DNA from: Chloroherpetonaceae bacterium
Lineage (GTDB): Bacteria; Bacteroidota; Chlorobiia; Chlorobiales; Thermochlorobacteraceae
DNA length: 64,000 nt
NCBI GenBank assembly: GCA_033763895.1
Contig: JANRJQ010000004.1
Coordinates: 607,001-671,000 of the forward strand
Direction: 5' to 3'
The notes beneath the pieces were generated by a model, which did not search any database, was not told where the DNA came from, and worked only from the letters and a program-made list of their open reading frames with translations. Below, piece by piece: positions 1 to 64,000 of the stretch. The number at the start of each line of letters is the position of its first letter. Position 1 is the first letter of the stretch. A program made the translations under genes and the position numbers.

Positions 1-1
1 G

Positions 2-589
2 GCTGCTGCTTCAATGGCGTTTCTTTCTTGGATGCTTCTTGATTGGTTTACAAAAGGAACACCCTCTGCAATTGGTGCATGTATCGGCGCTGTCGCAGGG
101 CTTGTCGCCATCACTCCAGCAGCAGGGTTTGTTTCTATTTCCTCATCCTTAGTGATTGGATTGATTGCTGGCGTTCTTTGCAACCTTGCCGCTACACTTG
201 TTAAGAAAAAAATCCCTCTTGATGATTCGCTCGATGTTTTTGCCTGTCACGGGGTAGGTGGAACATTAGGAACAATCTTAACCGCCATTTTCGCAAGCAA
301 AGCCGTCAATGGCGCTGGTGCAGATGGTCTGATCTTTGGAAGTGCCTCATTGCTTATCTCAAATTTAATCTCTGCCTTCGCTGTTATTGCCTATAGTATG
401 ATTATGACTTTTGTCATCTTGAAGGTCATTAACATCATCATTCCGCTCCGTGCAGAAGCCTCAGAGGAAGTCACCGGACTTGATACAAGCATTCATAATG
501 AATCGATTTATAACCACGCTTCCATTGGAATCGAAGAACCGACATACGAAGCCAAACCGAAAAAACGGGAACTGGAAGAATTGGTTTAA
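2..589 (+). CDS. amt: Ammonium transporter (Amt family), C-terminal part
   Basis: Transports ammonium/ammonia across the inner membrane. Only the last 195 residues are in the window; the frame is open back to base 2, so the gene starts upstream. Visible are several hydrophobic helices, the pore motif CHGVGGTLGT with the conserved pore histidine, and the cytoplasmic tail with the pattern GLDTSIHNESIYNH. In Amt proteins this tail usually reads G(L/I)D-x-(S/T)-x-HxExxY and contacts the PII regulator. No glnB/glnK gene follows; the next feature is a strong terminator. The family assignment is firm; substrate preference cannot be read from this fragment. Confidence 0.93.
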   Translation, partial: AAASMAFLSWMLLDWFTKGTPSAIGACIGAVAGLVAITPAAGFVSISSSLVIGLIAGVLCNLAATLVKKKIPLDDSLDVFACHGVGGTLGTILTAIFASKAVNGAGADGLIFGSASLLISNLISAFAVIAYSMIMTFVILKVINIIIPLRAEASEEVTGLDTSIHNESIYNHASIGIEEPTYEAKPKKRELEELV

Positions 590-613
590 TTTTATTGACT
601 TTAATTGTTGATG

Positions 614-641
614 AAAAGGAGGCGAAAGCCTCCTTTTTTTT
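614..641 (+). terminator. Rho-independent terminator after amt
   Basis: A 10-bp perfect stem (AAAAGGAGGC / GCCTCCTTTT) closes a GAAA tetraloop and runs into eight T residues, 25 bases after the amt stop codon. The rest of the gap up to 875 shows no gene I can support. Confidence 0.9.
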
Positions 642-875
642 CCCGAATTCGTAATTCGAAATTCTACTTTCTTACTTTTACAAGTTATCAATTCCCAAAT
701 TCACTGTAATGTTTGAACTGTTCTATCTGTGAACTGTGTTAGGTTTGAACGTGATCTTATTTCAGCTTATTGCCTTTACATCGATCCTAATTCATTGATT
801 TTTCATTAAGCAAATTTATGTGAATGATTGCTTCGTGAGTAATGAGGGATACGATTCAGCAAACCAAAAAATATC

Positions 876-2108
876 GTGTTTTTAAAGGAAATCTTTTTGA
901 TGTCGCTTTCATCTTTGAAGGCGAACACGCTTCGCTCCATTCTTACAATGTTTGGGATAACAGTGGGTGTTTTCTCTGTCATTGGTGTAATGACCATCAT
1001 TTCTTCTTTACAGGCACAAGTAGAGGAAGGTTTAAATATTTTGGGTTCGGGGACTTTTAAAATCTCACGGTATCCTGCAATAAACTTTGGAGGGCCGCGT
1101 TCTTCTCGCTTCGCGAACCGCCCAAAAATAACCTATGAACAAGGATTAAGGCTTCGCAAACTTTTGGGAAACGACGCGAAATCCGTTGGACTTGAAGTTG
1201 GAACAGGAGGGCGCACTGCGGTTTACAATGGCATAAAAACTAATCCGAACCTTGACATTTACGGTACTGATCAATTTGCACTCTTAACCAATAATTACGA
1301 AATGGAGAACGGTCGATTTCTTACCGAAGAAGACGTTCTTTATGCTCGAAATGTTTGTGTCGTCGGTTATGATGTCGCACAAAAGCTTTTTCTTTCAGAA
1401 AATCCGATTGGTAAAACGATTAAAGTTCAAGGGAAAAATTATGTTGTAATCGGTGTCGTCTCTCCAAAGGGAACTTCATTTGGGCAAAGTCAAGATTTAT
1501 TTGTCACAATACCAATCACCAAATTCTTTGAAAACTATGGAAAAACATTTCGTAGCCTTCAAATTTCTGTTCAGGCGTTTTCACAAAGCGATTATGACCA
1601 ATTGTTGGATAAAACCATTGGCTTAATGCGCGTCGTAAGAGGGCTTGATGCCACTGAAGAAAATGATTTCGAAATGGTTTCGAATGAATCGCTGATTAGT
1701 ACTTTCGAGCAAATTGCAGGTGTAATTCGAATCGGGGCATTTATCATTAGCTTTATTGCATTAATCACGGCCGGTATTGGGATTATGAATATTATGCTGG
1801 TAAGTGTTACAGAGCGCACGAAAGAGATTGGAATTCGAAAATCAATTGGTGCAAAGAAATTCAGCATCTTAAAGCAATTTTTGATTGAAGCCGTGCTTCT
1901 TTCTGAAATGGGTGGATTGATGGGAATTATTGTGGGTGTTACTGGGGGAAACTTATTTGCAATTGCCTTCAACGCCCCATTGGTTTTCCCTTGGGATTGG
2001 GCTTTTATCTCACTTTTTGTTTGTTCAATTATCGGAATTGGATTCGGGATTTATCCGGCTTTTAAGGCGGCATCTTTAGATCCAATTGAGGCACTTCGTT
2101 TTGAATAA
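876..2108 (+). CDS. ABC transporter permease, MacB/FtsX family
   Basis: Inner-membrane permease with the MacB topology: an N-terminal helix (about residues 17-42), a large periplasmic domain (about 45-280), and three C-terminal helices. The start region SLKANTLRSILTMFGI and the cytoplasmic motif ERTKEIGIRKSIGA near the second helix are diagnostic of the FtsX/MacB permease fold; such proteins drive mechanotransmission with a separate ATPase. No ATPase or adaptor gene adjoins it, so its partners are elsewhere. The start is a GTG at 876; an ATG at 900 has a better upstream AAAGGA at about 10 bases, but the longer form keeps the usual N-terminal amphipathic segment. Role (macrolide, lipoprotein or other export) is undetermined. 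Confidence 0.85.
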   Translation: MFLKEIFLMSLSSLKANTLRSILTMFGITVGVFSVIGVMTIISSLQAQVEEGLNILGSGTFKISRYPAINFGGPRSSRFANRPKITYEQGLRLRKLLGNDAKSVGLEVGTGGRTAVYNGIKTNPNLDIYGTDQFALLTNNYEMENGRFLTEEDVLYARNVCVVGYDVAQKLFLSENPIGKTIKVQGKNYVVIGVVSPKGTSFGQSQDLFVTIPITKFFENYGKTFRSLQISVQAFSQSDYDQLLDKTIGLMRVVRGLDATEENDFEMVSNESLISTFEQIAGVIRIGAFIISFIALITAGIGIMNIMLVSVTERTKEIGIRKSIGAKKFSILKQFLIEAVLLSEMGGLMGIIVGVTGGNLFAIAFNAPLVFPWDWAFISLFVCSIIGIGFGIYPAFKAASLDPIEALRFE

Positions 2109-2114
2109 AGCAAA

Positions 2115-3314
2115 TCAAACTGCCACCGGTTCTGCTTTGAGTGCCGGTTTAAATTTAATTTCTAAATACCCCTCAGACATTTGAGCTTCTTTTGGCTCAA
2201 GACCGGCCAAGGAATCCGGAAGAGCAATTTCCTTTGAACGGTTTCCAACTGTTAATTTCAAAGAAGAGCCTAATCGGGAAAGCTCAACTTGCTCTGTTGC
2301 GGCGAAAGGCAACTTTACTTTGAGCACAGCGCCATCTTCCTCAAATCTTACAGCAACTGGTCTTTCGTCATAAAGCAAAGCGGCCGGGTCGGTATCTTCA
2401 TACAATGCTTTTCCAAGCGCTCTTAATCTTTCAATGCCATTAACTTCAGAGCGAAAGAGAGGTACTTTGAAAATCGGCATTGGTGACAAATCTTGGTCAA
2501 TCGTTTTGAGATGATTTTGCTGCGAAGCATACCATTCTGAAAGATATCCTTCTTTCGCGTCGTCAGGAATTACCTTGTTAACAATCGCAGCATCTACCCT
2601 CATTCCGTATAAATTCAAATAAGTCAATGCCCGCCGCGATTCATCAATCACCATTTTTTCGGGGTTCATGACCAATCGTGCGGAAGTTATTGCTTTGGTA
2701 TCTAAAATATTTCGGATGTCTTTTAACCGATCAAGCGAGCGATCCCAAACGCCAACCACTTCCTCAGGCGCAACAATTTTATTAAGACCCGGCGTTACTT
2801 TTGAGATAGGACGAAGTAAGGGACTTAATATAAATTTCTCAACCGTTCGTGTGACTTTCAACAGCCATTCTAATACTTCCGGTAATGAAAGCAATCGAAG
2901 CGTTTCACCGGTTGGTGCCATATCAACAATCACGACATCGTAGTTATTCTTTCCAAAAAAATCGCGAATTCGAAGAAGACTGAAGAGTTCCGACATTCCG
3001 GGAACGGTGGCAAGCTCGCCGGAAATCCCTGAATCTGCTCCTAAAGTAATCAGCAGCGAAGCAACATATTCGCGAATCACACCCCAATTTTCGTTGAGTT
3101 CGACATACGGATCGATTTCAATGGCATCAAGATTTGTGATAACCGTTTTTATTTCGCCACTGAGCGGCACCCCAAGTGAATCAGCAAGGCTGTGGGCCGG
3201 GTCGGTGGACATAATCACTGTCCGATGACCCAATTCGGCGCAACGAATAGCCGTTGCCGCGGCAGAGCTTGTTTTACCAACCCCGCCTTTTCCCGTAAAA
3301 AAAATGATTCTCAT
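2115..3314 (-). CDS. ArsA/GET3-like ATPase with C-terminal HSP20-like domain
   Basis: P-loop ATPase of the ArsA/GET3 family, 399 residues. The deviant Walker A loop TGKGGVGKTS is at residues 7-16, the switch I-like STDPAHSLADSL near 36-47, and the DMAPTGETLRLLSLP motif near 130. The last ~75 residues look like the HSP20/alpha-crystallin-like domain that ends many bacterial ArsA homologues, well represented in Chlorobi. Only one cysteine (residue 25) is present, so the metalloid-binding cysteines of true arsenite-pump ArsA are absent. Despite lying about 1 kb from the ars cluster it is probably not part of arsenic export. Its convergent neighbour ends 6 bp away. Cellular role unknown. Confidence 0.88.
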   Translation of the reverse strand: MRIIFFTGKGGVGKTSSAAATAIRCAELGHRTVIMSTDPAHSLADSLGVPLSGEIKTVITNLDAIEIDPYVELNENWGVIREYVASLLITLGADSGISGELATVPGMSELFSLLRIRDFFGKNNYDVVIVDMAPTGETLRLLSLPEVLEWLLKVTRTVEKFILSPLLRPISKVTPGLNKIVAPEEVVGVWDRSLDRLKDIRNILDTKAITSARLVMNPEKMVIDESRRALTYLNLYGMRVDAAIVNKVIPDDAKEGYLSEWYASQQNHLKTIDQDLSPMPIFKVPLFRSEVNGIERLRALGKALYEDTDPAALLYDERPVAVRFEEDGAVLKVKLPFAATEQVELSRLGSSLKLTVGNRSKEIALPDSLAGLEPKEAQMSEGYLEIKFKPALKAEPVAV

Positions 3315-3416
3315 GATTGAATGTGTAAATTTCTACTGCTGATGCAATTCTTTGGAGTGAATTTGTGGCTCTTTATCAACGGTATTTAATTCTTGATGGT
3401 TTGAATGAATATTAAT

Positions 3417-4241
3417 TTAATTTTTTTGTGCTTCCATTTGCTTAGCCTCATTCCAAAAAACATCTAATTCAGTCAAATCGTAATCTTTCCACGATTTTCC
3501 GCTCTCAGCCACACGCTTTTCAATGTGCTGAAACCGACGGAAAAATTTTTCGTTCGTTTTGCGTAACGCATCTTCAGGATTCACCCCAATAAACCGACTG
3601 TAGTTGACCAGCGTAAAAAGAATATCACCGAATTCCCCTTCGCGCTCTTCCTGTGAAGATGCATTTTTCAACTCTGCCATTTCTTCACCAAGCTTTAAGA
3701 GAACTTCTTCGCTTTGCTTCCAATCAAATGAAACGCCCGCTGCTTTTTCTTGCATACGAAATGCTCTTAAGAGCTGAGGCATTGCTTTTGGTACGCCCTC
3801 TAATACCGATTTTCTTCCTTCTTTGAGTTTTAACTCTTCCCATTTTCTTTTTACATCCCCTTCATCCGAAACCGTTGCTTCACCAAAAACATGCGGGTGT
3901 CTGAAAATGAGTTTTTCTGAAATTGCATCCAACACACTTTCCATCTCAAAGGCACGGCGCTCCTCAGCCAATATGCTTTGAAAGCATAAATGAAGAAGAA
4001 TATCGCCCAATTCCTTTTTTAGCTCATTGTCATCCTTGACATCAACCGCGTGAACCATCTCGAAGACCTCTTCAATTGTCAAATGCAAAAGCGAATCGGG
4101 CGTTTGCTTTTGATCCCAAGGGCACTCCTTTCTTAAAAGCTGAACAATTTTGTAAAGCCTTTCAAATTTCTCACCAAGTGTTACACCTTGCACATTTTGC
4201 AACTGTTGTTTATTCAAATCCATTGCATTCGATGATTTCAT
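3417..4241 (-). CDS. mazG: Nucleoside triphosphate pyrophosphohydrolase MazG
   Basis: Hydrolyses (d)NTPs to the monophosphate and pyrophosphate, a house-cleaning role. At 274 residues it has the usual full-length two-domain MazG size. The first MazG domain holds LRKECPWDQKQTPDSL (about 37-52) and the metal-binding EEVFEM...ELGDILLHL pattern; the second domain repeats the motif with EEMAELKNA and EFGDILFTLVN. Start is an ATG at 4241; an internal ATG seven codons in is possible. It is divergent from arsR and probably independent of the arsenic genes. Confidence 0.92.
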   Translation of the reverse strand: MKSSNAMDLNKQQLQNVQGVTLGEKFERLYKIVQLLRKECPWDQKQTPDSLLHLTIEEVFEMVHAVDVKDDNELKKELGDILLHLCFQSILAEERRAFEMESVLDAISEKLIFRHPHVFGEATVSDEGDVKRKWEELKLKEGRKSVLEGVPKAMPQLLRAFRMQEKAAGVSFDWKQSEEVLLKLGEEMAELKNASSQEEREGEFGDILFTLVNYSRFIGVNPEDALRKTNEKFFRRFQHIEKRVAESGKSWKDYDLTELDVFWNEAKQMEAQKN

Positions 4242-4333
4242 CCTTTAGTTCAATTCATTAAAGTTCCAATTTCACAAGGTACGGTAAGCATAAGGAAATT
4301 TTACATCGCGGTTACTTGCCGTTAAACTTAATT

Positions 4334-4370
4334 ATCGTAATTTGACGATGAAAGAATGTAAAATTAAAAT
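4334..4370 (+). promoter_or_regulatory. arsR promoter with overlapping operator-like dyad
   Basis: TTGACG at 4342-4347 and TAAAAT at 4365-4370 are separated by exactly 17 bases, a good sigma70-type -35/-10 pair. A perfect inverted repeat ATCGT-N6-ACGAT (4334-4349) covers the -35 box, where an ArsR repressor would block polymerase. The expected transcription start (~4377) coincides with the arsR GTG, so the transcript may be leaderless. Confidence 0.6.
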
Positions 4371-4376
4371 GTAAAA

Positions 4377-4658
4377 GTGAAAAAATTGCAAAAATCGGAT
4401 ACTGATTCTTTATCGATAAAACTTAAAGCGCTTTCACATCCGGTAAGACTTCAGATTCTTGAAATCTTAAAAGATAAAGTGTGTATTTGCGGTGAGATCG
4501 TTGATGTCCTTCCTTTATCGCAAGCTACTGTCTCTCAGCACCTAAAAGTATTGAAAAATGCCGGGTTTATTATTGGTGAAACCGAAGGCACAAAAGTTTG
4601 TTACATGCTTAATAAAATTGAATTGGAACGATTTAAAAAACAAGTTTCAAGTTTATAG
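4377..4658 (+). CDS. arsR: ArsR-family metalloregulatory repressor
   Basis: Small winged-helix repressor (93 residues), expected to bind the ars promoter and release it on binding As(III). The core KALSHPVRLQILEILKDKVCICGEIVDVLPLSQATVSQHLKVL is the ArsR signature; the CIC pair at residues 33-35, at the start of the DNA-binding region, gives candidate metalloid-binding cysteines like ArsR CVC. Start is the GTG at 4377: an in-frame TAA at 4365 rules out a longer protein. It heads the cluster arsR-arsI-acr3-arsC on the same strand. Confidence in family is high; the inducer is inferred from the neighbours. Confidence 0.92.
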   Translation: MKKLQKSDTDSLSIKLKALSHPVRLQILEILKDKVCICGEIVDVLPLSQATVSQHLKVLKNAGFIIGETEGTKVCYMLNKIELERFKKQVSSL

Positions 4659-4706
4659 ATTCAACATCTCAATCGCTACTTTACGATTAAATTCAAAAAA
4701 AAAGTT

Positions 4707-5204
4707 ATGACGAAGCCGACCATTCTTTTTCCGCATACGGCCATTTACACGCCTAACCTCGCAGAATCAATCGCATTTTACACGACGCTTTTTGGGGTCA
4801 ATCCTGTTAAAGTTAAGCCCGGTTATGCCAAGTTTGAATTGCATAATCCAAAATGGAATTTTACACTTAACGAAAAGCAACCCACTTTCGAGGTTCACAA
4901 TTCAGTTTTGAGTCACCTTGGGTTTCAAGTGTCTTCGACAGAAGAGGTCAGTTCGATGCTTGAACTTTTCAAAGAACGCGGGATTCAACCAACGCTTGTT
5001 GAAACCGGCACGACTTGCTGCTACGCCGTTCAAGATAAATTCTGGGTTCGCTCACCCGAGGGAATCGATTGGGAAGTATTTACCGTTCTTTCCGACGCTG
5101 AGTCATTTCGTGACGATGCTCCCGGTACGAAAGAAATGTGTTGCAGCCCAATGGAAAATGCACAACCACTTCAACTCTCAATCCCAATCCTCAATCAAGA
5201 ATGA
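4707..5204 (+). CDS. arsI: ArsI/CadI-type glyoxalase-fold metalloenzyme (C-As lyase-like)
   Basis: A 165-residue vicinal-oxygen-chelate protein of the ArsI/CadI family. ArsI cleaves the carbon-arsenic bond of trivalent methylarsenicals using Fe(II) and O2. The expected metal triad is visible: His10 (FPHTAIYTPN), His70 (LSHLGFQV) and Glu123 (IDWEVF). The vicinal cysteine pair Cys104-Cys105 in TGTTCCYAVQDKFW matches the As(III)-binding site of ArsI, and a second CC pair near residue 149 is typical of the C-terminal tail. It lies 48 bp after arsR and its stop overlaps the acr3 start as ATGA. The substrate is inferred; CadI-like members have been linked to cadmium instead. Confidence 0.87.
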   Translation: MTKPTILFPHTAIYTPNLAESIAFYTTLFGVNPVKVKPGYAKFELHNPKWNFTLNEKQPTFEVHNSVLSHLGFQVSSTEEVSSMLELFKERGIQPTLVETGTTCCYAVQDKFWVRSPEGIDWEVFTVLSDAESFRDDAPGTKEMCCSPMENAQPLQLSIPILNQE

Positions 5205-6259
5205 ACTTGCCAGAACAAGCTTCACAACTCAAGCGACTCTCCACCCTTGATCGATTTCTTCCGTTGTGGATTCTTCTCGCAATGGGGGCCGGACTGCTTT
5301 TATCCCAGTCTTTCCCTTCTACGCCAAGAGCTTTAGAATCTGTTCAAATCGAAGGCGTCTCATTACCGATTGCCATTGGTCTTTTGGTGATGATGTATCC
5401 ACCGCTGGCGAAAGTTCGTTACCATATGCTTTCAGGGTTTGTGACAAAGTGGCGGCTTTTTCAAGTTTCCCTTTTTTTGAATTGGATAGTTGGCCCAATT
5501 CTAATGACAGCTTTAGCGTGGATATTCTTTCCCAACGAAACTGAATTTCGAAATGGGCTAATTCTTGTTGGCCTTGCACGTTGTATTGCAATGGTTTTAG
5601 TATGGAATTCACTTGCTTGTGGAAGCTCTGAAATTGCCGCGATTCTCGTAGCACTCAATTCAATCTTTCAAATCCTGACTTATTCACTTTTTGGATGGTT
5701 TTTTATGAGCGTTCTCCCAATGTGGGTCGGCAGTGAATCCGCCGCACTATCAATATCCATTTGGTCAATTGCAAAAAGTGTTCTCGTTTTTTTGGGGATT
5801 CCGTTTCTTCTTGGTTTTCTCTCTCGATTTTTGTTTACTCAATGGAAGGGTGAAGCGTGGGTTGAATCTCAGTTTCTACCCTTTATCTCGCCTTTTGCAT
5901 TATTGGGTCTTCTTTATACCATTGTACTCATTTTTGCAATGCAAGGAAATACACTCCTTTCAAAACCCATTGCCGTTGTATCGATAGCTGTTCCTCTTCT
6001 GCTTTATTTTGTGCTCATGTTTTCGCTCTCCTTTTGGCTTTCCTATGTCACAAAACATACTTATGAAGAAAGTGCTTCAATCGCATTTACGGCAAGTGGA
6101 AACAATTTTGAATTAGCCATAGCCGTTGCCATCGGCACTTTTGGGATTACTTCAGGTGAAGCTCTTGCTGCTACGGTTGGTCCACTTGTTGAAGTTCCTG
6201 CTTTGGTGTCACTTGTATATCTCTCGCTTTGGTTTCAACGCCGTTTTTATTCAAACTAA
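5201..6259 (+). CDS. acr3: Arsenite efflux permease ACR3
   Basis: Integral membrane arsenite exporter of the ACR3 (bile-acid transporter-like) family, about ten helices over 352 residues. The signature ARCIAMVLVWNSLACG carries the conserved cysteine of helix 4 required in ACR3 proteins, and the C-terminal helix has the ASGNNFELAIAVAIGTFG motif. The frame is open upstream, but the ATG at 5201 is chosen: it overlaps the arsI stop as ATGA (translational coupling), and the following LDRFLPLWILLAMGAG matches the family N-terminus. It works with ArsC: As(V) is reduced to As(III), then extruded. Confidence 0.93.
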   Translation: MNLPEQASQLKRLSTLDRFLPLWILLAMGAGLLLSQSFPSTPRALESVQIEGVSLPIAIGLLVMMYPPLAKVRYHMLSGFVTKWRLFQVSLFLNWIVGPILMTALAWIFFPNETEFRNGLILVGLARCIAMVLVWNSLACGSSEIAAILVALNSIFQILTYSLFGWFFMSVLPMWVGSESAALSISIWSIAKSVLVFLGIPFLLGFLSRFLFTQWKGEAWVESQFLPFISPFALLGLLYTIVLIFAMQGNTLLSKPIAVVSIAVPLLLYFVLMFSLSFWLSYVTKHTYEESASIAFTASGNNFELAIAVAIGTFGITSGEALAATVGPLVEVPALVSLVYLSLWFQRRFYSN

Positions 6260-6271
6260 ATTTTCAAAACA

Positions 6272-6658
6272 ATGAAACGCGTTCTCTTTGTATGCATTGA
6301 AAATTCAAACCGGAGCCAAATGGCAGAAGCCTTCGCAAGAATGCACGGCGGTTCAACACTTGAAGCATTTAGTTCAGGTTCAAAACCGTCGGGTAAAGTA
6401 AATCCTAAAGCAATAGCAGCGATGCAGGAATTAGGGTATGACCTTGCGAAGCATCACTCCAAAGCGCTGACGGAAATTCCTGATGTAGAGTATGATTTTG
6501 TTGCAACAATGGGCTGCGGCGATGAATGCCCATTTATTCGTGCCAAGCAACGGGAAGATTGGGCGATTCCGGATCCCAAACATCTTGAGCCGGAAGAATT
6601 TCGCAAAGTACGTGATTTAATCGAAAGCAAAGTCAAGGATATGTTGTTAAGAATTTAA
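6272..6658 (+). CDS. arsC: Arsenate reductase, low-molecular-weight phosphatase fold
   Basis: Reduces arsenate to arsenite for export by ACR3. The 128-residue protein starts with the P-loop VCIENSNRS (Cys8-x5-Arg14-Ser), the active site of LMW-phosphatase-type ArsC. Candidate redox cysteines are Cys82 and Cys86 in MGCGDECP, and the general acid is Asp101 in WAIPDP. The pattern distinguishes it from the glutaredoxin-coupled E. coli ArsC; whether thioredoxin or another thiol regenerates it cannot be read. Start ATG at 6272, 12 bp after acr3, last gene of the cluster. Confidence 0.92.
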   Translation: MKRVLFVCIENSNRSQMAEAFARMHGGSTLEAFSSGSKPSGKVNPKAIAAMQELGYDLAKHHSKALTEIPDVEYDFVATMGCGDECPFIRAKQREDWAIPDPKHLEPEEFRKVRDLIESKVKDMLLRI

Positions 6659-6725
6659 GCGAAGGGCTCTAATTCGCATTTTTTGAATTTGAAGAATCTT
6701 ATCTCGCATTGTAATTTTGTGAATT

Positions 6726-6798
6726 GCGAGCGTAACTCAGTCGGTAGAGTGCAACTTTCCCAAAGTTGATGTCGCGGGTTCGAACCCCGTCGCTCGCT
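6726..6798 (+). tRNA. tRNA-Gly (anticodon CCC)
   Basis: A 73-base cloverleaf: acceptor GCGAGCG / CGCTCGC perfectly paired, D stem ACTC/GAGT, anticodon stem CAACT/AGTTG with loop TTCCCAA (anticodon CCC), T stem GCGGG/CCCGT with TTCGAAC. Discriminator T; the 3' CCA is not encoded. Confidence 0.95.
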
Positions 6799-6804
6799 CA
6801 TAAA

Positions 6805-6835
6805 AAAACGGGCACTTCATTACGGTGCCCGTTTT
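6805..6835 (+). terminator. Bidirectional terminator between tRNA-Gly and bchY
   Basis: An 11-bp perfect stem (AAAACGGGCAC / GTGCCCGTTTT) follows the tRNA. The minus strand also ends in a T-run, so it can serve the convergent bchY gene as well. Confidence 0.85.
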
Positions 6836-6856
6836 AATTTTTAATGTTGCGTTGAA

Positions 6857-8161
6857 TTACCCTTCAAAAAATGATTTCATCACTTCGTAGGCAGGTCGTT
6901 TGTTTATCAAGGATTGGGTGAGTTGTAACATTGTTGCAGCCCCTTCAGCAAAATAAATTGGCCTTGAAGAAATGATATTGGTATAATAAACTGAAGGGAT
7001 TCCTAATTCCTTAACATAACTGTCAAGAGAGGTTGTACCGACCACAAGGTCGGGATTGTATTTCAACACAGCTCGCCGATCCTCTTCAAGATATTTTCGA
7101 TATCGAATCTCTGTACCAAACATTTTTAGCAGTTTATCGTCCGATTCTCCCAGTGTTGTCAGAGCAATGGAGGTTGAGGCATAAGGTACATTCACCCCTG
7201 CTTCAAGCAACAAGCGAACCAACGGAAATTCGTTGCCTTCATACCCTGCAACCAACACGGTGCCGGTGACCTTGTTTTCGGCAATGGCGGATTTAATTTT
7301 ATCACGCTCTTCAACTGCCACAGCTTCTACCGTTTTTGCATCAAGATTCAATGCTTCGCCAATATCTTTAATCCAACGGTATGTCGAACTGGCGCCAACC
7401 GGATTGCCGGAAATTACCTTGATTCCCTTATCAGTAAAATACTGTTCAGTGAGTTCGTAAAAGGGATGGAGAATGACAACGGCAGAGGCATCTGCGGCCT
7501 CACGAAAATCATCAATGTGCGCTGAGGGAATGGTAACAATTTCTTTCACCCCAATTCTCTCAAGCACCGAGCCGATTTTCATTGCATCGAGTGGAAAAAT
7601 TTCCCCGACGATTGCCACTCGCTTTTCTTGTTTTGATTCATTGCTACCACCAAACCTTCTTAGAAGCGTTTCAACCGCAATATCTTTGGCTTCAGGATGC
7701 GATTTAATCAAGTATGCCGGTAACCGAACGAGCACCACATCAGCCTTCCCAACTTTTTTTGGGAGAAGCTCTTCAGCCACACCGGCCGTTTCTGAAACGC
7801 ACAGTGTTACAACTGGAATCAGGCGAATACTTTCATCTTTTGCAATTTCTTCAACGGTATTTCTCAAATCTGCAATGATGGTGCCATTTGAAAGTTGATG
7901 ATTCATAACCTCAGGCGAAACAATCGACTTCCGCGCTGCATAAAAATGCGAAACAAATGTTAGTCCATACATACAACCTTTATCAGTTGCTAAACACACT
8001 TGCGCGCCATTGATTCTTGTAAGCACCCTAAGCCCTCCAAAGGCAGGGCACATCGTTTGGGGATGTAAATTCTTTTCATCAGTTTTTTCCGGTGAGGCGT
8101 TTTGACTGAGAATATTAAAGAGGTTTGAAAAATCAGATTGTCCGGAATTTGTTACGGGCAT
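6857..8161 (-). CDS. bchY: Chlorophyllide a reductase subunit Y (BchY)
   Basis: Catalytic subunit of chlorophyllide a oxidoreductase, a nitrogenase-like enzyme of bacteriochlorophyll synthesis that works with BchX and BchZ. At 434 residues it begins with TMCPAFGGLRVLTRI and CMYGLTFVSHFYAARKS, both BchY signatures. Cys38, Cys63 and Cys121 have spacings of 25 and 58, which as I recall are those of the three BchY cluster ligands in Roseobacter; Cys56 is extra. No other bch gene is nearby, in keeping with the dispersed pigment genes of Chlorobi. This is the clearest evidence that the organism is phototrophic. Confidence 0.88.
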   Translation of the reverse strand: MPVTNSGQSDFSNLFNILSQNASPEKTDEKNLHPQTMCPAFGGLRVLTRINGAQVCLATDKGCMYGLTFVSHFYAARKSIVSPEVMNHQLSNGTIIADLRNTVEEIAKDESIRLIPVVTLCVSETAGVAEELLPKKVGKADVVLVRLPAYLIKSHPEAKDIAVETLLRRFGGSNESKQEKRVAIVGEIFPLDAMKIGSVLERIGVKEIVTIPSAHIDDFREAADASAVVILHPFYELTEQYFTDKGIKVISGNPVGASSTYRWIKDIGEALNLDAKTVEAVAVEERDKIKSAIAENKVTGTVLVAGYEGNEFPLVRLLLEAGVNVPYASTSIALTTLGESDDKLLKMFGTEIRYRKYLEEDRRAVLKYNPDLVVGTTSLDSYVKELGIPSVYYTNIISSRPIYFAEGAATMLQLTQSLINKRPAYEVMKSFFEG

Positions 8162-8244
8162 AATACAGTACTTTTTTGTTCATTAAAACTTGAACAAGTT
8201 ATCACTTTTTACCGGCTCAAAAAGCGAAAGGGGAGACCACTTCT

Positions 8245-9138
8245 TTAATTTTTTTTGCCTTTCGAATAATGCCTTAAATATTTGTCGATTCTGAACCCTC
8301 TTTTTAAGAGCAGAAGCCACATGCGTGGATTTCGGTTCAGCGTGGGATCTTGAATAAGCGAAGGAATCATCATCGCCCAGCCTTTCGGGAGATCGCCGAA
8401 GCGCATTGCCGTTGAACCGATTTCAAATTGAAAGAGATGTTGGTACTTTTTTGGAACTTGATTGCGATAAGTCTCAAATACTTTTAAGCTGTTAATGAAG
8501 TAAGGAATGCAGTCGCTTGAGCGATTGGGATGTTCGCGTACAATCACTGTATCGAAATCGCCGCAAACAATCTTTAAGCCTTTCAGATACGAGCGAATCA
8601 TCAATTCCCAATCCTCTCTGAAAAGAAACGAATCTTCATATTTTGGGAAGGCTGATTTCTTGAATCCAATTCCGGGTGTTCCACCAACAAGCGCAGCGAA
8701 AATGAGCTCGCCAACATTATTGGAAAGCGCCTTTTTGGATGTATAGGTTTGCACCCCCTCCATATTCATTTTGCTTCGAAGTGGGCTGCAAATGGCATCC
8801 GCATCAGACTTCTTGATTAGATTAAGCATAAGTTCTAAATGATTGCTACGCCAAGCATCATCGTGATCAAGAAAAAAGAGATACTCGCCACTTGCGATTT
8901 CCGCTGCACGATTTCGACTGTAGATTCGTTCACGGTTTTCAGGGTTGGTTTCAATAATAAATGGAAAGGGCGATTGATTTTTAATGGAAAGTAATTTTGT
9001 AAGCGTTTTATCTTGAGAGCCATCGTCGATAACAACGATTTCAATATCGCGAAAGGTTTGAGCAAAAACACTGTTCAGCGAGTGCTCGATAAATCGCTCT
9101 GCATTGTGCACTGCCAAGAGGACGCTAATCTCCGGCAT
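8245..9138 (-). CDS. Glycosyltransferase family 2 (GT-A)
   Basis: A 297-residue GT-A glycosyltransferase, probably acting on a cell-surface polysaccharide. The N-terminus EISVLLAVHNAERFIEHSL and IEVVVIDDGSQDKTL motif (nucleotide-sugar binding), followed by FLDHDDAW as the DxD-like metal site near residue 93, are standard for GT2. No membrane helix is evident, so it is likely a cytoplasmic-face enzyme. It is divergent from the polysaccharide deacetylase at 9193, with a 54-bp shared upstream region; the pair may act on the same polymer. Donor and acceptor sugars are unknown. Confidence 0.85.
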   Translation of the reverse strand: MPEISVLLAVHNAERFIEHSLNSVFAQTFRDIEIVVIDDGSQDKTLTKLLSIKNQSPFPFIIETNPENRERIYSRNRAAEIASGEYLFFLDHDDAWRSNHLELMLNLIKKSDADAICSPLRSKMNMEGVQTYTSKKALSNNVGELIFAALVGGTPGIGFKKSAFPKYEDSFLFREDWELMIRSYLKGLKIVCGDFDTVIVREHPNRSSDCIPYFINSLKVFETYRNQVPKKYQHLFQFEIGSTAMRFGDLPKGWAMMIPSLIQDPTLNRNPRMWLLLLKRGFRIDKYLRHYSKGKKN

Positions 9139-9192
9139 AAGTTATTTGTGAATGTTCTAAGTTGTAAAAAGTAAACGAATCTCTAAAGGCTT

Positions 9193-10002
9193 ATGATCTT
9201 TGTCATTTTCATCTCAGCAATTCTAGCCAGTCTCATTCTAAGCTTTGCTTATTGGAGGTTTCGCAGTTTGTTTCCGATTCAAAATCAGGTACTTCGTGTC
9301 CTAATGTATCACAAATTATCGAACACCACCAAAAATGAACTTACTGTACTTGGCTCCGACTTTGAGGCGCAACTACTTTGGCTCAAGCAGAATCATTACA
9401 AATCCATTAGCAGTCAAGAACTTATTCTTCACCTTTACCAAAATGCCCCTTTGCCGCCAAAGCCTGTATTAATTACTTTCGATGACGGGTATATTAATAA
9501 TCTTGACATCGGGCTGCCACTTCTAAAAAAATACGGTATGAAAGCCACCATTTTTCTTCCTATTCAACATATCGGCGGCACGAATGTTTGGGACAATGGA
9601 AATGAACCGCTCGTCGATGTTGAGCATATTAAACAAAACCACGGCGAGACAATTGAGTTTGCACTTCATTCATTTGCACATATGAATTATCGATTCAAAA
9701 CAGAGCGTGAAATCGAGGAAGATTTGGAGATGATGCAAAAAACTCTTTTGAAAGAAACCATCCCATTTGTCTCAGCATTTGCATACCCTTATGGAGGATT
9801 ACCTAAAAAGCAGAAAGAAAAAGAAGCGATCAAACGTCTCCTAAAAAAATATGGGATTCAGGTTGCGTTTCGAATCAAAGACAAACTTAACCCCCTTCCA
9901 ATCCGAGACCCATATGAGCTCTTAAGGATTGGAATCAGCGGTTCCGATTCACTCGAAGAATTTTCATACCGGGTCAATTATGGGAGCAGAAACCTATTTT
10001 AA
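9193..10002 (+). CDS. Membrane-anchored polysaccharide deacetylase (NodB/CE4)
   Basis: 269 residues with one N-terminal membrane helix (about 2-20) and a NodB-homology domain. Motif 1 is VLITFDDGY (catalytic Asp pair near residue 97), motif 2 is the metal site HSFAHMNY (H-x3-H), and motif 3 is AFAYPYGG. CE4 enzymes remove N-acetyl groups from extracellular polysaccharide or peptidoglycan sugars. The catalytic residues appear intact. It is divergent from the GT2 gene. Exact substrate unknown. Confidence 0.88.
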   Translation: MIFVIFISAILASLILSFAYWRFRSLFPIQNQVLRVLMYHKLSNTTKNELTVLGSDFEAQLLWLKQNHYKSISSQELILHLYQNAPLPPKPVLITFDDGYINNLDIGLPLLKKYGMKATIFLPIQHIGGTNVWDNGNEPLVDVEHIKQNHGETIEFALHSFAHMNYRFKTEREIEEDLEMMQKTLLKETIPFVSAFAYPYGGLPKKQKEKEAIKRLLKKYGIQVAFRIKDKLNPLPIRDPYELLRIGISGSDSLEEFSYRVNYGSRNLF

Positions 10003-10139
10003 AGTTTATTTTGCAATTATGAATCGGCTAAAGAGGCTATGCCCCACTTCTTTTTTCATTTGTTGTTGGTTGAAAAATGGGTAACGTGACTGTGTCTTGA
10101 GCGTGTGGAACTTTAATTAATTTGTAACGCTAACAAGCA

Positions 10140-10889
10140 ATGTCAATTTCCTCGCTTTTTTCGCAAACATTGGGGCTGACCTTTCGGGTGCTCCACAAAA
10201 TAAATCGTGCGAAACTCACGCAAACCGCTGAGTTACAGGAGGTTGCGATTCCCGAAAAACTGATTAATCTTCTTTTGCAAGCTGGGATAGAGCGGAATAG
10301 CCCAATTGAGCAACCGCATTTAGCGATTCATGATGGATTCTTTGAAGTAAAATTCTTTCTTGTTCCTTCAAGAATTCGAGAAGAAAACGGAAAAGAAAAG
10401 CCCAAATTGACGAATCAAAATAAGCCGCTTTTTTGTGTTTTACCACTTCATTTTGATCACATCGTTTATGATGCCCACCGCGCTGAGGCTGTTATTACCC
10501 GATTTGGTAAAGTGACGCTCGCACCGAGTACATTTTTCCAACATTTTAGCAATGTTTTTTATCAAGCTTATCTCAACTCACGTTTTGGAGAGTCAAAGCT
10601 ATTGCGGGCTTTAGCCGAAGGTATAGCGGGGGTATCTTATTTACCTGCCTTTCGGCTCTGCGGTAATGAACTTCGGCCGGCGTCGCTTCGCCTCGATTTA
10701 CATCGTATTTTGGAATCTCAGTCGGTTTCAAACGCACTGATCGCCTCGGGAATTCGTGGTCTTGTCGGGATTTCATCTCTGAAAGAAGAGGAAGGTCAGG
10801 CGGTACTTACCTTGATTTTAGGGTCCAAATTCGACAATGAAATGGCCCAATCCTCATCCTATCAAGGGTTTTATTTATCTCACGAGTAG
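10140..10889 (+). CDS. Hypothetical protein, 249 residues
   Basis: I do not recognise this family. The product is soluble-looking, with no signal peptide or membrane helix, mixed alpha/beta composition, and a C-terminal half containing hydrophobic beta-like stretches (VSYLPAFRLCG, IRGLVGISSL, AVLTLILGSKF). Codon use resembles the neighbouring core genes and the ORF is long and clean, so it is probably real. It stands alone on the plus strand between the deacetylase (137 bp upstream) and a PAP2-like membrane protein. No regulatory feature beyond AT-rich upstream DNA. Confidence 0.65.
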   Translation: MSISSLFSQTLGLTFRVLHKINRAKLTQTAELQEVAIPEKLINLLLQAGIERNSPIEQPHLAIHDGFFEVKFFLVPSRIREENGKEKPKLTNQNKPLFCVLPLHFDHIVYDAHRAEAVITRFGKVTLAPSTFFQHFSNVFYQAYLNSRFGESKLLRALAEGIAGVSYLPAFRLCGNELRPASLRLDLHRILESQSVSNALIASGIRGLVGISSLKEEEGQAVLTLILGSKFDNEMAQSSSYQGFYLSHE

Positions 10890-11001
10890 CTCCTTTTAGT
10901 GACTTTACCTTTCGTTGATTTTATATTCCCCTAACAAAACAGATGAGTAATTTTGCTATTTTTCGGTTTGACGCAAATATTCACAACCAAACAATCACAT
11001 A

Positions 11002-11625
11002 ATGGCCGTTCGCGCGAGTGATGCATCCACGGGCAGCATTTCACTCACCCTTCGATTTGCAGAAATATTTTCTTCGATTTTTCATCCAATCACTTTGCCC
11101 TTGGCCAATTTTGGCGTATTAATTTTTATTCGGGAGAGTGCTGCTCCAAATCGAATTCTTCAATTTTTCATTGTCTTCCTCATTTGCACCATTGCGCCGG
11201 CGATTACAGTGGTTTTGTTGAAGAAAGTCGGGTTAGTCAATGATTATGACATCTCAGACCGAAAAAAGCGCTCAATTCCTATGGCAATTGGAACGGTGAC
11301 TTATCTCTTCGGTGCTTTCCTACTTTGGCTAAGTGCGGCAGACCCAATTATTGTGAGTTTAATGATTCTCTACGGTGTCACGACTTTTCTCATATTATTG
11401 ATTTCGCTTCTTTGGAAAATAAGCGTTCATGTGTGCTCTTTAGGTGGGCCTATCGCATCACTTGGATATGTATTTGGAACCCCATTTTTTGGGCTGATTA
11501 TTTTATTGCCGGTTTTGATGTGGGCTCGAGTAGTTCTCAAGGCGCACACCCCACTGCAAACCCTTGCAGGAGCGGTACTGGGCTTTTTCGGAACCTATCT
11601 TTGGCTTACAATTCTTGGATTTTGA
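11002..11625 (+). CDS. PAP2-like integral membrane protein
   Basis: 207 residues with about six hydrophobic helices. The segment RVVLKAHTPLQTLAGAVLG resembles the last PAP2 phosphatase motif (SRxxxxxHxxxD), but its acidic residue is Gln, and DRKKRSIP and KISVHVCSLGG are only weak counterparts of the first two motifs. It is therefore probably a PAP2-superfamily membrane protein with a degenerate active site, a type common in Bacteroidetes/Chlorobi. A TAATTTTG element lies at 10948-10955. It precedes initiator tRNA on the same strand. Function unknown. Confidence 0.72.
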   Translation: MAVRASDASTGSISLTLRFAEIFSSIFHPITLPLANFGVLIFIRESAAPNRILQFFIVFLICTIAPAITVVLLKKVGLVNDYDISDRKKRSIPMAIGTVTYLFGAFLLWLSAADPIIVSLMILYGVTTFLILLISLLWKISVHVCSLGGPIASLGYVFGTPFFGLIILLPVLMWARVVLKAHTPLQTLAGAVLGFFGTYLWLTILGF

Positions 11626-11637
11626 ATAAGATATTTC

Positions 11638-11668
11638 TTGGTTTTGTTGTCTGATTCAATTATCTTTG
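11638..11668 (+). promoter_or_regulatory. Putative promoter of initiator tRNA (TTG-N20-TATCTTTG)
   Basis: TTG at 11638-11640 and TATCTTTG at 11661-11668 are 20 bases apart, fitting the Bacteroidetes-type -33 (TTTG) / -7 (TAnnTTTG) layout. They lie 38 bases before the tRNA. The match is to a short degenerate motif and is not proof. Confidence 0.45.
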
Positions 11669-11706
11669 CGTCCCTTTGATGAACGAATGATGTTCACAAA
11701 GCAAAT

Positions 11707-11779
<73 letters not shown>

Positions 11780-11784
11780 CAAAA

Positions 11785-11808
11785 AAAAGCCGCATTTTTG
11801 CGGCTTTT
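11785..11808 (+). terminator. Bidirectional terminator after tRNA-fMet
   Basis: A 10-bp stem (AAAAGCCGCA / TGCGGCTTTT) with a T4 loop and A/T runs on both sides. It can stop the tRNA transcript and the convergent PPIase operon that ends at 11840. Confidence 0.85.
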
Positions 11809-11839
11809 CTCATTTTAATGTGATTTCATTGGCTGATCA

Positions 11840-13207
11840 TTACAGTTTTACAGTCCAAAAAACTTCTTTTCTCAATTGAAGTAGCCACTCCTCACGTAAT
11901 TCACTTTGTCTTTTCTGGAGGGCAAAATTTTTGATTCGAACATAATCTTGCTCCAAGTTCATTTTATGCTCTTTCGCCCGATATTTCAATTGAATAATAT
12001 GAAAGGCATAATTTCCACCCGGTAAATCAATTTTAGAAGGTTCAGAAATATCGCCCTGATTCATTTTTAAAATCGTGGATCGAAAAGGTTCTTCGATGGA
12101 TTCAAGTGGGATGCGATTGCTCATCGTTTGTGGAGAAACGATATCGCCACCACGAACAGCACTTTCTTCATCCTCCGAGTAAACTCTTGCCATAAATCCA
12201 AAGGGAGCCTCTCCATTCAGAACACTCTTGCGAATCATTGAAAGCGTATCAAGTGCCGCTTTTTCGTTGAGATTTGATTTATCAAATCGGATTAAAATTT
12301 GCCGAGTGTGAATGGCTTCTCCCTTTCTCTCAAGGAGTTCAATGATGTGATAACCGAATTCAGTTTCAAATATTTTCGAACGTTGACCCTCGCGAAGAGC
12401 ATAAGCCACTTCTTCAAACCGCTTGACCAATTCACCTCGTTTAAAAAATCCGAGATCGCCGCCCTGCTGCGCTGAGCCCGGATCTTCGGAATACGATTTT
12501 GCAACTGAAGCAAAATCTTCGCCCGATTTTAACTTTGCTTCAATATCTCGAATTTTTTTCATTGCTGCGGATTTCGAGGTGCTATCTACTTTCGGCCGAA
12601 TCAAGATATGAGCCATTTCAATTTCTTCGGGGATATCAGGAAGTGAATCTTTATAGGTATTGAAGAATTCGACAACTTCGACATTCGACACCGATAAATT
12701 TTCAAATCTCTTTTGCTCCAATCGCTGTGCCATTCGTTGCGAGCGAACTTCCTCTCGCATATCGCTTCGCAATTGCGAAAATGACTTCCCAAAATACTTT
12801 TGAACTTCTTCTTCGGTTTTCAATCGCTCTTTGATGTAATCAACTCTACGAGAGACTTCTTCATCGATTTCATTTGTTGAGATTTGAATACTATCAATTT
12901 TTGCTTTTGCAACGAGAATCTTTTGATCAATCATTGCAATGAGCATCTTGCGCCATAATCCGCTTGTTCGTGGTTCAATTTGATTTTGATAGGCATAAAA
13001 TTGAAGCTGTGCATCAACATCTGACTTTAAGATGATTTCATCGCCCACAATCGCTACAACCCCGTCCAGAAATGATTCCTGTGAAGCCGCAGGTTTAGCA
13101 AGACTTAAAGATAAAATGATTGTTAGTATCGCGTAATGCGACCTCAGGATTCGTCGGTAGAACCGGTTATAGAAGCGGGATTTAGAAGGTGTATTTTTCT
13201 CTTTCAT
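11840..13207 (-). CDS. SurA-like periplasmic chaperone/peptidyl-prolyl isomerase
   Basis: 455 residues, exported through an N-terminal hydrophobic segment (about 24-40) after a basic leader. After the SurA N-terminal region (VAIVGDEIILKSDVDAQL) there are two parvulin domains, beginning at AHILIRPKVDS and TRQILIRFDKS; the first keeps the GGDLGFFKRGELV...GYHIIELL pattern. This is the architecture of SurA, which escorts outer-membrane proteins through the periplasm. It is the last of three minus-strand genes of this type, separated by one base from the preceding one, so almost certainly co-transcribed. Confidence 0.87.
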   Translation of the reverse strand: MKEKNTPSKSRFYNRFYRRILRSHYAILTIILSLSLAKPAASQESFLDGVVAIVGDEIILKSDVDAQLQFYAYQNQIEPRTSGLWRKMLIAMIDQKILVAKAKIDSIQISTNEIDEEVSRRVDYIKERLKTEEEVQKYFGKSFSQLRSDMREEVRSQRMAQRLEQKRFENLSVSNVEVVEFFNTYKDSLPDIPEEIEMAHILIRPKVDSTSKSAAMKKIRDIEAKLKSGEDFASVAKSYSEDPGSAQQGGDLGFFKRGELVKRFEEVAYALREGQRSKIFETEFGYHIIELLERKGEAIHTRQILIRFDKSNLNEKAALDTLSMIRKSVLNGEAPFGFMARVYSEDEESAVRGGDIVSPQTMSNRIPLESIEEPFRSTILKMNQGDISEPSKIDLPGGNYAFHIIQLKYRAKEHKMNLEQDYVRIKNFALQKRQSELREEWLLQLRKEVFWTVKL

Positions 13208-13208
13208 T

Positions 13209-14099
13209 TTATTTTGTTTCTATCATTCCGAGCGACTCTCGAATTAGGTCGTTCATATATTTCTTCTCTTTTAAAATCTTGATTTGCTCACTCACATCAG
13301 GATACGCTTGTTGAAATGATTTGCGACTTCCGGGCGTCACTTTTTCGAGCACAGTCATTACCACAAAAAGAGTATCGGCTAATTTAAGCGGTTTTGAAGG
13401 AACATTTAGCACCATTGATTCCGCCATTGTCCTTAATGAGGCGGTTTCAAAATATATTTTGGAAATCGGCAAAAGTTGGGTTGCAAATTTTCGTTGAGAA
13501 TTATTCATCTCCCCAAGTTCAGGCTCAAGCTCCAGCGCTTTTATCAAAATTGTATCCAATGGCGTATTTTTTTCAAATAGCTCGGCATATTCTTTTGCTC
13601 TTGATTCACTTTGTGCATATAAACGCAATACTTTCATAGAAAGCAATCCATAAGTGAATTCAGGGGCGTTTTTTTCGTAGTACGCTTTTGCTTCAATTGA
13701 ATCGACATCGAATCGCCCACTGGCTTCTTCTTCTTTCATACGCTTATCGACATATTGCTGAACCACAATTCTTCGCTTCATTTTTTCAATCAAATACTTT
13801 GTAAGCGTATCCTCTTGCATCTCATTTTCTATTGCTGCTTCGTAAAGAATGGCGTTCATTTTCCAGTCTTCGATATATAAAGAAGCTTGCGTAATGCTGT
13901 CTTCCTTTGAAAGCCCTTTAAGAACCAATTCAAGTTCTTCGCGGAATAATTTACTCTGACCAATTTGCATCAGCGGCAACGCGGTTTCCGTGCTTTTAGA
14001 GCAAGAGGTTAGAGAAAAAAATACGATCGCCGCCACAAAGTGAAGGTGCAGCAAAAAGAGTCTTTTATTCAATAATCGATTTAAGATGAATTTCTGCAT
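13209..14099 (-). CDS. SurA/PpiC-N-like lipoprotein without clear PPIase domain
   Basis: About 296 residues from the ATG at 14099 (the frame opens at a TTG at 14114). A signal peptide ends in the lipobox-like FFSLTSC, predicting a lipoprotein. The body (FREELELVLKGLSKEDS, then YIEDWKMNAILYEAA and a helical region with RIVVQQYVDKRMKEE) resembles the helical SurA/PpiC N-terminal chaperone module, but I see no parvulin domain with its GGDLG...GYHI signature. It sits between two PPIase genes in one operon (70 bp after the first, 1 bp before the last) and may be a dedicated chaperone partner. Similar three-gene PPIase operons occur in Bacteroidetes. Confidence 0.72.
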   Translation of the reverse strand: MQKFILNRLLNKRLFLLHLHFVAAIVFFSLTSCSKSTETALPLMQIGQSKLFREELELVLKGLSKEDSITQASLYIEDWKMNAILYEAAIENEMQEDTLTKYLIEKMKRRIVVQQYVDKRMKEEEASGRFDVDSIEAKAYYEKNAPEFTYGLLSMKVLRLYAQSESRAKEYAELFEKNTPLDTILIKALELEPELGEMNNSQRKFATQLLPISKIYFETASLRTMAESMVLNVPSKPLKLADTLFVVMTVLEKVTPGSRKSFQQAYPDVSEQIKILKEKKYMNDLIRESLGMIETK

Positions 14100-14169
14100 A
14101 AAAAATGAACGCAAGACTGCGCGTTTGAAGTGACTGCAGCCTTGCGTTAATTACAAAAAAGTTATGAGT

Positions 14170-16455
14170 CTATTTCGAACCTTTTCCAAAGAGTTTGGAA
14201 AGTGCTGCGTCATCAATTGTAATGACTGTTTTAGCGCGCAAAGCCTTTACCCAATCATCTTCAAGATTACGAATCATTTCTTCTTGATAACGTGCCGAAG
14301 CTTCTGCTTTTGCTTCTTCAAAAGTCTTTTTTCTTGATGGTTCTTTTGAATCAACTCTGACAATCACAAATCCACCACCAATTGATTTCACCGGAGCAAT
14401 CGTTCCGGGTTTTTCATCAAAAACCTCGGTTGCAATAGGGTTTTCACCTTTTTGAAAAAGACCGATCGCACCAGAATTCATTGGCAATGACACGGTTCCC
14501 AAGTTTGGTGTTTCGATTTCTTCACCATATCGCTCAATCATTTGTTCAAGCGTTCTGACGGTCAAATCGGGTTTAAGGGCTTTCAGTTCAGCTTCTTTCG
14601 CCAATCTTAGTGAATCATTTCTAGCCTTATCAGCTTTCTTTTTAGCTTTTGCTGACTTAAGCTTTTTGAGTTCTGCAGAAAGTGCTTTCTTTTTTGCCTC
14701 AATCATTGTGGGTGTAATCAAATCAAGCGTTCTTTTTCCTGTCGTTAACTCTTCGTAAAGTGCATTGGCTTTTGAAGAATCTGAAAGAACAAGCTGTGTG
14801 ATCGAAACGCGATCTTCAAATCTGAAACTTTCAGAATTCTTATCATAATAAATTTTTGCCAAGCTATCATTTGGCTGCGATCTTGAATAGACCGTTTTTT
14901 CTGCATTTGCAAAAAGTAAATTGGCATCGTTATAAGTTTGCATCAAGGCTTTGAATTCAGGGTAACGGTTTTCTAACCGCGCCACTTCGTGCTCCAGAAT
15001 TTCTTCTCGTGCATAGTCTTGAATTTCTTTCGTAACAAACGAGCGGTTAAACTTTCTTGGTTCGGGGCTTCGTTTGAATCGGCCAACAACATTCGCAAGA
15101 GAAAAGCTTTTTCCAGCAAATGAAAAGGCAGTGGTTTGGTTTTCGGGTTCTTCAAATCGAAACTGGTCAGGCACGATTCCTTGTTTTGAAGTATCGATTT
15201 TTTCATAAACTGAAGCGATAATTTCTACGGCTTTTGGGTTTTCGAAATACTTCAGTTCCGGTTTCCAACGCGCAATCACCCGCTCCAATTCAGCATCCAT
15301 TTTTTCTGTATTATTTTTTAGGGCAGTGCGAATTTCTTCTTCCACATTTTCAAAGGGCGGCAAAAAGCGTCTTTCAAGCAACTTGATGATATGGAATCCA
15401 ACAGCGGTTCTTACAATCGCTGAAACATCGCCCGGATTTTTAAGAGAGAACGCGGCTTCCTCGAAAGTTGGGAATCTTGCAAAAGTTCCTCGTGATACCA
15501 CCCCTAAGTCACCGCCGACTTCGCGGCCGGCAGAATTTCGATCTTCTGAGCTATCACGGGCCAATTTTTCAAATTCAGCTCCGGCCTTTAGGGCAGCCTC
15601 AATTGATGAAATTTTTTCATAAGCTTTCACGGTATCAGCTGGCGATGAACCTTGCCGAGCCATTATCATAATATGAGCAATTCGTACATCAGGCGTGCGC
15701 GGACGCTTTGACCACACTTTTAGAATATGGTAACCAAAACGCGTTTTAAATGGCTGAGAAACACCGCCAACAGGGGTTTCAAACGATTTATCTTCAAATT
15801 GATAAACCATCATCCCTGCACTATAAATCGGTAAACGCCCTTTGCTCTGAGCAGCATTCGGCTCTTCTGAGTAGGCGGCTGCCAATGAATCAAAACTATC
15901 ACCTTTGATTGCTTTTTGATAGACCTCTGTAATTTTCTCATAAGCTTTAAGGGTATCCTCAGGGCGAGCATCTTCTGAAAATCGAATTAATATGTGGGAT
16001 GCTTCAATTTCGGTTCTGCTTCTTTCATACTGCTCCTTTACCGCTTTTTCAAATACTTCCTTTTCCAAGAGATAAGGTTTTGCAATCATTTTTCGATAGT
16101 TCTCAAATTCAGCCTTGACGGTTGTATCCTTATCAATTTTCTTATCCTTGGCATCTTTCACTTTCAATTTGAAGTCTATAAAGCGATCTAAAAAATCGCG
16201 ATAGGCCGAGACACTGTCCTTTATCGCATCTTCAATTTTTCTGTTTTCGGTGTAGCGGGATTCAAATTCTTTTACGGTAATGGTTTCTTTCCATTCTATA
16301 CCCTGCGAGAGCGTTGCAAGCGGTAAATCTTGAGGGAGTTCATTAGACTTTTCGGAACAACCGAAGAAACCAACGGTGAGAAGAAGTCCTAAAATGCCAT
16401 TTCTGATAAATATTTTGAACCCTGATCCAGAGTTTTCTTGAATGACTGTTTTCAT
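14170..16455 (-). CDS. Multi-domain PpiC-type peptidyl-prolyl isomerase lipoprotein
   Basis: 761 residues. Lipobox GFFGC ends the signal peptide at Cys33. Two convincing parvulin domains begin at EASHILIRFSE (about 150) and VRIAHIMIMAR (about 260), each ending in FGYHILKVW or VGFHIIKLL. A third, divergent one lies at about 545-720 and is split by a Lys/Ala-rich coiled-coil-like insertion around 600-640. First gene of the three-gene PPIase operon. Family members act in periplasmic folding, often of outer-membrane proteins. Whether all domains are catalytic cannot be judged by eye. Confidence 0.85.
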   Translation of the reverse strand: MKTVIQENSGSGFKIFIRNGILGLLLTVGFFGCSEKSNELPQDLPLATLSQGIEWKETITVKEFESRYTENRKIEDAIKDSVSAYRDFLDRFIDFKLKVKDAKDKKIDKDTTVKAEFENYRKMIAKPYLLEKEVFEKAVKEQYERSRTEIEASHILIRFSEDARPEDTLKAYEKITEVYQKAIKGDSFDSLAAAYSEEPNAAQSKGRLPIYSAGMMVYQFEDKSFETPVGGVSQPFKTRFGYHILKVWSKRPRTPDVRIAHIMIMARQGSSPADTVKAYEKISSIEAALKAGAEFEKLARDSSEDRNSAGREVGGDLGVVSRGTFARFPTFEEAAFSLKNPGDVSAIVRTAVGFHIIKLLERRFLPPFENVEEEIRTALKNNTEKMDAELERVIARWKPELKYFENPKAVEIIASVYEKIDTSKQGIVPDQFRFEEPENQTTAFSFAGKSFSLANVVGRFKRSPEPRKFNRSFVTKEIQDYAREEILEHEVARLENRYPEFKALMQTYNDANLLFANAEKTVYSRSQPNDSLAKIYYDKNSESFRFEDRVSITQLVLSDSSKANALYEELTTGKRTLDLITPTMIEAKKKALSAELKKLKSAKAKKKADKARNDSLRLAKEAELKALKPDLTVRTLEQMIERYGEEIETPNLGTVSLPMNSGAIGLFQKGENPIATEVFDEKPGTIAPVKSIGGGFVIVRVDSKEPSRKKTFEEAKAEASARYQEEMIRNLEDDWVKALRAKTVITIDDAALSKLFGKGSK

Positions 16456-16694
16456 TACGATTCAGTGGTTAAGTCTATTTTTTAATCTTTGTGAAATTTT
16501 GAGCGGCAATAGTACTGAAATTTCCCTTCTTGAACAAGGTGTAAGGGCTTCTTATACATCTCATTCGAAAATCAATATGATTTTGAGTTCAGAAGTTTTT
16601 TTTTCAATTGTTTGCCCAATCGTCTCTTTTTCTCCATTTTGAGCCCTCAATCTTTGATGATTTTCAATTGACACATTTTTAAGTCTTATTTATC

Positions 16695-18455
16695 ATGAGT
16701 CTGACACTCATCGATTTTTCAGTTATCACCGTTTACATTCTCATCAGTCTTTTGGTAGGGTTACTTTATACCAAAACCGCTTCCAAGAATACCACGGAGT
16801 TTTTTCTTTCGGGCCGTAGGCTGCCTTGGTGGCTAGCGGGAACCGGAATGGTAGCCACAACCTTTGCAGCTGATACTCCGCTTGCCGTGGCGGGAATCGT
16901 GGCACGAAACGGCATTGCAGGAAATTGGATTTGGTGGGCTTCTGTATTTGGTGGAATGCTTACGGTTTTTTTCTTCGCGCGGCTTTGGCGAAGAGCTCAG
17001 ATCCTTACCGATTTGGAATTTATTGAACTTCGTTATAGCGGTGAAGCCGCAAAGTTTTTGCGTGGTTTCAAGGCGCTTTACCTTGGGCTTTTAATGAATG
17101 CCATTATTCTGGGGTGGGTAAATTTGGCGATGTACAAAATCATCAAGATTATGCTCCCTGCGGTCAATACCGAATTGGTTATTACTGCGCTTGCTTTTAC
17201 TACGGCTTTTTACTCAGTTCTCTCAGGCTTATGGGGAGTTACGGTTACAGATGCCGTTCAATTTGTAATTGCAATGTTTGGCTGTATTGTGCTAGCAGTG
17301 CTTGCGCTTCACCACCCTACGGTAACGGACTCGGGTGGACTTATGAAAATTCTTCCCGATTGGATGTTTCAATTTTTACCTCGTCTTTCAGAAGCGGCTC
17401 CTTCGCCTGATGTTTCGGGAATTTTTGAACTTACGGCGATGGGTTTTCTTGCTTTAGTGGCGGTTCAATGGTGGGCGAGTTGGTACCCGGGTTCAGAGCC
17501 GGGCGGCGGCGGATATGTCGCACAGCGTATGATGTCGGCTAAAGATGAAAAGCATTCACTTTTTGCGACTCTTTGGTTTATCGTTGCCCATTATTGCGTT
17601 AGGCCTTGGCCTTGGATTATGGTGGGGCTTGTCAGCGCGGTACTTTATCCTCACCTTCCGCCGGAAAGTAAAGAAGATGGTTTTGTTTATTTGATGCGAG
17701 ATTTACTTCCAGCGGGTTTAAGAGGCCTATTAATTGCCGCTTTTCTAGCTGCATATATGTCAACCCTTTCTACTCATCTGAATTGGGGGACGAGTTATAT
17801 CCTGAATGATTTTTACAGGCGTTTCTTTAAGCCCGATGAAACTGAGAAACATTACATTTTTGTATCCCGAATTTTTACCGCGCTTCTTACGCTCTTTTCG
17901 CTTTTCATCACTTTTTTTGTTCTTGATACCATTCGTGGGGCTTGGGAATTTATTCTTCAGTGTGGTGCAGGTGTTGGCTTTGTTTTGATTTTGCGTTGGT
18001 TTTGGTGGCGGCTCAATGCGTGGTCTGAAATCACAGCGATGATTGCTCCAATTTTTGCGTATATCGTTTTTTCGTTGTTGCTTAAAATTCCCTTTCCAAA
18101 TTCCCTTTTTTATATTGTTTCATTCACGATTTCCGCAACTCTCATTGCAACATTTATCACGAAGCCGGATAGCCGTGAACATCTAATTAACTTCTACCGT
18201 CGAACTCGCGTCGGCGGCATTCTATGGTATGAAATCTCGAAAGACTTGCCCGAAGTTCAATCAGATAAAGATTTTTTCAGATTGTTTATCGATTGGATTT
18301 TGGGTTGTTTGATGGTGTTTGCATTTCTATTTGCAATTGGGAAATTTATTTTTGGTCAAGTCATCTTCGGTTCAATTCTTCTTTTTATTGGGATTTGTTC
18401 AGCCGCCGGTATTTATTATGATTTTAATCGCCGAGGTTGGATGAAATTTGATTGA
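16695..18455 (+). CDS. Sodium:solute symporter (SSS family)
   Basis: Integral membrane Na+-coupled symporter, 586 residues and about 13-14 helices, the usual size for the SSS family. The first helices contain SVITVYILISLLVGLLYTK and the FFLSGRRLPWWLAGTGMVAT motif that follows helix 1 in SSS proteins; FAADTPLAVAGIVAR lies in the sodium-site helix, and the mid-protein AAFLAAYMSTLSTHLNWG has the Ser/Thr-rich sodium site. Transported solute unknown; Bacteroidetes/Chlorobi carry several such paralogues. Start ATG at 16695 is supported by the conserved N-terminus. Convergent with the DCC gene, 3 bp apart. Confidence 0.88.
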   Translation: MSLTLIDFSVITVYILISLLVGLLYTKTASKNTTEFFLSGRRLPWWLAGTGMVATTFAADTPLAVAGIVARNGIAGNWIWWASVFGGMLTVFFFARLWRRAQILTDLEFIELRYSGEAAKFLRGFKALYLGLLMNAIILGWVNLAMYKIIKIMLPAVNTELVITALAFTTAFYSVLSGLWGVTVTDAVQFVIAMFGCIVLAVLALHHPTVTDSGGLMKILPDWMFQFLPRLSEAAPSPDVSGIFELTAMGFLALVAVQWWASWYPGSEPGGGGYVAQRMMSAKDEKHSLFATLWFIVAHYCVRPWPWIMVGLVSAVLYPHLPPESKEDGFVYLMRDLLPAGLRGLLIAAFLAAYMSTLSTHLNWGTSYILNDFYRRFFKPDETEKHYIFVSRIFTALLTLFSLFITFFVLDTIRGAWEFILQCGAGVGFVLILRWFWWRLNAWSEITAMIAPIFAYIVFSLLLKIPFPNSLFYIVSFTISATLIATFITKPDSREHLINFYRRTRVGGILWYEISKDLPEVQSDKDFFRLFIDWILGCLMVFAFLFAIGKFIFGQVIFGSILLFIGICSAAGIYYDFNRRGWMKFD

Positions 18456-18458
18456 CTT

Positions 18459-18836
18459 TTATTCTGTTTGTTTGGAAACATAGCACGCTTCTGAGCATCC
18501 AAAAAACCGTACTCGGTTTTCAGCAATCACTTGATAAAGTAATGACCCTGTAGCCCCTCCAAAGAAACTCGCCCCAATTGAAAGTAAAGGGAAGATCTCC
18601 TTCAGTGCTTCAACAGCCTTTGCACCGGTTAAAACTTCTCTCTTCATTGAAATAAAATGAATTTCTTTTTCCATCCTTTTTGGATCAAGCGAAAATTCGT
18701 CGATTTCTTTTTTTGCTTCTTGAAATGGCACGAGATTTACCCGTGTTCCGCTTGTCGAAACATTCCACGTTTCAATGAGTTTAATAAGCCCAATACATAA
18801 ATTACAGTGACCGTCATAGATTAATATCGGTTTCAT
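18459..18836 (-). CDS. DCC-family thiol-disulfide oxidoreductase-like protein (DUF393)
   Basis: 125 residues beginning ILIYDGHCNLCIGLIKLIE: the DxxCxxC signature (Cys11 and Cys14) of the DCC/DUF393 family, a thioredoxin-like fold of uncertain function. No signal peptide, so probably cytoplasmic. It is divergent from the M48 protease with 47 bp between the starts, and convergent with the symporter. The family is clear, the substrate is not. Confidence 0.85.
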   Translation of the reverse strand: MKPILIYDGHCNLCIGLIKLIETWNVSTSGTRVNLVPFQEAKKEIDEFSLDPKRMEKEIHFISMKREVLTGAKAVEALKEIFPLLSIGASFFGGATGSLLYQVIAENRVRFFGCSEACYVSKQTE

Positions 18837-18883
18837 TCCTTAACGATTTAATTTTAGAAACACTTAAGTTTATAGCGAATAGA

Positions 18884-19729
18884 ATGTTTCGAAATCGACT
18901 CTACCCACAATCCGGTTCAGGATTTGGGGGTTTAAAACTTTGGATTGCCGTCGCGATTGCCGGCTTTTCCATTTTCTCTTATCTCTCTAAAGGTGATTAT
19001 AACGAACAAACCGGCGAAATGCAGTTTGTTTCTCTCTCTCCTAAACAAGAAATTGCGCTTGGCTTGCAATCTACACCAAAATTGATTGCACAATATGGCG
19101 GGCTTCATCCCGATGAACAATTACAAAAATTGGTTGATGCCATCGGGAATCGACTATTGAGGAAATCGCACGCAAAAGAAACCCCGTACAAATTTGAATT
19201 TCATCTTTTGAAAGATAAAAAAATAGTCAACGCTTTTGCGTTGCCCGGTGGTCAGGTTTTTATTACTTATGCTCTTTTTTCGAAGTTAAAAACTGAAGGC
19301 CAAATTGCCGGCGTTTTAGGGCATGAAATCGGACATGTCATTGCACGCCATAGTGCGCAACGCTTGGCAAAGGCAGAATTAACAGAAGGGCTTACAGGAG
19401 CCATTTTTTTAGCCACATTTGACCCTGATAATCCCGGGAAAATGGCCGTGGGTCAAATGGCGGCTGTGGCGGCATCTTTAATCAATATGAAGTACGGTCG
19501 AGAAGATGAACTGGAATCGGATGCGCTTGGAATTCGCTACATGACAGAGGCGGGCTACAACCCCAATTCTATGATAGAAGTGATGAAGGTTTTAGAAGCG
19601 GCTAGTGGCGGTGGGCGTCAACCTGAATTTTTCAGCACGCACCCAAATCCTGAAAATCGCGTTGAAAAGATTCAAGCAACAATAAAAAAATTGTATCCTA
19701 AAGGGCTCCCCCCGGGGTTAGAAAATTAA
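18884..19729 (+). CDS. M48-family metalloprotease, periplasmic (LoiP/BepA-like)
   Basis: 281 residues with one N-terminal membrane/signal helix (about 16-32) and an M48 catalytic core. The zinc motif is GHEIGHVIARH (HExxH near residue 148), the third ligand is Glu in DELESDALGIRYM, and the C-terminal STHPNPENRVEKI motif is typical of the Oma1/LoiP/BepA subgroup that degrades misassembled envelope proteins. No TPR domain, so LoiP-like in size. Start ATG at 18884. Functionally it fits with the nearby periplasmic folding operon but is not in it. Confidence 0.9.
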   Translation: MFRNRLYPQSGSGFGGLKLWIAVAIAGFSIFSYLSKGDYNEQTGEMQFVSLSPKQEIALGLQSTPKLIAQYGGLHPDEQLQKLVDAIGNRLLRKSHAKETPYKFEFHLLKDKKIVNAFALPGGQVFITYALFSKLKTEGQIAGVLGHEIGHVIARHSAQRLAKAELTEGLTGAIFLATFDPDNPGKMAVGQMAAVAASLINMKYGREDELESDALGIRYMTEAGYNPNSMIEVMKVLEAASGGGRQPEFFSTHPNPENRVEKIQATIKKLYPKGLPPGLEN

Positions 19730-19745
19730 ATCTTTTCGTCCAAGT

Positions 19746-20777
19746 TTACTCAAATTGAGAAAGCATTCTGATATCATTTTCGTAGAAAAGTCGAATATCG
19801 CTCACGCCATATCGCAATAATGCCGTCCGCTCGATGCCCATTCCAAAAGCGAAGCCGGAATACACTTGCGGATCAATCTCACAACCACGCAAAACATTCG
19901 GGTGAACCATTCCACAGCCTAAGATTTCAAGCCAGCCGGTATGTTTGCAAACGCGGCAGCCTTTGCCGCCGCACAAGTAGCAAGTGACATCCATTTCAGC
20001 TGAGGGTTCTGTGAAAGGGAAGAAACTTGGGCGAAATCGGGTTTTGACATCACTACCGAAGAGTTGTTTGGCAAATGAAAATAGCGTTCCCTTTAAATCG
20101 GCAAAAGTCACACCTTTATCGACATACAATCCTTCAAGCTGATGGAAAACACAATAACTTCTTGCCGAGATGGCCTCATTGCGATAAACTTTCCCCGGGC
20201 AAATTACTCGAATTGGTGGTTTTTGCTTCAGCATCGTTCGAATTTGCACCGGAGAGGTGTGCGTTCGGAGTACCACATCGCCTTCGTCTTTTGACTTTCG
20301 GATAAAGAACGTGTCCTGCATATCGCGCGCGGGGTGATCAGGAGGGAAATTGAGCATTGAAAAATTATATTCATCAGTTTCAATTTCAGGACCTGTTTCG
20401 ATTGAAAAGCCCATCGCCAGAAAGATGTCTTCCATTTCGTGCAAGACTTTTTGTACCGGATGTTCTGCGCCTATAAACGGTCTTCTACCCGGAAGAGTAA
20501 GGTCAACGGTCGATTCTTCCTTGGCTTTGGCTGCGGTTTCGAGTGTCGTTTTAACGTTTTCCCATTTCGATTCCGCAAGTTGCTTCACTTCATTGAGTAA
20601 CTTTCCTAATAGGGGTCTTTCTTCCTTTGTCGCAGATTTCATTTCATCAAAAAGTTCTGCAACTATCCCTTTTCGCACAAGATACCTCAATCGAAAAGCT
20701 TCGCAATCCTCAATAGTGACGAGGCGAAGAGACTCTATTTCCGATTTCAAAGCCGTTGCTTTTTCAATGATGCTCAT
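19746..20777 (-). CDS. pheS: Phenylalanyl-tRNA synthetase alpha subunit
   Basis: Class II aminoacyl-tRNA synthetase catalytic subunit, 343 residues. N-terminal coiled coil, then [12 protein letters not shown] (motif 2 region), CHQLEG-type core ([15 protein letters not shown]), a Cys-rich loop [17 protein letters not shown], and motif 3 [16 protein letters not shown]. It completes the classic order thrS-infC-rpmI-rplT-pheS. The beta subunit gene pheT does not follow (the next gene, ending at 19729, is a convergent protease), so it must be elsewhere. A terminator-like hairpin lies in the 132-bp gap after rplT. Confidence 0.96.
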
Positions 20778-20850
20778 CGTTCGGTTTTGTTAATGCGTTT
20801 CAATTGTGAAGGCGTATCATTTGGCGCCAAGTCGAACCCTATAAAAACGA

Positions 20851-20888
20851 TAGCCGTTGAACTTCCAAATAGGAAAAATCAACGGCTA
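20851..20888 (-). terminator. Terminator/attenuator hairpin between rplT and pheS
   Basis: A 10-bp perfect stem (TAGCCGTTGA at 20851-20860, TCAACGGCTA at 20879-20888) followed on the minus strand by TCGTTTTTAT. It may end the rplT transcript or attenuate read-through into pheS. Confidence 0.7.
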
Positions 20889-20909
20889 AATTTTAATTCA
20901 AACCGCAGT

Positions 20910-21257
20910 TTAATTTAGCGCTGCCTTTACAACTGCGCTAAATGCTTCTGGGTCTTTAATTGCTAAATCTGAAAGTGATTTGCGGTTAATTTCTAACCCT
21001 TTGGTTTCCATTGCGGAAATCAACTTTGAGTAAGTAGTTCCGTTCAAGCGGGCTGCCGCATTGATACGTGTAATCCAAAGTGCGCGGAAATTGCGCTTTT
21101 TCTGACGCCTGTCACGATATTCATATTGACCGGCTTTATCAACGGCGTGTTTAACAATAGTTAATACATTTCCGCGTTTTCCCCAAAACCCTTTTGCTTT
21201 CTTTAAAATTCGTTTGCGTCGAGCACGAGAAGCGACTGCATTTTTAGCGCGTGGCAT
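20910..21257 (-). CDS. rplT: 50S ribosomal protein L20
   Basis: 115-residue L20, binds 23S rRNA early in large-subunit assembly. Basic N-terminus [19 protein letters not shown] and the [24 protein letters not shown] core are diagnostic. Follows rpmI by 39 bp. In many bacteria L20 represses its own operon; I saw no specific leader structure. Confidence 0.97.
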
Positions 21258-21296
21258 AGTTTTTTCTTATCGTTTAGTGTTCAATGAAATTCAAGT

Positions 21297-21500
21297 TTAG
21301 GCTTTATAGTTTACAAGCATTTCCTTAACGGTTGCTTCTTGACCCGGCCCTACAATGGTTTGATTTGAGAGTTCGCGCTTACGGCGTGTAGGTTTTTGAT
21401 ACAAATTGTGTCTCTTTCCGGTTTTTTTGCGCTTAATTTTACCTGTGGCAGTGACCTTAAAACGCTTCTTTGCCGAGCTGAGTGTTTTCATCTTAGGCAT
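21297..21500 (-). CDS. rpmI: 50S ribosomal protein L35
   Basis: 67 residues, very basic. [20 protein letters not shown] and [12 protein letters not shown] are the L35 signature. It lies between infC and rplT in the conserved order. Confidence 0.97.
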
Positions 21501-21599
21501 ATCTCTTTTCCTCTGTCTTTTTTTTTGAAATCCTTGTTAATAAATTCTACCTCTAAAACTGTTTTGAAACTTCTCGATCTCCCATAATGAAATCTTGAA

Positions 21600-22235
21600 T
21601 TATTCTGAAGCACGTTTTTCTTCGGCTTCTTTCATTTTTCGTTGGCGCTCTTCACGCTCGGCTTTGAGCATTCTTTCTTCATCAAAGCGATCTTGTTGCT
21701 CTTTGCGCTCTAAGGCCTCAATTTTCGGCTTATCGGGCACATAGAAAATGAAGAGATTTTTTCCTTCAAGTTTTGCCGGTGCTTCCGGTTTTCCAACGCT
21801 TGAAAGCCTTTCAGTCAACCTTTCAATAAGAGCGTAACCTTGTTCACTATAAACAATTTGGCGCCCGAGATACACCACTGTTGCACGCACTTTATCACCT
21901 TTGCGCAAAAATTCTTCTGCGTGATTGGCTTTGAAGTCAAAATCGTGCTTATCCGTATTTGGGTGGAACCGCACTTCTTTTAAGGCTGAAACTTTTTGCT
22001 TTTTCTTTTGCTCTTTATCTCGTTTTTCCGATTCATACGCAAATTTACCATAATCAGCAATTTTGCATACAGGTGGCGAGGCTTGCGGCTGAATTTCGAT
22101 CAAATCAAGATTCAATTTTTGCGCTTCACGCAGCGCATCGATTGAACTCATGACTTGAGAAGCGCCATCAGGGAAAAGAACCCGCAATTGAGGAACGCGG
22201 ATTTCGGCATTGATTCTGTGTCTACGCTCTTTCAT
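21600..22235 (-). CDS. infC: Translation initiation factor IF-3
   Basis: Binds the 30S subunit and checks initiator tRNA pairing. RINAEIRVPQLRVLFPDG opens the N domain and KEVRFHPNTDKHDFDFKANHAEEFLRKGDKV the C domain; a charged 30-residue tail (ending EERQRKMKEAEEKRASE) extends beyond the usual end. The ATG at 22235 is preceded directly by an in-frame GTG at 22238, so either codon could start; infC often uses rare start codons such as ATT, and an ATC lies five codons upstream. Second gene of the thrS operon. Confidence 0.95.
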   Translation of the reverse strand: MKERRHRINAEIRVPQLRVLFPDGASQVMSSIDALREAQKLNLDLIEIQPQASPPVCKIADYGKFAYESEKRDKEQKKKQKVSALKEVRFHPNTDKHDFDFKANHAEEFLRKGDKVRATVVYLGRQIVYSEQGYALIERLTERLSSVGKPEAPAKLEGKNLFIFYVPDKPKIEALERKEQQDRFDEERMLKAEREERQRKMKEAEEKRASE

Positions 22236-22308
22236 CACTGGCTTCGAGATGCTATTATTTCGGATAAGGTTCCAACCTTTCGTTTATGTTTTATACTTGC
22301 TCTAAGGA

Positions 22309-24261
22309 TTATTCCTTATGAGCGATTTCCTTTTTTAATTTTGCAACTGCTTCATCTAATGGCATTACCCCTTTGTCGCCCTCTTTATGTTTACGAAGTG
22401 CAACGGTGCCTGCCGCTTTTTCCTTTTCGCCTACAACAAGCATGTAAGGCACTTTCATCGTTTCGGCATCGCGAATTTTGCGATTTATTTTTTCGGATCG
22501 ATCGTCAAGTTCAACCCGAATTTTATCGCTCGAAAGCTTTTCGGCTATAAGCTCGGCATAATCCATAGCCGCATCAGTTACCGGCAAAACACTGACCTGA
22601 ACAGGCGCTAACCATAGCGGAAAATTACCTGCATAATTTTCAATGAGAATACCCACAAATCGCTCAAATGAGCCAAAGGGAGCTCGATGAATAATCACCG
22701 GGCGATGCTTTTGACCATCGGCGCCAACATAGGTTAAGTCGAAACGCTCGGCCATTACATAATCAACCTGAACGGTACCCAACTGCCACTTTCTTCCTAT
22801 GGCGTCGCGGACGATAAAATCAATCTTCGGACCATAAAAACTTGCCTCACCAATTCCGACGAAGTAGTTCAAATTCATTTTTTGAGCGGCTTCGAAGATG
22901 TCCTTTTCAGCCTGAGCCCAAAGTTCGTCGTTGCCGCCGTACTTCTCTTTGTTTTCCGGGTTTCTGAATGAAAGTCTTGTTTGAAAATCCTTAAACCCGA
23001 GTGTTGAAAAAACCAATTGGGTGAGTTCGATAACACGACACATTTCATCCAAGAGTTGATCTTGCCGGCAGTAAATGTGCGAATCGTCTTGCGTAAATCC
23101 TCGCACCCGAGTCAATCCATTCAATTCTCCGGATTGCTCATAGCGATAAACCGTTCCAAATTCAGCAAGCCGAATGGGCAGTTCACGATACGAACGCGGC
23201 CTTACATCATAAATTTGATGATGATGCGGGCAATTCATTGGCTTGAGCAAGTATTGCTCCTTTTTCCCGGTTTCATCCTCAAACTCGAGCGGCGGAAATT
23301 GCGACTCTTTGTAATAAGGATAATGCCCTGAAGTTTTATACAGCTCAATACTACCGATATGAGGCGTGTAAACAGCTTGATACCCGCGCTTTCGCTGCTC
23401 CTCTTTCAGGAAACTCTCAAGTTCTTGTCGTATCAACGCTCCCTTTGGCAACCAAATTGGCAAACCTCCGCCAACTTTTGGAGAAAGTGTAAAGAGCTCA
23501 AGTTCTTGCCCGATTTTGCGATGATCGCGCTTTTTGGCTTCTTCAATCCTATTAAAATGCTCTTTGAGCAATTTTTCGGAGGGAAACGAAATTCCGTAAA
23601 TGCGCTGCAATTTCTGCCTGCTTTCATCACCGCGCCAATACGACCCAGAAACTGCGGTAATCTTAACCGCTTTTAACTTCGAAGTTCGCGGCAAATGTGG
23701 CCCTGTACAAAGATCTGTAAAATTCCCTTGATGATAAATCGAAGCGGTTGTCAGATCTTTTTTTGTTTCAAGAATTTCAACCTTGAAAGGGTCTATTCTC
23801 TTGGTCTTGAAATATTCAATCGCCTCTTGATAAGTCAGTTCTTGACGAACGATTTCAATATCTCGCTTTGCGATTTCAAGCATTTTCGCTTCGATTGCCG
23901 GAAAATCTTCCTCGCTAAATCGATGCTCGGAGTCAATATCATAATAAAACCCATTTTCGATTGCAGGACCGGCGCCAAACTTTGTACCGGGAAACAGTTC
24001 TTCAATTGCTTGCGCCATCAAGTGACTTGAGCTGTGCCAATAAAGCTCCCGCCCTTCATCTGAATCGAAAGTTAAAATTTCGATTGCAGCGTCGGTCTCT
24101 ATAGGCAGAGCAAGGTCTTTTAATACCCCATTGAGTTTGATACCCAAGGCATCTTCAAAAAGACGCTTGCCAATAGACTTTGCCACATCGAGCCCGGAAG
24201 ACCCTTTTGGGTATTCGCGAACAGAGCCATCGGGCAAAGTCAGGCGAATTAAATCACTCAT
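22309..24261 (-). CDS. thrS: Threonyl-tRNA synthetase
   Basis: 650 residues in the standard order: TGS domain (IRLTLPDGSVREYPKG at 5-20), editing domain with HSSSHLMAQA (HxxxH, about residues 76-85), class II catalytic core with MNCPHHH (zinc/threonine cysteine), RYEQSGELNGLTRVRGFTQDD motif 2, and motif 3 HRAPFGSFERF, then the anticodon-binding domain. Head of thrS-infC-rpmI-rplT-pheS. The 314 bp upstream hold no gene. Confidence 0.97.
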   Translation of the reverse strand: MSDLIRLTLPDGSVREYPKGSSGLDVAKSIGKRLFEDALGIKLNGVLKDLALPIETDAAIEILTFDSDEGRELYWHSSSHLMAQAIEELFPGTKFGAGPAIENGFYYDIDSEHRFSEEDFPAIEAKMLEIAKRDIEIVRQELTYQEAIEYFKTKRIDPFKVEILETKKDLTTASIYHQGNFTDLCTGPHLPRTSKLKAVKITAVSGSYWRGDESRQKLQRIYGISFPSEKLLKEHFNRIEEAKKRDHRKIGQELELFTLSPKVGGGLPIWLPKGALIRQELESFLKEEQRKRGYQAVYTPHIGSIELYKTSGHYPYYKESQFPPLEFEDETGKKEQYLLKPMNCPHHHQIYDVRPRSYRELPIRLAEFGTVYRYEQSGELNGLTRVRGFTQDDSHIYCRQDQLLDEMCRVIELTQLVFSTLGFKDFQTRLSFRNPENKEKYGGNDELWAQAEKDIFEAAQKMNLNYFVGIGEASFYGPKIDFIVRDAIGRKWQLGTVQVDYVMAERFDLTYVGADGQKHRPVIIHRAPFGSFERFVGILIENYAGNFPLWLAPVQVSVLPVTDAAMDYAELIAEKLSSDKIRVELDDRSEKINRKIRDAETMKVPYMLVVGEKEKAAGTVALRKHKEGDKGVMPLDEAVAKLKKEIAHKE

Positions 24262-24575
24262 ATTTTTCTTGCAGTCCGCAAGGCTTATAAAATCAAAAAC
24301 GATTCATCGCAAAAAGGAATTTGCGACGCAAAATAATCAGCTGCTTTTTGTTAGTACTTCAATCATCCGGAGAGCTGATTCGGAAGCGAACTTCCTATTC
24401 CGTTTGGAACTGCCAACTGGCGATTCCGGTATGATTGGAAATGAAATGGAATCGGAGAACTTGCTTTTTGCCTACACCGTTCAAGGATTAAAGCAAGTTA
24501 CTCCGAAAAGACACCAAATGCAGATGCAACTGGTGTATCAAAAACTTTTCAATGGCTAAGCTTTCTTAGTGAAAA
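24262..24575. other. Gap upstream of thrS, no gene supported
   Basis: Contains the promoter/leader region of thrS on the minus strand and the end of rplI. An open frame on the plus strand crosses from inside thrS into this gap, but it has no recognisable family and begins antisense to thrS. I see no tRNA-like or hairpin leader that I can defend. Confidence 0.5.
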
Positions 24576-25016
24576 CTACTCCGCTTCTACGCTGACTTGT
24601 ACTTCAGCAAAAACATCGTTGTAAAGCTTGACCTTCGCGGTGTGATTCCCAAGCGACTTAACATGCTCGACTTCGATATTTCGCCGATCAATCTCAAACC
24701 CTTTTACTTTCAAGGCATCAGCAAGCATTTGATTCGTAACCGTTCCGTAAAGCTTACCACCTTCTCCGGCTTTTGCTTTGACAGTTAAGGTGACGTGTGA
24801 AATCGAAGCAGCTAATTCTCGCGCTGTTTTTCGCTCACGCTCAATCTTAAATGATTTTTGCTTTTTTTCATTTTCAAGTGCAACAAGCAAGCCCTCAGTC
24901 GCGCGTGAAGCCATTCCGAGCGGAATCAAATAATTTCGAGCATATCCGTCTTTTACAGTGACAACTTCCCCCTGCTCACCAAGTTTTTCGATAGCCTTTT
25001 TAAGTATGACTTTCAT
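24576..25016 (-). CDS. rplI: 50S ribosomal protein L9
   Basis: 146 residues. MKVILKKAIEKLGEQGEVV and VKDGYARNYLIPLGMAS are the L9 N-terminal signature; the central helix and C-terminal RNA-binding domain follow. Last gene of rpsF-ssb-rpsR-rplI. Confidence 0.97.
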   Translation of the reverse strand: MKVILKKAIEKLGEQGEVVTVKDGYARNYLIPLGMASRATEGLLVALENEKKQKSFKIERERKTARELAASISHVTLTVKAKAGEGGKLYGTVTNQMLADALKVKGFEIDRRNIEVEHVKSLGNHTAKVKLYNDVFAEVQVSVEAE

Positions 25017-25059
25017 TAGATATAATCTCCTGTTATAAATTCAATATAGAAATTGCTGC

Positions 25060-25353
25060 TTAGCGAATTTGTTCAGACACAAAAGGAATCACCGCAAGGT
25101 GGCGTGCCCACTTAATCGACTTTGTGAGCAGTCGCTGTTCACTAGCCGAGAGACCGGTTATCCGGCGAGGTATGATTTTACCTTGCTCGTTGATAAAACG
25201 CTTAAGTTTGCGCTCATCACGATAATCAAAAAATACAACTTGATTCTTTGCCGGCGCATTCTGCTTAGCCGATGCGGACATGCGCTGCTGCGCGTTTGCG
25301 GAGCGGTTCCCGGCAAATTTTCCGGCGGCTCCGGTCGGCTTTCTTTTTTCCAT
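25060..25353 (-). CDS. rpsR: 30S ribosomal protein S18
   Basis: 97 residues, with a 40-residue Ala/Gly/Arg-rich N-terminal extension before the S18 core FFDYRDERKLKRFINEQGKIIPRRITG. S18 pairs with S6 on 16S rRNA; both are encoded in this operon. The zinc-type cysteines seen in some S18 proteins are absent. Confidence 0.96.
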   Translation of the reverse strand: MEKRKPTGAAGKFAGNRSANAQQRMSASAKQNAPAKNQVVFFDYRDERKLKRFINEQGKIIPRRITGLSASEQRLLTKSIKWARHLAVIPFVSEQIR

Positions 25354-25409
25354 TGATATACGTGGTTAATTAAATTCAATTGGCATTCACCAAAAAACTA
25401 GCTTCTAAA

Positions 25410-25874
25410 CTACGGGGTACCGGTTAATTCGGCATCGCCCGAAAGATATTTGTACTCGTAAAGGTCTTTACTGTCAACTTGTGCATCGTCGTTAAATTCT
25501 TCAACCACACTTTCTTCATCATTGCGCTTACGCTTGTTCAAAAACTGTATTCTTCTTGCTTTGATTTCTACCACTGTTCTAGTCGTTCCGTCCTGCTGTT
25601 TCCACGTTCTACTTTGGAGTTCACCATCGACTAAAACGGCACTGCTTTTATGCAAATTATCTCGGCAGCTTTCTGCAAGTTTATTCCAAGCAACAACGCC
25701 GACATAACAAACATCTTCTTGCCAATCATTATTGCTATCACGAAAGCGGCGGTTGCAAGCAATGGTAAAGTTAACAACCGGCGTGCCTGTCGTGGTTTGT
25801 CTAAAAATCGGGTCTTTCGTCAAATTACCGGCAATAACCACATTATTAATTTCCGGCATTTTTAATTCAGCCAT
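25410..25874 (-). CDS. ssb: Single-stranded DNA-binding protein
   Basis: 154 residues. OB-fold beginning EINNVVIAGNLTKDP, with VNFTIACNRRF and the LVDGELQSRTW strand typical of SSB. The C-terminus ends DAELTGTP and lacks the usual acidic D-D-I/L-P-F tip that recruits partners, so this may be a specialised or partly degenerate partner-binding form; placement between rpsF and rpsR is standard. Confidence 0.9.
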   Translation of the reverse strand: MAELKMPEINNVVIAGNLTKDPIFRQTTTGTPVVNFTIACNRRFRDSNNDWQEDVCYVGVVAWNKLAESCRDNLHKSSAVLVDGELQSRTWKQQDGTTRTVVEIKARRIQFLNKRKRNDEESVVEEFNDDAQVDSKDLYEYKYLSGDAELTGTP

Positions 25875-25955
25875 TTATCACACTCTTCGTCTATGGTTTC
25901 AAAAACTTTCTCTTCTAATTGATAAAGAACAATAGGCCTAAATTTTGAAAGATCC

Positions 25956-26351
25956 TTACTCTGCGTCTTTAAGGGCTACAACTTCGGCTGGTACTTCAAC
26001 TGCCTGCGGTTGAGCTGAGCCATACTTTGCAACGCGTTCTCGAATTTCAAGGAGACGTTTATCCAAAATGATGGTTAAAAATCGGATGATTTGCTCATTG
26101 AGACGATACTGTCGCTCAATTTCCGCAATGGCTTCAGGGCCGGATACGAATTCAATGTGGATATAATAACCGATTGTCGCTTTACCGATTTTATAGGCGA
26201 GTTTTTTACGCCCCAAATCGTGAACCAATTTGATTTCGCAACCTAAATTGGTCAAGGTATTCTTGACCTTTTCAACAATCGCTTTTATGGCGTCGTCTTC
26301 AAGGCTACCGTCCATTACGGCAGTTGTTTCGTATAATTTTTTTTCAGTCAT
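25956..26351 (-). CDS. rpsF: 30S ribosomal protein S6
   Basis: 131 residues. [18 protein letters not shown] and [20 protein letters not shown] match S6. First gene of the rpsF-ssb-rpsR-rplI operon. A well-spaced TTTG-N19-TATTTTTG promoter candidate lies about 270 bp upstream, which would give a long leader, the position where S6:S18 autoregulatory leaders occur in other bacteria. Confidence 0.96.
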
Positions 26352-26826
26352 ATCGTCTTTTAACTATAAATAACAGAATCCAATACCGATTCGAAGCCTT
26401 TACGGTGAACTCTAAGGAATCTTTTTTTTTAATTTTTATTTAGGGTAGGATAGAAAAGAGCGAATCGGAAAATTCTGCATCAAAACCCTTCCTAAAAAAA
26501 CAACCTCTTTTCATTTTCAACACTCAAACACCATCGCAATCGGCGGTCTTGTGTGGTTTCTTGGGATAAAAGATATCCTTCGAACCCCTTTTTGTTACGA
26601 CCCAAAATCAAAAGAGGACTGCAAAAATAAGCGACGGCTTCATTTTTCCAAAATCCTTTCAACATTTTTATTTACTCTCTTATTTCCAAAGAACTATCTG
26701 CTGTTTAGCACCGCCATCTCAAGGGGATGTTTCGTATCTTTGCCGCTCAAATTTGAACTCAACGAAAGTGCTTTAATGATTTCGCGCAAAGCAACTAAAT
26801 AATTAAGCACTGTTAATATTGAAAAC
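26352..26826. other. Divergent regulatory gap between rpsF and the aminotransferase
   Basis: 475 bp without a supported gene. The left part is the rpsF leader; a minus-strand promoter candidate is at 26622-26652 and a plus-strand TATCTTTG element at 26735-26742, 85 bp before the aminotransferase start. A short plus-strand ORF (26551-26802) spans both elements and shows no family resemblance. Confidence 0.5.
26622..26652 (-). promoter_or_regulatory. Putative rpsF operon promoter (TTTG-N19-TATTTTTG)
   Basis: On the minus strand TTTG (26652-26649) and TATTTTTG (26629-26622) are separated by 19 bases, matching the Bacteroidetes -33/-7 consensus spacing. It points toward rpsF. Confidence 0.5.
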
Positions 26827-27963
26827 ATGAAAAAAAGACTTTTTACACCCGGCCCGACCCCTGTACCTGAAGAAGTGATGTTGCGAATGGCAGCTCCGAT
26901 GATTCATCATCGCAACCCTGAATTTATGGAGATTTTAACTCGGGTTCATCAAGACCTTCAATACCTTTTTCAGACCAAACAGCCTGTGCTCGTTTTAACC
27001 TGTTCTGGCACAGGCGGTGTGGAGGCAACAATGACTTCCTTATTTTCACACGGTGACAAAATAATTGCAGTTAATGGTGGAAAATTTGGTGAACGTTGGG
27101 TAGATATGGTAAAGAAGTTTACGGGGAATTGTGTGGAGTTAAAGGTCAAATGGGGGACGAGCATTCAGCCCGAAGATATCATTCAGGCACTCAAAACTCA
27201 CCCCGATGCAAAAGCTGTTTACTTTACGCATTCAGAAACTTCAACCGGTACAGCCACCAATGTTCAGGCAATGGCGAAAGCGATTCGAGAAAATTCAAGA
27301 GCTTTGGTATGCGTTGATGGAATCACGGCAGTGGGTGCTCACGAAATGCGATTTGATGACTGGGGCATTGATGTTTGTGTTACGGGTTCTCAAAAGGGAT
27401 TGATGATGCCGCCGGGGCTTGCGCTTGTTGCACTTTCTGAACGCGCGATTCAAGCGGTTGAAACTGCAAAGCTTGCTTCTTATTACTTTTCCCTCAAAAA
27501 AGCACTTAAGTCTCATAAAGATAATGACACACCGTTTACCCCTGCCGTTTCACTCATCATTGGTCTGGATGAATCGCTTCAATTGATAAAAAAGGAAGGA
27601 ATTGAAAACATCTGGGCTAGGCATGAGCGATTATCTGCCGCTTGCCGCAGAGGGTGCGAAGCGCTTGGGATGAGACTTTTCAGCAATTCGCCTTCCTTTG
27701 CCGTAACGCCCGTTTGGCTTCCGGAAGGCGTTGATTGGAAGGCGTTTAACAAGGTCTTAAAAATGGAAAACGGAATCACGGTTGCGGCAGGGCAAGATGA
27801 TTTTGCCGGAAAAATTTTCCGAATTTCACATCTTGGATATTATGATGAATTGGATATGCTTACGGTCATTGGCGCACTTGAAATGACTCTCGCAAAAATC
27901 AAACATCCTTTTGAGGTTGGCAGCGGTGTTGCAGCTGTTATGAACGCTTTTATTACACCTTAA
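26827..27963 (+). CDS. Class V aminotransferase (serine-pyruvate / alanine-glyoxylate type)
   Basis: 378-residue PLP enzyme of aminotransferase class V. It starts with RLFTPGPTPVPEEV, the substrate-binding signature, and MIHHRNPEF; the PLP lysine is in TGSQKGLMMPPGL (about residue 190), and VCVDGITAVGAHEM precedes it with the ring-stacking Asp. Members interconvert serine, alanine, glyoxylate and pyruvate; in phototrophs they have also been linked to purine or photorespiratory-type metabolism. Specific substrates cannot be assigned. Monocistronic, with its own terminator. Confidence 0.87.
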   Translation: MKKRLFTPGPTPVPEEVMLRMAAPMIHHRNPEFMEILTRVHQDLQYLFQTKQPVLVLTCSGTGGVEATMTSLFSHGDKIIAVNGGKFGERWVDMVKKFTGNCVELKVKWGTSIQPEDIIQALKTHPDAKAVYFTHSETSTGTATNVQAMAKAIRENSRALVCVDGITAVGAHEMRFDDWGIDVCVTGSQKGLMMPPGLALVALSERAIQAVETAKLASYYFSLKKALKSHKDNDTPFTPAVSLIIGLDESLQLIKKEGIENIWARHERLSAACRRGCEALGMRLFSNSPSFAVTPVWLPEGVDWKAFNKVLKMENGITVAAGQDDFAGKIFRISHLGYYDELDMLTVIGALEMTLAKIKHPFEVGSGVAAVMNAFITP

Positions 27964-27999
27964 CCATTTTTTTTGATTTTTTTTGTTTAGAATTTTTTG

Positions 28000-28028
28000 G
28001 CTGCACTTATATGGTGCAGCTTTTTTTT
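28000..28028 (+). terminator. Terminator after the aminotransferase gene
   Basis: A 7-bp stem GCTGCAC / GTGCAGC with a 7-base loop and eight T residues, 36 bp after the stop codon. Confidence 0.88.
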
Positions 28029-28107
28029 GCAAATACCTTCAACGCCTCTGTTAAGAATGCCAAAACGAAAGAATTATCTTTGTAATGAATCATAAACATT
28101 GCAAAAC

Positions 28108-28755
28108 ATGAATATCAGTTTACCGCACTACTCGCCATCTGAAGAGCGTTTTAATCTCATTACCCATATTATCGGTATTTTTTTTGGCGCAGGCGCATTG
28201 GTTACACTTTTAACATTTGCACTTACTAACGGCACGGCTTGGCATGTGGTGAGTTTTGCAGTTTACGGGAGTTCATTGATTTTATTGTACTTGGCCTCAA
28301 CTCTTTATCACGGTGCAAAAAATGAAGGGGTGAAATCTCGCTTAAGAATACTGGATCATACATCCATTTATCTACTTATTGCCGGTACTTATACGCCCTT
28401 CACGCTGATTAATCTTCGTGAAGATTGGGGAATTCCGTTGCTGGTTGTTGTTTGGCTCCTTGCGTCCCTCGGGATTGCTTTGAAATTTTTCATGATTGGG
28501 GCAAAGAAATGGGTTAGCGCAGTGTTGTATATCGGGTTAGGATGGTTGATTTTGGTTGCAATCAATCCCATACTTGCTCATGTTCCGTTGGCGGGAATTT
28601 GGTGGCTTATCGCGGGTGGGCTTTTCTACACAGGCGGGGTAGTTTTTTATGTTTGGAAATCGCTGCCTTATCATCACGGGGTTTGGCATCTATTTGTTCT
28701 TGTTGGAAGTGTTTGTCATTTTGTGGCAGTGATGATTTCAAGTGTCCCGTTTTAA
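28108..28755 (+). CDS. Hemolysin III family (PAQR-like) membrane protein
   Basis: Seven-helix membrane protein, 215 residues from the ATG at 28108 (a TTG three codons earlier is also possible). Family signatures: EERFNLITHIIGIFFGAG in helix 1, STLYHGA with the conserved Ser/His, LDHTSIYLLIAGTYTPF, and the C-terminal HHGVWHLFVLVGSVCHF; the Ser/Asp/His set forms a metal site in the CREST superfamily. Bacterial members (YqfA/HlyIII) are of unclear function despite the name. TATCTTTG at 28075-28082 is a promoter candidate. Confidence 0.9.
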   Translation: MNISLPHYSPSEERFNLITHIIGIFFGAGALVTLLTFALTNGTAWHVVSFAVYGSSLILLYLASTLYHGAKNEGVKSRLRILDHTSIYLLIAGTYTPFTLINLREDWGIPLLVVVWLLASLGIALKFFMIGAKKWVSAVLYIGLGWLILVAINPILAHVPLAGIWWLIAGGLFYTGGVVFYVWKSLPYHHGVWHLFVLVGSVCHFVAVMISSVPF

Positions 28756-28835
28756 TTCATCTCTAAAGCAACACGAAGCCATAGTGGGTTTAGAAGCCAG
28801 AAATAAATAACAAATGCGGAAATTTATTTTATTAT

Positions 28836-29414
28836 TTATGACCCGCTTAGTTGATTGGCAAGAAAGTGTGTGTTGATTTTTTCCCAAAGTTTTTCCACAG
28901 AATCGGCAACGACCAGTGTATTTAAGTTTTTTGTTTTTACGAATTGCTCTTCAGCGGTGTGTTTTAAAAATTTCAGTAAGTCGTCGTAGTAATGTGAACC
29001 ATTAAGAAGACCGATAGGCTTACGATGCAAGCCAAGTTGTGACCACGTCCAGATTTCAAAAAGTTCATCCATAGTTCCAAGACCACCGGGCAGAGCTATA
29101 AATGCGTCTGAAAGTTCGGCCATTAATGCCTTGCGTTCGTGCATCCCGGTGGTGATGTGAAGTTTAGTTAGTTTTTGGTGTGCCACTTCTTTTTGCAGGA
29201 GGGTTTCAGGTATAACGCCAATAACTTCCCCGCCGGCCTTGAGGGCGCTTTCTGCGACAGTGCCCATCAGCCCATTTGAGCCACCACCATAAACAACTCG
29301 AATTTTACGCTCTGCAAAAAACTTTCCGATTTCGCGTGCTTCATCGAGGTATGAGGATTTTTTTCCATTCGATGACCCGCAAAACACACATACACTTTGT
29401 ACGATAACTCCCAT
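28836..29414 (-). CDS. LOG-family nucleoside 5'-monophosphate phosphoribohydrolase
   Basis: 192 residues with the TIGR00730/LOG motifs VCVFCGSSNG, VYGGGSNGLMG and PGGLGTMDELFE. LOG proteins cleave the N-glycosidic bond of nucleoside monophosphates; plant homologues activate cytokinin, bacterial ones are often misannotated lysine decarboxylases. A GAAGGAG lies upstream of the ATG. Stands alone; the next minus-strand gene is 46 bp upstream, so co-transcription is possible. Confidence 0.9.
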   Translation of the reverse strand: MGVIVQSVCVFCGSSNGKKSSYLDEAREIGKFFAERKIRVVYGGGSNGLMGTVAESALKAGGEVIGVIPETLLQKEVAHQKLTKLHITTGMHERKALMAELSDAFIALPGGLGTMDELFEIWTWSQLGLHRKPIGLLNGSHYYDDLLKFLKHTAEEQFVKTKNLNTLVVADSVEKLWEKINTHFLANQLSGS

Positions 29415-29460
29415 ATTCCCTTTTTACTCCTTCATCCTACAACATTCAACGAAAGAAATT

Positions 29461-29928
29461 CTATGCTAATTTTTTTTGTTCGGCTTCTTTCTTTTCTTCA
29501 TCAATGCTTTTGAGAGTTGCCGAAAGCAAATCGTGGTAAATACATTCGGGCATTGATTCGAACATGTTATCGAGCATAATTGGTTGCTCACTGCCAACAA
29601 GCGGGTGCATAAAGGGGTAGTCGGCACAGAAATGAGGCCTTACTTGATAAATTCTACAAAACCCTTCTTTGCTTAAAAAGATACACGGTCCCTCGGGGCT
29701 TTGAAGATTTGTTCCAACGGCTTTGCCTGATGGATAATAGTCGGAATCGATGTCTTCCTCAATAAAGAGTGTTTTGCCGTGCAGGTCTGAAAGTTCCGGC
29801 GTACGGTTAACATACGCTTCAATTTCGGTAGCCTGCGCGATATCAACCCAAACTCCATTTCGGCAGCAGTTGGCCTTACAGATGTGTAAATTATCGACGC
29901 AATTTTTATGACGGCGCGATTCAGACAT
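29461..29928 (-). CDS. YkgJ-type cysteine-cluster protein
   Basis: About 155 residues from the ATG at 29928 (the frame is open to 29991). Cysteines are arranged as CVDNLHICKANCC near the N-terminus and CIFLSKEGFCRIY...HFCADYPF in the middle, the pattern of the YkgJ/Fe-S cluster-like family (CxxxCC...CxxxxxxxC). Probably binds zinc or an iron-sulfur cluster; no function is established. A TATATTTG element lies at 29966-29959 on the same strand, about 30 bp upstream. Confidence 0.8.
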   Translation of the reverse strand: MSESRRHKNCVDNLHICKANCCRNGVWVDIAQATEIEAYVNRTPELSDLHGKTLFIEEDIDSDYYPSGKAVGTNLQSPEGPCIFLSKEGFCRIYQVRPHFCADYPFMHPLVGSEQPIMLDNMFESMPECIYHDLLSATLKSIDEEKKEAEQKKLA

Positions 29929-30099
29929 AGAATAGAACTTGTTTAATTTTTGAAGCGGCAAATATAATGAAACAAGAGAGGCTTGAAGCAAGGGTTTTTT
30001 TTATCTTTTTTTCAATTACTTTTTCAATTTTTTTGATTGAAACTTTGCATATTCACAAAGGGCTCTCCACAAATATTTTTTAACTAAAGACCTGAACCA

Positions 30100-31053
30100 A
30101 TGACATTTTCATCAACGATACGAATTCTACTTTTTACTTTTTTAACTGCATTTACTTTTTCTTGTCAACCAAAGTCAACCTTCAAAAAAGTGGGTTATGT
30201 GCTTTTTTTTGAAGATGCGACGTTGCAGGATGCCAAAACCGGTTTTGAAGCCGCCCTCAAAGACGGCGGTTTTGAAGAAGGGAAAAATCTAAAGTTTTAC
30301 TATAGAAATGCACAAGGTGATGGCACTACTCAAGGCCAAATCTTTGACTTTTTTTTGGGTGAGGGCGTTGATCTAATTGCAACGAATCCAACGGTGTCAA
30401 CCATCGCGGCCGTCCAACGTACCCAAACAATTCCTGTTTGTATGATGGTTTCTCCTCGCCCCGATTTAGCAAAGCTTACGGATGCCAATGGGAAGGCACC
30501 AGCAAATCTTACAGGTACTTATGAAACTTTAGCCTACATTGATACCAGTGTAACATTAATCCGAACACTTTTTCCGAATGCGAAGAGAATCGGAACAATC
30601 TATAACAGCAGCGAACCCAATTCGCTTAATAGTCTTGAACGCCTTCGAAGTTTTGCTTCAAGCATTGGCTTAGAGCTTTCCGCTCGCTCGGTCAATAACT
30701 CAAATGAAACACAGCAAGCTTCCTTTGCTCTTCTTTCAGATAATATTGATGTTTTTTTTGCACTTCCCGATAACATCATTTTTTCAAGTTTCGAAACCAT
30801 TTACGGTGTTATGACCGAAGCCAAAAAGCCTATTCTTTCCAGCGAAGCCGGGCTCGTTTCTCGAGGTGCTCTTGCCGCCTATGGCGCAGACATGTATTCG
30901 TGGGGATATCAAGCAGGGCAAGCCGCAGTGAAAGTGCTCCGAGGTGAACCGATACCCGCACCGGACGAAGTAAAAGTAAGAAAGCGGATATTCAGCATTA
31001 AATCGGCTGATGCTTTAGGTGTGACACTCCCCGCCGATTTTCAAGGAATGTAA
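30100..31053 (+). CDS. ABC transporter substrate-binding lipoprotein (DUF534/TrpX-like)
   Basis: 317 residues. Lipobox FTFSC near residue 22; then a periplasmic-binding-protein fold with VGYVLFFEDATLQDAKTGF, GVDLIATNPTVSTIAAV, RIGTIYNSSEPNS and PILSSEAGLVSRGALAAYG, characteristic of the ABC_sub_bind (DUF534) family, whose members bind tryptophan or other amino acids. No permease or ATPase gene adjoins, so it is an orphan binding protein. One base separates it from the next gene, suggesting a functional pair. Confidence 0.83.
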   Translation: MTFSSTIRILLFTFLTAFTFSCQPKSTFKKVGYVLFFEDATLQDAKTGFEAALKDGGFEEGKNLKFYYRNAQGDGTTQGQIFDFFLGEGVDLIATNPTVSTIAAVQRTQTIPVCMMVSPRPDLAKLTDANGKAPANLTGTYETLAYIDTSVTLIRTLFPNAKRIGTIYNSSEPNSLNSLERLRSFASSIGLELSARSVNNSNETQQASFALLSDNIDVFFALPDNIIFSSFETIYGVMTEAKKPILSSEAGLVSRGALAAYGADMYSWGYQAGQAAVKVLRGEPIPAPDEVKVRKRIFSIKSADALGVTLPADFQGM

Positions 31054-31054
31054 T

Positions 31055-32050
31055 ATGAGGGTTTGGATTACAGGGATTTTTGTTTTGTGCATTTTTCTTC
31101 GCCTTTCTACATCAATAAATGCACAGGCAATTGAACCGAAAAGCAGCGTCGATTTAAAATCACTAACGATTTACGCCACAGGAAACACCAATGGTTATTT
31201 AGAGCCTTGCCCTTGTTCAAAGGAACTTTTGGGTGGAGTTGCGATTCGTGCGGGTATTTTTCAACCGATTCGTCGATTTCAACCTTCTCTTCACAATGAT
31301 TCCCTCGGCCGATATTATCTCCTTCTTGATGCAGGAAATCGTTTATCTGCTCATCGGAAATTGGAAGCCGAGGCAAGCGCAATTGGCTCCTTGTTTCAAA
31401 AATTAAACTATGATGCACTTAATATCGGTTGGCAAGATTTGCGATTAGGCGCTCGTCACTTGAAAAAACAAAAGAAATTACCATTTGTAGCTGCGAATAT
31501 TTTTGATGCGAAGGGAAAGTCTTTTCTCCCGAAATATCGCATTCTTAAGCGAGGAAAAAAGCAAATTGCAATTATTGGTATTTTATCAAAAGACGCTTTC
31601 ATGCTTCTCGATTCTCTTGAACGAAAGGAATACTTCTGGATTAAAGAAGACTCTGCAATCGGATTAGTTTTACAAGAATTGAATGACAAGACAATTGATG
31701 CCGTTATTTTGCTTTCAAACAGCTACGACCCTGAAGTGGAAAAAAAACTTCTTTTTGCTTTTCCAAAGATCAATGGCATGATTACAACTTCAGAAATCTA
31801 TTTGAAAGAAGAAAGCGAGGTTTTAAAAATTGGGGAGACAGAAAGAGGAAAGTTTATTGTCTCAACAGGGCATGACGGAGAATTTGTCTCTTCCGTAAAG
31901 CTTTCAACTCACCGTAGTCATCATGAAACTTCAGAAAACGAATTGATTGTAGAGGCAATGTTTCCGATTCTCCTAAAGCCTTATTTGACAAAAGATGAAT
32001 CTATTCAGAAAGAGGTAAAGATGATTCAAAAAAAATTCGAAACACCTTAG
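31055..32050 (+). CDS. Secreted UshA/5'-nucleotidase-like metallophosphatase homologue
   Basis: 331 residues with a signal peptide ending near residue 24 (INAQA). The fold resembles the calcineurin-like domain of UshA-type nucleotidases: LTIYATGNTNGYLEPCPCS, YLLLDAGN, YDALNIGWQDLRLG, LPFVAANIFD. The first motif lacks the usual D-x-H metal pair (GNTNGYLEP instead of DxHG) and carries a CPC pair, as in a UshA-like (seleno)protein family that I recall having Cys or Sec there. Probably a redox or scaffold variant. It follows the binding lipoprotein by one base. Confidence 0.65.
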   Translation: MRVWITGIFVLCIFLRLSTSINAQAIEPKSSVDLKSLTIYATGNTNGYLEPCPCSKELLGGVAIRAGIFQPIRRFQPSLHNDSLGRYYLLLDAGNRLSAHRKLEAEASAIGSLFQKLNYDALNIGWQDLRLGARHLKKQKKLPFVAANIFDAKGKSFLPKYRILKRGKKQIAIIGILSKDAFMLLDSLERKEYFWIKEDSAIGLVLQELNDKTIDAVILLSNSYDPEVEKKLLFAFPKINGMITTSEIYLKEESEVLKIGETERGKFIVSTGHDGEFVSSVKLSTHRSHHETSENELIVEAMFPILLKPYLTKDESIQKEVKMIQKKFETP

Positions 32051-32060
32051 AACAGCGTCT

Positions 32061-33722
32061 TTAATGGCTTTCGTATTCCGCGCGGTACTTTTGAAGGGCT
32101 TCAAAAATGGCGCTCGCGATTTTCTCTTGACCGTCTGCGGAAATCAAAAACTTTTCTTCTTTTGGATTCGTGATATATCCGGTTTCAATGAGAATACTGG
32201 GCATTGAGGGCGTCCATAAAACCATAAATCCGGCTTGCTTTACTCCGCGATTATTTTGTGCAGTACGTGCCGTAATCATTCGATTGACATAGTCAGCAAG
32301 GGTTTGTGATTGTTTTTGGAATCCGCTTTGTGCCATTGCAATCATGATGACATTTTCGTCAGTAAACTCTTTATAGCGGGTTGCATAATCGACCTCTTCG
32401 CGAATGACGCTGTTTTCGCGCTGCGCGACCGCAAGAGCGGCGTCGGTTTTATGCAGGCCTAAGAGATAAACTTCAACGCCTTCGGCATTTCGATTAATAC
32501 TGGCATTGCAATGAACACTCACAAAAAGCTTTGCTTTGGCATTGTTGGCAATTTTCCCGCGTTCATCAAGCTCGATGAACTTATCTTCCTCACGGGTGTA
32601 TATCACTTTGACTTCGGGCCACTCCCGAGCTAAAATTTTCCCGACTTTCAAGATGACACTAAGCGCAACATCCTTCTCATAATTTCCGCCTTTGCCAATT
32701 GCGCCAGCATCTTTTCCACCGTGACCGGCATCGAGCGCAATGACATCAAGTTTCCATTTTTCACGGCTTTGCTCTAAAGATTCTTGAATTGCCTGCTCTT
32801 TTTCGGTTTGATGGATTTGACCAACATTGGCTTCTCGAAGGGCAAGAAGAATAAAATTGTTGGTGCGGGGCTCGCGTTGAAATTGAATCGATGTTGCTTT
32901 GTACTTTTTGTAATCGAATTCAAGTGTTAGTTGAACGGCGCCACTTTTCAATTTCATCGGTTTGATTTTTTTCAAGTATCCGCCTTCAAATGATTTCGTG
33001 AGGGAATCTAAATTTCCGGTGGCTTTAATGAATGTTACATATCCGATACCGTTTTTATCGGGTTGAATAAATTCATATTGCAAATTTTTTTCAGCTAAAA
33101 TTCGGATAATGACACCATTGGTTCTTTCATCAACATGAATGCTTCGTAATGCAAATTCGGGCTCGGGTATGCGTGAAGTACTATCATTTTTTACAATTAC
33201 CGGTGCAGCCGCTTCAACAAAAGGGGGAAATGATAGCGTGAGTTTCATTGTAGCTTCATTCAAAAACGCTCTAACACCCGATGGCGCTAACCATTGTTCT
33301 AAGACGGGTACAATCATTTCAAGCGGGAGAAAAAGTCTTCCGTCCTGTTTTAATGGTGTGTAAAGAAATTGTATTGCTGAGGTTCCGCTATCGGAAATGA
33401 TTACCGCGAAGTGATTTCCAACCATTAAACGGATTTGGGTTTGTACTTTTCCGGCAAGGGGCGGCGCGATGCCATAAATGGTATCGGCTAACGGCAATGC
33501 GCGCATCTTGAGTGCCCCAAAAAGCTCTTCGATGGACACTGCTTTTTCTGCTTCGGGTAGAGATGCAATCAAAACGCGGTCACTGAATCTCTTTGAAGTC
33601 CCTATTTTTCCTTCAATCGTTAAAACAGGCTGTGCCTTAAGCATTGCTACTGAAAATAGAAGAAGTAAACAAAGCGTGATGGAGATTTTACTGAGAACTG
33701 AATTAAAATTAGAATTTTTCAT
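32061..33722 (-). CDS. N-acetylmuramoyl-L-alanine amidase (AmiC-like)
   Basis: Splits peptidoglycan between MurNAc and the stem peptide. 553 residues: signal peptide (about 14-30), a copper-amine-oxidase-N-like domain (residues ~35-180), an AMIN-like beta domain (~195-300), and the zinc Amidase_3 domain with VIALDAGHGGKDAGA (about 330), RGKIANNAKAKLFVSVHCNA (second histidine), and IETGYITNPKEE with the catalytic Glu. Periplasmic, likely involved in daughter-cell separation. A TATTTTTG motif at 33837-33830 is the promoter candidate. Confidence 0.92.
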   Translation of the reverse strand: MKNSNFNSVLSKISITLCLLLLFSVAMLKAQPVLTIEGKIGTSKRFSDRVLIASLPEAEKAVSIEELFGALKMRALPLADTIYGIAPPLAGKVQTQIRLMVGNHFAVIISDSGTSAIQFLYTPLKQDGRLFLPLEMIVPVLEQWLAPSGVRAFLNEATMKLTLSFPPFVEAAAPVIVKNDSTSRIPEPEFALRSIHVDERTNGVIIRILAEKNLQYEFIQPDKNGIGYVTFIKATGNLDSLTKSFEGGYLKKIKPMKLKSGAVQLTLEFDYKKYKATSIQFQREPRTNNFILLALREANVGQIHQTEKEQAIQESLEQSREKWKLDVIALDAGHGGKDAGAIGKGGNYEKDVALSVILKVGKILAREWPEVKVIYTREEDKFIELDERGKIANNAKAKLFVSVHCNASINRNAEGVEVYLLGLHKTDAALAVAQRENSVIREEVDYATRYKEFTDENVIMIAMAQSGFQKQSQTLADYVNRMITARTAQNNRGVKQAGFMVLWTPSMPSILIETGYITNPKEEKFLISADGQEKIASAIFEALQKYRAEYESH

Positions 33723-33840
33723 TTTGAGGAAAAATTGAAATAAGAGATTCGCGATTTGGAAACTAACTTTGGTCTTGAAAAAGTGAAACCCGTCATTTGC
33801 TTTTACCTAAACGCTTTTAATTAATACGGCAAAAATACAC

Positions 33841-34479
33841 ATGAAGTTTAAACCCACTCGAAGAGCGATCCAAATTCTCTTGTTTTTTGTCCTTACCCAT
33901 TTATGCTTCAGCGGAGCTACACTGGCTCAAAGTGCATCAAAACTTTTTCATTCGGTTAAGCGAGCCAAATTAACAACAGTCACTTCTTTAAGGAAATCTT
34001 TGGAAGATACCTTGTCTCGAAAGCTTGACAGCATAATAACGACTATCTCAGTCGATTTTTTTGGTACAGCAAAATTTATTTCTCAAAAAGGGAGAACCGG
34101 TGTTGGTGGAAAAAATAAGCTCTCAAAGCCTTATGAAGTTGAGACATTGTTGGAGCGCGGCTTCCTTTTTGGAGAATCAGGAAAACCGGAATCGAGTTAT
34201 GAAGTTGCGATTGGGAAAAATGTCGCTTTTGGGCGGTTTCAACTTTATTATGATCTCGCCTTCACAGCCCCGTATAAGTATTTTAGTTGGCGACAACTTG
34301 ACTCACTTTCGGAAATCACGTTTACCTATTATTCCTCGCGACTCAAAGGCGCATCTCCTCTAATTCATAAAATCCATATTTATGAAAACGGTTCAGGGCT
34401 ATATGAAATATGGAACGAAAGTGAAAAACCTGAGATTTTCCTTTGGATTGAATCGGGTAAAATCATCAAAAATCCCTAG
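33841..34479 (+). CDS. Secreted protein of unknown function
   Basis: 212 residues. A signal peptide (IQILLFFVLTHLCFSG, cleavage near TLAQS) predicts export. The mature part is beta-rich (FGRFQLYYDLAFTAPYKYF, ITFTYYSSRL, GLYEIWNESEKPEIFLWI) and ends in a basic stretch. I recognise no family. Divergent from the amidase, sharing 118 bp. A weak 5-bp hairpin with a T-tract (CCGGA at 34541, TCCGG at 34554) follows and may terminate it. Confidence 0.6.
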   Translation: MKFKPTRRAIQILLFFVLTHLCFSGATLAQSASKLFHSVKRAKLTTVTSLRKSLEDTLSRKLDSIITTISVDFFGTAKFISQKGRTGVGGKNKLSKPYEVETLLERGFLFGESGKPESSYEVAIGKNVAFGRFQLYYDLAFTAPYKYFSWRQLDSLSEITFTYYSSRLKGASPLIHKIHIYENGSGLYEIWNESEKPEIFLWIESGKIIKNP

Positions 34480-34540
34480 CCACATTCACTTTTTTGAATT
34501 TCAAAGGGATGGAGAAGTTTCGTCACATACTGTGAGAAAA

Positions 34541-34572
34541 CCGGAGAGACTTATCCGGGATTTGTTTTTTTT
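34541..34572 (+). terminator. Weak terminator candidate before topA
   Basis: A 5-bp stem CCGGA / TCCGG with an 8-base loop, then GATTTGTTTTTTTT. The short stem makes it uncertain. Confidence 0.4.
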
Positions 34573-34721
34573 CGTGTAAAGGGTTTTCTTTACCGCCTTT
34601 CTATTACGAGAGGGACAAGAAAATATTGTTTTTCGCGCCGGCAAATCACCCTTCATTTGCTGTTATTTCAAGGTAAGCGCACACCATAAACAAACGCGTT
34701 CAAAAAGCACATTCAATTTAT

Positions 34722-37184
34722 ATGCCTACAAAAAAGACATCGAAATCGCCAGCTGCTTCAAAATCGAAGAAAAAAATGGACGATGCAGCTGACATCGATT
34801 CAACTACAGAATCACGCGCCCTTGGCAAAAGCCTTGTGATTGTTGAATCCCCTTCAAAAGCTAAAACCATCAATAAATATCTCGGCAAAGAGTTTACTGT
34901 TTTTGCATCTGTTGGGCACATTCGCGAATTGCCAAAAAAGGAAATCGGACTCGATTTCGACCATCATTATGAGCCTCGCTACGACATCATTGTTGGTAAA
35001 GAAAAGGTTGTTCGAGAGATGAAGAAGCTCGCCAAAGACGCTTCTGAAATCTTTCTAGCCACCGACCCTGACCGCGAGGGAGAAGCCATTTCTTGGCATA
35101 TTTCTTCCGTGATTACAGATGATGCCAAAGTGGCCAAAAAATCGATTCGACGCGTGCTCTTTAATGAAATCACAGCTAAAGCGGTACGTGAAGCGGTCAG
35201 CAAGCCACGTGACCTTGATTTTAATTTGGTTCGGTCTCAGCAGGCCCGTCAAGCCCTTGATAAAATTGTGGGCTATAAGGTTTCGCCATTTCTGTGGAAC
35301 ACCGTTTTGCGCGGCATTTCTGCGGGGCGGGTACAGTCTGTTGCGCTTCGCCTTGTCTGCGAGCGAGAAGCGGAAATCACGGCGTTCAAACCCCGCGAAT
35401 ACTGGTCGATTTTTGCGGATTTTCAAACCCCAAAGGGTGAAGTTTTTTCCGCCAAACTCACCAAGATACAAGGGAAAGATGTTGAGCTGGGAAATGAAGC
35501 CGATGCGCGAAAAGTTGCTGAAGATATTCGAAAACGGCTTTTTGGCGTCTCGGAAATTCGAAGAAAGAAAACGCGTCGCAACCCGCCTTCACCGTTCACG
35601 ACTTCTCTTTTGCAGCAAGCGGCTTCAAATCAATTGGGCTTTGGTTCCAAAAAAACGATGATCCTTGCGCAGCAGCTTTATGAAGGAATTGAAATCGGTT
35701 CCGAAGGTGCAGTCGGGCTTATTACTTATATGAGAACTGATTCGAAGCGTGTTGGAAAAGAGGCTCAAGACGAAGCACGTGATTTTGTCCGCTCTCAAAT
35801 GGGCAATGAATTCATTCCGGAAAATCCGATTGCGTATAAATCGAACGATGCTGCGCAGGATGCCCACGAAGCGATTCGCCCAACGGCAGTTGACCGTACA
35901 CCGCGAGCAATGCAAAGTTATCTGAGCAAAGATCAACACCGGCTTTATGAACTTATTTGGAAGCGCTTTGTAGCGTCTCAGATGTCGGCCGCAGAAATCG
36001 AGCAAACCAGTGTTGATATTGAAGATGTGGAACGCGAGTTTCTTTTCCGCGCCTCGGGAAATGTGGTGCTCTTTGAAGGATTTTTGAAAGTTTATGGCGA
36101 TAGCAAAGAACTTGACTATGAAGACCGTAAAACCACTAAAAACGAAGACGACGAAGATGAAAAGCCCGCAAATCTTCCACGTGTTCTCAATGAAAAGGAT
36201 ACACTGAAACTCAGTGAACTCAAGGAGAATCAGCATTTTACCAAGCCGCCTTCGCGATATAGTGAAGCGAGTTTGGTGAAGGAACTTGATAACTTTGGTA
36301 TCGGCCGTCCATCAACTTACGCATCAATTCTTTCGACACTCGCCGACCGAGGGTATGTCATCAATCAAAACCGCCGATTAACCCCAACTGAATTGGGGAA
36401 AGATGTCAATACCACACTAATTGCCAATTTTCCGGAGCTGTTCAATACTGACTTTACGGCGCAGATGGAAACGAAGCTTGATAAAGTAGCTGAAGGAAAA
36501 GACGACTATGAAAAGCTTTTGGATAATTTTTATCTGCCCTTTTCAAAAGCATTGGAACTGAGGGAAAAGTCGCCCATTCTGCCGCAAAACGACAATGCCG
36601 AAACCTGCGATAAATGCAATAAAGGTAAAATGGTGATCAAGTGGACGAAGTCAGGAAAGTTTCTTTCCTGCTCTCGTTACCCCAAGTGTGATAACGCTAA
36701 ATCCATTGCCACGATTAAACAAGCCCCGCAAGAATCCGGCATCAAGTGCCCCAAATGCGAAACCGGCAGAATGGTGGTTCGCATTGGGAAATTCGGAAAG
36801 TTTTTGGCTTGTACCAATTACCCGAATTGCGATGGGCTTTTAAATTTGGATAAAGGCGGCAGAGTAACACCGCCGAAAACCCCACCGCTGACAACTGTAG
36901 AATCTTGCCCAAAATGTTCATCGCCAATGTACTTGCGCGAAAGCAAGCGAGGTCTTTGGTTTAGTTGTACAAGATTCCCAAAATGTCGCGGAATAAAATC
37001 GTGGAAAGATATTGATGAAGAAAAGCAGGCAGCATATGAAGCTGAATATCGTGCACATGAAAAAGGCCATCCAAAGCCTGAATTAACACTCATTGACGGC
37101 ACACCGCTCGATTTATCGATGAAATTGGAAGAGATTATTGAATCGCAAGGGCTTGAAGCACCGCAGGAAACGGGGGGACAGTGA
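34722..37184 (+). CDS. topA: DNA topoisomerase I (type IA)
   Basis: Relaxes negative supercoils. 820 residues with a basic, Lys-rich N-terminal extension (first ~35 residues) before the TOPRIM domain (LVIVESPSKAKTINKYLG; ATDPDREGEAISWH). The catalytic tyrosine is in GLITYMRTDSKRV. Three C-terminal topoisomerase zinc fingers are visible: CDKCNKGKMVIKW, CPKCETGRMVVRI and CPKCSSPMYLRES, each closed by SC-x4-PKC or CTxxPxC. An acidic segment (NEDDEDEK) near 480 lies in the decatenation loop region. Its TGA overlaps the GTG of the next gene. Confidence 0.97.
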   Translation: MPTKKTSKSPAASKSKKKMDDAADIDSTTESRALGKSLVIVESPSKAKTINKYLGKEFTVFASVGHIRELPKKEIGLDFDHHYEPRYDIIVGKEKVVREMKKLAKDASEIFLATDPDREGEAISWHISSVITDDAKVAKKSIRRVLFNEITAKAVREAVSKPRDLDFNLVRSQQARQALDKIVGYKVSPFLWNTVLRGISAGRVQSVALRLVCEREAEITAFKPREYWSIFADFQTPKGEVFSAKLTKIQGKDVELGNEADARKVAEDIRKRLFGVSEIRRKKTRRNPPSPFTTSLLQQAASNQLGFGSKKTMILAQQLYEGIEIGSEGAVGLITYMRTDSKRVGKEAQDEARDFVRSQMGNEFIPENPIAYKSNDAAQDAHEAIRPTAVDRTPRAMQSYLSKDQHRLYELIWKRFVASQMSAAEIEQTSVDIEDVEREFLFRASGNVVLFEGFLKVYGDSKELDYEDRKTTKNEDDEDEKPANLPRVLNEKDTLKLSELKENQHFTKPPSRYSEASLVKELDNFGIGRPSTYASILSTLADRGYVINQNRRLTPTELGKDVNTTLIANFPELFNTDFTAQMETKLDKVAEGKDDYEKLLDNFYLPFSKALELREKSPILPQNDNAETCDKCNKGKMVIKWTKSGKFLSCSRYPKCDNAKSIATIKQAPQESGIKCPKCETGRMVVRIGKFGKFLACTNYPNCDGLLNLDKGGRVTPPKTPPLTTVESCPKCSSPMYLRESKRGLWFSCTRFPKCRGIKSWKDIDEEKQAAYEAEYRAHEKGHPKPELTLIDGTPLDLSMKLEEIIESQGLEAPQETGGQ

Positions 37185-37789
37185 GTGAAGTTTTTTTGAT
37201 TTTATTCACCATCACGATCGCAAGCCTCTTTTTAGGGGGTTTGCCTGCATTTTGGATGAAATCTCCGATTAGCTCTTGGGCTTTTATCAAGCACCGTGGG
37301 CTGCTTGCACTTATTAGTTTTTTGATTCTTATTGGCGCAAGCCTTGTTTCAATTAACTATCTTAAGTTGAAAAAGAGCAGCGACATGCGCTCTTGGGCCG
37401 TAAGCAAGGCTTTAATATTAACTTCGGAAATGAAGGGCAAAAAGGCGTTTATTCCCTTTGTGACTTATGAATACAATTTTTTAGGAAAACGCTTCACCGG
37501 TGAAACGGAACTTTATGCGCCCCAATTTGGCAGCAAAGAAACCCGTAAAAAAACCTCAAACGAACTTCTGAAAGAGTATTCTGCTGGCAATACTGTGGAA
37601 GTTTTTATCAATCCAAGTAACCCCAAAGAATCGGCGTTGCAGCTTTCAGCTTCGTGGCAATTTGTGATTCAATTGGGAGTGGGTTTTCTGCTTTTTTCGC
37701 TATTTCTCCCTTTCTTCTTCTTTCGGCTTTCAGCAACGATTCAGGACGCATATCTCAAAGAGAAGGCAAAACAGTTAAACTTGAACTAA
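37181..37789 (+). CDS. DUF3592-like membrane protein
   Basis: 202 residues, N-terminal helices at about 3-25 and 37-58 and a C-terminal helix at about 163-183. Between them a beta domain (FVTYEYNFLGKRFTGETELYAP...VEVFINPSNPKES) matches the DUF3592 pattern in which a YxYxVxGxxYxG motif is followed by V.YxPxxPxxS. GTG start overlaps the topA stop as GTGA, so it is translationally coupled. Function unknown. Confidence 0.75.
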   Translation: MSEVFLILFTITIASLFLGGLPAFWMKSPISSWAFIKHRGLLALISFLILIGASLVSINYLKLKKSSDMRSWAVSKALILTSEMKGKKAFIPFVTYEYNFLGKRFTGETELYAPQFGSKETRKKTSNELLKEYSAGNTVEVFINPSNPKESALQLSASWQFVIQLGVGFLLFSLFLPFFFFRLSATIQDAYLKEKAKQLNLN

Positions 37790-37806
37790 GGAAAAGGAGC
37801 CACTCT

Positions 37807-38553
37807 TTAACGCTTCAAGAAAATCGGATTATTTGCAACGCCCATTTTTTGCAAGGCATATTGCACCGAAACCCATAAACAACCAAAGCCATATTTCAAG
37901 CTTCGGGTAAAATTGATTGATGAAGCTTCATCAAAGTACTTGGTTGGGCAGGTGATTTCGGCGACTTCAAAGCCCGCGTAAAAAATTTGTGCAATCATTT
38001 GATTATCAAAAATGAAATCGTCCGAGTTTTTATGATAATCGATGCGGGTAAGCACTTCCTTTGAAAAAGCACGATAGCCGGTGTGATACTCCGAAAGCTT
38101 TTGCCCCATCAGAATGTTTTGCGCAAGGGTAAGAAATCGATTTGAAATGTACTTGTAGATTGGCATTCCACCTTTGAGCGCGCCCCCGCCTAAAATACGT
38201 GAGCCCAAAACGACGGGATAAACCTCATTGGCAATGATGCCAATCATTGGCGAAAGTAGTTTTGGCGTGTATTGATAGTCGGGGTGTAACATCACAACGA
38301 TATCTGCGCCGAGTTCAAGCGCTTTATCGTAACAGGTTTTTTGATTACCGCCGTAACCGCGATTTTTTTGATGAGGAATAATGTGGCGAATTCCCAAACG
38401 CTTTGCCACTGCAAGCGTGTCATCACGGCTGGCATCATCAACAAGCACCACTTCATCGACTTCCCCCAACGGGATTTCGCGGTAGGTTCTTTCAAGCGTT
38501 CTTGCTGCGTTGTAAGCCGGCAGCACCACCACCACTTTTTTGCCGTGTACCAT
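37807..38553 (-). CDS. Polyprenyl-phosphate-type glycosyltransferase family 2
   Basis: 248 residues resembling dolichyl-phosphate mannosyltransferase: VVVVLPAYNAARTLERTYREI, DEVVLVDDASRDDTL and VVMLHPDYQY (DxD-equivalent). No C-terminal membrane helices, so a soluble cytoplasmic-face enzyme. It starts one base after the wecB stop (TGATATG), so the two are co-translated; together they suggest surface polysaccharide synthesis with an N-acetylmannosamine-type sugar. Confidence 0.85.
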   Translation of the reverse strand: MVHGKKVVVVLPAYNAARTLERTYREIPLGEVDEVVLVDDASRDDTLAVAKRLGIRHIIPHQKNRGYGGNQKTCYDKALELGADIVVMLHPDYQYTPKLLSPMIGIIANEVYPVVLGSRILGGGALKGGMPIYKYISNRFLTLAQNILMGQKLSEYHTGYRAFSKEVLTRIDYHKNSDDFIFDNQMIAQIFYAGFEVAEITCPTKYFDEASSINFTRSLKYGFGCLWVSVQYALQKMGVANNPIFLKR

Positions 38554-38554
38554 A

Positions 38555-39709
38555 TCAGTTCAGCGAGGGGTTTGATTTGTTTTCGCCCAATGCTTCCTGA
38601 TTCGATTTTAATTCTGCAAAGACTTCACCCAAGTGCTTGACAATTCGCTCGGCTGCACGGCCATCCCAATACTGTGGAATCAACCCTTTTTTTATGGTTC
38701 CGTTCAACACTTTTAAGGCCTCCTCGCGAACATCATCGGCATTGGTACCAACCAGAATATTTGTTCCAACTTCAACCGTTATTGGCCGCTCTGTGTTTTC
38801 GCGCATTGTTAGGCAAGGCACGCCAAGCACAGTGGTTTCTTCTTGAATTCCCCCTGAATCGGTGAGCACCATTTTTGATTCTTTCATAAGTTTTAAGAAT
38901 TCAATGTAGCCTTGTGGGTCAATGAGCTTCAGCCCGCGAATCTTTTCTACGCGTGGAAGCAATCCAAAATTTTCAAGCATTTTTCGGGTTCTGGGATGAA
39001 TTGGGAAAACGATATCGGTCTTTTCTGAAATTGCTTCAAAGAGACCTAATATTTTTTCAAGGCTTTCTTTTTCATCAACATTGCTTGGGCGGTGCAAGGT
39101 TACCAATGAATAGGATTTTGGGGTTAGCCCAAGCTTTTCGAGCACATCGCTTGTGCGGGCTTTTTCAATGTGCGAAACGAGAGAATCGATCATCACATTA
39201 CCGACGAGCACACATTTTTCATCCGCTATGCCTTCCATAATCAAATGATGAATTCCCGAGGGTTCGCTGACATAGAGCAAATCGGAAATCGAATCGGTAA
39301 CAATGCGATTAATTTCTTCGGGCATTGTGCGGTCGCCACTGCGAAGCCCCGCCTCGACATGCGCTACCGGAATACAGAGCTTTGCCGCCACAAGCGTACA
39401 GGCTAAAGTTGAATTCACATCACCTACAACAATGACCAAATCGGGGGCATGCTCCAAACAGACTTTTTCAAATTCAATCATGACCTTCGCCGTTTGAACC
39501 GCGTGAGATCCGGAGCCGATACCGAGATAAATATCCGGCTCGGGCAATGCCAATTCTTCAAAAAAAACTTTTGACATTTTTTCGTCGTAATGTTGGCCGG
39601 TGTGAAGGATAAGTGTTTTATACAAACCGGTTTTTAGCAATTCGCGGTGGAGTGGTGCAATTTTCATAAAGTTGGGGCGGGCACCGGCAACAAGGATAAT
39701 CTTTTTCAA
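38555..39709 (-). CDS. wecB: UDP-N-acetylglucosamine 2-epimerase (non-hydrolysing)
   Basis: Interconverts UDP-GlcNAc and UDP-ManNAc for surface polysaccharides. 384 residues: IILVAGARPNFMKIAPL, HTGQHYDEKMS, VVVGDVNSTLA, HVEAGLRSGDRTMPEEINR, and the UDP/allosteric site LTDSGGIQEETTVLGVPCLTMRENTERP (residues ~290 on). All family motifs look intact. First gene of the pair with the GT2 at 37807; promoter candidate TATTTTTG at 39772-39765. Confidence 0.95.
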   Translation of the reverse strand: MKKIILVAGARPNFMKIAPLHRELLKTGLYKTLILHTGQHYDEKMSKVFFEELALPEPDIYLGIGSGSHAVQTAKVMIEFEKVCLEHAPDLVIVVGDVNSTLACTLVAAKLCIPVAHVEAGLRSGDRTMPEEINRIVTDSISDLLYVSEPSGIHHLIMEGIADEKCVLVGNVMIDSLVSHIEKARTSDVLEKLGLTPKSYSLVTLHRPSNVDEKESLEKILGLFEAISEKTDIVFPIHPRTRKMLENFGLLPRVEKIRGLKLIDPQGYIEFLKLMKESKMVLTDSGGIQEETTVLGVPCLTMRENTERPITVEVGTNILVGTNADDVREEALKVLNGTIKKGLIPQYWDGRAAERIVKHLGEVFAELKSNQEALGENKSNPSLN

Positions 39710-39777
39710 CTGAGTCGTTTTTTAATTCATATGTGACCGGCGTAATGCCGTCGTTTTAAGAGCGCAAAAATAGTGCT

Positions 39778-41502
39778 ATGTTAAGCGTGAAAAAAATCAT
39801 TCATCACAGAGATTCATTGCCGCAGGTTCATTTTTTTTCATTCGAATGCCAACAGTATCAAGCCCTTGCTTTAACGCAACAAGCAAGTCAAACATCATTT
39901 TTCAATTTGAACAACTCTTTTCGTTCTTTCTTTTGCTTGATTCTTTTTTCCTCTTTCATAGACTTTGGTTTTTCACAAACGGCCGATTCTGCTGCTGCAC
40001 GCCGTGTTGTATTGGAACACGCCGATGAAATTCGAGGAGGAACACTCACTGAATTGAATGACTCGCTTCTTACCTCCGAGCCGGTTCGGATTCTCATTGG
40101 CAATGTTCGGCTGCGCGATTCAACTACCTCCGTTCGTTGCGATACCGCCGTTGAATATCTTCAATCACGAAAAGTGCGGCTTGCCTCGAAAAAGAATGGC
40201 CTTGCTACCATTGTTCGTGATACCGTTACCATTCAAGGGGTTCAAGGATTTTACTTCCCTTCCGATAGCCGTGCTGAAATGAAAGGCTCCGTTTCGCTGC
40301 GCGATAACACCGTGACCTTGCGAAGCGCTTTAGGAACCTATTTCACCGAGGAGCAGCGCGCTGTTTTTTCTGAAAATGTTTCGCTGCGCGATAGCACCAA
40401 TACTGTGTTTACTGATAGTTTAATTTTTTTTCGAAGAGAAAACCGAACGATTGTCATTGGAAATACCCGCATTCTTAACACTGCCGACAATGTGGAAATA
40501 CGCGGTGGCTTTGCTGAGCATTTCTTAAAACAAAACCGAAGCCGCATCACCCTTTCACCTATGCTGCTCAAGTTTGATTCGTCAAAAAGTGAAGCGAATC
40601 TCTCAATTGATACACTTCTCATTGTCGCTAAAGAAATGAAGAGTTTTCGTGGTTTTGAGGATACGCTCAAAAGAATTGAAATGCTTGACAGCGTTAAAAT
40701 TCAACGCGGGTTACTTTCTGCTTTGGCGCAAAAGGCGGTTTACCTTTTTGATTCTTTACGGATTTCGCTCTACGAGTCACCCATTTTGTGGTTCGATGCG
40801 TCTCAACTCACCGGCGATTCTATTTTTGTGCAATTAGAGGAAGTTTCCGATTCCCTTGAATCCGCAAAAGGGAAAATTCAAGAAGAGGTCACAACCGAGC
40901 GAAAAGTCAATAAAAGTCCATCCAGAAAAAAAACACGCTTAAAGTCAATTGCCGTTTATGGCAGCGCGTTTTTGGTTTCGCGTGACACAATGAACACCGA
41001 GGGGAATAAGTTTAATCAGGTTTCTGGGCGAAATATTTTTCTTTCGTTTAATAATGACTCGCGGCTTTCCCGTGCCGATGTTTACCGAGAGGCGCAGAGC
41101 CTTTATTTCACTTATGACGATAGCACTGCCAAAGGTGCGAATTTGACGAGCGGCGATGAAATCAATCTGTTTTTTGAAGACGGGAGTGCGACAAAGATTG
41201 TTGTTAAAGGTGATGTCGAAGGTGCTCAATATCCCGAGCGGTTACTTGCTCGATTAAACAACCTTGAGGGCTTTGAATGGCGAGAGAATGAACGCCCAAG
41301 GCTTACCTTGCCTCCCGTTACCGAGAATCCGGTTAGTCCAAAATCGAAATCGAATAAGAGAACAAAACCCGCTGTGAAAAAGAAATCGTCTCAAGTTCAA
41401 GGGCCTTCAGCAAAACCTGAGACTATAAATCCAAATATTAAACCAACTCCAAAACCAGTACCGAAATCGAACCGAGAGCGCTTTGAAAAGGGTATTCAAT
41501 AA
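39778..41502 (+). CDS. OstA/LptA-like outer-membrane biogenesis protein
   Basis: 574 residues; a hydrophobic segment FFCLILFSSFIDFGFSQ at about 51-67 looks like the real signal peptide, so the true start is probably further in, perhaps a TTG near 39907. The mature part has the OstA/LptA jellyroll repeats (VRILIGNVRLRDSTTSVRCD, ATIVRDTVTIQGVQGFYF, ALGTYFTEEQRAVFSENV), then a longer middle and a Pro/Lys-rich C-terminal tail. Bacteroidetes/Chlorobi use such proteins for LPS transport. Role in LPS export is inferred from the fold. Confidence 0.8.
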   Translation: MLSVKKIIHHRDSLPQVHFFSFECQQYQALALTQQASQTSFFNLNNSFRSFFCLILFSSFIDFGFSQTADSAAARRVVLEHADEIRGGTLTELNDSLLTSEPVRILIGNVRLRDSTTSVRCDTAVEYLQSRKVRLASKKNGLATIVRDTVTIQGVQGFYFPSDSRAEMKGSVSLRDNTVTLRSALGTYFTEEQRAVFSENVSLRDSTNTVFTDSLIFFRRENRTIVIGNTRILNTADNVEIRGGFAEHFLKQNRSRITLSPMLLKFDSSKSEANLSIDTLLIVAKEMKSFRGFEDTLKRIEMLDSVKIQRGLLSALAQKAVYLFDSLRISLYESPILWFDASQLTGDSIFVQLEEVSDSLESAKGKIQEEVTTERKVNKSPSRKKTRLKSIAVYGSAFLVSRDTMNTEGNKFNQVSGRNIFLSFNNDSRLSRADVYREAQSLYFTYDDSTAKGANLTSGDEINLFFEDGSATKIVVKGDVEGAQYPERLLARLNNLEGFEWRENERPRLTLPPVTENPVSPKSKSNKRTKPAVKKKSSQVQGPSAKPETINPNIKPTPKPVPKSNRERFEKGIQ

Positions 41503-41688
41503 GAATATAGAAGAAAATAAGACTTAGAACAGTGTTTCACGCGATTTCTTCTCATTGAAAAGGGAAATTGATTTTAAGACAATAAATTCCGTCATTTAGT
41601 TGACAGTAAATCAATAATTTGATTCAACGATTCATAAGATGGCTGATTCATTTTATCAAATAACTAATTTTTTTTGAATTCATCATCT

Positions 41689-42390
41689 GTGCCTAAAAAG
41701 AATAAAAATAAAAGAGAGAAGAAAAGTAGCGTAAATCGACCTAAAAAGTTGGGGAAGCTTGCGAAACTCAAGCTAAAGAATGACAAGACGCCTGACCCAC
41801 GTCAAGTTCATATTAAACCCAATGAGCCAAAAGACACTGTACCCAAAGAGGCACAGTCAAAAGCAGCTAAACGCAAACCCTCTCAGGATAAAGGGATTTC
41901 TTCAAATTTAGATCATATCTCGCGGATTGATAGCGGCGCGACCCACGCGTGGTTTGTTAGGATGCGGCGTAACGGGAAAGTGTTTTCAAAAACATTTAGT
42001 GATCGAAAGCTCGGGGGTAAAGATGCTTCTCTGCAAAAGGCGATTCAATTCAGAGATGAAATGCTTGGGCAATTGGATCATATTGCCGGGATTCAAATTC
42101 CGCGTTTCCGATTTTTAAAGGAAAACAAGAGAAACAAATCGGGTTATACCGGGGTCTTAAAACTTTCACGAACACAGTATGGCATTCTTCGGGAAGACTA
42201 TGTAGCGCAGTGGCATGAAGAGCGTTACAAGCTTCGCCGAAAATATTTTTCAATAGCCAAATTTGGTGAAGAGGAAGCTTTTCGATTAGCCAAGGAATAC
42301 CGAGAGAAGATGATGAAAAAGCTCGCTAAACGCACCAAGAAGGAAATGAAGAAATTGAAAAAAACGCTTAAACATAAATCGGAACCCTAA
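41689..42390 (+). CDS. AP2/ERF-like DNA-binding protein with lysine-rich N-terminus
   Basis: 233 residues from a GTG at 41689 (a TTG at 41674 is also possible). The first ~75 residues are Lys/Pro-rich; two AP2-like three-strand-plus-helix repeats follow. Repeat 1 has AWFVRMRRNGKVFSKTFSD and KAIQFRDEML; repeat 2 has NKSGYTGVLKLSR, YVAQWHEERYKLRRKYFSI and GEEEAFRLAKEYRE. AP2 domains bind DNA and in bacteria usually accompany homing endonucleases or integrases; here there is no nuclease. The C-terminus is a basic helix. Suggests a small chromatin-like or regulatory DNA binder; inference only. Confidence 0.68.
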   Translation: MPKKNKNKREKKSSVNRPKKLGKLAKLKLKNDKTPDPRQVHIKPNEPKDTVPKEAQSKAAKRKPSQDKGISSNLDHISRIDSGATHAWFVRMRRNGKVFSKTFSDRKLGGKDASLQKAIQFRDEMLGQLDHIAGIQIPRFRFLKENKRNKSGYTGVLKLSRTQYGILREDYVAQWHEERYKLRRKYFSIAKFGEEEAFRLAKEYREKMMKKLAKRTKKEMKKLKKTLKHKSEP

Positions 42391-42399
42391 AGTGAAAAA

Positions 42400-42420
42400 A
42401 GCGGCAGAATTTCTGCCGCT
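42400..42420. terminator. Bidirectional terminator hairpin
   Basis: A stem of up to 10 bp (AGCGGCAGAA / TTCTGCCGCT) lies between convergent genes; the minus strand continues into a T-run (GCTTTTTTC), the plus strand into TTCT. Confidence 0.75.
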
Positions 42421-42446
42421 TCTAAATTCAGAAAAAATTTTATCGG

Positions 42447-42779
42447 TTAGGGTTCGCGTCTTGTCTTCATAATGGATTCACCCCATTTTTCAAGGAACTT
42501 CGGGTTTTGATAATCATTGACTGCACTCAAGGGAATATCAACGGAACTTTTATCGCGAAATCGTGCTCGAAATCCACCGACATCTTCAATCGATTCTACC
42601 ACACGATCATAAAATACTTCTCCCTTGCCCTTATTTCGATCAGGGTCTAAATGAAAGGCCATCTCATAAGATCCAAGCGAATACTTGGTTTTCAGCAAAC
42701 TGACGATATGGACAATCTTATCCTCCATTCCAATGTGCTTTTCGCCTTTAGCCGGCGCGGCTGCTGCTTTTGCTGACAT
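42447..42779 (-). CDS. Conserved hypothetical protein, 110 residues
   Basis: I recognise no named family. An Ala/Lys-rich N-terminus is followed by an alpha/beta body: MEDKIVHIVSLLKTKYSLGSY, EVFYDRVVESIEDVGGFRARF, VDIPLSAVNDYQNP. Cytoplasmic, small, clean ORF with typical codon use and a promoter-like TATTTTAG upstream. Probably a lineage-conserved core protein, but that rests on my impression of its composition. Confidence 0.6.
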   Translation of the reverse strand: MSAKAAAAPAKGEKHIGMEDKIVHIVSLLKTKYSLGSYEMAFHLDPDRNKGKGEVFYDRVVESIEDVGGFRARFRDKSSVDIPLSAVNDYQNPKFLEKWGESIMKTRREP

Positions 42780-42901
42780 AAATATGAAAGGTTAGGTTGA
42801 ATAATTTGGTGTTAGCGTTCCTATTCGAACAGATAAATTTCGGGCTAAAATACACATCCTTGCCGCGTTGAACAAACACTATCTCATTCATCGGAAAAAA
42901 T

Positions 42902-44251
42902 TTATGATCCGCTTTGAATTTGAGCACGTGAGATCGCCTTTGACACATTGACAAAAAATAGCAAACAAAGTCCAAAAGCAAATAGCACGATTAACGATAA
43001 AATTCCATATCTCAGCCCACCTAATACTTGATTGACAAACCCAAAAAGAAATGTGCCAATCCAAGAGGTTCCGCGTTCGCTGACTTCATAAAACGAAAAA
43101 AATGCCGCTTCCTTTCCTTTTGGAATCATCCGCGAAAACAAACTTCGGCTTAAAGCTTGCGAGCCCCCCATTACCAAAGCGACAACCGCCGCCATTATCC
43201 AAAACTGCAACGGCGTCGAAAGCAATAGCCACGCATAGACCACAATTCCACACCAAATGACAAGGGTTATCACAATCGCTTCCTTGGTTCCAAATCGCTC
43301 GGCTACTTTCCCAAAAAAGATAGCCCCTAAAAATGCAACGAATTGTACCATCAGAATGACAGAAATTAACGTGCCTGCTTCCATCTTCAGTTCTTCTGAA
43401 CCAAAGACAGTGGCGACGACAATTACCGTTTGCACGCCATCGTTATAAAGTAAATAGGCGATAAGAAATTTAAGCGTTTCAGGGAGCGACTGAATTTCGC
43501 GGAAGGTTTGGAAAATCTGCTTTAGTCCAAGTGAAAAGTAATTTTCATTCGCCGGCAAAGCTTTCTCGGCCTTTCGCCTTCGAAGCCTGTCAAAGGAAAA
43601 TTGACCGAAGATGAGCCACCAAAGCCCTGCGGAAGCAAGGCAAAGCCTCACGGCATCGCCCGTTTCGAGCAAAAGGCTCTCACGAAATTGAAAGACGATT
43701 AAATTGATTAGAAGCAAAATTCCTCCTCCAATGTATCCCAAGCCCCAACCGTAAGCCGAAACGCGGTCTCGCTCCTTTTCACTAGCGATTTCGGAGAGAT
43801 AGGCATTGTAAAGAACCATACAGGCTCCAAAGGCAAGATTGGCAATCGTAAAAAGTCCCGCGCCCAACCAATGCCGCCCATCAGTTACCATAAATAGCAT
43901 AAACGTTGAAACAGCGCCAATTAAGGTGAGAAACTGCATAAAGCGCTTACGGCGGTTGGAGTAATCGGAAATCGCGCCGAGAAACGGAAGAAAAAATATT
44001 TGAAGAAACACCGAGAAGGACGCCACATACGCATAAAATGAATCGTAACGAATCGGCAGCGGGCCGAGATAAACATTTCCTGCGGAATCGGCAGCGGCTT
44101 TCACAAGGCTGGTGAGATAAGGGCCGAAAAAGACCGTAACCACGGTGGCACTGAAGGCACTGATGGCCCAATCGTACATCGCCCACCCGAAGATTTCGCG
44201 GGGGTCGTCGTACGGGCTCTTTTCGATGGCTTCTTTTTCGAGATCTGTCAC
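42902..44251 (-). CDS. MFS transporter, UMF1/Atg22-like family
   Basis: 449 residues with about 12 helices. The N-terminal IFGWAMYDWAISAFSATVVTVFFGPY and SDYSNRRKRFM loop identify the UMF1 family, which includes the vacuolar amino-acid exporter Atg22 of yeast and bacterial homologues. GTG start at 44251. Substrate unknown. Followed (upstream in transcription) by the PIN-domain toxin pair, 53 bp away on the same strand. Confidence 0.88.
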   Translation of the reverse strand: MTDLEKEAIEKSPYDDPREIFGWAMYDWAISAFSATVVTVFFGPYLTSLVKAAADSAGNVYLGPLPIRYDSFYAYVASFSVFLQIFFLPFLGAISDYSNRRKRFMQFLTLIGAVSTFMLFMVTDGRHWLGAGLFTIANLAFGACMVLYNAYLSEIASEKERDRVSAYGWGLGYIGGGILLLINLIVFQFRESLLLETGDAVRLCLASAGLWWLIFGQFSFDRLRRRKAEKALPANENYFSLGLKQIFQTFREIQSLPETLKFLIAYLLYNDGVQTVIVVATVFGSEELKMEAGTLISVILMVQFVAFLGAIFFGKVAERFGTKEAIVITLVIWCGIVVYAWLLLSTPLQFWIMAAVVALVMGGSQALSRSLFSRMIPKGKEAAFFSFYEVSERGTSWIGTFLFGFVNQVLGGLRYGILSLIVLFAFGLCLLFFVNVSKAISRAQIQSGS

Positions 44252-44304
44252 GAATAAATTTGGTATGTAATTGTACTTTTTTTTATAGGGTTTAGAATAC
44301 TCGC

Positions 44305-44718
44305 TTAGGAAATGGGCGAAATTGTAACTAAAGATTTATTTCCAAACATTTTGTAAATAAGAAAGTCACTATCAACCGTAAGAATTGGTGTTTTTGGGTT
44401 TAATTCGGCTAATCTTACTAAACAAGCATCTGCAACAGACATTAGTACATCTGAGTACTTTTCAACTAATCCCTTTACATTATTTATTTCGTTGGCAAGG
44501 CTAAAATCAACTTTCACCAAACCCCTCTCTAATATTTGAAAAATAATATTTACACCATTAGGATATTTTTTTAGCAAATAAACTGATTCAGAGATTACAG
44601 ATTCGCAAGTAATGAGAGGTGGTGAGATACTTTCGAATACCTTTTTAGACCATAAATGGAACTGATCTTTTTTATTGATAAATGCAACCAAAGGACCCGT
44701 ATCCACAATGACGCTCAT
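44305..44718 (-). CDS. PIN-domain RNase toxin (VapC-like)
   Basis: 137 residues. VIVDTGPLVAFINKKDQ supplies the first PIN-domain Asp (Asp6), ESVYLL the conserved Glu (about residue 44), and SVADACLVRLAE and ILTVDSDFLIYK the later Asp pair, so the four-acid metal site appears complete. Its ATG overlaps the antitoxin TGA as ATGA, typical of VapBC operons. Expected to cleave RNA when freed from the antitoxin. AT-rich compared with its neighbours, consistent with acquisition. Confidence 0.88.
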   Translation of the reverse strand: MSVIVDTGPLVAFINKKDQFHLWSKKVFESISPPLITCESVISESVYLLKKYPNGVNIIFQILERGLVKVDFSLANEINNVKGLVEKYSDVLMSVADACLVRLAELNPKTPILTVDSDFLIYKMFGNKSLVTISPIS

Positions 44719-44912
44719 TTTCCGTAGTTTGCAAGGTGTTTTTTATTTGATGACAAATCTTCATCAGCCTCAATTACACCACAAAGATCTTTTGATAATT
44801 CAAAGAATGATTGTTGGCTTCCTTTTGTTTTCCCCAACGTCTTTACTTTGGGTTTCACTTTCTTTGGAGTAATCTCACCCACTTTTTTCACTTTTTTCTT
44901 CTCAGTTAACAT
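44715..44912 (-). CDS. Antitoxin partner of the PIN-domain toxin
   Basis: 65 residues. The first half is Lys-rich with no AbrB, RHH or HTH DNA-binding domain (KKVKKVGEITPKKVKPKVK). The second half, SFFELSKDLCGVIEADEDLSSNKKHLANYGK in part, matches the short toxin-binding tails of antitoxins paired with PIN toxins (..G....P.DLStN...LeGfG). Good Shine-Dalgarno (GGAG eight bases before ATG). Antitoxin role is inferred from the ATGA overlap with the toxin. Confidence 0.78.
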   Translation of the reverse strand: MLTEKKKVKKVGEITPKKVKPKVKTLGKTKGSQQSFFELSKDLCGVIEADEDLSSNKKHLANYGK

Positions 44913-44952
44913 CTTTTCTTCTCCATTAAATCATTATTGAAAGGAAAAGTAT

Positions 44953-44970
44953 GGGAGGATTTCTCCTCCC
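44953..44970 (-). terminator. Hairpin after lpdA
   Basis: A perfect 7-bp stem GGGAGGA / TCCTCCC with a TTTC loop lies downstream of the lpdA stop codon and upstream of the antitoxin. No long T-run on the minus strand, so only a candidate. Confidence 0.45.
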
Positions 44971-44984
44971 CAATTTTTAGTCAA

Positions 44985-46409
44985 TCAAATATTTATCGCT
45001 TCGCCATACGCATCAGCGGCGGCCTCTTTAACCCCTTCCGAAAATGTGGGATGTGCGTGAATGGTTTTATGAATCCAATGCGCGTCGGCTTCCAACTTCT
45101 TGGCGATTCCAAGTTCAGCAATCATTTCCGTCGCTTCATGACCGATGATATGCGCGCCGAGCATTTCGCCATACTTGGCATCAAAAATAAGTTTTACCAT
45201 TCCTGCGGTTTCGCCGGCAGCGGTCGCCTTTCCCGATGCTTTAAAGGGGAATCGGCCCACTTTTACTTCATAACCCTTGTCTTTGGCTTGCTTTTCTGTT
45301 AAACCGATGTGCGCCACCGAAGGCTGGCAATAGGTACAAGCCGGAACTTCAAGCGGGTCAATCGGCGAGGGATTTAACCCGGCAATGGCTTCAATGCAAT
45401 TGATGCCTTCAACTGAGGCTTTATGCGCCAAAAGCATGCCGCCGGCAACATCGCCAATGGCATAAACGCCTTCAACACTTGTTTTCCCAAACCCTGTGGT
45501 GACAATAAATCCACGATCGGTTTTCACGCCCACTTTTTCAAGGCCAAGATTTTCAATGTTTCCCGTAAGACCAATAGCGACAAGGGTATAGTCCGAAATG
45601 AGCTCTTGCTTATTGCCATTGGAATCGGTGACAACCGTTTTCACCTTATCGCCTTCGGCCGTTGCTGAATCCACCTTCGCGCCGGTATAAATGGTCATCC
45701 CTTGTTTTTTGAATTCGCGCTGCAAAATGGTGGCAATCTCTTCATCTTCATTCGGAAGAAGTTGCGGCAGGGCTTCTACGATGGTCACCTTTGTTCCCAC
45801 AGCGTTATAGAAATAAGCGAATTCAACGCCAATTGCGCCGGCACCGATAATCGTGAGCGATTCCGGCTTTTCCGGCAGAATCATTGCTTCATAACTCGTG
45901 ATGATTCGTTTGCGGTCAACGGGTACGGAAGGAATGGAGCGGGCTTTGGTTCCGGTCGCTAAAATGATATGCTGCGCCGTTACGGTTTCTTTTGATTCTC
46001 CGGCAACTTCCACCTCGTGCGCCGATTTCAAAGTCCCGTAGCCCTTCTTCACCGTAATCTTATTCTTCTTCATCAAAAACTCCACGCCCTTCGCCATTTG
46101 CGACGCCACGCCGCGACTTCGCTCAATCACCTTCTTAAAGTCGATTTCATACTTATCAATCTTGACCCCAAATTCTGCGGCGTGCTTGAGTCCATTGATC
46201 ATCTCTGCATTTTTTAGAAGAGACTTGGTGGGAATGCATCCCCAATTCAAACAAACGCCGCCAAGCGTGGTTTCTTTTTCGACAACACAAACTTTGTAGC
46301 CCAATTGGGACGCGCGAATCGCGGTTTCATAGCCGCCCGGTCCGGAGCCAACAATGAGAAAATCAAATTGATAGGAATGGGTAAATTTCTTTGGTTCCTT
46401 ATGAGACAT
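44985..46409 (-). CDS. lpdA: Dihydrolipoyl dehydrogenase (E3)
   Basis: FAD-disulfide reductase that reoxidises dihydrolipoamide in 2-oxoacid dehydrogenase or glycine-cleavage complexes. 474 residues: FLIVGSGPGGYETAIRA (FAD), GGVCLNWGCIPTKSLL (active disulfide), IIGAGAIGVEFAYFY (NAD), GVYAIGDVAGG, and C-terminal HAHPTFSEGVKEAA with the His-Glu pair. All catalytic residues present. Monocistronic; TATATTTG at 46464-46457 is a promoter candidate. Confidence 0.96.
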   Translation of the reverse strand: MSHKEPKKFTHSYQFDFLIVGSGPGGYETAIRASQLGYKVCVVEKETTLGGVCLNWGCIPTKSLLKNAEMINGLKHAAEFGVKIDKYEIDFKKVIERSRGVASQMAKGVEFLMKKNKITVKKGYGTLKSAHEVEVAGESKETVTAQHIILATGTKARSIPSVPVDRKRIITSYEAMILPEKPESLTIIGAGAIGVEFAYFYNAVGTKVTIVEALPQLLPNEDEEIATILQREFKKQGMTIYTGAKVDSATAEGDKVKTVVTDSNGNKQELISDYTLVAIGLTGNIENLGLEKVGVKTDRGFIVTTGFGKTSVEGVYAIGDVAGGMLLAHKASVEGINCIEAIAGLNPSPIDPLEVPACTYCQPSVAHIGLTEKQAKDKGYEVKVGRFPFKASGKATAAGETAGMVKLIFDAKYGEMLGAHIIGHEATEMIAELGIAKKLEADAHWIHKTIHAHPTFSEGVKEAAADAYGEAINI

Positions 46410-46715
46410 AATTTCAGTGATTAGCGTTTGAAAACAAATGAATACGCAAAGTGCCGCAAATATACACCTCTTGCGCGATATTGGTTTTAATTTTCAGTCA
46501 TTTCGAACTGAGCAACGCGGTTTGAAGAAGGTTGGGAAATCTCAAGTGTGTAATACCTTTCATGTCTTTCTCGCAAGTCACGAAGTGACGCGTCGAGAAT
46601 TTGTGTGAGCATCATTTTATTTCGCGTGCAGGATTCCGGACGCGCTTAGCTTGCGGGAATGACATTGTGAAGGGGATCATTAAGTAAGCCTGAGCAGATT
46701 AAGGAAATCAATGCT
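46410..46715. other. Gap with intergenic repeat between two minus-strand genes
   Basis: No gene. Holds the lpdA promoter region on the left and, from about 46495, a repeat element related to the one at 61.6-62.1 kb (see that entry). Confidence 0.6.
46495..46690. repeat. Dispersed intergenic repeat, copy 1
   Basis: Shares with 61564-62130 the blocks GTCATTTCGAAC..GAGCAACGCG, GAAATCTCAAGTGTG, TTCTCGCAAGTC..GCGTCG.GAA and CAGGATTCCG..GGAATGAC. It has its own nested hairpin near 46565: outer TTCTCG/CGAGAA and inner GTCAC/GTGAC. It lies just outside the 3' end of the RND gene at 46716. Confidence 0.7.
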
Positions 46716-49700
46716 TCAAGAACTTTTGTGCTTATCTAAATAAGTAAACACTGCCGGAATTGTGACCAGCGTAAACACGGTAGCTGATATCAGACCACCG
46801 ATTAAAGGCGTTGAAATCGATGCGCCGAGTTCCGAGCCGCTTCCGCCGCTAAAAAGCAAAGGCACAATTCCGATGACTGTTGTTACCGTCGTCATCACAA
46901 TTGATCGAAGTCGCTTGGAAACGCCCAGAAAGATGGCTTCACTTTGTGAATAACCGTTTCGACGCAATTCCACAATGAAATCGGTGGCAATTACCGCATC
47001 ATTATCAACCGCCCCAATCATAATCACAAGCCCAATCAGTGAAAGAGAGTTGTAACTTTCTCCAAGAATCATCATCAAAATAATTGCGCCAACCACTGCC
47101 AACGGACTTGTGAGCATAATAACTAAAGGATAAAGCAACGATTCAAATTCAGCCGCTAAAATCATATACACCAAAAGAAGCGAAAGCAGGAGAATGATAA
47201 AAAGACTCTTAAACGACGACTTCACTTCTTCATTTTCTCCCCCGATTTCCACTCTGAGTCCGGTCGGTAAAATCCCAGCCCTTTTAATCCGCTCTTCAAT
47301 CACTGCGCTTACTTCCGTAGCCGATGCCCCTTCCGCTGCATTGGCCTTGAGTACGAGTTGATTTTTCCCGTTCTCCCGAAACCGCTCACCATAATAGGTA
47401 ATCGGCTGAAGGGTGAGAAGATTACGCAGTTCAATATCGCCAAAAGGGGTTTTCATTCGCTTTGACAGTAACTCTTCGGCAGATTTCGGAGAGTCATTTT
47501 CCAAGTAAAGTGTTAAGGCAATTTTTTCAGTCGCCTCTTGCAGAACGGTTGCATTTAGGCCACCTGTCGCCGATTCCAGAAAACGCTCCACATCACTTGC
47601 ACGCAAGCCGTAGCGAGCAATCGATTCACGATTCAGCGACACCCAAAGCTCTCGTTGAACCTTTTCCTTTCCTGTTCGAATGTCTTTTACTTCCGGAATT
47701 TCTCTCACCAATTTTTCTACTGCGGGGGCACAGCGCTGAAGCTCATCAACTTGGTTTCCGATAATCTTTATTTTGAAATCATCCTTTTCGGGACGGAATA
47801 TTCTTTCGAGCGTGGTTTGCTTTCGATGCAACGAAAATTCGAACGCCGTATTACTTGACAGCGATTCCAATTTTTTCCGCAACCCTTCTATTACATTCTT
47901 TTCTTCCAATTTCTCCTCTTCTACTTTGTCATTCATCGTTTCTTGAAGTGAAATAGTTAGAAAAGCTGAATGGGTAGTTCTTGATTCATCCAACGAAAAA
48001 ATCGATTCCGTTTCAGATACTTGCCCGATTTCCGCACTAACCGCTTTCACGCCCGCTTCTTTGCGGAGTGCCCGCGAAGTTTCTTTGACCGAAGCAGTGA
48101 TGGATTCGAATGAAAACCCCGCAGGGTACATTAAGGTGAGGGTGAGCTCTTTATGCGCTAACTTCGGTACGATTTGAACCGGAATAAATGTGCCTAAATA
48201 CACCGTCAGCCCCAACACTGCCAACGACCCTAAAATCACTTTACCCCGATGAAACAAAATTTTCTTCAAAAGTTTTTCATACGCTTCAATCAACCGTAAT
48301 TGAATCTTCATTCGCTTGGTTGCAATCTTTTCGGATATGGCTTGCAAGCGTGGCGAGAAATTTAATAGGTTGATTTCTCCAAAACCCAAACTAAGGAGTG
48401 CCGGCACCAATGAAATGGCAATGATGAGCGAAGAAAGCAACGAAAAGGTCATTGCCAAACCCATATCCCGAAAAATCTCCCGCGCGATTCCGTCGGTAAA
48501 AATCACCGGCAAAAAAATTGCCACATTGGTAAAGGTAGAAGCTGCCGCCGCCAGATTGATTTCTTTCACACCTTCAATAATCGCCCGCCGCCGCTCCATT
48601 CCTTCATCGCACAGCCGCGAGACATTTTCAACCACAATAATGGCATTATCACCCAGCATCCCGATACCGACGGCAATTCCCGTAAGTGAGATGATGTTTA
48701 AATCGACACCGAACGCGTAGAGAAAAATAAATGTGAGAATAATTGAAAGCGGGGTTGCAATTGCAATGACTGCGGAGTAGCGAAGTTCATTCAAAAAAAA
48801 GAAGAGCACAAAAAAGGCCAGAAATGCACCGGTGTAAATGGCGCCAATGATATCATCTATGGCACGCTTAATGTAACTAGATTGATCTGAAATGACCTCA
48901 ATCTCATAGGCGGGCAACTCGCCTTTTAACACCCTTAAAACTTCCCGCACCTTTTCGGCAGTGGCTACAGTATTGGCATCCGATTCTTTTCGGATTAAGA
49001 TTTGAATCGTTTCTTCTTCATTCCAAAGCGAAAGCCCTTTTGGGGCGGCAAAGTCGTCGGTCACCGTTCCGATATCACTGAGGAGAATCGCTCGGGCATC
49101 TTTCGTACGGCCTACTACCGCGCGTTCAATATCTTGCCGCGTCTTTAATTTCCCTTCAAGCCGCAGAGGAAGGCGGTAATTTCCATCACGCAGGCTTCCA
49201 CCCGAAAGAATGACATTTTGCCCGGCCAATTGCTGCGAGACGTCGGCGATTGAAAGGCCAAGCGAATTCATTGCAACCGTATTTAATTTCACTCGCATTT
49301 CGCGGGTTGGCGCCCCCAAAACTGCCGCTTGCGCCACGCCTTCAAGCTGCTCAATTCTGCGTTTAATCACAGCATTGGCAAGTTCTGCTATTTTGCTCCG
49401 CCCTCGCTGCGTGTTTTTTATACTGCTCATCTCCTTCGGAAGTGAATCCCGCTTTGGCGAAATGACGAGCATCATAATCGGTTCGCTTGCCGGGTCCACC
49501 CGTAAAATGGTTGGTCGGTCAATTTCTTTGGGCAGTTGTGCTTTCAATCGATCGAGCTTTTCTCTTGCATCGATAAAGGCATAATTCATATCGGTGCCCC
49601 AATAAAAATCAACCTGAATGAGCGCCATTCCCTCGCGCGTAAGCGAGCGAATATTTTTGACGCCTTGCAGCGTATTCATTGATTCTTCAATCGGCACTGT

Positions 49701-49889
49701 AATGAGCCGCGAGACCTCATCAGGCGAGGCATTGCGGTAGGTTGTTTTTACCGTTAAGCGTGGCGTTGAAATATCGGGGAGAAAATTGACACTCAGCTTT
49801 TGAAAGCAAATTATCCCAACCAAAACGGATGAGATAAAGACCATAAGCGTTGCGATTGGTCTTTTTTGGCAAAGCTCGGCAATATGCAT
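46716..49889 (-). CDS. RND efflux transporter, inner-membrane pump (HAE1-like)
   Basis: 1057 residues, 12 helices, two large porter loops. N-terminus RPIATLMVFISSVLVGII and LPDISTPRLTVKTTYRNASPDEV, helix 4 GIGMLGDNAIIVVEN, helix 10 GAVDNDAVIATDF with acidic proton-relay candidates, and the last helix SATVFTLVTIPAVFTYL identify the hydrophobe-exporting RND type. It follows its periplasmic adaptor by 6 bp. No TolC-type channel is in the window. Substrate unknown. Confidence 0.93.
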   Translation of the reverse strand: MHIAELCQKRPIATLMVFISSVLVGIICFQKLSVNFLPDISTPRLTVKTTYRNASPDEVSRLITVPIEESMNTLQGVKNIRSLTREGMALIQVDFYWGTDMNYAFIDAREKLDRLKAQLPKEIDRPTILRVDPASEPIMMLVISPKRDSLPKEMSSIKNTQRGRSKIAELANAVIKRRIEQLEGVAQAAVLGAPTREMRVKLNTVAMNSLGLSIADVSQQLAGQNVILSGGSLRDGNYRLPLRLEGKLKTRQDIERAVVGRTKDARAILLSDIGTVTDDFAAPKGLSLWNEEETIQILIRKESDANTVATAEKVREVLRVLKGELPAYEIEVISDQSSYIKRAIDDIIGAIYTGAFLAFFVLFFFLNELRYSAVIAIATPLSIILTFIFLYAFGVDLNIISLTGIAVGIGMLGDNAIIVVENVSRLCDEGMERRRAIIEGVKEINLAAAASTFTNVAIFLPVIFTDGIAREIFRDMGLAMTFSLLSSLIIAISLVPALLSLGFGEINLLNFSPRLQAISEKIATKRMKIQLRLIEAYEKLLKKILFHRGKVILGSLAVLGLTVYLGTFIPVQIVPKLAHKELTLTLMYPAGFSFESITASVKETSRALRKEAGVKAVSAEIGQVSETESIFSLDESRTTHSAFLTISLQETMNDKVEEEKLEEKNVIEGLRKKLESLSSNTAFEFSLHRKQTTLERIFRPEKDDFKIKIIGNQVDELQRCAPAVEKLVREIPEVKDIRTGKEKVQRELWVSLNRESIARYGLRASDVERFLESATGGLNATVLQEATEKIALTLYLENDSPKSAEELLSKRMKTPFGDIELRNLLTLQPITYYGERFRENGKNQLVLKANAAEGASATEVSAVIEERIKRAGILPTGLRVEIGGENEEVKSSFKSLFIILLLSLLLVYMILAAEFESLLYPLVIMLTSPLAVVGAIILMMILGESYNSLSLIGLVIMIGAVDNDAVIATDFIVELRRNGYSQSEAIFLGVSKRLRSIVMTTVTTVIGIVPLLFSGGSGSELGASISTPLIGGLISATVFTLVTIPAVFTYLDKHKSS

Positions 49890-49895
49890 TTTCGC

Positions 49896-51113
49896 TTAGG
49901 GGATTTTAGTCACAGGCATATCGTGCGAGAGGGTGAAATTGTTTTCTACGATAACCTCATCCCCTGCCTTAATGCCTTCTTTAATTTCTACTTCCGTTTC
50001 ATTTTCTAAACCCGTTACAACATAGTTCCATTTAGCCAATTCTTTTCCATCTGCCGATTTCTCCAAAACAAAAATGATTTTCCTCCCATCTCGCTCCAGA
50101 ATCGCTCTTTTGGAAACCACAAGTTTATTTTCGTATCGCGCGGCTTCGACTAAAACCGTGGCATACATCCCGGGTCTTATCTTGAAGGTCGTATTCGGAA
50201 GTTCGATGACGGCTTTTGCTGTTTTGGAATCGAGGGAAATTACAGGACTTATTGCCGTAACATTGCCGATAAGGGTATCTCCTGAGAAAGCCCCTAAAAT
50301 GATTCGCGCACGGTTTCCAATTTTTATCATCGGAATTTCCTTCTCCAATATGCCTACTTCCACCCGAATCCGTGATAAATTCACAAATTCCATACAGGCC
50401 TGCCCGATGGATAACACTTGCCCTTGAGACACCCGAATACCCGAAGCATAACCATCAAATGGGGCAAGAATGGCTGTATTTTGAAAATTCAATTCCGCAC
50501 GTTGCAGCCGTGTTTTTGCTCCTGAAAATCCGGTTCGTGTTCTGAGTACATCGTCAAGTTTTTCACCGGCTAAAATTTCAGCCAATTCCGTTTCTTCCTT
50601 TATCTTTTCAACTTCTTTGATTTCCACTTCACCTTTTCGAAAGGCTTCAGTTGCGTTCGAAAGTTTTCGCCGAAGTTCATTTAATTTTTCTTTCCATTCC
50701 TTAGAGGAACTTAAACCACCGTAATCATTCCGTTGTGTTGCATAATCGCTTTGGGTTTTCAGGTAGTCATCTTTCGCTTCTTGGAGTGTAATCCGGTATT
50801 CACGGTCATTCAATTTCAAAAGGGTATCACCGGCGCGGAAATATTGCCCTTCTTTTGCATCTAAGCGTTGGAGTTCGGCAGCAATTCGAGCGGATATTTG
50901 CACCCGTTGAATGGCTTCACATACTCCAGTTGCGGTTACCGATTGAATTAACGCTCGTTTACGTGCTTGCTCTGTTTTAACCTTTAGGGGTTCAATTCGA
51001 ATCTCGGGAAGAGCTGTCTCGGTTTTTGGTGTACGCTCCGTTTCTTTTGAACAACTTAAAACCACAATAATCAGAATAGTACCAATCAAATAACGAAGTA
51101 ACTGAGATCGCAT
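49896..51113 (-). CDS. RND efflux periplasmic adaptor lipoprotein (MFP family)
   Basis: 405 residues. Lipobox IVVLSC (Cys21) predicts a lipid-anchored adaptor. The order is typical of AcrA-like proteins: lipoyl-like half (RISARIAAELQRLDAKEGQYFRAGDTLLKLND), coiled-coil hairpin (~120-190), second half-lipoyl (PFDGYASGIRVSQGQVLSIG), beta-barrel and membrane-proximal domains ending GIKAGDEVIVENN. It precedes the RND pump and bridges it to an outer-membrane channel that is not encoded here. Confidence 0.93.
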   Translation of the reverse strand: MRSQLLRYLIGTILIIVVLSCSKETERTPKTETALPEIRIEPLKVKTEQARKRALIQSVTATGVCEAIQRVQISARIAAELQRLDAKEGQYFRAGDTLLKLNDREYRITLQEAKDDYLKTQSDYATQRNDYGGLSSSKEWKEKLNELRRKLSNATEAFRKGEVEIKEVEKIKEETELAEILAGEKLDDVLRTRTGFSGAKTRLQRAELNFQNTAILAPFDGYASGIRVSQGQVLSIGQACMEFVNLSRIRVEVGILEKEIPMIKIGNRARIILGAFSGDTLIGNVTAISPVISLDSKTAKAVIELPNTTFKIRPGMYATVLVEAARYENKLVVSKRAILERDGRKIIFVLEKSADGKELAKWNYVVTGLENETEVEIKEGIKAGDEVIVENNFTLSHDMPVTKIP

Positions 51114-51482
51114 AATGAACTTGACAAAAGAGGGTTTTCAGGTGTTACTAGTTTTGTGTTTACTTATAAGATAAGGGGATATTGGAATAATTTATAAGAG
51201 AAAATTCAATTGCTTCCTAATGACTTTTCATATCATTATCCTTGACTTAATATATTCAACCTTAAGGAGTTGGTATCCGTTTCTTTGGGAGTAAAACGAT
51301 ATACAAATACCCCCATAGCCATAAGCACCCCATTTCTCACCAACGACCAACCTGAAAGCGGCTCTTGCCACAATTTTCAATAAAGTCCAAAAATAATTTA
51401 TTAAAATGATTTATTAAACTCAATTTGTCTGAATAAGATAAAACTTCATGATTTTCACAGAAACACCAATATTCAATTGACC
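51114..51482. other. Gap containing the 3' remnant of a MauE-like gene
   Basis: 369 bp. Apart from the remnant at 51236-51373 (listed separately) it holds AT-rich DNA, the adaptor-gene upstream region, and no intact gene. Confidence 0.6.
51236..51373 (-). pseudogene. 3' remnant of a MauE/DoxX-like gene
   Basis: The minus strand encodes 45 residues starting LWQEPLSGWSLVRNGVLMAM and continuing GVFVYRFTPKE, which align with the end of the intact protein at 54122 (LWEESLSGWALVRNALLIAM, AVYVYRYSPKV). A TGA lies two codons before the matching Leu, and the ~125 preceding codons including the CGCFG motif are missing. Position matches the intact copy: just after the redoxin gene. It is a decayed third element of the duplicated cassette. 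Confidence 0.82.
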
Positions 51483-52064
51483 TTATATTTTGGCACTTAA
51501 TATTTCTGTTTGATATTTATCTAAAATTTCCTGAGTTTTATTTCTATCGTTCATATCGCCAATATAAAGTTTATAAAGGTTCTTTTTCTCAAAAATCAGT
51601 ATAGCAGGAGACCACTTTAGTTTCAGCGAATTATATAATTTTCCGTTTTCGTCATAATATATAGCTCCTTTATAACCAATCACTTTTAATTCTTGTTCTA
51701 ATTTCAACTTACTTCTTGGTTTACTTATGATTAATGAGAAAATGAATTTTTTATTATATTGATTGCTAAATTTTTCCCAATCATTTAGTTCAAGACCAAG
51801 ACATTCTCTGCAACCCTCGTTAATATTATCACTATATACAAATAAAATCTCTCTGCTCCCATCCCCAATTTCAAATTTATTACCGAATTTATCAATTAAT
51901 TTTAATGAATCAATAAACTCTTCTTTATAAGATAAAGAATTTGTATTGAATTTACTTTCAATATCTATCTCACTTGTTTCTACAAATGTATTTCTATTTA
52001 ACACATTGAAAAGTGTATAAATAATTAATAAGAGAGAGAGAATAATATAGATAGTATTTTTCAT
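51483..52064 (-). CDS. Membrane-anchored thioredoxin-like protein (cassette copy 1)
   Basis: 193 residues, ATG overlapping the propeller stop as TGATG. One N-terminal helix (residues ~4-20) anchors it; the rest is a redoxin-like domain with a CxxC site in EGCRECLGLE (about residues 84-87) and the cis-Pro loop WSPAILIF. Topology suggests a periplasmic redoxin. Together with the MauE-like neighbour it resembles MauD/MauE pairs that make disulfides in exported proteins. Its own MauE partner gene is the remnant at 51236. Confidence 0.75.
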   Translation of the reverse strand: MKNTIYIILSLLLIIYTLFNVLNRNTFVETSEIDIESKFNTNSLSYKEEFIDSLKLIDKFGNKFEIGDGSREILFVYSDNINEGCRECLGLELNDWEKFSNQYNKKFIFSLIISKPRSKLKLEQELKVIGYKGAIYYDENGKLYNSLKLKWSPAILIFEKKNLYKLYIGDMNDRNKTQEILDKYQTEILSAKI

Positions 52065-53146
52065 CAATGGATTTTAATTTTACAAATTGTAATAATTCGG
52101 TTATCAGGTAAATCACTTGATTCAAAAAATAATAGATTTGTTTTCTTTTGCACAGCAATAAGTGTGCCATCAGTTTTGAATTCCTTGATTTTTTTACCAT
52201 CTATTGTAAACAGTTCAATATAATTTTCTGCACTAACAAAAGAACCGGATTTTACCGATTCAATATTATGCCTTGAAAGAGAACGAACTATCAGTGAATC
52301 GGTCAAGAAATGCACACCAGTATTATAAAATATTTTTGTGTTTACTTGATTCCAAAATTCTTCCGTTGGTTTTGCGTTTTCAAGATCACTTATTATATAT
52401 TTTCCTTCAATTTCAGGATATTTGTATTCAAATATATTATCACGGTAAATATTTCCAATTGAAATGTCAGGAGATTGTGAGTACACAATTACAAAATCAC
52501 CAAAATTATTTATATCTAAAAATGATGACCCATCTAAGTATTTAAACTTTTCATATTGTAGAGGATACTTTCCAAATCTTTTTTTAATGTTACCACTTGT
52601 ATCAAAAATAATACAGGAATTAGACGCACTTTTACTTTCACCGTTAAATTCATAATCCCAAAAGCCTGTTGATAAAATAGAATTAACATCAATAAACTTT
52701 GTATCACCACCTATAGGTCTTATTCCATTGATAAAAATACTTGTTTTCAGTTCTTTTCCATTATTATTAAAAAGCTTAAATGAGTAAAATCCTACATCAC
52801 CCACAATTACTTTATCATTAAACAAGGCAAAACTCCTTGGAGTTCTTAAATTTAAAGGACCATTTCCCTTACTAAACATTGAGTTAACTAAACCTCCATT
52901 AAGATTATAAATTTTTATGTCCGATGCTGAATAATCTAGTATATATAGCAGAGAATCTTTCGTAACTAAAGCACCACCTATATATCCTATTGGTTTTGTG
53001 CTTTCTTCTAATTTTATTTTTTTTTCTACTAATAATGCAAATTCAATTTCTTTTTCTGTTGATTTATGTTTTTGATTACAACTGCAAAAAAGTATTTCTA
53101 TTAGTATCAATGCAGCTAAGCTTATGATATTTAACTTACTATTCAT
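52064..53146 (-). CDS. Six-bladed beta-propeller lipoprotein (cassette copy 1)
   Basis: 360 residues. Lipobox LFCSC near residue 23 predicts a lipoprotein. Repeated propeller motifs: LYILDYSASDIKIYNLNGGL, KGNGPLNLRTPRSFALF (the GxGPxE/L-type link), VGDVGFYSFKLFNNNGKEL, and FTIDGKKIKEF. These match the 6-bladed beta-propeller families (PF15869/PF17170-like) that occur in Bacteroidetes beside NVEALA peptide genes. Overlaps the redoxin start; preceded by a hairpin and the peptide gene. Confidence 0.75.
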   Translation of the reverse strand: MNSKLNIISLAALILIEILFCSCNQKHKSTEKEIEFALLVEKKIKLEESTKPIGYIGGALVTKDSLLYILDYSASDIKIYNLNGGLVNSMFSKGNGPLNLRTPRSFALFNDKVIVGDVGFYSFKLFNNNGKELKTSIFINGIRPIGGDTKFIDVNSILSTGFWDYEFNGESKSASNSCIIFDTSGNIKKRFGKYPLQYEKFKYLDGSSFLDINNFGDFVIVYSQSPDISIGNIYRDNIFEYKYPEIEGKYIISDLENAKPTEEFWNQVNTKIFYNTGVHFLTDSLIVRSLSRHNIESVKSGSFVSAENYIELFTIDGKKIKEFKTDGTLIAVQKKTNLLFFESSDLPDNRIITICKIKIH

Positions 53147-53155
53147 ATTTAATAT

Positions 53156-53190
53156 TTTAAGCAGGTTAACATATTATTAACCTGCTTAAA
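53156..53190 (-). terminator. Hairpin between peptide and propeller genes (copy 1)
   Basis: A perfect 14-bp inverted repeat (TTTAAGCAGGTTAA / TTAACCTGCTTAAA) with a 7-base loop in the 51-bp gap. It may partly terminate transcription after the peptide gene or protect its 3' end. Confidence 0.7.
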
Positions 53191-53197
53191 TTTTATT

Positions 53198-53395
53198 TTA
53201 TTGATTGCCATTTGATTGATGTTGTCCACATGAAATACTTCCACCCTTTCCACAATGATGATTTGGGTTAGACTTGTAACAGTATTTTGGCTTGCCACTA
53301 TTTGCTTTTGCATCAGTAATTGTAGTTAAATTAACTACTAAAGCTAAAGCTACTGTTCCTAGAAACACATATAAACTGAAATTATTCTTTTTCAT
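53198..53395 (-). CDS. Secreted NVEALA-like Cys-containing peptide 1
   Basis: 65 residues. Signal peptide (MKKNNFSLYVFLGTVALALVV, cleavage likely after DAKA) followed by a mature part of about 33 residues: NSGKPKYCYKSNPNHHCGKG and so on, with three Cys, several His/Gly and the ending SNGNQ. The N-terminal signal ending and the small size recall the NVEALA (PF14055) family of Bacteroidetes secreted peptides. It shares [DN]-x-[GT]-KPK after the signal and the C-terminal GNQ with peptide 2. Its own strong promoter lies 50 bp upstream. Confidence 0.75.
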   Translation of the reverse strand: MKKNNFSLYVFLGTVALALVVNLTTITDAKANSGKPKYCYKSNPNHHCGKGGSISCGQHQSNGNQ

Positions 53396-53426
53396 CGTTA
53401 TGACAATTTAATTATTTGTAAAACAC

Positions 53427-53479
53427 TTCCTTCACATGAGGAATTACACCATTTTACTTTTTCTTTTTCTTTTTGTCAA
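53427..53479 (-). promoter_or_regulatory. Promoter and dyad for peptide 1
   Basis: Minus-strand TTGACA (53479-53474), 17-base spacer, TAAAAT (53456-53451). A dyad TTCCTTCA-N2-TGAGGAA with one bulge occupies 53427-53443, right at the expected transcription start. The -35 box contains the stop codon of the upstream AraC-like gene. The same arrangement recurs at copy 2. Confidence 0.72.
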
Positions 53480-54048
53480 GGAAAATCGTTTTCGGTTTTC
53501 TCTTTCGGTTTTCTCTTTCGGTTTTCTCTTTCGGTTTTCTCTTTTGGTTTTGCATTTCGGTTTTCTTTTATCATTCTCCTTTTCTTCCCCTCTCTTTCAT
53601 TATCGCCTATCTTCAATCTATCCTCTATCTCACTGAGCTTTTGCTCTAAAATCAGTTTTGCTCTTTTGGGGTTAAACTTTACGGTCTCGGGTGTACAGCT
53701 AAATACGCGGGCTGCAAAAGCGTTAAATGCACTATCACTCTTAAACCCAAGCATTTTTTTAAGGAGAACACATTTTATCTCTCTTTCACTCATTATTCGT
53801 TTTATGAACGCATCTCCTCGTGCAAGGTCTAAGAGGACTTTTGGCGTACAATGAAAGGTTGTCGCACAATACTGCCAAAAGTGAGAAGGGCTACTCTCAA
53901 GTGCCTTTGCCACGCGTTCTACTTTATATTCCGCTTCTTGCGCTATCCTAAAAAGGTTGTTTAGAGATATTCCACTCTTTGCAGTGGTGAGTTGGGTCAG
54001 TTGACTTGTAATGCTTCGTGAGCGTACCGGAGAAACAGTGGGTTTCAT
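53476..54048 (-). CDS. AraC-type double-HTH protein with repetitive tail (copy 1)
   Basis: 190 residues from the ATG at 54048 (the frame opens earlier at a TTG, but the paralogue aligns here). Residues ~38-78 (EAEYKVERVAKALESSPSHF) and ~88-122 (VLLKKMLGFKSDSAFNAFAA, then SCTPETV) fit the two helix-turn-helix units of AraC/XylS regulators; there is no ligand domain. The last ~45 residues are charged and repetitive (KPKEKTERENRKR), encoded by a 13-bp repeat. Likely a DNA-binding regulator of the peptide promoter that overlaps its stop codon. Confidence 0.7.
   Translation of the reverse strand: MKPTVSPVRSRSITSQLTQLTTAKSGISLNNLFRIAQEAEYKVERVAKALESSPSHFWQYCATTFHCTPKVLLDLARGDAFIKRIMSEREIKCVLLKKMLGFKSDSAFNAFAARVFSCTPETVKFNPKRAKLILEQKLSEIEDRLKIGDNEREGKKRRMIKENRNAKPKEKTERENRKRKPKEKTENDFP
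53493..53570 (-). repeat. 13-bp minisatellite in the AraC-like gene, copy 1
   Basis: Plus-strand unit CGGTTTTCTCTTT: four perfect copies (53493-53544) and two degenerate ones (to 53570). Because 13 is not a multiple of 3, the encoded peptide repeats every 39 bp (KPKEKTERENRKR), and gain or loss of one unit would shift the frame near the C-terminus. Confidence 0.9.
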
Positions 54049-54121
54049 TGAGGTAAATTTATTTTGGTGTTTGAGTTGATTCCAAAACTTAATAAACCTC
54101 AAGGAAATATGCAAGTCATCT

Positions 54122-54637
54122 CTAGAACCTTTCTCTCATTCTGAATGGGCTATCGCTTTTATCGATTTCTACTACCTTAGGTGAATAGCGATAAACATAA
54201 ACCGCCATTGCAATTAAGAGAGCATTTCTCACCAGAGCCCAACCAGATAGCGACTCTTCCCACAATTTCCCGAAACAGCCGCAGGTAAGGAATTCACTTG
54301 CTGGATTGGATAGAAGTATTGCCGTAGAAAGGCTAAATAAACCAAAAAGTGCAATTAAAAGAAGTAAAGCACTTCTTGTATAAAGATTTAGCCATAAGAG
54401 GAGAGCAAGCAGCAATTCGGCGAAAAGGACAGCAAGGGTAATTAACTCAAAAATTAGTGCTCCATTTTCAACTATCACTTTAGTATCGGCTTTAGAATAC
54501 CCAATGCTTTCTGCGGATATGATAAATATCGTTTTCACCTGAAGCTCAAAATTCGAAAGGTCTTGAATTTTTCCGATGAAAGAAAGGACAAGAACTAAAG
54601 CAAGGAAGTATTGAATAATTTTAGGGAGATATTTCAC
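54122..54637 (-). CDS. MauE/DoxX-like membrane protein (intact copy)
   Basis: 171 residues, four hydrophobic helices (about 7-25, 60-80, 82-110, 135-155). The motif CGCFGKLW after helix 3 is the MauE signature (CGCFG); MauE in the methylamine-utilisation cluster acts with thioredoxin-like MauD on disulfides of an exported subunit. Directly follows redoxin B (32 bp). The tandem copy of this gene is only a 3' remnant. Function here is inferred. Confidence 0.8.
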   Translation of the reverse strand: MKYLPKIIQYFLALVLVLSFIGKIQDLSNFELQVKTIFIISAESIGYSKADTKVIVENGALIFELITLAVLFAELLLALLLWLNLYTRSALLLLIALFGLFSLSTAILLSNPASEFLTCGCFGKLWEESLSGWALVRNALLIAMAVYVYRYSPKVVEIDKSDSPFRMRERF

Positions 54638-54669
54638 ATTTTTTTGAACACCTTATTGTAAAATTTTAT

Positions 54670-55212
54670 TTAAAATCTCATGTTGCTTAAAAGCGTATCA
54701 AATTTCTGCTGCATTTGCTTTGTCAATTCTCTATTATTTATATCAGGTACATATCGCATTATTTCTCGACCGTTAGTTACAAAAATAACACTAGGATAAT
54801 CTGTAATACCTAGAATTTTAGCTATTTTTGTACTATCAATCAAAATGGAATAAGTGATACCGGCAACTTCAAGTTCACGAATTGCTCTTTTTGGTCTTGA
54901 TGTTTCTAAAAGTAAAAAAATCTTATTTACATTATTTATCGAATCCTTTTTTAACCATTTTTGCCAATCTTGTATTTCCTCATAGAGACATAAATTACAA
55001 CCATTATCGTCTGAACCAATAATAAGAACAGAAACATTTTTAGGTAAGTTAATGGGAATTTCTTGAAGCCATCGACTAAAATTAAAATGGGATTGACTAG
55101 TTTCAATTTTTCTACCTTCAATACTTTTCGCATTTAAAATAATCCTTAAAGTAAGGATTATAGAGAATGTAAAAAAGAAGACAAAACCGAAGACCAATAA
55201 GTTATTCTTCAC
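54670..55212 (-). CDS. Membrane-anchored thioredoxin-like protein (cassette copy 2)
   Basis: 180 residues, GTG start with AAGG upstream. N-terminal helix (about 5-25), then a redoxin domain with CxxC in NGCNLCLYEE and a YPSVIFV cis-Pro loop; RPKRAIRELEVAGITYSILID fits the following strand-helix. Paralogue of the redoxin at 51483 (the same GC-xx-C core, RPKR/RSKL region). Between the propeller (8 bp gap) and MauE genes, giving MauD/MauE-like order. Confidence 0.75.
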   Translation of the reverse strand: MKNNLLVFGFVFFFTFSIILTLRIILNAKSIEGRKIETSQSHFNFSRWLQEIPINLPKNVSVLIIGSDDNGCNLCLYEEIQDWQKWLKKDSINNVNKIFLLLETSRPKRAIRELEVAGITYSILIDSTKIAKILGITDYPSVIFVTNGREIMRYVPDINNRELTKQMQQKFDTLLSNMRF

Positions 55213-55220
55213 ACCTTATT

Positions 55221-56258
55221 TTATTTTTCAGTAATTTTTACCCTATAAAAGCCAAGTATTCTATTATCCGGCTCATCAGACTCCTCTATAACAAGTTGAC
55301 CGTTATAAATGCATCTCAATACTCCATTTATTAGAGTTTCTCCAAGATATTCACCTTTTGTAGTAATAAACTCAACCCGTTGTTCTGCTCGTTGTACAAA
55401 GCTTCTATTTTTTGAGGATGCTTCTGTACTAATATGTGTAGCTCTTGCAATAATTGTATCATTTACAAACCTAACAGTGTAATTCATCCGTTCCTCTCTA
55501 TTTATTTTGATACTTTCTTTTAGACTCATTTTACTTTTTCTTTTTTCAGAAATATATTTTTCTTTGAGATTTTCAAACGAATATTCATTAACTATACCTG
55601 TTTCTAAATTTCCTACAAATAATGATGGTGATTTCAGAAAAGTCACTACAAATTCGTTTTTTTCATTACAATCATGCCAATTCTCCTTTCCAAATCCAAA
55701 TTTTTCATAACCACTGGGTAAGAAATTAAATTTAGATAACACTATACCATCCTCATTTATTACAATTAAATTAGTATTAATATCTTTCGGATTCCAAAAT
55801 GATGTTAAAATTAAATTACCATTTTTATCAATAGAGATATAACCGTGAACAACCATAAACCCATCATCCTTAATAAATATAGATTTAGAATCCTCCTTTT
55901 TACTATTTAATGGAATTATCTTTAATCCCTTACCTCCTTCTACAACTATTAGCCTATTATTAATGCTGTCAATACAAAATTCTGATGCTTCTTCTATTTC
56001 ACAAGGGCCCGATCCTTTCTTCCCATACACATTCAATAACTTACCTTCAGTTGAGTATACGTTAACTGTTGACGCGGATTCGTCTAGCAGAAATACTTCT
56101 TCATTTTTTGATATTAATACACTTGCTAACGAACCAATCTTACGTTCCTTTTCGTTCAATATAATTTTATTTGTATTCGTTAAGCTAATATTATGTTTAC
56201 TTTTATTTTCCTTACAGGAAACGATTAAACAAAATATAATTACAATGTATCTTTTCAT
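55221..56258 (-). CDS. Six-bladed beta-propeller lipoprotein (cassette copy 2)
   Basis: 345 residues. Lipobox FCLIVSC near residue 15. Propeller repeats: VFLLDESASTVNVYSTEGKL, KKGSGPCEIEEASEF, VVEGGKGLKII, NGNLILTSF. Closely parallels the propeller at 52064 in blade order (ISKNEEVFLLDESAS against VTKDSLLYILDYSAS). Starts 39 bp after peptide 2 across a GC-rich hairpin. Confidence 0.75.
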   Translation of the reverse strand: MKRYIVIIFCLIVSCKENKSKHNISLTNTNKIILNEKERKIGSLASVLISKNEEVFLLDESASTVNVYSTEGKLLNVYGKKGSGPCEIEEASEFCIDSINNRLIVVEGGKGLKIIPLNSKKEDSKSIFIKDDGFMVVHGYISIDKNGNLILTSFWNPKDINTNLIVINEDGIVLSKFNFLPSGYEKFGFGKENWHDCNEKNEFVVTFLKSPSLFVGNLETGIVNEYSFENLKEKYISEKRKSKMSLKESIKINREERMNYTVRFVNDTIIARATHISTEASSKNRSFVQRAEQRVEFITTKGEYLGETLINGVLRCIYNGQLVIEESDEPDNRILGFYRVKITEK

Positions 56259-56271
56259 GTGATTAATTAAA

Positions 56272-56293
56272 TAGGGGGAATTTAACCCCCCTA
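56272..56293 (-). terminator. Hairpin between peptide and propeller genes (copy 2)
   Basis: A 7-bp stem TAGGGGG / CCCCCTA with an 8-base loop, in the short gap after peptide 2. Its sequence differs from the copy 1 hairpin although the position is the same. Confidence 0.68.
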
Positions 56294-56296
56294 ATA

Positions 56297-56488
56297 CTAT
56301 TGATTTCCGGTTACAATTATCTCGTCAACACAATATTCATTGCTTCCGCTCGAGCAAGTATCTTTCGTGAAATTCCATCTTTTTTTTGGCTTTGTTCCGT
56401 CAGCTTGTGCTGACTGGATGTCAATTAGTGTTGAACTTGCTAAAGCAAACAGCACCGCGATAGAACTGAGAAAAATCTTCTTTTTCAT
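56297..56488 (-). CDS. Secreted NVEALA-like Cys-containing peptide 2
   Basis: 63 residues from the ATG at 56488. Signal peptide MKKKIFLSSIAVLFALASST with likely cleavage after SAQA; mature part of about 33 residues, DGTKPKKRWNFTKDTCSSGS with two Cys and ending VTGNQ. Same layout and GNQ end as peptide 1, but the middle differs. The longer frame to 56527 is rejected because the conserved MKKK signal start is at 56488 and the promoter lies upstream at 56543. Confidence 0.75.
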   Translation of the reverse strand: MKKKIFLSSIAVLFALASSTLIDIQSAQADGTKPKKRWNFTKDTCSSGSNEYCVDEIIVTGNQ

Positions 56489-56518
56489 ATTTGTTAATAT
56501 TTTAGTTATAAAATAGTC

Positions 56519-56571
56519 TTCCTTCACTTGAGGAATTACCTCATTTTACTTTTTCTTTTCTTTTTTGTCAA
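56519..56571 (-). promoter_or_regulatory. Promoter and dyad for peptide 2
   Basis: Minus-strand TTGACA (56571-56566), 17 bases, TAAAAT (56548-56543), then dyad TTCCTTCA-CT-TGAGGAA at 56519-56535. The stop codon of the AraC-like gene (56568-56570) sits in the -35 box. Identical architecture to copy 1. Confidence 0.72.
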
Positions 56572-57128
56572 GGAAAATCGTTTTCGGTTTTCTCTTTCGG
56601 TTTTCTCTTTCGGTTTTCTCTTTCGGTTTTCTCTTTCGGTTTTCTTCTATCATTCTCCCTTTCTTCCCTTCTGCTTTCGTCATCGCTTTTTGGCAACTTA
56701 TCTAATATTTCATTTATCTTTTTAACCAAAATTTCTGTTGCTAATTTGGGGTTTAGTTTCACTTGTTCAGGTGAGCAGTGAAAGACTCTGTAAGCAAACG
56801 CATGAAATGTGCTTTCGCTTTTAAAGCCAAGAAGTTTTTTCAGCATCACACACTTCACTTCGCTTTGCTCCTGTATAAGATTTATGAATTTACTTGCACG
56901 TGCAAGGTCGATTAGTGCCTTTGGCGCGCTGTGATAATGCGTGGCGCAGTACTGCCAAAAGTGTTTTGGGCTAACATCCAGTTTTTTAGCAACGCGTTCC
57001 ACCTTGTATTCCGCTTCGTGTGCCCAGCCAAACACGGTATTTAATTCCAAATGGCGCGAGGCCGTCTCGGGTTGTTTTCTGTTGTTATTTTTCTGAAATG
57101 CGTTAACGGGAGTAAGTGAGGATAGCAT
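56568..57128 (-). CDS. AraC-type double-HTH protein with repetitive tail (copy 2)
   Basis: 186 residues from the ATG at 57128. HTH units around EAEYKVERVAKKLDVSPKHF and VMLKKLLGFKSESTFHAFAY/HCSPEQV; about 60% identical by eye to the protein at 53476, with the same DNA before the ATG (AAGTTTTGGAA.CAAC.CA). Charged repetitive tail ending KPKEKTENDFP. Lacks an effector domain. Probably regulates its own cassette. Confidence 0.7.
   Translation of the reverse strand: MLSSLTPVNAFQKNNNRKQPETASRHLELNTVFGWAHEAEYKVERVAKKLDVSPKHFWQYCATHYHSAPKALIDLARASKFINLIQEQSEVKCVMLKKLLGFKSESTFHAFAYRVFHCSPEQVKLNPKLATEILVKKINEILDKLPKSDDESRREERENDRRKPKEKTERENRKRKPKEKTENDFP
56585..56649 (-). repeat. 13-bp minisatellite in the AraC-like gene, copy 2
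   Basis: Plus-strand CGGTTTTCTCTTT: four perfect units (56585-56636) and one degenerate (56637-56649). The 118 bp from the dyad to the end of unit 4 are about 96% identical to 53427-53544, with five mismatches counted by eye. Confidence 0.9.
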
Positions 57129-57220
57129 AGAGGTTGATTTGTTTTGGTTGTGTGTTGTTTCCAAAACTTAAGAAAAGGCAATGAATTTTACAACTCACTT
57201 TGGTTAAGAACTTTACGTTG

Positions 57221-58279
57221 TTACTTTCGCTTCACTTTATACATATTTATCTGTGGATTCACTTCCCTATTCCCATTTGTTTGTCTAAATTCGGAATAAA
57301 CATATCCGTTTTTGGCAAAAAGAAATCGTTCTGTTAGAATTTTCGTCTCGCAAATTGTTTTTCCTTTTAAATCAATGACATCGTAATACTCACCCTCTTT
57401 ATTCACAAAGTGCCTTAGAAGAGCGTTTTTATCAATGAGATAAATCCCCATCATCCAACTGCTTTGATTGCGCGCAATCTCTTGAAAATCTTTATGTGTA
57501 GTTATTTTATCGGGGTAATCTTTTACAGGTTCAATAAATTCCTTTGGCTTGTTATCTACTATATATAATTTAGTCCCATTTTTATCATAAACGTGAATCT
57601 TATGTGACCCAGAAAAACCCACTATTATATTCCCATTTTCTTCAAGAGCATGAGCATTTTGAATAGGCCTCCTGCGACTAATGTTCTTAAATTCATCATC
57701 TAGAGCAATTTTCTTTTCTACGATTTGTTTTCCTTGAATAAGCAATAAGGGCTTTTCTGAATCTGAAATGATATAACTAAATAAATCTCCTTTTTGATTA
57801 AAAATGAATGAGTGTCCATTGTTGATGTTACTATATTCATATTTTTCAATAAATTTTAAGTTTGAATTAAAACGGTACAAGTACCCAAGGTGATTAATCG
57901 GTGATTGAACATAGATGTCATCATCTTTATTAATTATAATTCTTTCAGGTGCAAAAAGTTTCCCTCTTCCGGGGTCGATTGCATCAATTTCTTGATCTGA
58001 TATTTCATTAATCAATTCACCATTTTTATTAAGCAGAAAAACTTTCTTTGTTTTACTATCTGCAAGGGCTATCATCCCTTTAGAATTGATATTAATTGCG
58101 GTTATCTCACCGATAAGGATTTCCTTATTATTTTTTCCTTTGAATGTAATTGTTTCTATTAAGAGAGGGATACATTGCGTTTGACCATAAATAACGTCAT
58201 TAACTGTAAATATGCTTAAAGTAAGAACCAGTATTTTAATCTGATGATTAGTGAAATAAAATATACTTTTGTATTTCAT
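57221..58279 (-). CDS. Third beta-propeller protein, unpaired
   Basis: 352 residues from the ATG at 58279 (the frame is open to 58330). Signal peptide region IKILVLTLSIFTVNDVIYGQ, no clear lipobox. Propeller motifs: MIALADSKTKKVFLLNKNGEL, DIYVQSPINHLGYLYRFNSN, IHVYDKNGTKLYIV. More distant from the two cassette propellers. Lies upstream of copy 2 with a 92-bp gap; no peptide, redoxin or MauE gene of its own. May belong to the cassette or be a separate acquisition. Confidence 0.65.
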   Translation of the reverse strand: MKYKSIFYFTNHQIKILVLTLSIFTVNDVIYGQTQCIPLLIETITFKGKNNKEILIGEITAININSKGMIALADSKTKKVFLLNKNGELINEISDQEIDAIDPGRGKLFAPERIIINKDDDIYVQSPINHLGYLYRFNSNLKFIEKYEYSNINNGHSFIFNQKGDLFSYIISDSEKPLLLIQGKQIVEKKIALDDEFKNISRRRPIQNAHALEENGNIIVGFSGSHKIHVYDKNGTKLYIVDNKPKEFIEPVKDYPDKITTHKDFQEIARNQSSWMMGIYLIDKNALLRHFVNKEGEYYDVIDLKGKTICETKILTERFLFAKNGYVYSEFRQTNGNREVNPQINMYKVKRK

Positions 58280-58350
58280 AAATAATTTGTAATATATAAT
58301 TAAATAAAAAGTCAACCATTTAACTCTCACAAGTTCATTTGCTCCAACTT

Positions 58351-61300
58351 ATGCATCACTTTCTCAAATCTCTTTTGCATCGGCCGGTAGCCCTTTCTAT
58401 GGTTGGATTTTTGATTTTGGGATTAGCTATTTTCTTTGCCATTCGCTTACCCATATCGACAGCACCCGAAGCGGAGTTTCCCCGTCTCTCCATACGAACT
58501 TCTTGGAGCGGTGCTTCTCCTGAATTAATGGCCGAGCAGGTTACAGCTCCAATTGAAGAGGTTGCGTCTTCGGTTCGCGGAGTTAAAAAAGTGAATTCTA
58601 CAACCCGCGAAGGCTCGTCGGTCGTTCAGTTAGAATTTGAAAAGTCAATTGACCAGAATCTGATAAAAATCGAATTGATGGAACAACTTGAAGCCTTGTG
58701 GCAAAAGCTCCCGGCGGGAGTCTCACGCCCGGCTTTAGAAAAATTTGTGCCAAAAGAATTTAGAGATTTACAAGGCTTTTTAGTTTATCAATTTTATCCC
58801 AAAAGTAATTTATCCACCTCTCCGGCATTAATCAAAGAGACGATTGACCAATTGCTGATTCCGGCACTGAGTCCTATTGATGGAATTGGAGAGATGACCC
58901 TCTTTGGTGCTGCTGAAGAACTCATTGAAATTGAGTTAGATGAAGCACTAATGAAATCTTTCGGAGTTTCCATTTCTGATGTAGAAAATGCCCTCTATGC
59001 CTCATCAGATAAAAAAACGTATGGCACCATCATTGAAAATAAGCACACCCTTTCTCTGCGGTCTCATCAGGAATTTCGCAATCTTCGAGAACTTGAGCAA
59101 TTGGTAATTAAATCGACCTCCGATACATCTAAAGAGAGAATCTCCCGAGCTATTTTATTGGGCAGCTTTGCAAAAATTAAAATTAAAATGCCCGAGCAAA
59201 ATAATTTTTTTCGAATTAATGGAAAAAGCGCCGTAACACTTTATATAAACCGTGAAGCAACTTCAAACAGCTTAAAACTCGCTGATAAAATTCAAGTCAC
59301 TCTTGATCGAATCCTAAACTCTGAATTGACTGACCTAAATTATATTAAAGCCCTTGATCGCACTGAACCGCTTCGCCGTGAACTGAGTCATTTACGAGTT
59401 GATTTTTTTCTTGCTTTAATTCTGCTTTCTCTCGTGCTCTTTTTATTTCTGCGGAATCTTCATTTTACTTTCATTGTATTGCTTAACATAGCATTCTCAA
59501 TTGCCGCAAGCGTCTTAGTTCTTTCTGCGTTAGGATTTAGCCTCAATTTAATCACGATTGCAGGAATGATTCTTGTTTTTGGCATTTTAACCGATAATGC
59601 CGTTGTGGTAATGGATAATATCGAAAGAAAACTTACATTGGATAGAAATCGCGATGCCATTATTGCCGCGGCTTCCATCGAAGTTTTTCTCCCTGTTCTT
59701 GCTTCAACACTCACCACCATCGGGGCGCTTTTACCGGTTTTATTTCTCCCGGATGAAATACGCCTTTATTTTATTGAATTTGTAACCTCAATTTCTGTCT
59801 CTCTCCTGTCATCTCTTCTCATTTCATTCACCCTTATTCCTACACTTGTATATCAATTTGCAAAAGATCGGCAAATTCATCATTCATTACCATATAATTT
59901 CAAATTTGATATTTATAAATTGGTTTTGATTTATATCTTAAATCGTCCGAAGCGGTTTATAACTCTTACTGCTCTATTAATAGGTTTTCCGATTTATCTT
60001 TTACCCGAAAAAATAGGCGATGATCGAAGTATAAATCCAACTTTATTTGAGAAATCCTATAATTCAACGTTAGGAAGTGACCCTTTTTTAACCGTTAAGC
60101 CGTTTCTTAATTACGTTTTAGGCGGATCTTCATATTTATTTTATCATTATGTCTCACGGGCTGAATTCTTTGGTTTTGGAGAAGAAACTTTCCTAACTGT
60201 GGATATAACTGCCCCGCAGGGAACAAGCCCGGAACGGCTGAACGAAATTGCACGCTGTTTTGAAATTCCACTCTCAGAATATTCAACAGGTATTTCAAAT
60301 TTCACTACAGAAATTAATACAACTGAATCAACCATCACGGTTTCATTTTCAAAAGATGCGCCTGCCAATTTCCCTTATATTCTGAAAGGGCATTTAACCG
60401 CGATTGCTGCACGTGTTGGCGGGGCGAATGTTGGAGTTTATGGGTTTGGACCGGGCTTTTACTCCGGTGGAAATGAAACTTCAACCTATCGCGTGAAAAT
60501 TACAGGATATAACTACGAGGAATTGAAACAACTTTCTCAAAAGTTTAAGGGTGAATTAGAGAAAAACCCCCGTATCGATAATTGCAAAATTGATAAGGCG
60601 TATGGTTTTTATGAGGTCGGGAAAGAACTCGCTTTATCAATAAATCGAGAAAAACTATTTCATGAAAATATCTCTTTAACCAATTTATTTCAAAACATAA
60701 GAAAGAAAAGCGACGATGTTTTTTCTTATCAAATGGTTCATTTAAATGGACGCATTTTTCCTGCTGAACTCACTCTCTCTCAAGCCCCGCGATTTTCCGC
60801 AAAGGATTTTTTGAATCAATCTTATGTTGATAATGAGAAGCAAAGCCGTTTCGCCGATTACTTATCAATAAAAAAGCAATCCGTTTTATCCCATATTTTA
60901 AGAGAAAATCAGCAGAATCTACGTTGGATTACTTTTGACTATAAAGGTCGATATGATTATGGGCAGCGTCATCTTGAAGCAGTTGCATCACGATTTCCCT
61001 TTCCGCCGGGTTATACTATTAATTTAAAGCAGGAAGGATTTTTCCTTTTTTCAGAAAGGAATTATATGGATTTTATTTTTGCAGTATTATTATCTCTTTT
61101 TATTGTTTTTATTGTTTCAGCTGCGCTTTATGAATCCTTTTCCAAACCATTTTTAATTATTTTGGCAGCACCGATGGCTCTTATTGGTGTATTTTTAAGT
61201 TTTTATTTTTTTGATGCGAATTTTGGCAGGGGCGGATATATTTCTTTATTGCTTTTAGGTGGAATTACGGTAAATAATTCAATTATTTTAATTGATCGTC

Positions 61301-61563
61301 TTATAAAAAATACCCAATCGCTTCATCCAAGTCGATGGATTGATGCCATTGTTCAAGCAACTTATGAACGAACACGACCGATTCTAATCACTTCATTTTT
61401 AACCATCACTTCCCTCATTCCAATCTTAATTCGTGCCGAAGAATCAAGCGTTTGGTACGGGCTTACAATCGGGACAATCGGTGGGATGATTTCTTCCACA
61501 CTCCTTGTACTTACTATTCTTCCTGCAATCTTTTTATTGTTTTCTCGGAAATCTAAGGTTTAG
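58351..61563 (+). CDS. RND efflux transporter, second pump without adaptor
   Basis: 1070 residues from the ATG at 58351 (a TTG at 58339 also exists). HAE1-type: LPISTAPEAEFPRLSIRTSWSG, EQVTAPIEEVASSVRGVKKV, helix 4 GILTDNAVVVMDN, helix 10 GGITVNNSIILIDR. The helix 10 acidic pair of the first pump is replaced by Asn, so proton coupling may differ. Divergent from the third propeller by 71 bp. No adaptor or channel gene follows; it may share the 49896 adaptor or one elsewhere. Confidence 0.9.
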   Translation: MHHFLKSLLHRPVALSMVGFLILGLAIFFAIRLPISTAPEAEFPRLSIRTSWSGASPELMAEQVTAPIEEVASSVRGVKKVNSTTREGSSVVQLEFEKSIDQNLIKIELMEQLEALWQKLPAGVSRPALEKFVPKEFRDLQGFLVYQFYPKSNLSTSPALIKETIDQLLIPALSPIDGIGEMTLFGAAEELIEIELDEALMKSFGVSISDVENALYASSDKKTYGTIIENKHTLSLRSHQEFRNLRELEQLVIKSTSDTSKERISRAILLGSFAKIKIKMPEQNNFFRINGKSAVTLYINREATSNSLKLADKIQVTLDRILNSELTDLNYIKALDRTEPLRRELSHLRVDFFLALILLSLVLFLFLRNLHFTFIVLLNIAFSIAASVLVLSALGFSLNLITIAGMILVFGILTDNAVVVMDNIERKLTLDRNRDAIIAAASIEVFLPVLASTLTTIGALLPVLFLPDEIRLYFIEFVTSISVSLLSSLLISFTLIPTLVYQFAKDRQIHHSLPYNFKFDIYKLVLIYILNRPKRFITLTALLIGFPIYLLPEKIGDDRSINPTLFEKSYNSTLGSDPFLTVKPFLNYVLGGSSYLFYHYVSRAEFFGFGEETFLTVDITAPQGTSPERLNEIARCFEIPLSEYSTGISNFTTEINTTESTITVSFSKDAPANFPYILKGHLTAIAARVGGANVGVYGFGPGFYSGGNETSTYRVKITGYNYEELKQLSQKFKGELEKNPRIDNCKIDKAYGFYEVGKELALSINREKLFHENISLTNLFQNIRKKSDDVFSYQMVHLNGRIFPAELTLSQAPRFSAKDFLNQSYVDNEKQSRFADYLSIKKQSVLSHILRENQQNLRWITFDYKGRYDYGQRHLEAVASRFPFPPGYTINLKQEGFFLFSERNYMDFIFAVLLSLFIVFIVSAALYESFSKPFLIILAAPMALIGVFLSFYFFDANFGRGGYISLLLLGGITVNNSIILIDRLIKNTQSLHPSRWIDAIVQATYERTRPILITSFLTITSLIPILIRAEESSVWYGLTIGTIGGMISSTLLVLTILPAIFLLFSRKSKV

Positions 61564-62130
61564 AATGATTCCGAATGCGCTTCCTTACCGAAATGATCTA
61601 TTTTTTCTTGGATATCCTTACTATCATTCTCGCAAGTCGCTTCAGCGTTGCGTCGGGAAACTGAAGTGAGCCACGAATTCATTGCATGAGGGATTCCACA
61701 GTGAGCTTCACGAGCACATCAACACCTCGAAATGACTCTTTTAAGTGAAGGGCATTCAGATTCCGGACAAGCCGGAATGACTTCTTTAAGTTTATTGGCA
61801 ACGACACGGTGGTTTCGACGGGCTCAACCACCTTATTTTGGGGCGTACAGGATTCCGCAGTGAGCTTGACGAGCGTTATTCATCGCCCGGAGTGACAAAC
61901 TAAAATGGGGGTCATTTCGAACGGGGCAACGCGAAGTGAGAAATCTCAAGTGTGCGGAAGGTCTGAGATTTCTCGCTGTGCTCGAAATGAATTCATTATA
62001 ATGAGTGGTTCACGACGCGGTGGTTTCGACAAGCTCAACCACCTCACATTGTGGCTTGCAGGATTCCGCAGAGAGCATGACGAGCATCATATAGCACCGG
62101 AATGACAAAATGAAGGGACCATTTCAAAAG
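61564..62130. repeat. Dispersed intergenic repeat array, copy 2
   Basis: Contains two ~100-bp units 211 bp apart, each with hairpin GGTGGTT-TCGAC..GCTC-AACCACC (61808-61832 and 62019-62043) followed by CAGGATTCCGCAG.GAGC.TGACGAGC and CCGGA.TGACAAA. Between them is a nested palindrome at 61912-61990: TCATTTCGA/TCGAAATGA outside, GAGAAATCTCA/TGAGATTTCTC inside. A partial third copy is near 61690. The same blocks recur at 46495-46690. Confidence 0.75.
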
Positions 62131-62184
62131 GAAGGGGTGTAGGTTGTAAGTAAAATCACATTTAACAGAAACACTTTCAAACAA

Positions 62185-62208
62185 AAAAAGCCGCAAATGC
62201 GGCTTTTT
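62185..62208. terminator. Bidirectional terminator
   Basis: A 10-bp stem AAAAAGCCGC / GCGGCTTTTT around AAAT between the plus-strand repeats/RND gene and the convergent histone H1-like gene. Confidence 0.85.
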
Positions 62209-62231
62209 CAATTATTGTTTTGAAGCGAAAC

Positions 62232-62423
62232 TTATTCCTCTTTGCCGGAATCGGTTTGTTTCAGGTTCTGAACCTCCGTTCGGATTTCTTGTGCTTTCCG
62301 CTTGAGGTCGGCCATATGCTTACGGACGCGCGTGCCCGCAGATTTATTGCCCTTGTCGTAAAACTTCCGAAAATCTTCTTCCATTTCAGAAATCATTGCC
62401 TTCAATTCTTCAAATCGTGTCAT
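62232..62423 (-). CDS. Histone H1-like (Hc1 family) protein
   Basis: 63 residues. FEELKAMISEMEEDFRKFYDKGNKSAGTRVRKHMADLKRKAQEIR closely follows the small Hc1/histone H1-like proteins of Bacteroidetes and Chlorobi (pattern EeDFrKFYeKgNKaAGtRvRkHMqeLK). Probably binds DNA or nucleic acid; function in these bacteria is not settled. TATTTTTG at 62469-62462 is a promoter candidate. Confidence 0.85.
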   Translation of the reverse strand: MTRFEELKAMISEMEEDFRKFYDKGNKSAGTRVRKHMADLKRKAQEIRTEVQNLKQTDSGKEE

Positions 62424-62480
62424 TGTTGTACTGGTTTGATGTTTTTAAGGAGTTGGAAACTCAAAAATAGTACTTCTTAA

Positions 62481-63155
62481 TTAAACTTTTGCCGTTTTTT
62501 CACGCATCGATTTCGCATCTTCCATAAACTTCTGAAGCCCTAAATCGGTCAGTGGATGCTTCACCAATTGCTCAATCACCTTAAGCGGAATAGTGGCAAC
62601 ATCGGCGCCAAGCAGCGAAGCTTCAAGCACATGAACCGGATGGCGGATGCTCGCCGCCAAAACTTGTGTTGGTAAATCGTAGTTTCTGAAAACCGTGACA
62701 ATCTGCTCAATCAACGCCATTCCGTCGGTGCTAACATCATCCAAGCGACCAATGAACGGGCTAACATAAGTTGCGCCGGCTTTTGCCGCAAGCAACGCTT
62801 GATTGGCTGAAAAAACCAGCGTGAGATTGGTTTTTATCCCCTTGGTGCTAAAATACTTTGTGGCTTTAATTCCTTCGTAGGTCAATGGAACCTTTACCAC
62901 AACATTTTCGTGAATATCTGCCAAGTGTTCGCCTTCGGCAATCATTTCATCGGCCTTAAGGGTTGTCACCTCAGCGCTGACCGGGCCATCTACCAATTGG
63001 CAGATTTTTAAAATATGATTGGTAAATGCGTCGTATGTCAGTGGTTTCAATTCCTTGGCGATTAGTGTCGGGTTGGTGGTTACACCATCCAACACACCAA
63101 GCGATTGCGCTTCCTTGATTTCTTCGAGATTGGCTGTATCAATAAAAAATTTCAT
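62481..63155 (-). CDS. tal: Transaldolase / fructose-6-phosphate aldolase-like enzyme
   Basis: 224 residues, the short MipB/TalC (fsa) class. [32 protein letters not shown], Schiff-base lysine in [31 protein letters not shown] and [13 protein letters not shown] are all present. Acts in the non-oxidative pentose phosphate pathway or on fructose 6-phosphate; the two activities cannot be separated by sequence reading. Confidence 0.92.
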
Positions 63156-63274
63156 AGTTCGGCTGAGATAACAATTTCAAGTGTTGAAGAGTGCAAGCGA
63201 ATCGAACACTCAATGCGCTGCCAAAAAACTCCGTGATAACATCGTAATGTTGAAACTTACCAAAAAAAACAAAA

Positions 63275-63298
63275 CCCCGCGAACTTTTTTTCACGGGG
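63275..63298 (-). terminator. Terminator of the deoxyhypusine synthase-like gene
   Basis: On the minus strand a 9-bp stem (CCCCGTGAA / TTCGCGGGG with one G:T pair) is followed by TTTTGTTTTTTTT, 32 bp after the stop codon. Confidence 0.88.
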
Positions 63299-63329
63299 CT
63301 TGAATTTTATTTCCCCAATTCATGAGTGC

Positions 63330-64000
63330 TTATTTGGCACCAACAGGTTCATGCTTTGTAGCGAGCATTTTATTGAAATTGCGCTCAGGGCGGCTCTTCC
63401 AATTCTTTTTATGATAAGCGTAGCCGGCAATCAATGGAAGGGTTACCGTGGCTTCACCAAAAACCATTTGTTCGTAAGTGGTATCCACTTTGCCCCACGA
63501 ACTGGCTTCTTTGAGCGTTGAGCCCGAAAGCGCCCCGTCGCGTTCATCCGCAACGGTGAGTTGAACGGCATATTTATGCATCGCAACATCTTCGTAACCT
63601 AATACTTCTGCCGCGACAACAATGTCTTGCGTAAAGTTTTTCGGAACGCCCCCACCAATCATAAAAATACCGGTGGTTGGATTTTCGATTTTCACGCGGG
63701 TGAGTTCTAAAAAGTCTTTTCCGCTATCGAAAGAAATATGCGACTCGGGGTTATTCCATTGATGATGAACAATACCGAAACCGGCGGAGCAATCGGAAAA
63801 TGCCGGAACGAAAATCGGCACGCCTTTCTTGAAGCACGAAAGAATAATCGAATTGGCGTTGGGATGATGTTCGTTGATATAACGGCCAAATTCAACGAGC
63901 AATTCGCGTGAAGAATAGGCTTTGTGCTCCAAAGATTTGAAAATATTGGCGGTGGTATCATCACAAACGCGAAGATCATCTTCATCGATGTAGGTATCGT
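63330..64000 (-). CDS. Deoxyhypusine synthase-family protein (5' end outside window)
   Basis: The frame stays open to the window edge, so the N-terminal part is missing; 222 residues are visible. VPIFVPAFSDCSAGFGIVHH, IGGGVPKNFTQDI and, near the end, EASSWGKVDTTYEQM with the family's active-site lysine (SWGK) identify the deoxyhypusine synthase fold. Bacteria lack eIF5A, so the natural reaction is probably a polyamine transfer such as homospermidine formation, or unknown. Earlier residues read ...YIDEDDLRVCDDTTANIFKS. Confidence 0.88.
   Translation of the reverse strand, partial: DTYIDEDDLRVCDDTTANIFKSLEHKAYSSRELLVEFGRYINEHHPNANSIILSCFKKGVPIFVPAFSDCSAGFGIVHHQWNNPESHISFDSGKDFLELTRVKIENPTTGIFMIGGGVPKNFTQDIVVAAEVLGYEDVAMHKYAVQLTVADERDGALSGSTLKEASSWGKVDTTYEQMVFGEATVTLPLIAGYAYHKKNWKSRPERNFNKMLATKHEPVGAK

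Follow-up and report, generated by a model that had tools for sequence, protein, structure and literature searches.

A stem-loop kept in position and changed in sequence between the peptide and propeller genes of two bacterial cassettes: a candidate for 3'-end protection

The puf operon of Rhodobacter is a differentially decaying operon with an intercistronic, 3'-protective stem-loop. A study of E. coli (Dar and Sorek, PMC5927463) takes malE as the model case of a stabilised 5' gene and reports that, in 26 of the 34 operon pairs with a stabilised 5'-most gene, a stable hairpin that lacks a U-tract marks the 3' end of the stable part; 17 of these 26 stems lie within the downstream coding region, and tatA is also reported as stabilised, with no description of a stem found for it. 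The cassettes described here are like malE-malF and menB of E. coli, as presented in the same study, in that a stable stem follows the 5'-most gene, its position is kept and a full U-tract is mostly absent, though T is mildly enriched after the cassette stems; the gene needed in excess comes first in those operons, and the peptide gene likewise comes first here. They differ from the E. coli operons in that decay was measured there, whereas the cassettes are known from sequence alone, and in that the cassette stems lie in the gap, unlike the 17 stems inside the downstream coding region. With intrinsic (Rho-independent) terminators that allow read-through the cassettes share the stem-loop in the gap, followed by a T-run in one related cassette (L017) and by a T-rich tail in one of the two hairpins considered below (hairpin 2), but the T-run is missing from most cassette stems. 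As to the genes themselves, the closest described arrangement is that of NVEALA (PF14055) and DUF6520 (PF20130) peptides beside DUF5128 (PF17170) propellers, where a short signal-peptide-like ORF with Cys in its mature part has the propeller directly downstream. Nothing was found in the open-licence literature on NVEALA or DUF5128, nor on secreted Cys-rich peptide operons with propellers, and for lantibiotic read-through and the 6-bladed propeller nothing was relevant by title among the matches listed. The mechanism considered here is an ordinary one; a recurrent link of the stem with peptide-propeller cassettes was not found in that literature, among the matches listed.

The window, by which we mean the whole 64-kb stretch of DNA that was analysed, contains two successive cassettes on the - strand, each in the order AraC-type HTH regulator, small peptide, propeller, TlpA-like protein and MauE. 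MauE is whole in cassette 2 and present as a C-terminal remnant only in cassette 1, after which comes a pair labelled HlyD/RND efflux. The labels 'secreted', TlpA-like and efflux were assigned to the window genes by resemblance. The features are as follows.

51483..52067, - strand: thioredoxin/TlpA-like protein of cassette 1, named by resemblance, Pfam giving nothing over cut-off
52064..53146, - strand: propeller lipoprotein 1, which shares 30% identity with propeller 2; Pfam gave nothing over cut-off; lipobox by eye
53156..53190, - strand: intercistronic hairpin 1; perfect arms of 14 nt, with 16 pairs in the folded stem
53198..53395, - strand: peptide 1, 65 aa, 3 Cys, C-terminal GNQ; signal-peptide-like start (by eye); no Pfam match
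53451..53479, - strand: promoter-like TTGACA-17-TAAAAT of peptide 1
53476..54114, - strand: AraC-type HTH regulator 1, encoded upstream of peptide 1; its HTH_18 match is below cut-off
54122..54637, - strand: MauE membrane protein of cassette 2; PF07291 over cut-off
54670..55212, - strand: thioredoxin/TlpA-like protein of cassette 2, named by resemblance, Pfam giving nothing over cut-off
55221..56258, - strand: propeller 2; PF17170 DUF5128 over cut-off (28.4 bits vs 22.9)
56272..56293, - strand: intercistronic hairpin 2, 7-8 bp, GC-rich; tail TTTAATTA
56297..56488, - strand: peptide 2, 63 aa, 2 Cys, C-terminal GNQ; signal-peptide-like start (by eye); sub-threshold DUF6520 match
56543..56571, - strand: promoter-like TTGACA-17-TAAAAT of peptide 2
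56568..57164, - strand: AraC-type HTH regulator 2, encoded upstream of peptide 2; its HTH_18 match is over cut-off

Searches with the propeller and the regulator returned these two cassettes only from the window's own genome; the peptide search was too insensitive to count cassettes, and with peptide 1 as the query it missed even peptide 2. When 32 peptides were scanned at E <= 0.1, NVEALA matched one and DUF6520 four; neither window peptide matched NVEALA at E <= 10, and peptide 2 alone of the window peptides matched DUF6520, below the cut-off. In the four peptide leaders that are readable (that of the related cassette L016 is masked) AATTCC...GGAAG stands just after the -10 element. A further candidate hairpin, in the 5' leader of the peptide message, was not convincing when its fold was compared with shuffles (z +0.69 to -1.61).

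The initial annotation had described a perfect 14-bp inverted repeat and a GC-rich stem at the same position in the two cassettes, and both were confirmed on the sense (-) strand between the peptide and propeller genes. Hairpin 1 is a perfect inverted repeat whose 14-nt arms are separated by 7 nt, and it lies 7 nt from the peptide stop and 9 nt from the propeller start; hairpin 2, a GC-rich stem of 7-8 bp, lies 3 nt and 13 nt from the corresponding positions. The 51-nt gap that holds hairpin 1 had a folding energy of -19.1 kcal/mol, its shuffles averaging -4.3 (z -7.0); none of 500 dinucleotide shuffles was as good, and hairpin 1 is well beyond chance. For the 38-nt gap of hairpin 2 the values were -14.0 and -8.7 (z -2.1), with 14 of 500 dinucleotide shuffles equal or better, and four other gaps within or beside the cassettes showed nothing comparable (z +0.62 to -1.58). 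A stable hairpin just after the 5' gene and beyond chance, one feature expected of the malE type, was thus found strongly for hairpin 1 and modestly for hairpin 2 alone. As a control, the 26 other same-strand gaps of 25-400 nt in the window were folded: z was <= -3 in just two, and a hairpin of dG <= -9 was present in 11, several of them with T-runs like ordinary terminators. Since hairpin 2 is modest alone and stems are not rare in the window, the weight of hairpin 2 is mainly positional. Checked as REP/BIME-type repeats, neither hairpin sequence had a second copy within the window; an Rfam 15 covariance-model search of 51000-58500 at E <= 1 gave no match at the hairpins, and its sole match there (55142-55201) was below its gathering score.

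Among the nine genomes of the family the propeller was detected in three (twice in the window's own genome, twice in G001 and once in G008), and a propeller search over 98 genomes of the order returned the same three only. In all five of these cassettes the gap between peptide and propeller holds a hairpin, each different in sequence and unalignable with the others. The three cassettes outside the window gave gap z values of -5.9 (L016), -4.6 (L017) and -7.3 (L018), with stems of about 11-13 pairs; the initial annotation had named the lack of a stem in orthologues as grounds for dropping its proposal, and all three have one. The hairpin scanner allowed loops of <= 12 nt and therefore missed the true stem of L017, whose longer loop was seen by folding. 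Even propeller 1 and the propeller of L018, the closest pair checked (48% identity), have stems that share nothing visible. The hairpins, their position and their recurrence with unrelated sequence, which the initial annotation had noticed in the window, extend from its two cassettes to L016, L017 and L018 and to further species.

In the survey of the phylum, which we take to be GTDB Bacteroidota, 61 of the 296 genomes had a match to PF17170. The first set (loci L029-L165) yielded 180 distinct propellers for which 400 nt or more of upstream sequence was present. A propeller counted as a case when the ORF immediately before it was signal-peptide-like, 35-115 aa long and had at least two Cys after residue 22; the 180 propellers included 39 cases. 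Nine of the 39 have a gap of 0-16 nt, too short for such a hairpin. In the 30 cases with gaps of 25-200 nt, a few of which (e.g. L047) may be false given the simple hydrophobicity rule used to call peptides, z was <= -3 in 20 (median -4.07) and fell short of it in ten, compared with 9 of 92 (median -0.08) among controls, which were the other same-strand gaps of the same loci and included peptides called as ordinary genes (at least 100 codons). The contrast is marked (Fisher p 2.8e-9), with a case rule that was settled after hairpins had already been seen in about nine first-set loci. By dG <= -9 the counts were 25 of 30 cases and 15 of 92 controls. Eight of the nine control gaps with z <= -3 precede a propeller, and four of those eight (L059, L092, L120 and L129) come after ORFs that code for 105-146 aa, contain 4-10 Cys and fell outside the case rule. 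Convergent gene ends, used as a yardstick for terminators, had a hairpin of dG <= -9 in 12 of 70, a figure of little weight given crude gene calls.

A follow-up set (loci L169-L235) was analysed with the case definition frozen and with a propeller profile trained on first-set loci. It provided eight new cases, seven with room for a hairpin, and z was <= -3 in four of the seven compared with 5 of 40 controls (Fisher p 0.018); two of the five structured controls (L169 and L207) again follow small Cys-rich ORFs. Two follow-up genomes, G338 and G370, each had another locus in the first set, and omission of L174 and L187, both from G338 and both with z <= -3, leaves two of five cases. With both sets pooled, z was <= -3 in 24 of 37 cases and 14 of 132 controls. 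It might be supposed that the stem is a functionless product of chance or mutation, as its sequence is not conserved and some cassettes have none, but the contrasts between cases and controls in both sets make this very improbable.

We then considered where the strong stems of the first set (dG <= -9, n=25) are placed. Their median start is 16 nt past the peptide stop (IQR 11-24), and their median end is 23 nt ahead of the propeller start (IQR 16-34). Most of these gaps could hardly accommodate a separate promoter behind the stem, and the propeller therefore probably relies on upstream transcription. The closeness of the window stems to the propeller start codon (9 and 13 nt) would suit a stem that acts chiefly by reducing propeller translation. 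However, the distance to that codon ranges over 9-51 nt in the family and, for the strong hairpins outside it, over 10-134 nt. Within the first set it is also more variable (sd 19.5) than the distance from the peptide stop (sd 11.4), and we regard an action on translation as improbable.

The bases that follow the stems bear on whether transcription ends there. Hairpin 1, with 4 G-C among its 14 pairs, has 3 T in the next 8 nt and no U-tract, and hairpin 2 has 5 T and a partial U-tract; in the family, L017 has a 12-bp stem followed by TTTTTAAG, a T-run on the sense strand, and looks like a true terminator, which the stems of L016 and L018, with 2 and 0 T, do not. At least 5 T in the 8 nt after the stem were counted in 8 of the 25 strong first-set hairpins (17 had fewer) and in one of the five strong hairpins of the follow-up. 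T is nevertheless mildly enriched after the stems (3.68 of 8 vs 2.85 expected, p 0.004), which favours some termination; farther along, the enrichment is gone (2.36). One account of these data is that the stem is a leaky intrinsic terminator, which releases most polymerases after the peptide gene and lets a minority read through into the propeller. L017, hairpin 2 and the mild enrichment agree with it, as do the stems with T-runs in other gaps of the window (e.g. 63301-63272), which make the gap stem a common terminator form in this genome; the scarcity of T-rich tails among strong stems and the tails of hairpin 1, L016 and L018 speak against it, and as a general explanation we consider it rather unlikely. 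A further point against it is that the T-rich tail of hairpin 1 sits on the + strand, not on the transcribed strand. In the terminator-like listing hairpin 1 appeared on the + strand only, as might be expected of a stem that blocks antisense transcription coming from the other side, but hairpin 2 was listed on the - strand only and the T-run of L017 is on the sense strand, and we give such a role hardly any credence.

The mixed T content fits stems that form or protect a 3' end, some of them being weak terminators. By analogy with the systems described above, it is an evenly balanced proposition that the element is a 3'-end-protecting, sometimes leaky-terminating intercistronic stem-loop which favours the peptide over the downstream products. 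Each cassette would be transcribed as one polycistronic mRNA carrying peptide, propeller and TlpA-like genes (and MauE in cassette 2), and once the message was cut, or decay had begun from downstream, the stem would stop 3'-5' exonucleases just past the peptide stop codon. The peptide segment would then outlast the remainder of the mRNA, members with a T-rich tail would also halt some polymerases, and the predicted outcome, on the architecture and the precedents, is more peptide than propeller. 'Partial termination or mRNA protection', as the initial annotation put it, is still the best pair of readings, with the balance moved towards protection: protection as the common function is the direction in which the sequence evidence leans, it is favoured over termination for hairpin 1, and termination is plausible for some members, such as L017 and hairpin 2, neither reading being preferred for the latter. 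The weight of the protective reading is slightly reduced because hairpins of dG <= -9 occur in 11 of the 26 other window gaps.

More tentatively, a sequence-free, position-kept stem-loop may be a standing part of Cys-containing peptide/propeller cassettes across the phylum, re-invented on cassette turnover; a fixed excess of peptide over the surface propeller might then be under selection, suggesting that the propeller and the thiol proteins act on or display many copies of the peptide. The prediction is that the abundant product is the peptide and not the propeller. Where divergence puts the peptides beyond the reach of family models, the hairpin helps to locate such cassettes by their architecture; it offers a way into a large group of secreted peptides about which little has been written, and the cassette stem-loop is a candidate for programmed mRNA decay outside Enterobacteria.

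The stem is common across these cassettes and not obligatory. In the genus of G136, one peptide has 13 homologues in four of seven genomes, and a significant stem was found in one of the nine that are correctly read (L240, L243, L244 and L248 were excluded as misread), namely L236, the same cassette as case L140. In L237, L239 and L242 the next gene, which was not tested as a propeller, overlaps the end of the peptide gene, and tight coupling of the genes may lead to loss of the stem. L095 has a 99-aa ORF with 6 Cys before its propeller and no hairpin. For comparison of close relatives, the 28 genomes of genus G274 gave no second copy at E <= 1e-50 and genus G124 yielded one close pair, L120 and L129, in which the loop has changed and the arms are all but unchanged.

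The leaders of the peptide genes share sequence elements in four cassettes, the two in the window and two further members of the same family, L017 and L018:

53396-53479, leader of peptide gene 1
56489-56571, leader of peptide gene 2
L017 1566-1670, leader of the L017 peptide gene
L018 7317-7410, leader of the L018 peptide gene

All four retain a TTGACA-17-TAAAAT-like promoter, followed directly by a common AATTCC...GGAAG element, and the small hairpin at the 5' end of the leaders folds only weakly. The window peptides themselves (53198-53395 and 56297-56488) both terminate in GNQ, an ending absent from both peptides of genome G001, and are otherwise diverged; the leader elements are retained across the four cassettes whereas peptides 1 and 2 are only 32% identical overall. 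With peptide 1 as the reference, an apparent frameshift past the signal peptide was detected in the gene from genome G008, and looks like either a genuine loss or a sequencing error:

L018 7101-7316, minus strand, frameshifted-looking peptide gene

In both AraC-type regulator genes of the window the basic tail is encoded by a 13-nt tandem repeat, which is near-identical between the two cassettes and therefore suggests recent exchange between them:

53490-53566, about 6 repeat copies
56582-56645, about 5 repeat copies

Two further reading frames were noted in or near the cassettes:

51236-51373, minus strand, 45-aa ORF
57221-58330, minus strand, 369-aa gene upstream of cassette 2

Along 30 aa, the ORF shares 63% identity with the C-terminal portion of MauE (54122-54637), and it appears to be what is left of a MauE gene in cassette 1. 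The 369-aa gene is propeller-like in appearance, with an SGL match below the cut-off; it was not recovered with the cassette 1 propeller as query at E <= 1, and no peptide gene was evident in the interval to the next gene upstream.

Across the phylum (loci L029-L165), 39 of the 180 distinct DUF5128-type propellers were preceded by a small secreted Cys-containing ORF. These ORFs are diverse, and few Pfam family matches were obtained among the 32 peptides scanned. At one locus, the propeller is preceded by an ORF that has 10 Cys but lacks a signal peptide:

L059, ahead of the propeller at strand position 18017, 105-aa ORF

Its leader terminates in EIMAGSGCG, which we take to resemble double-glycine-type leaders, and the gap that follows the ORF is likewise structured.
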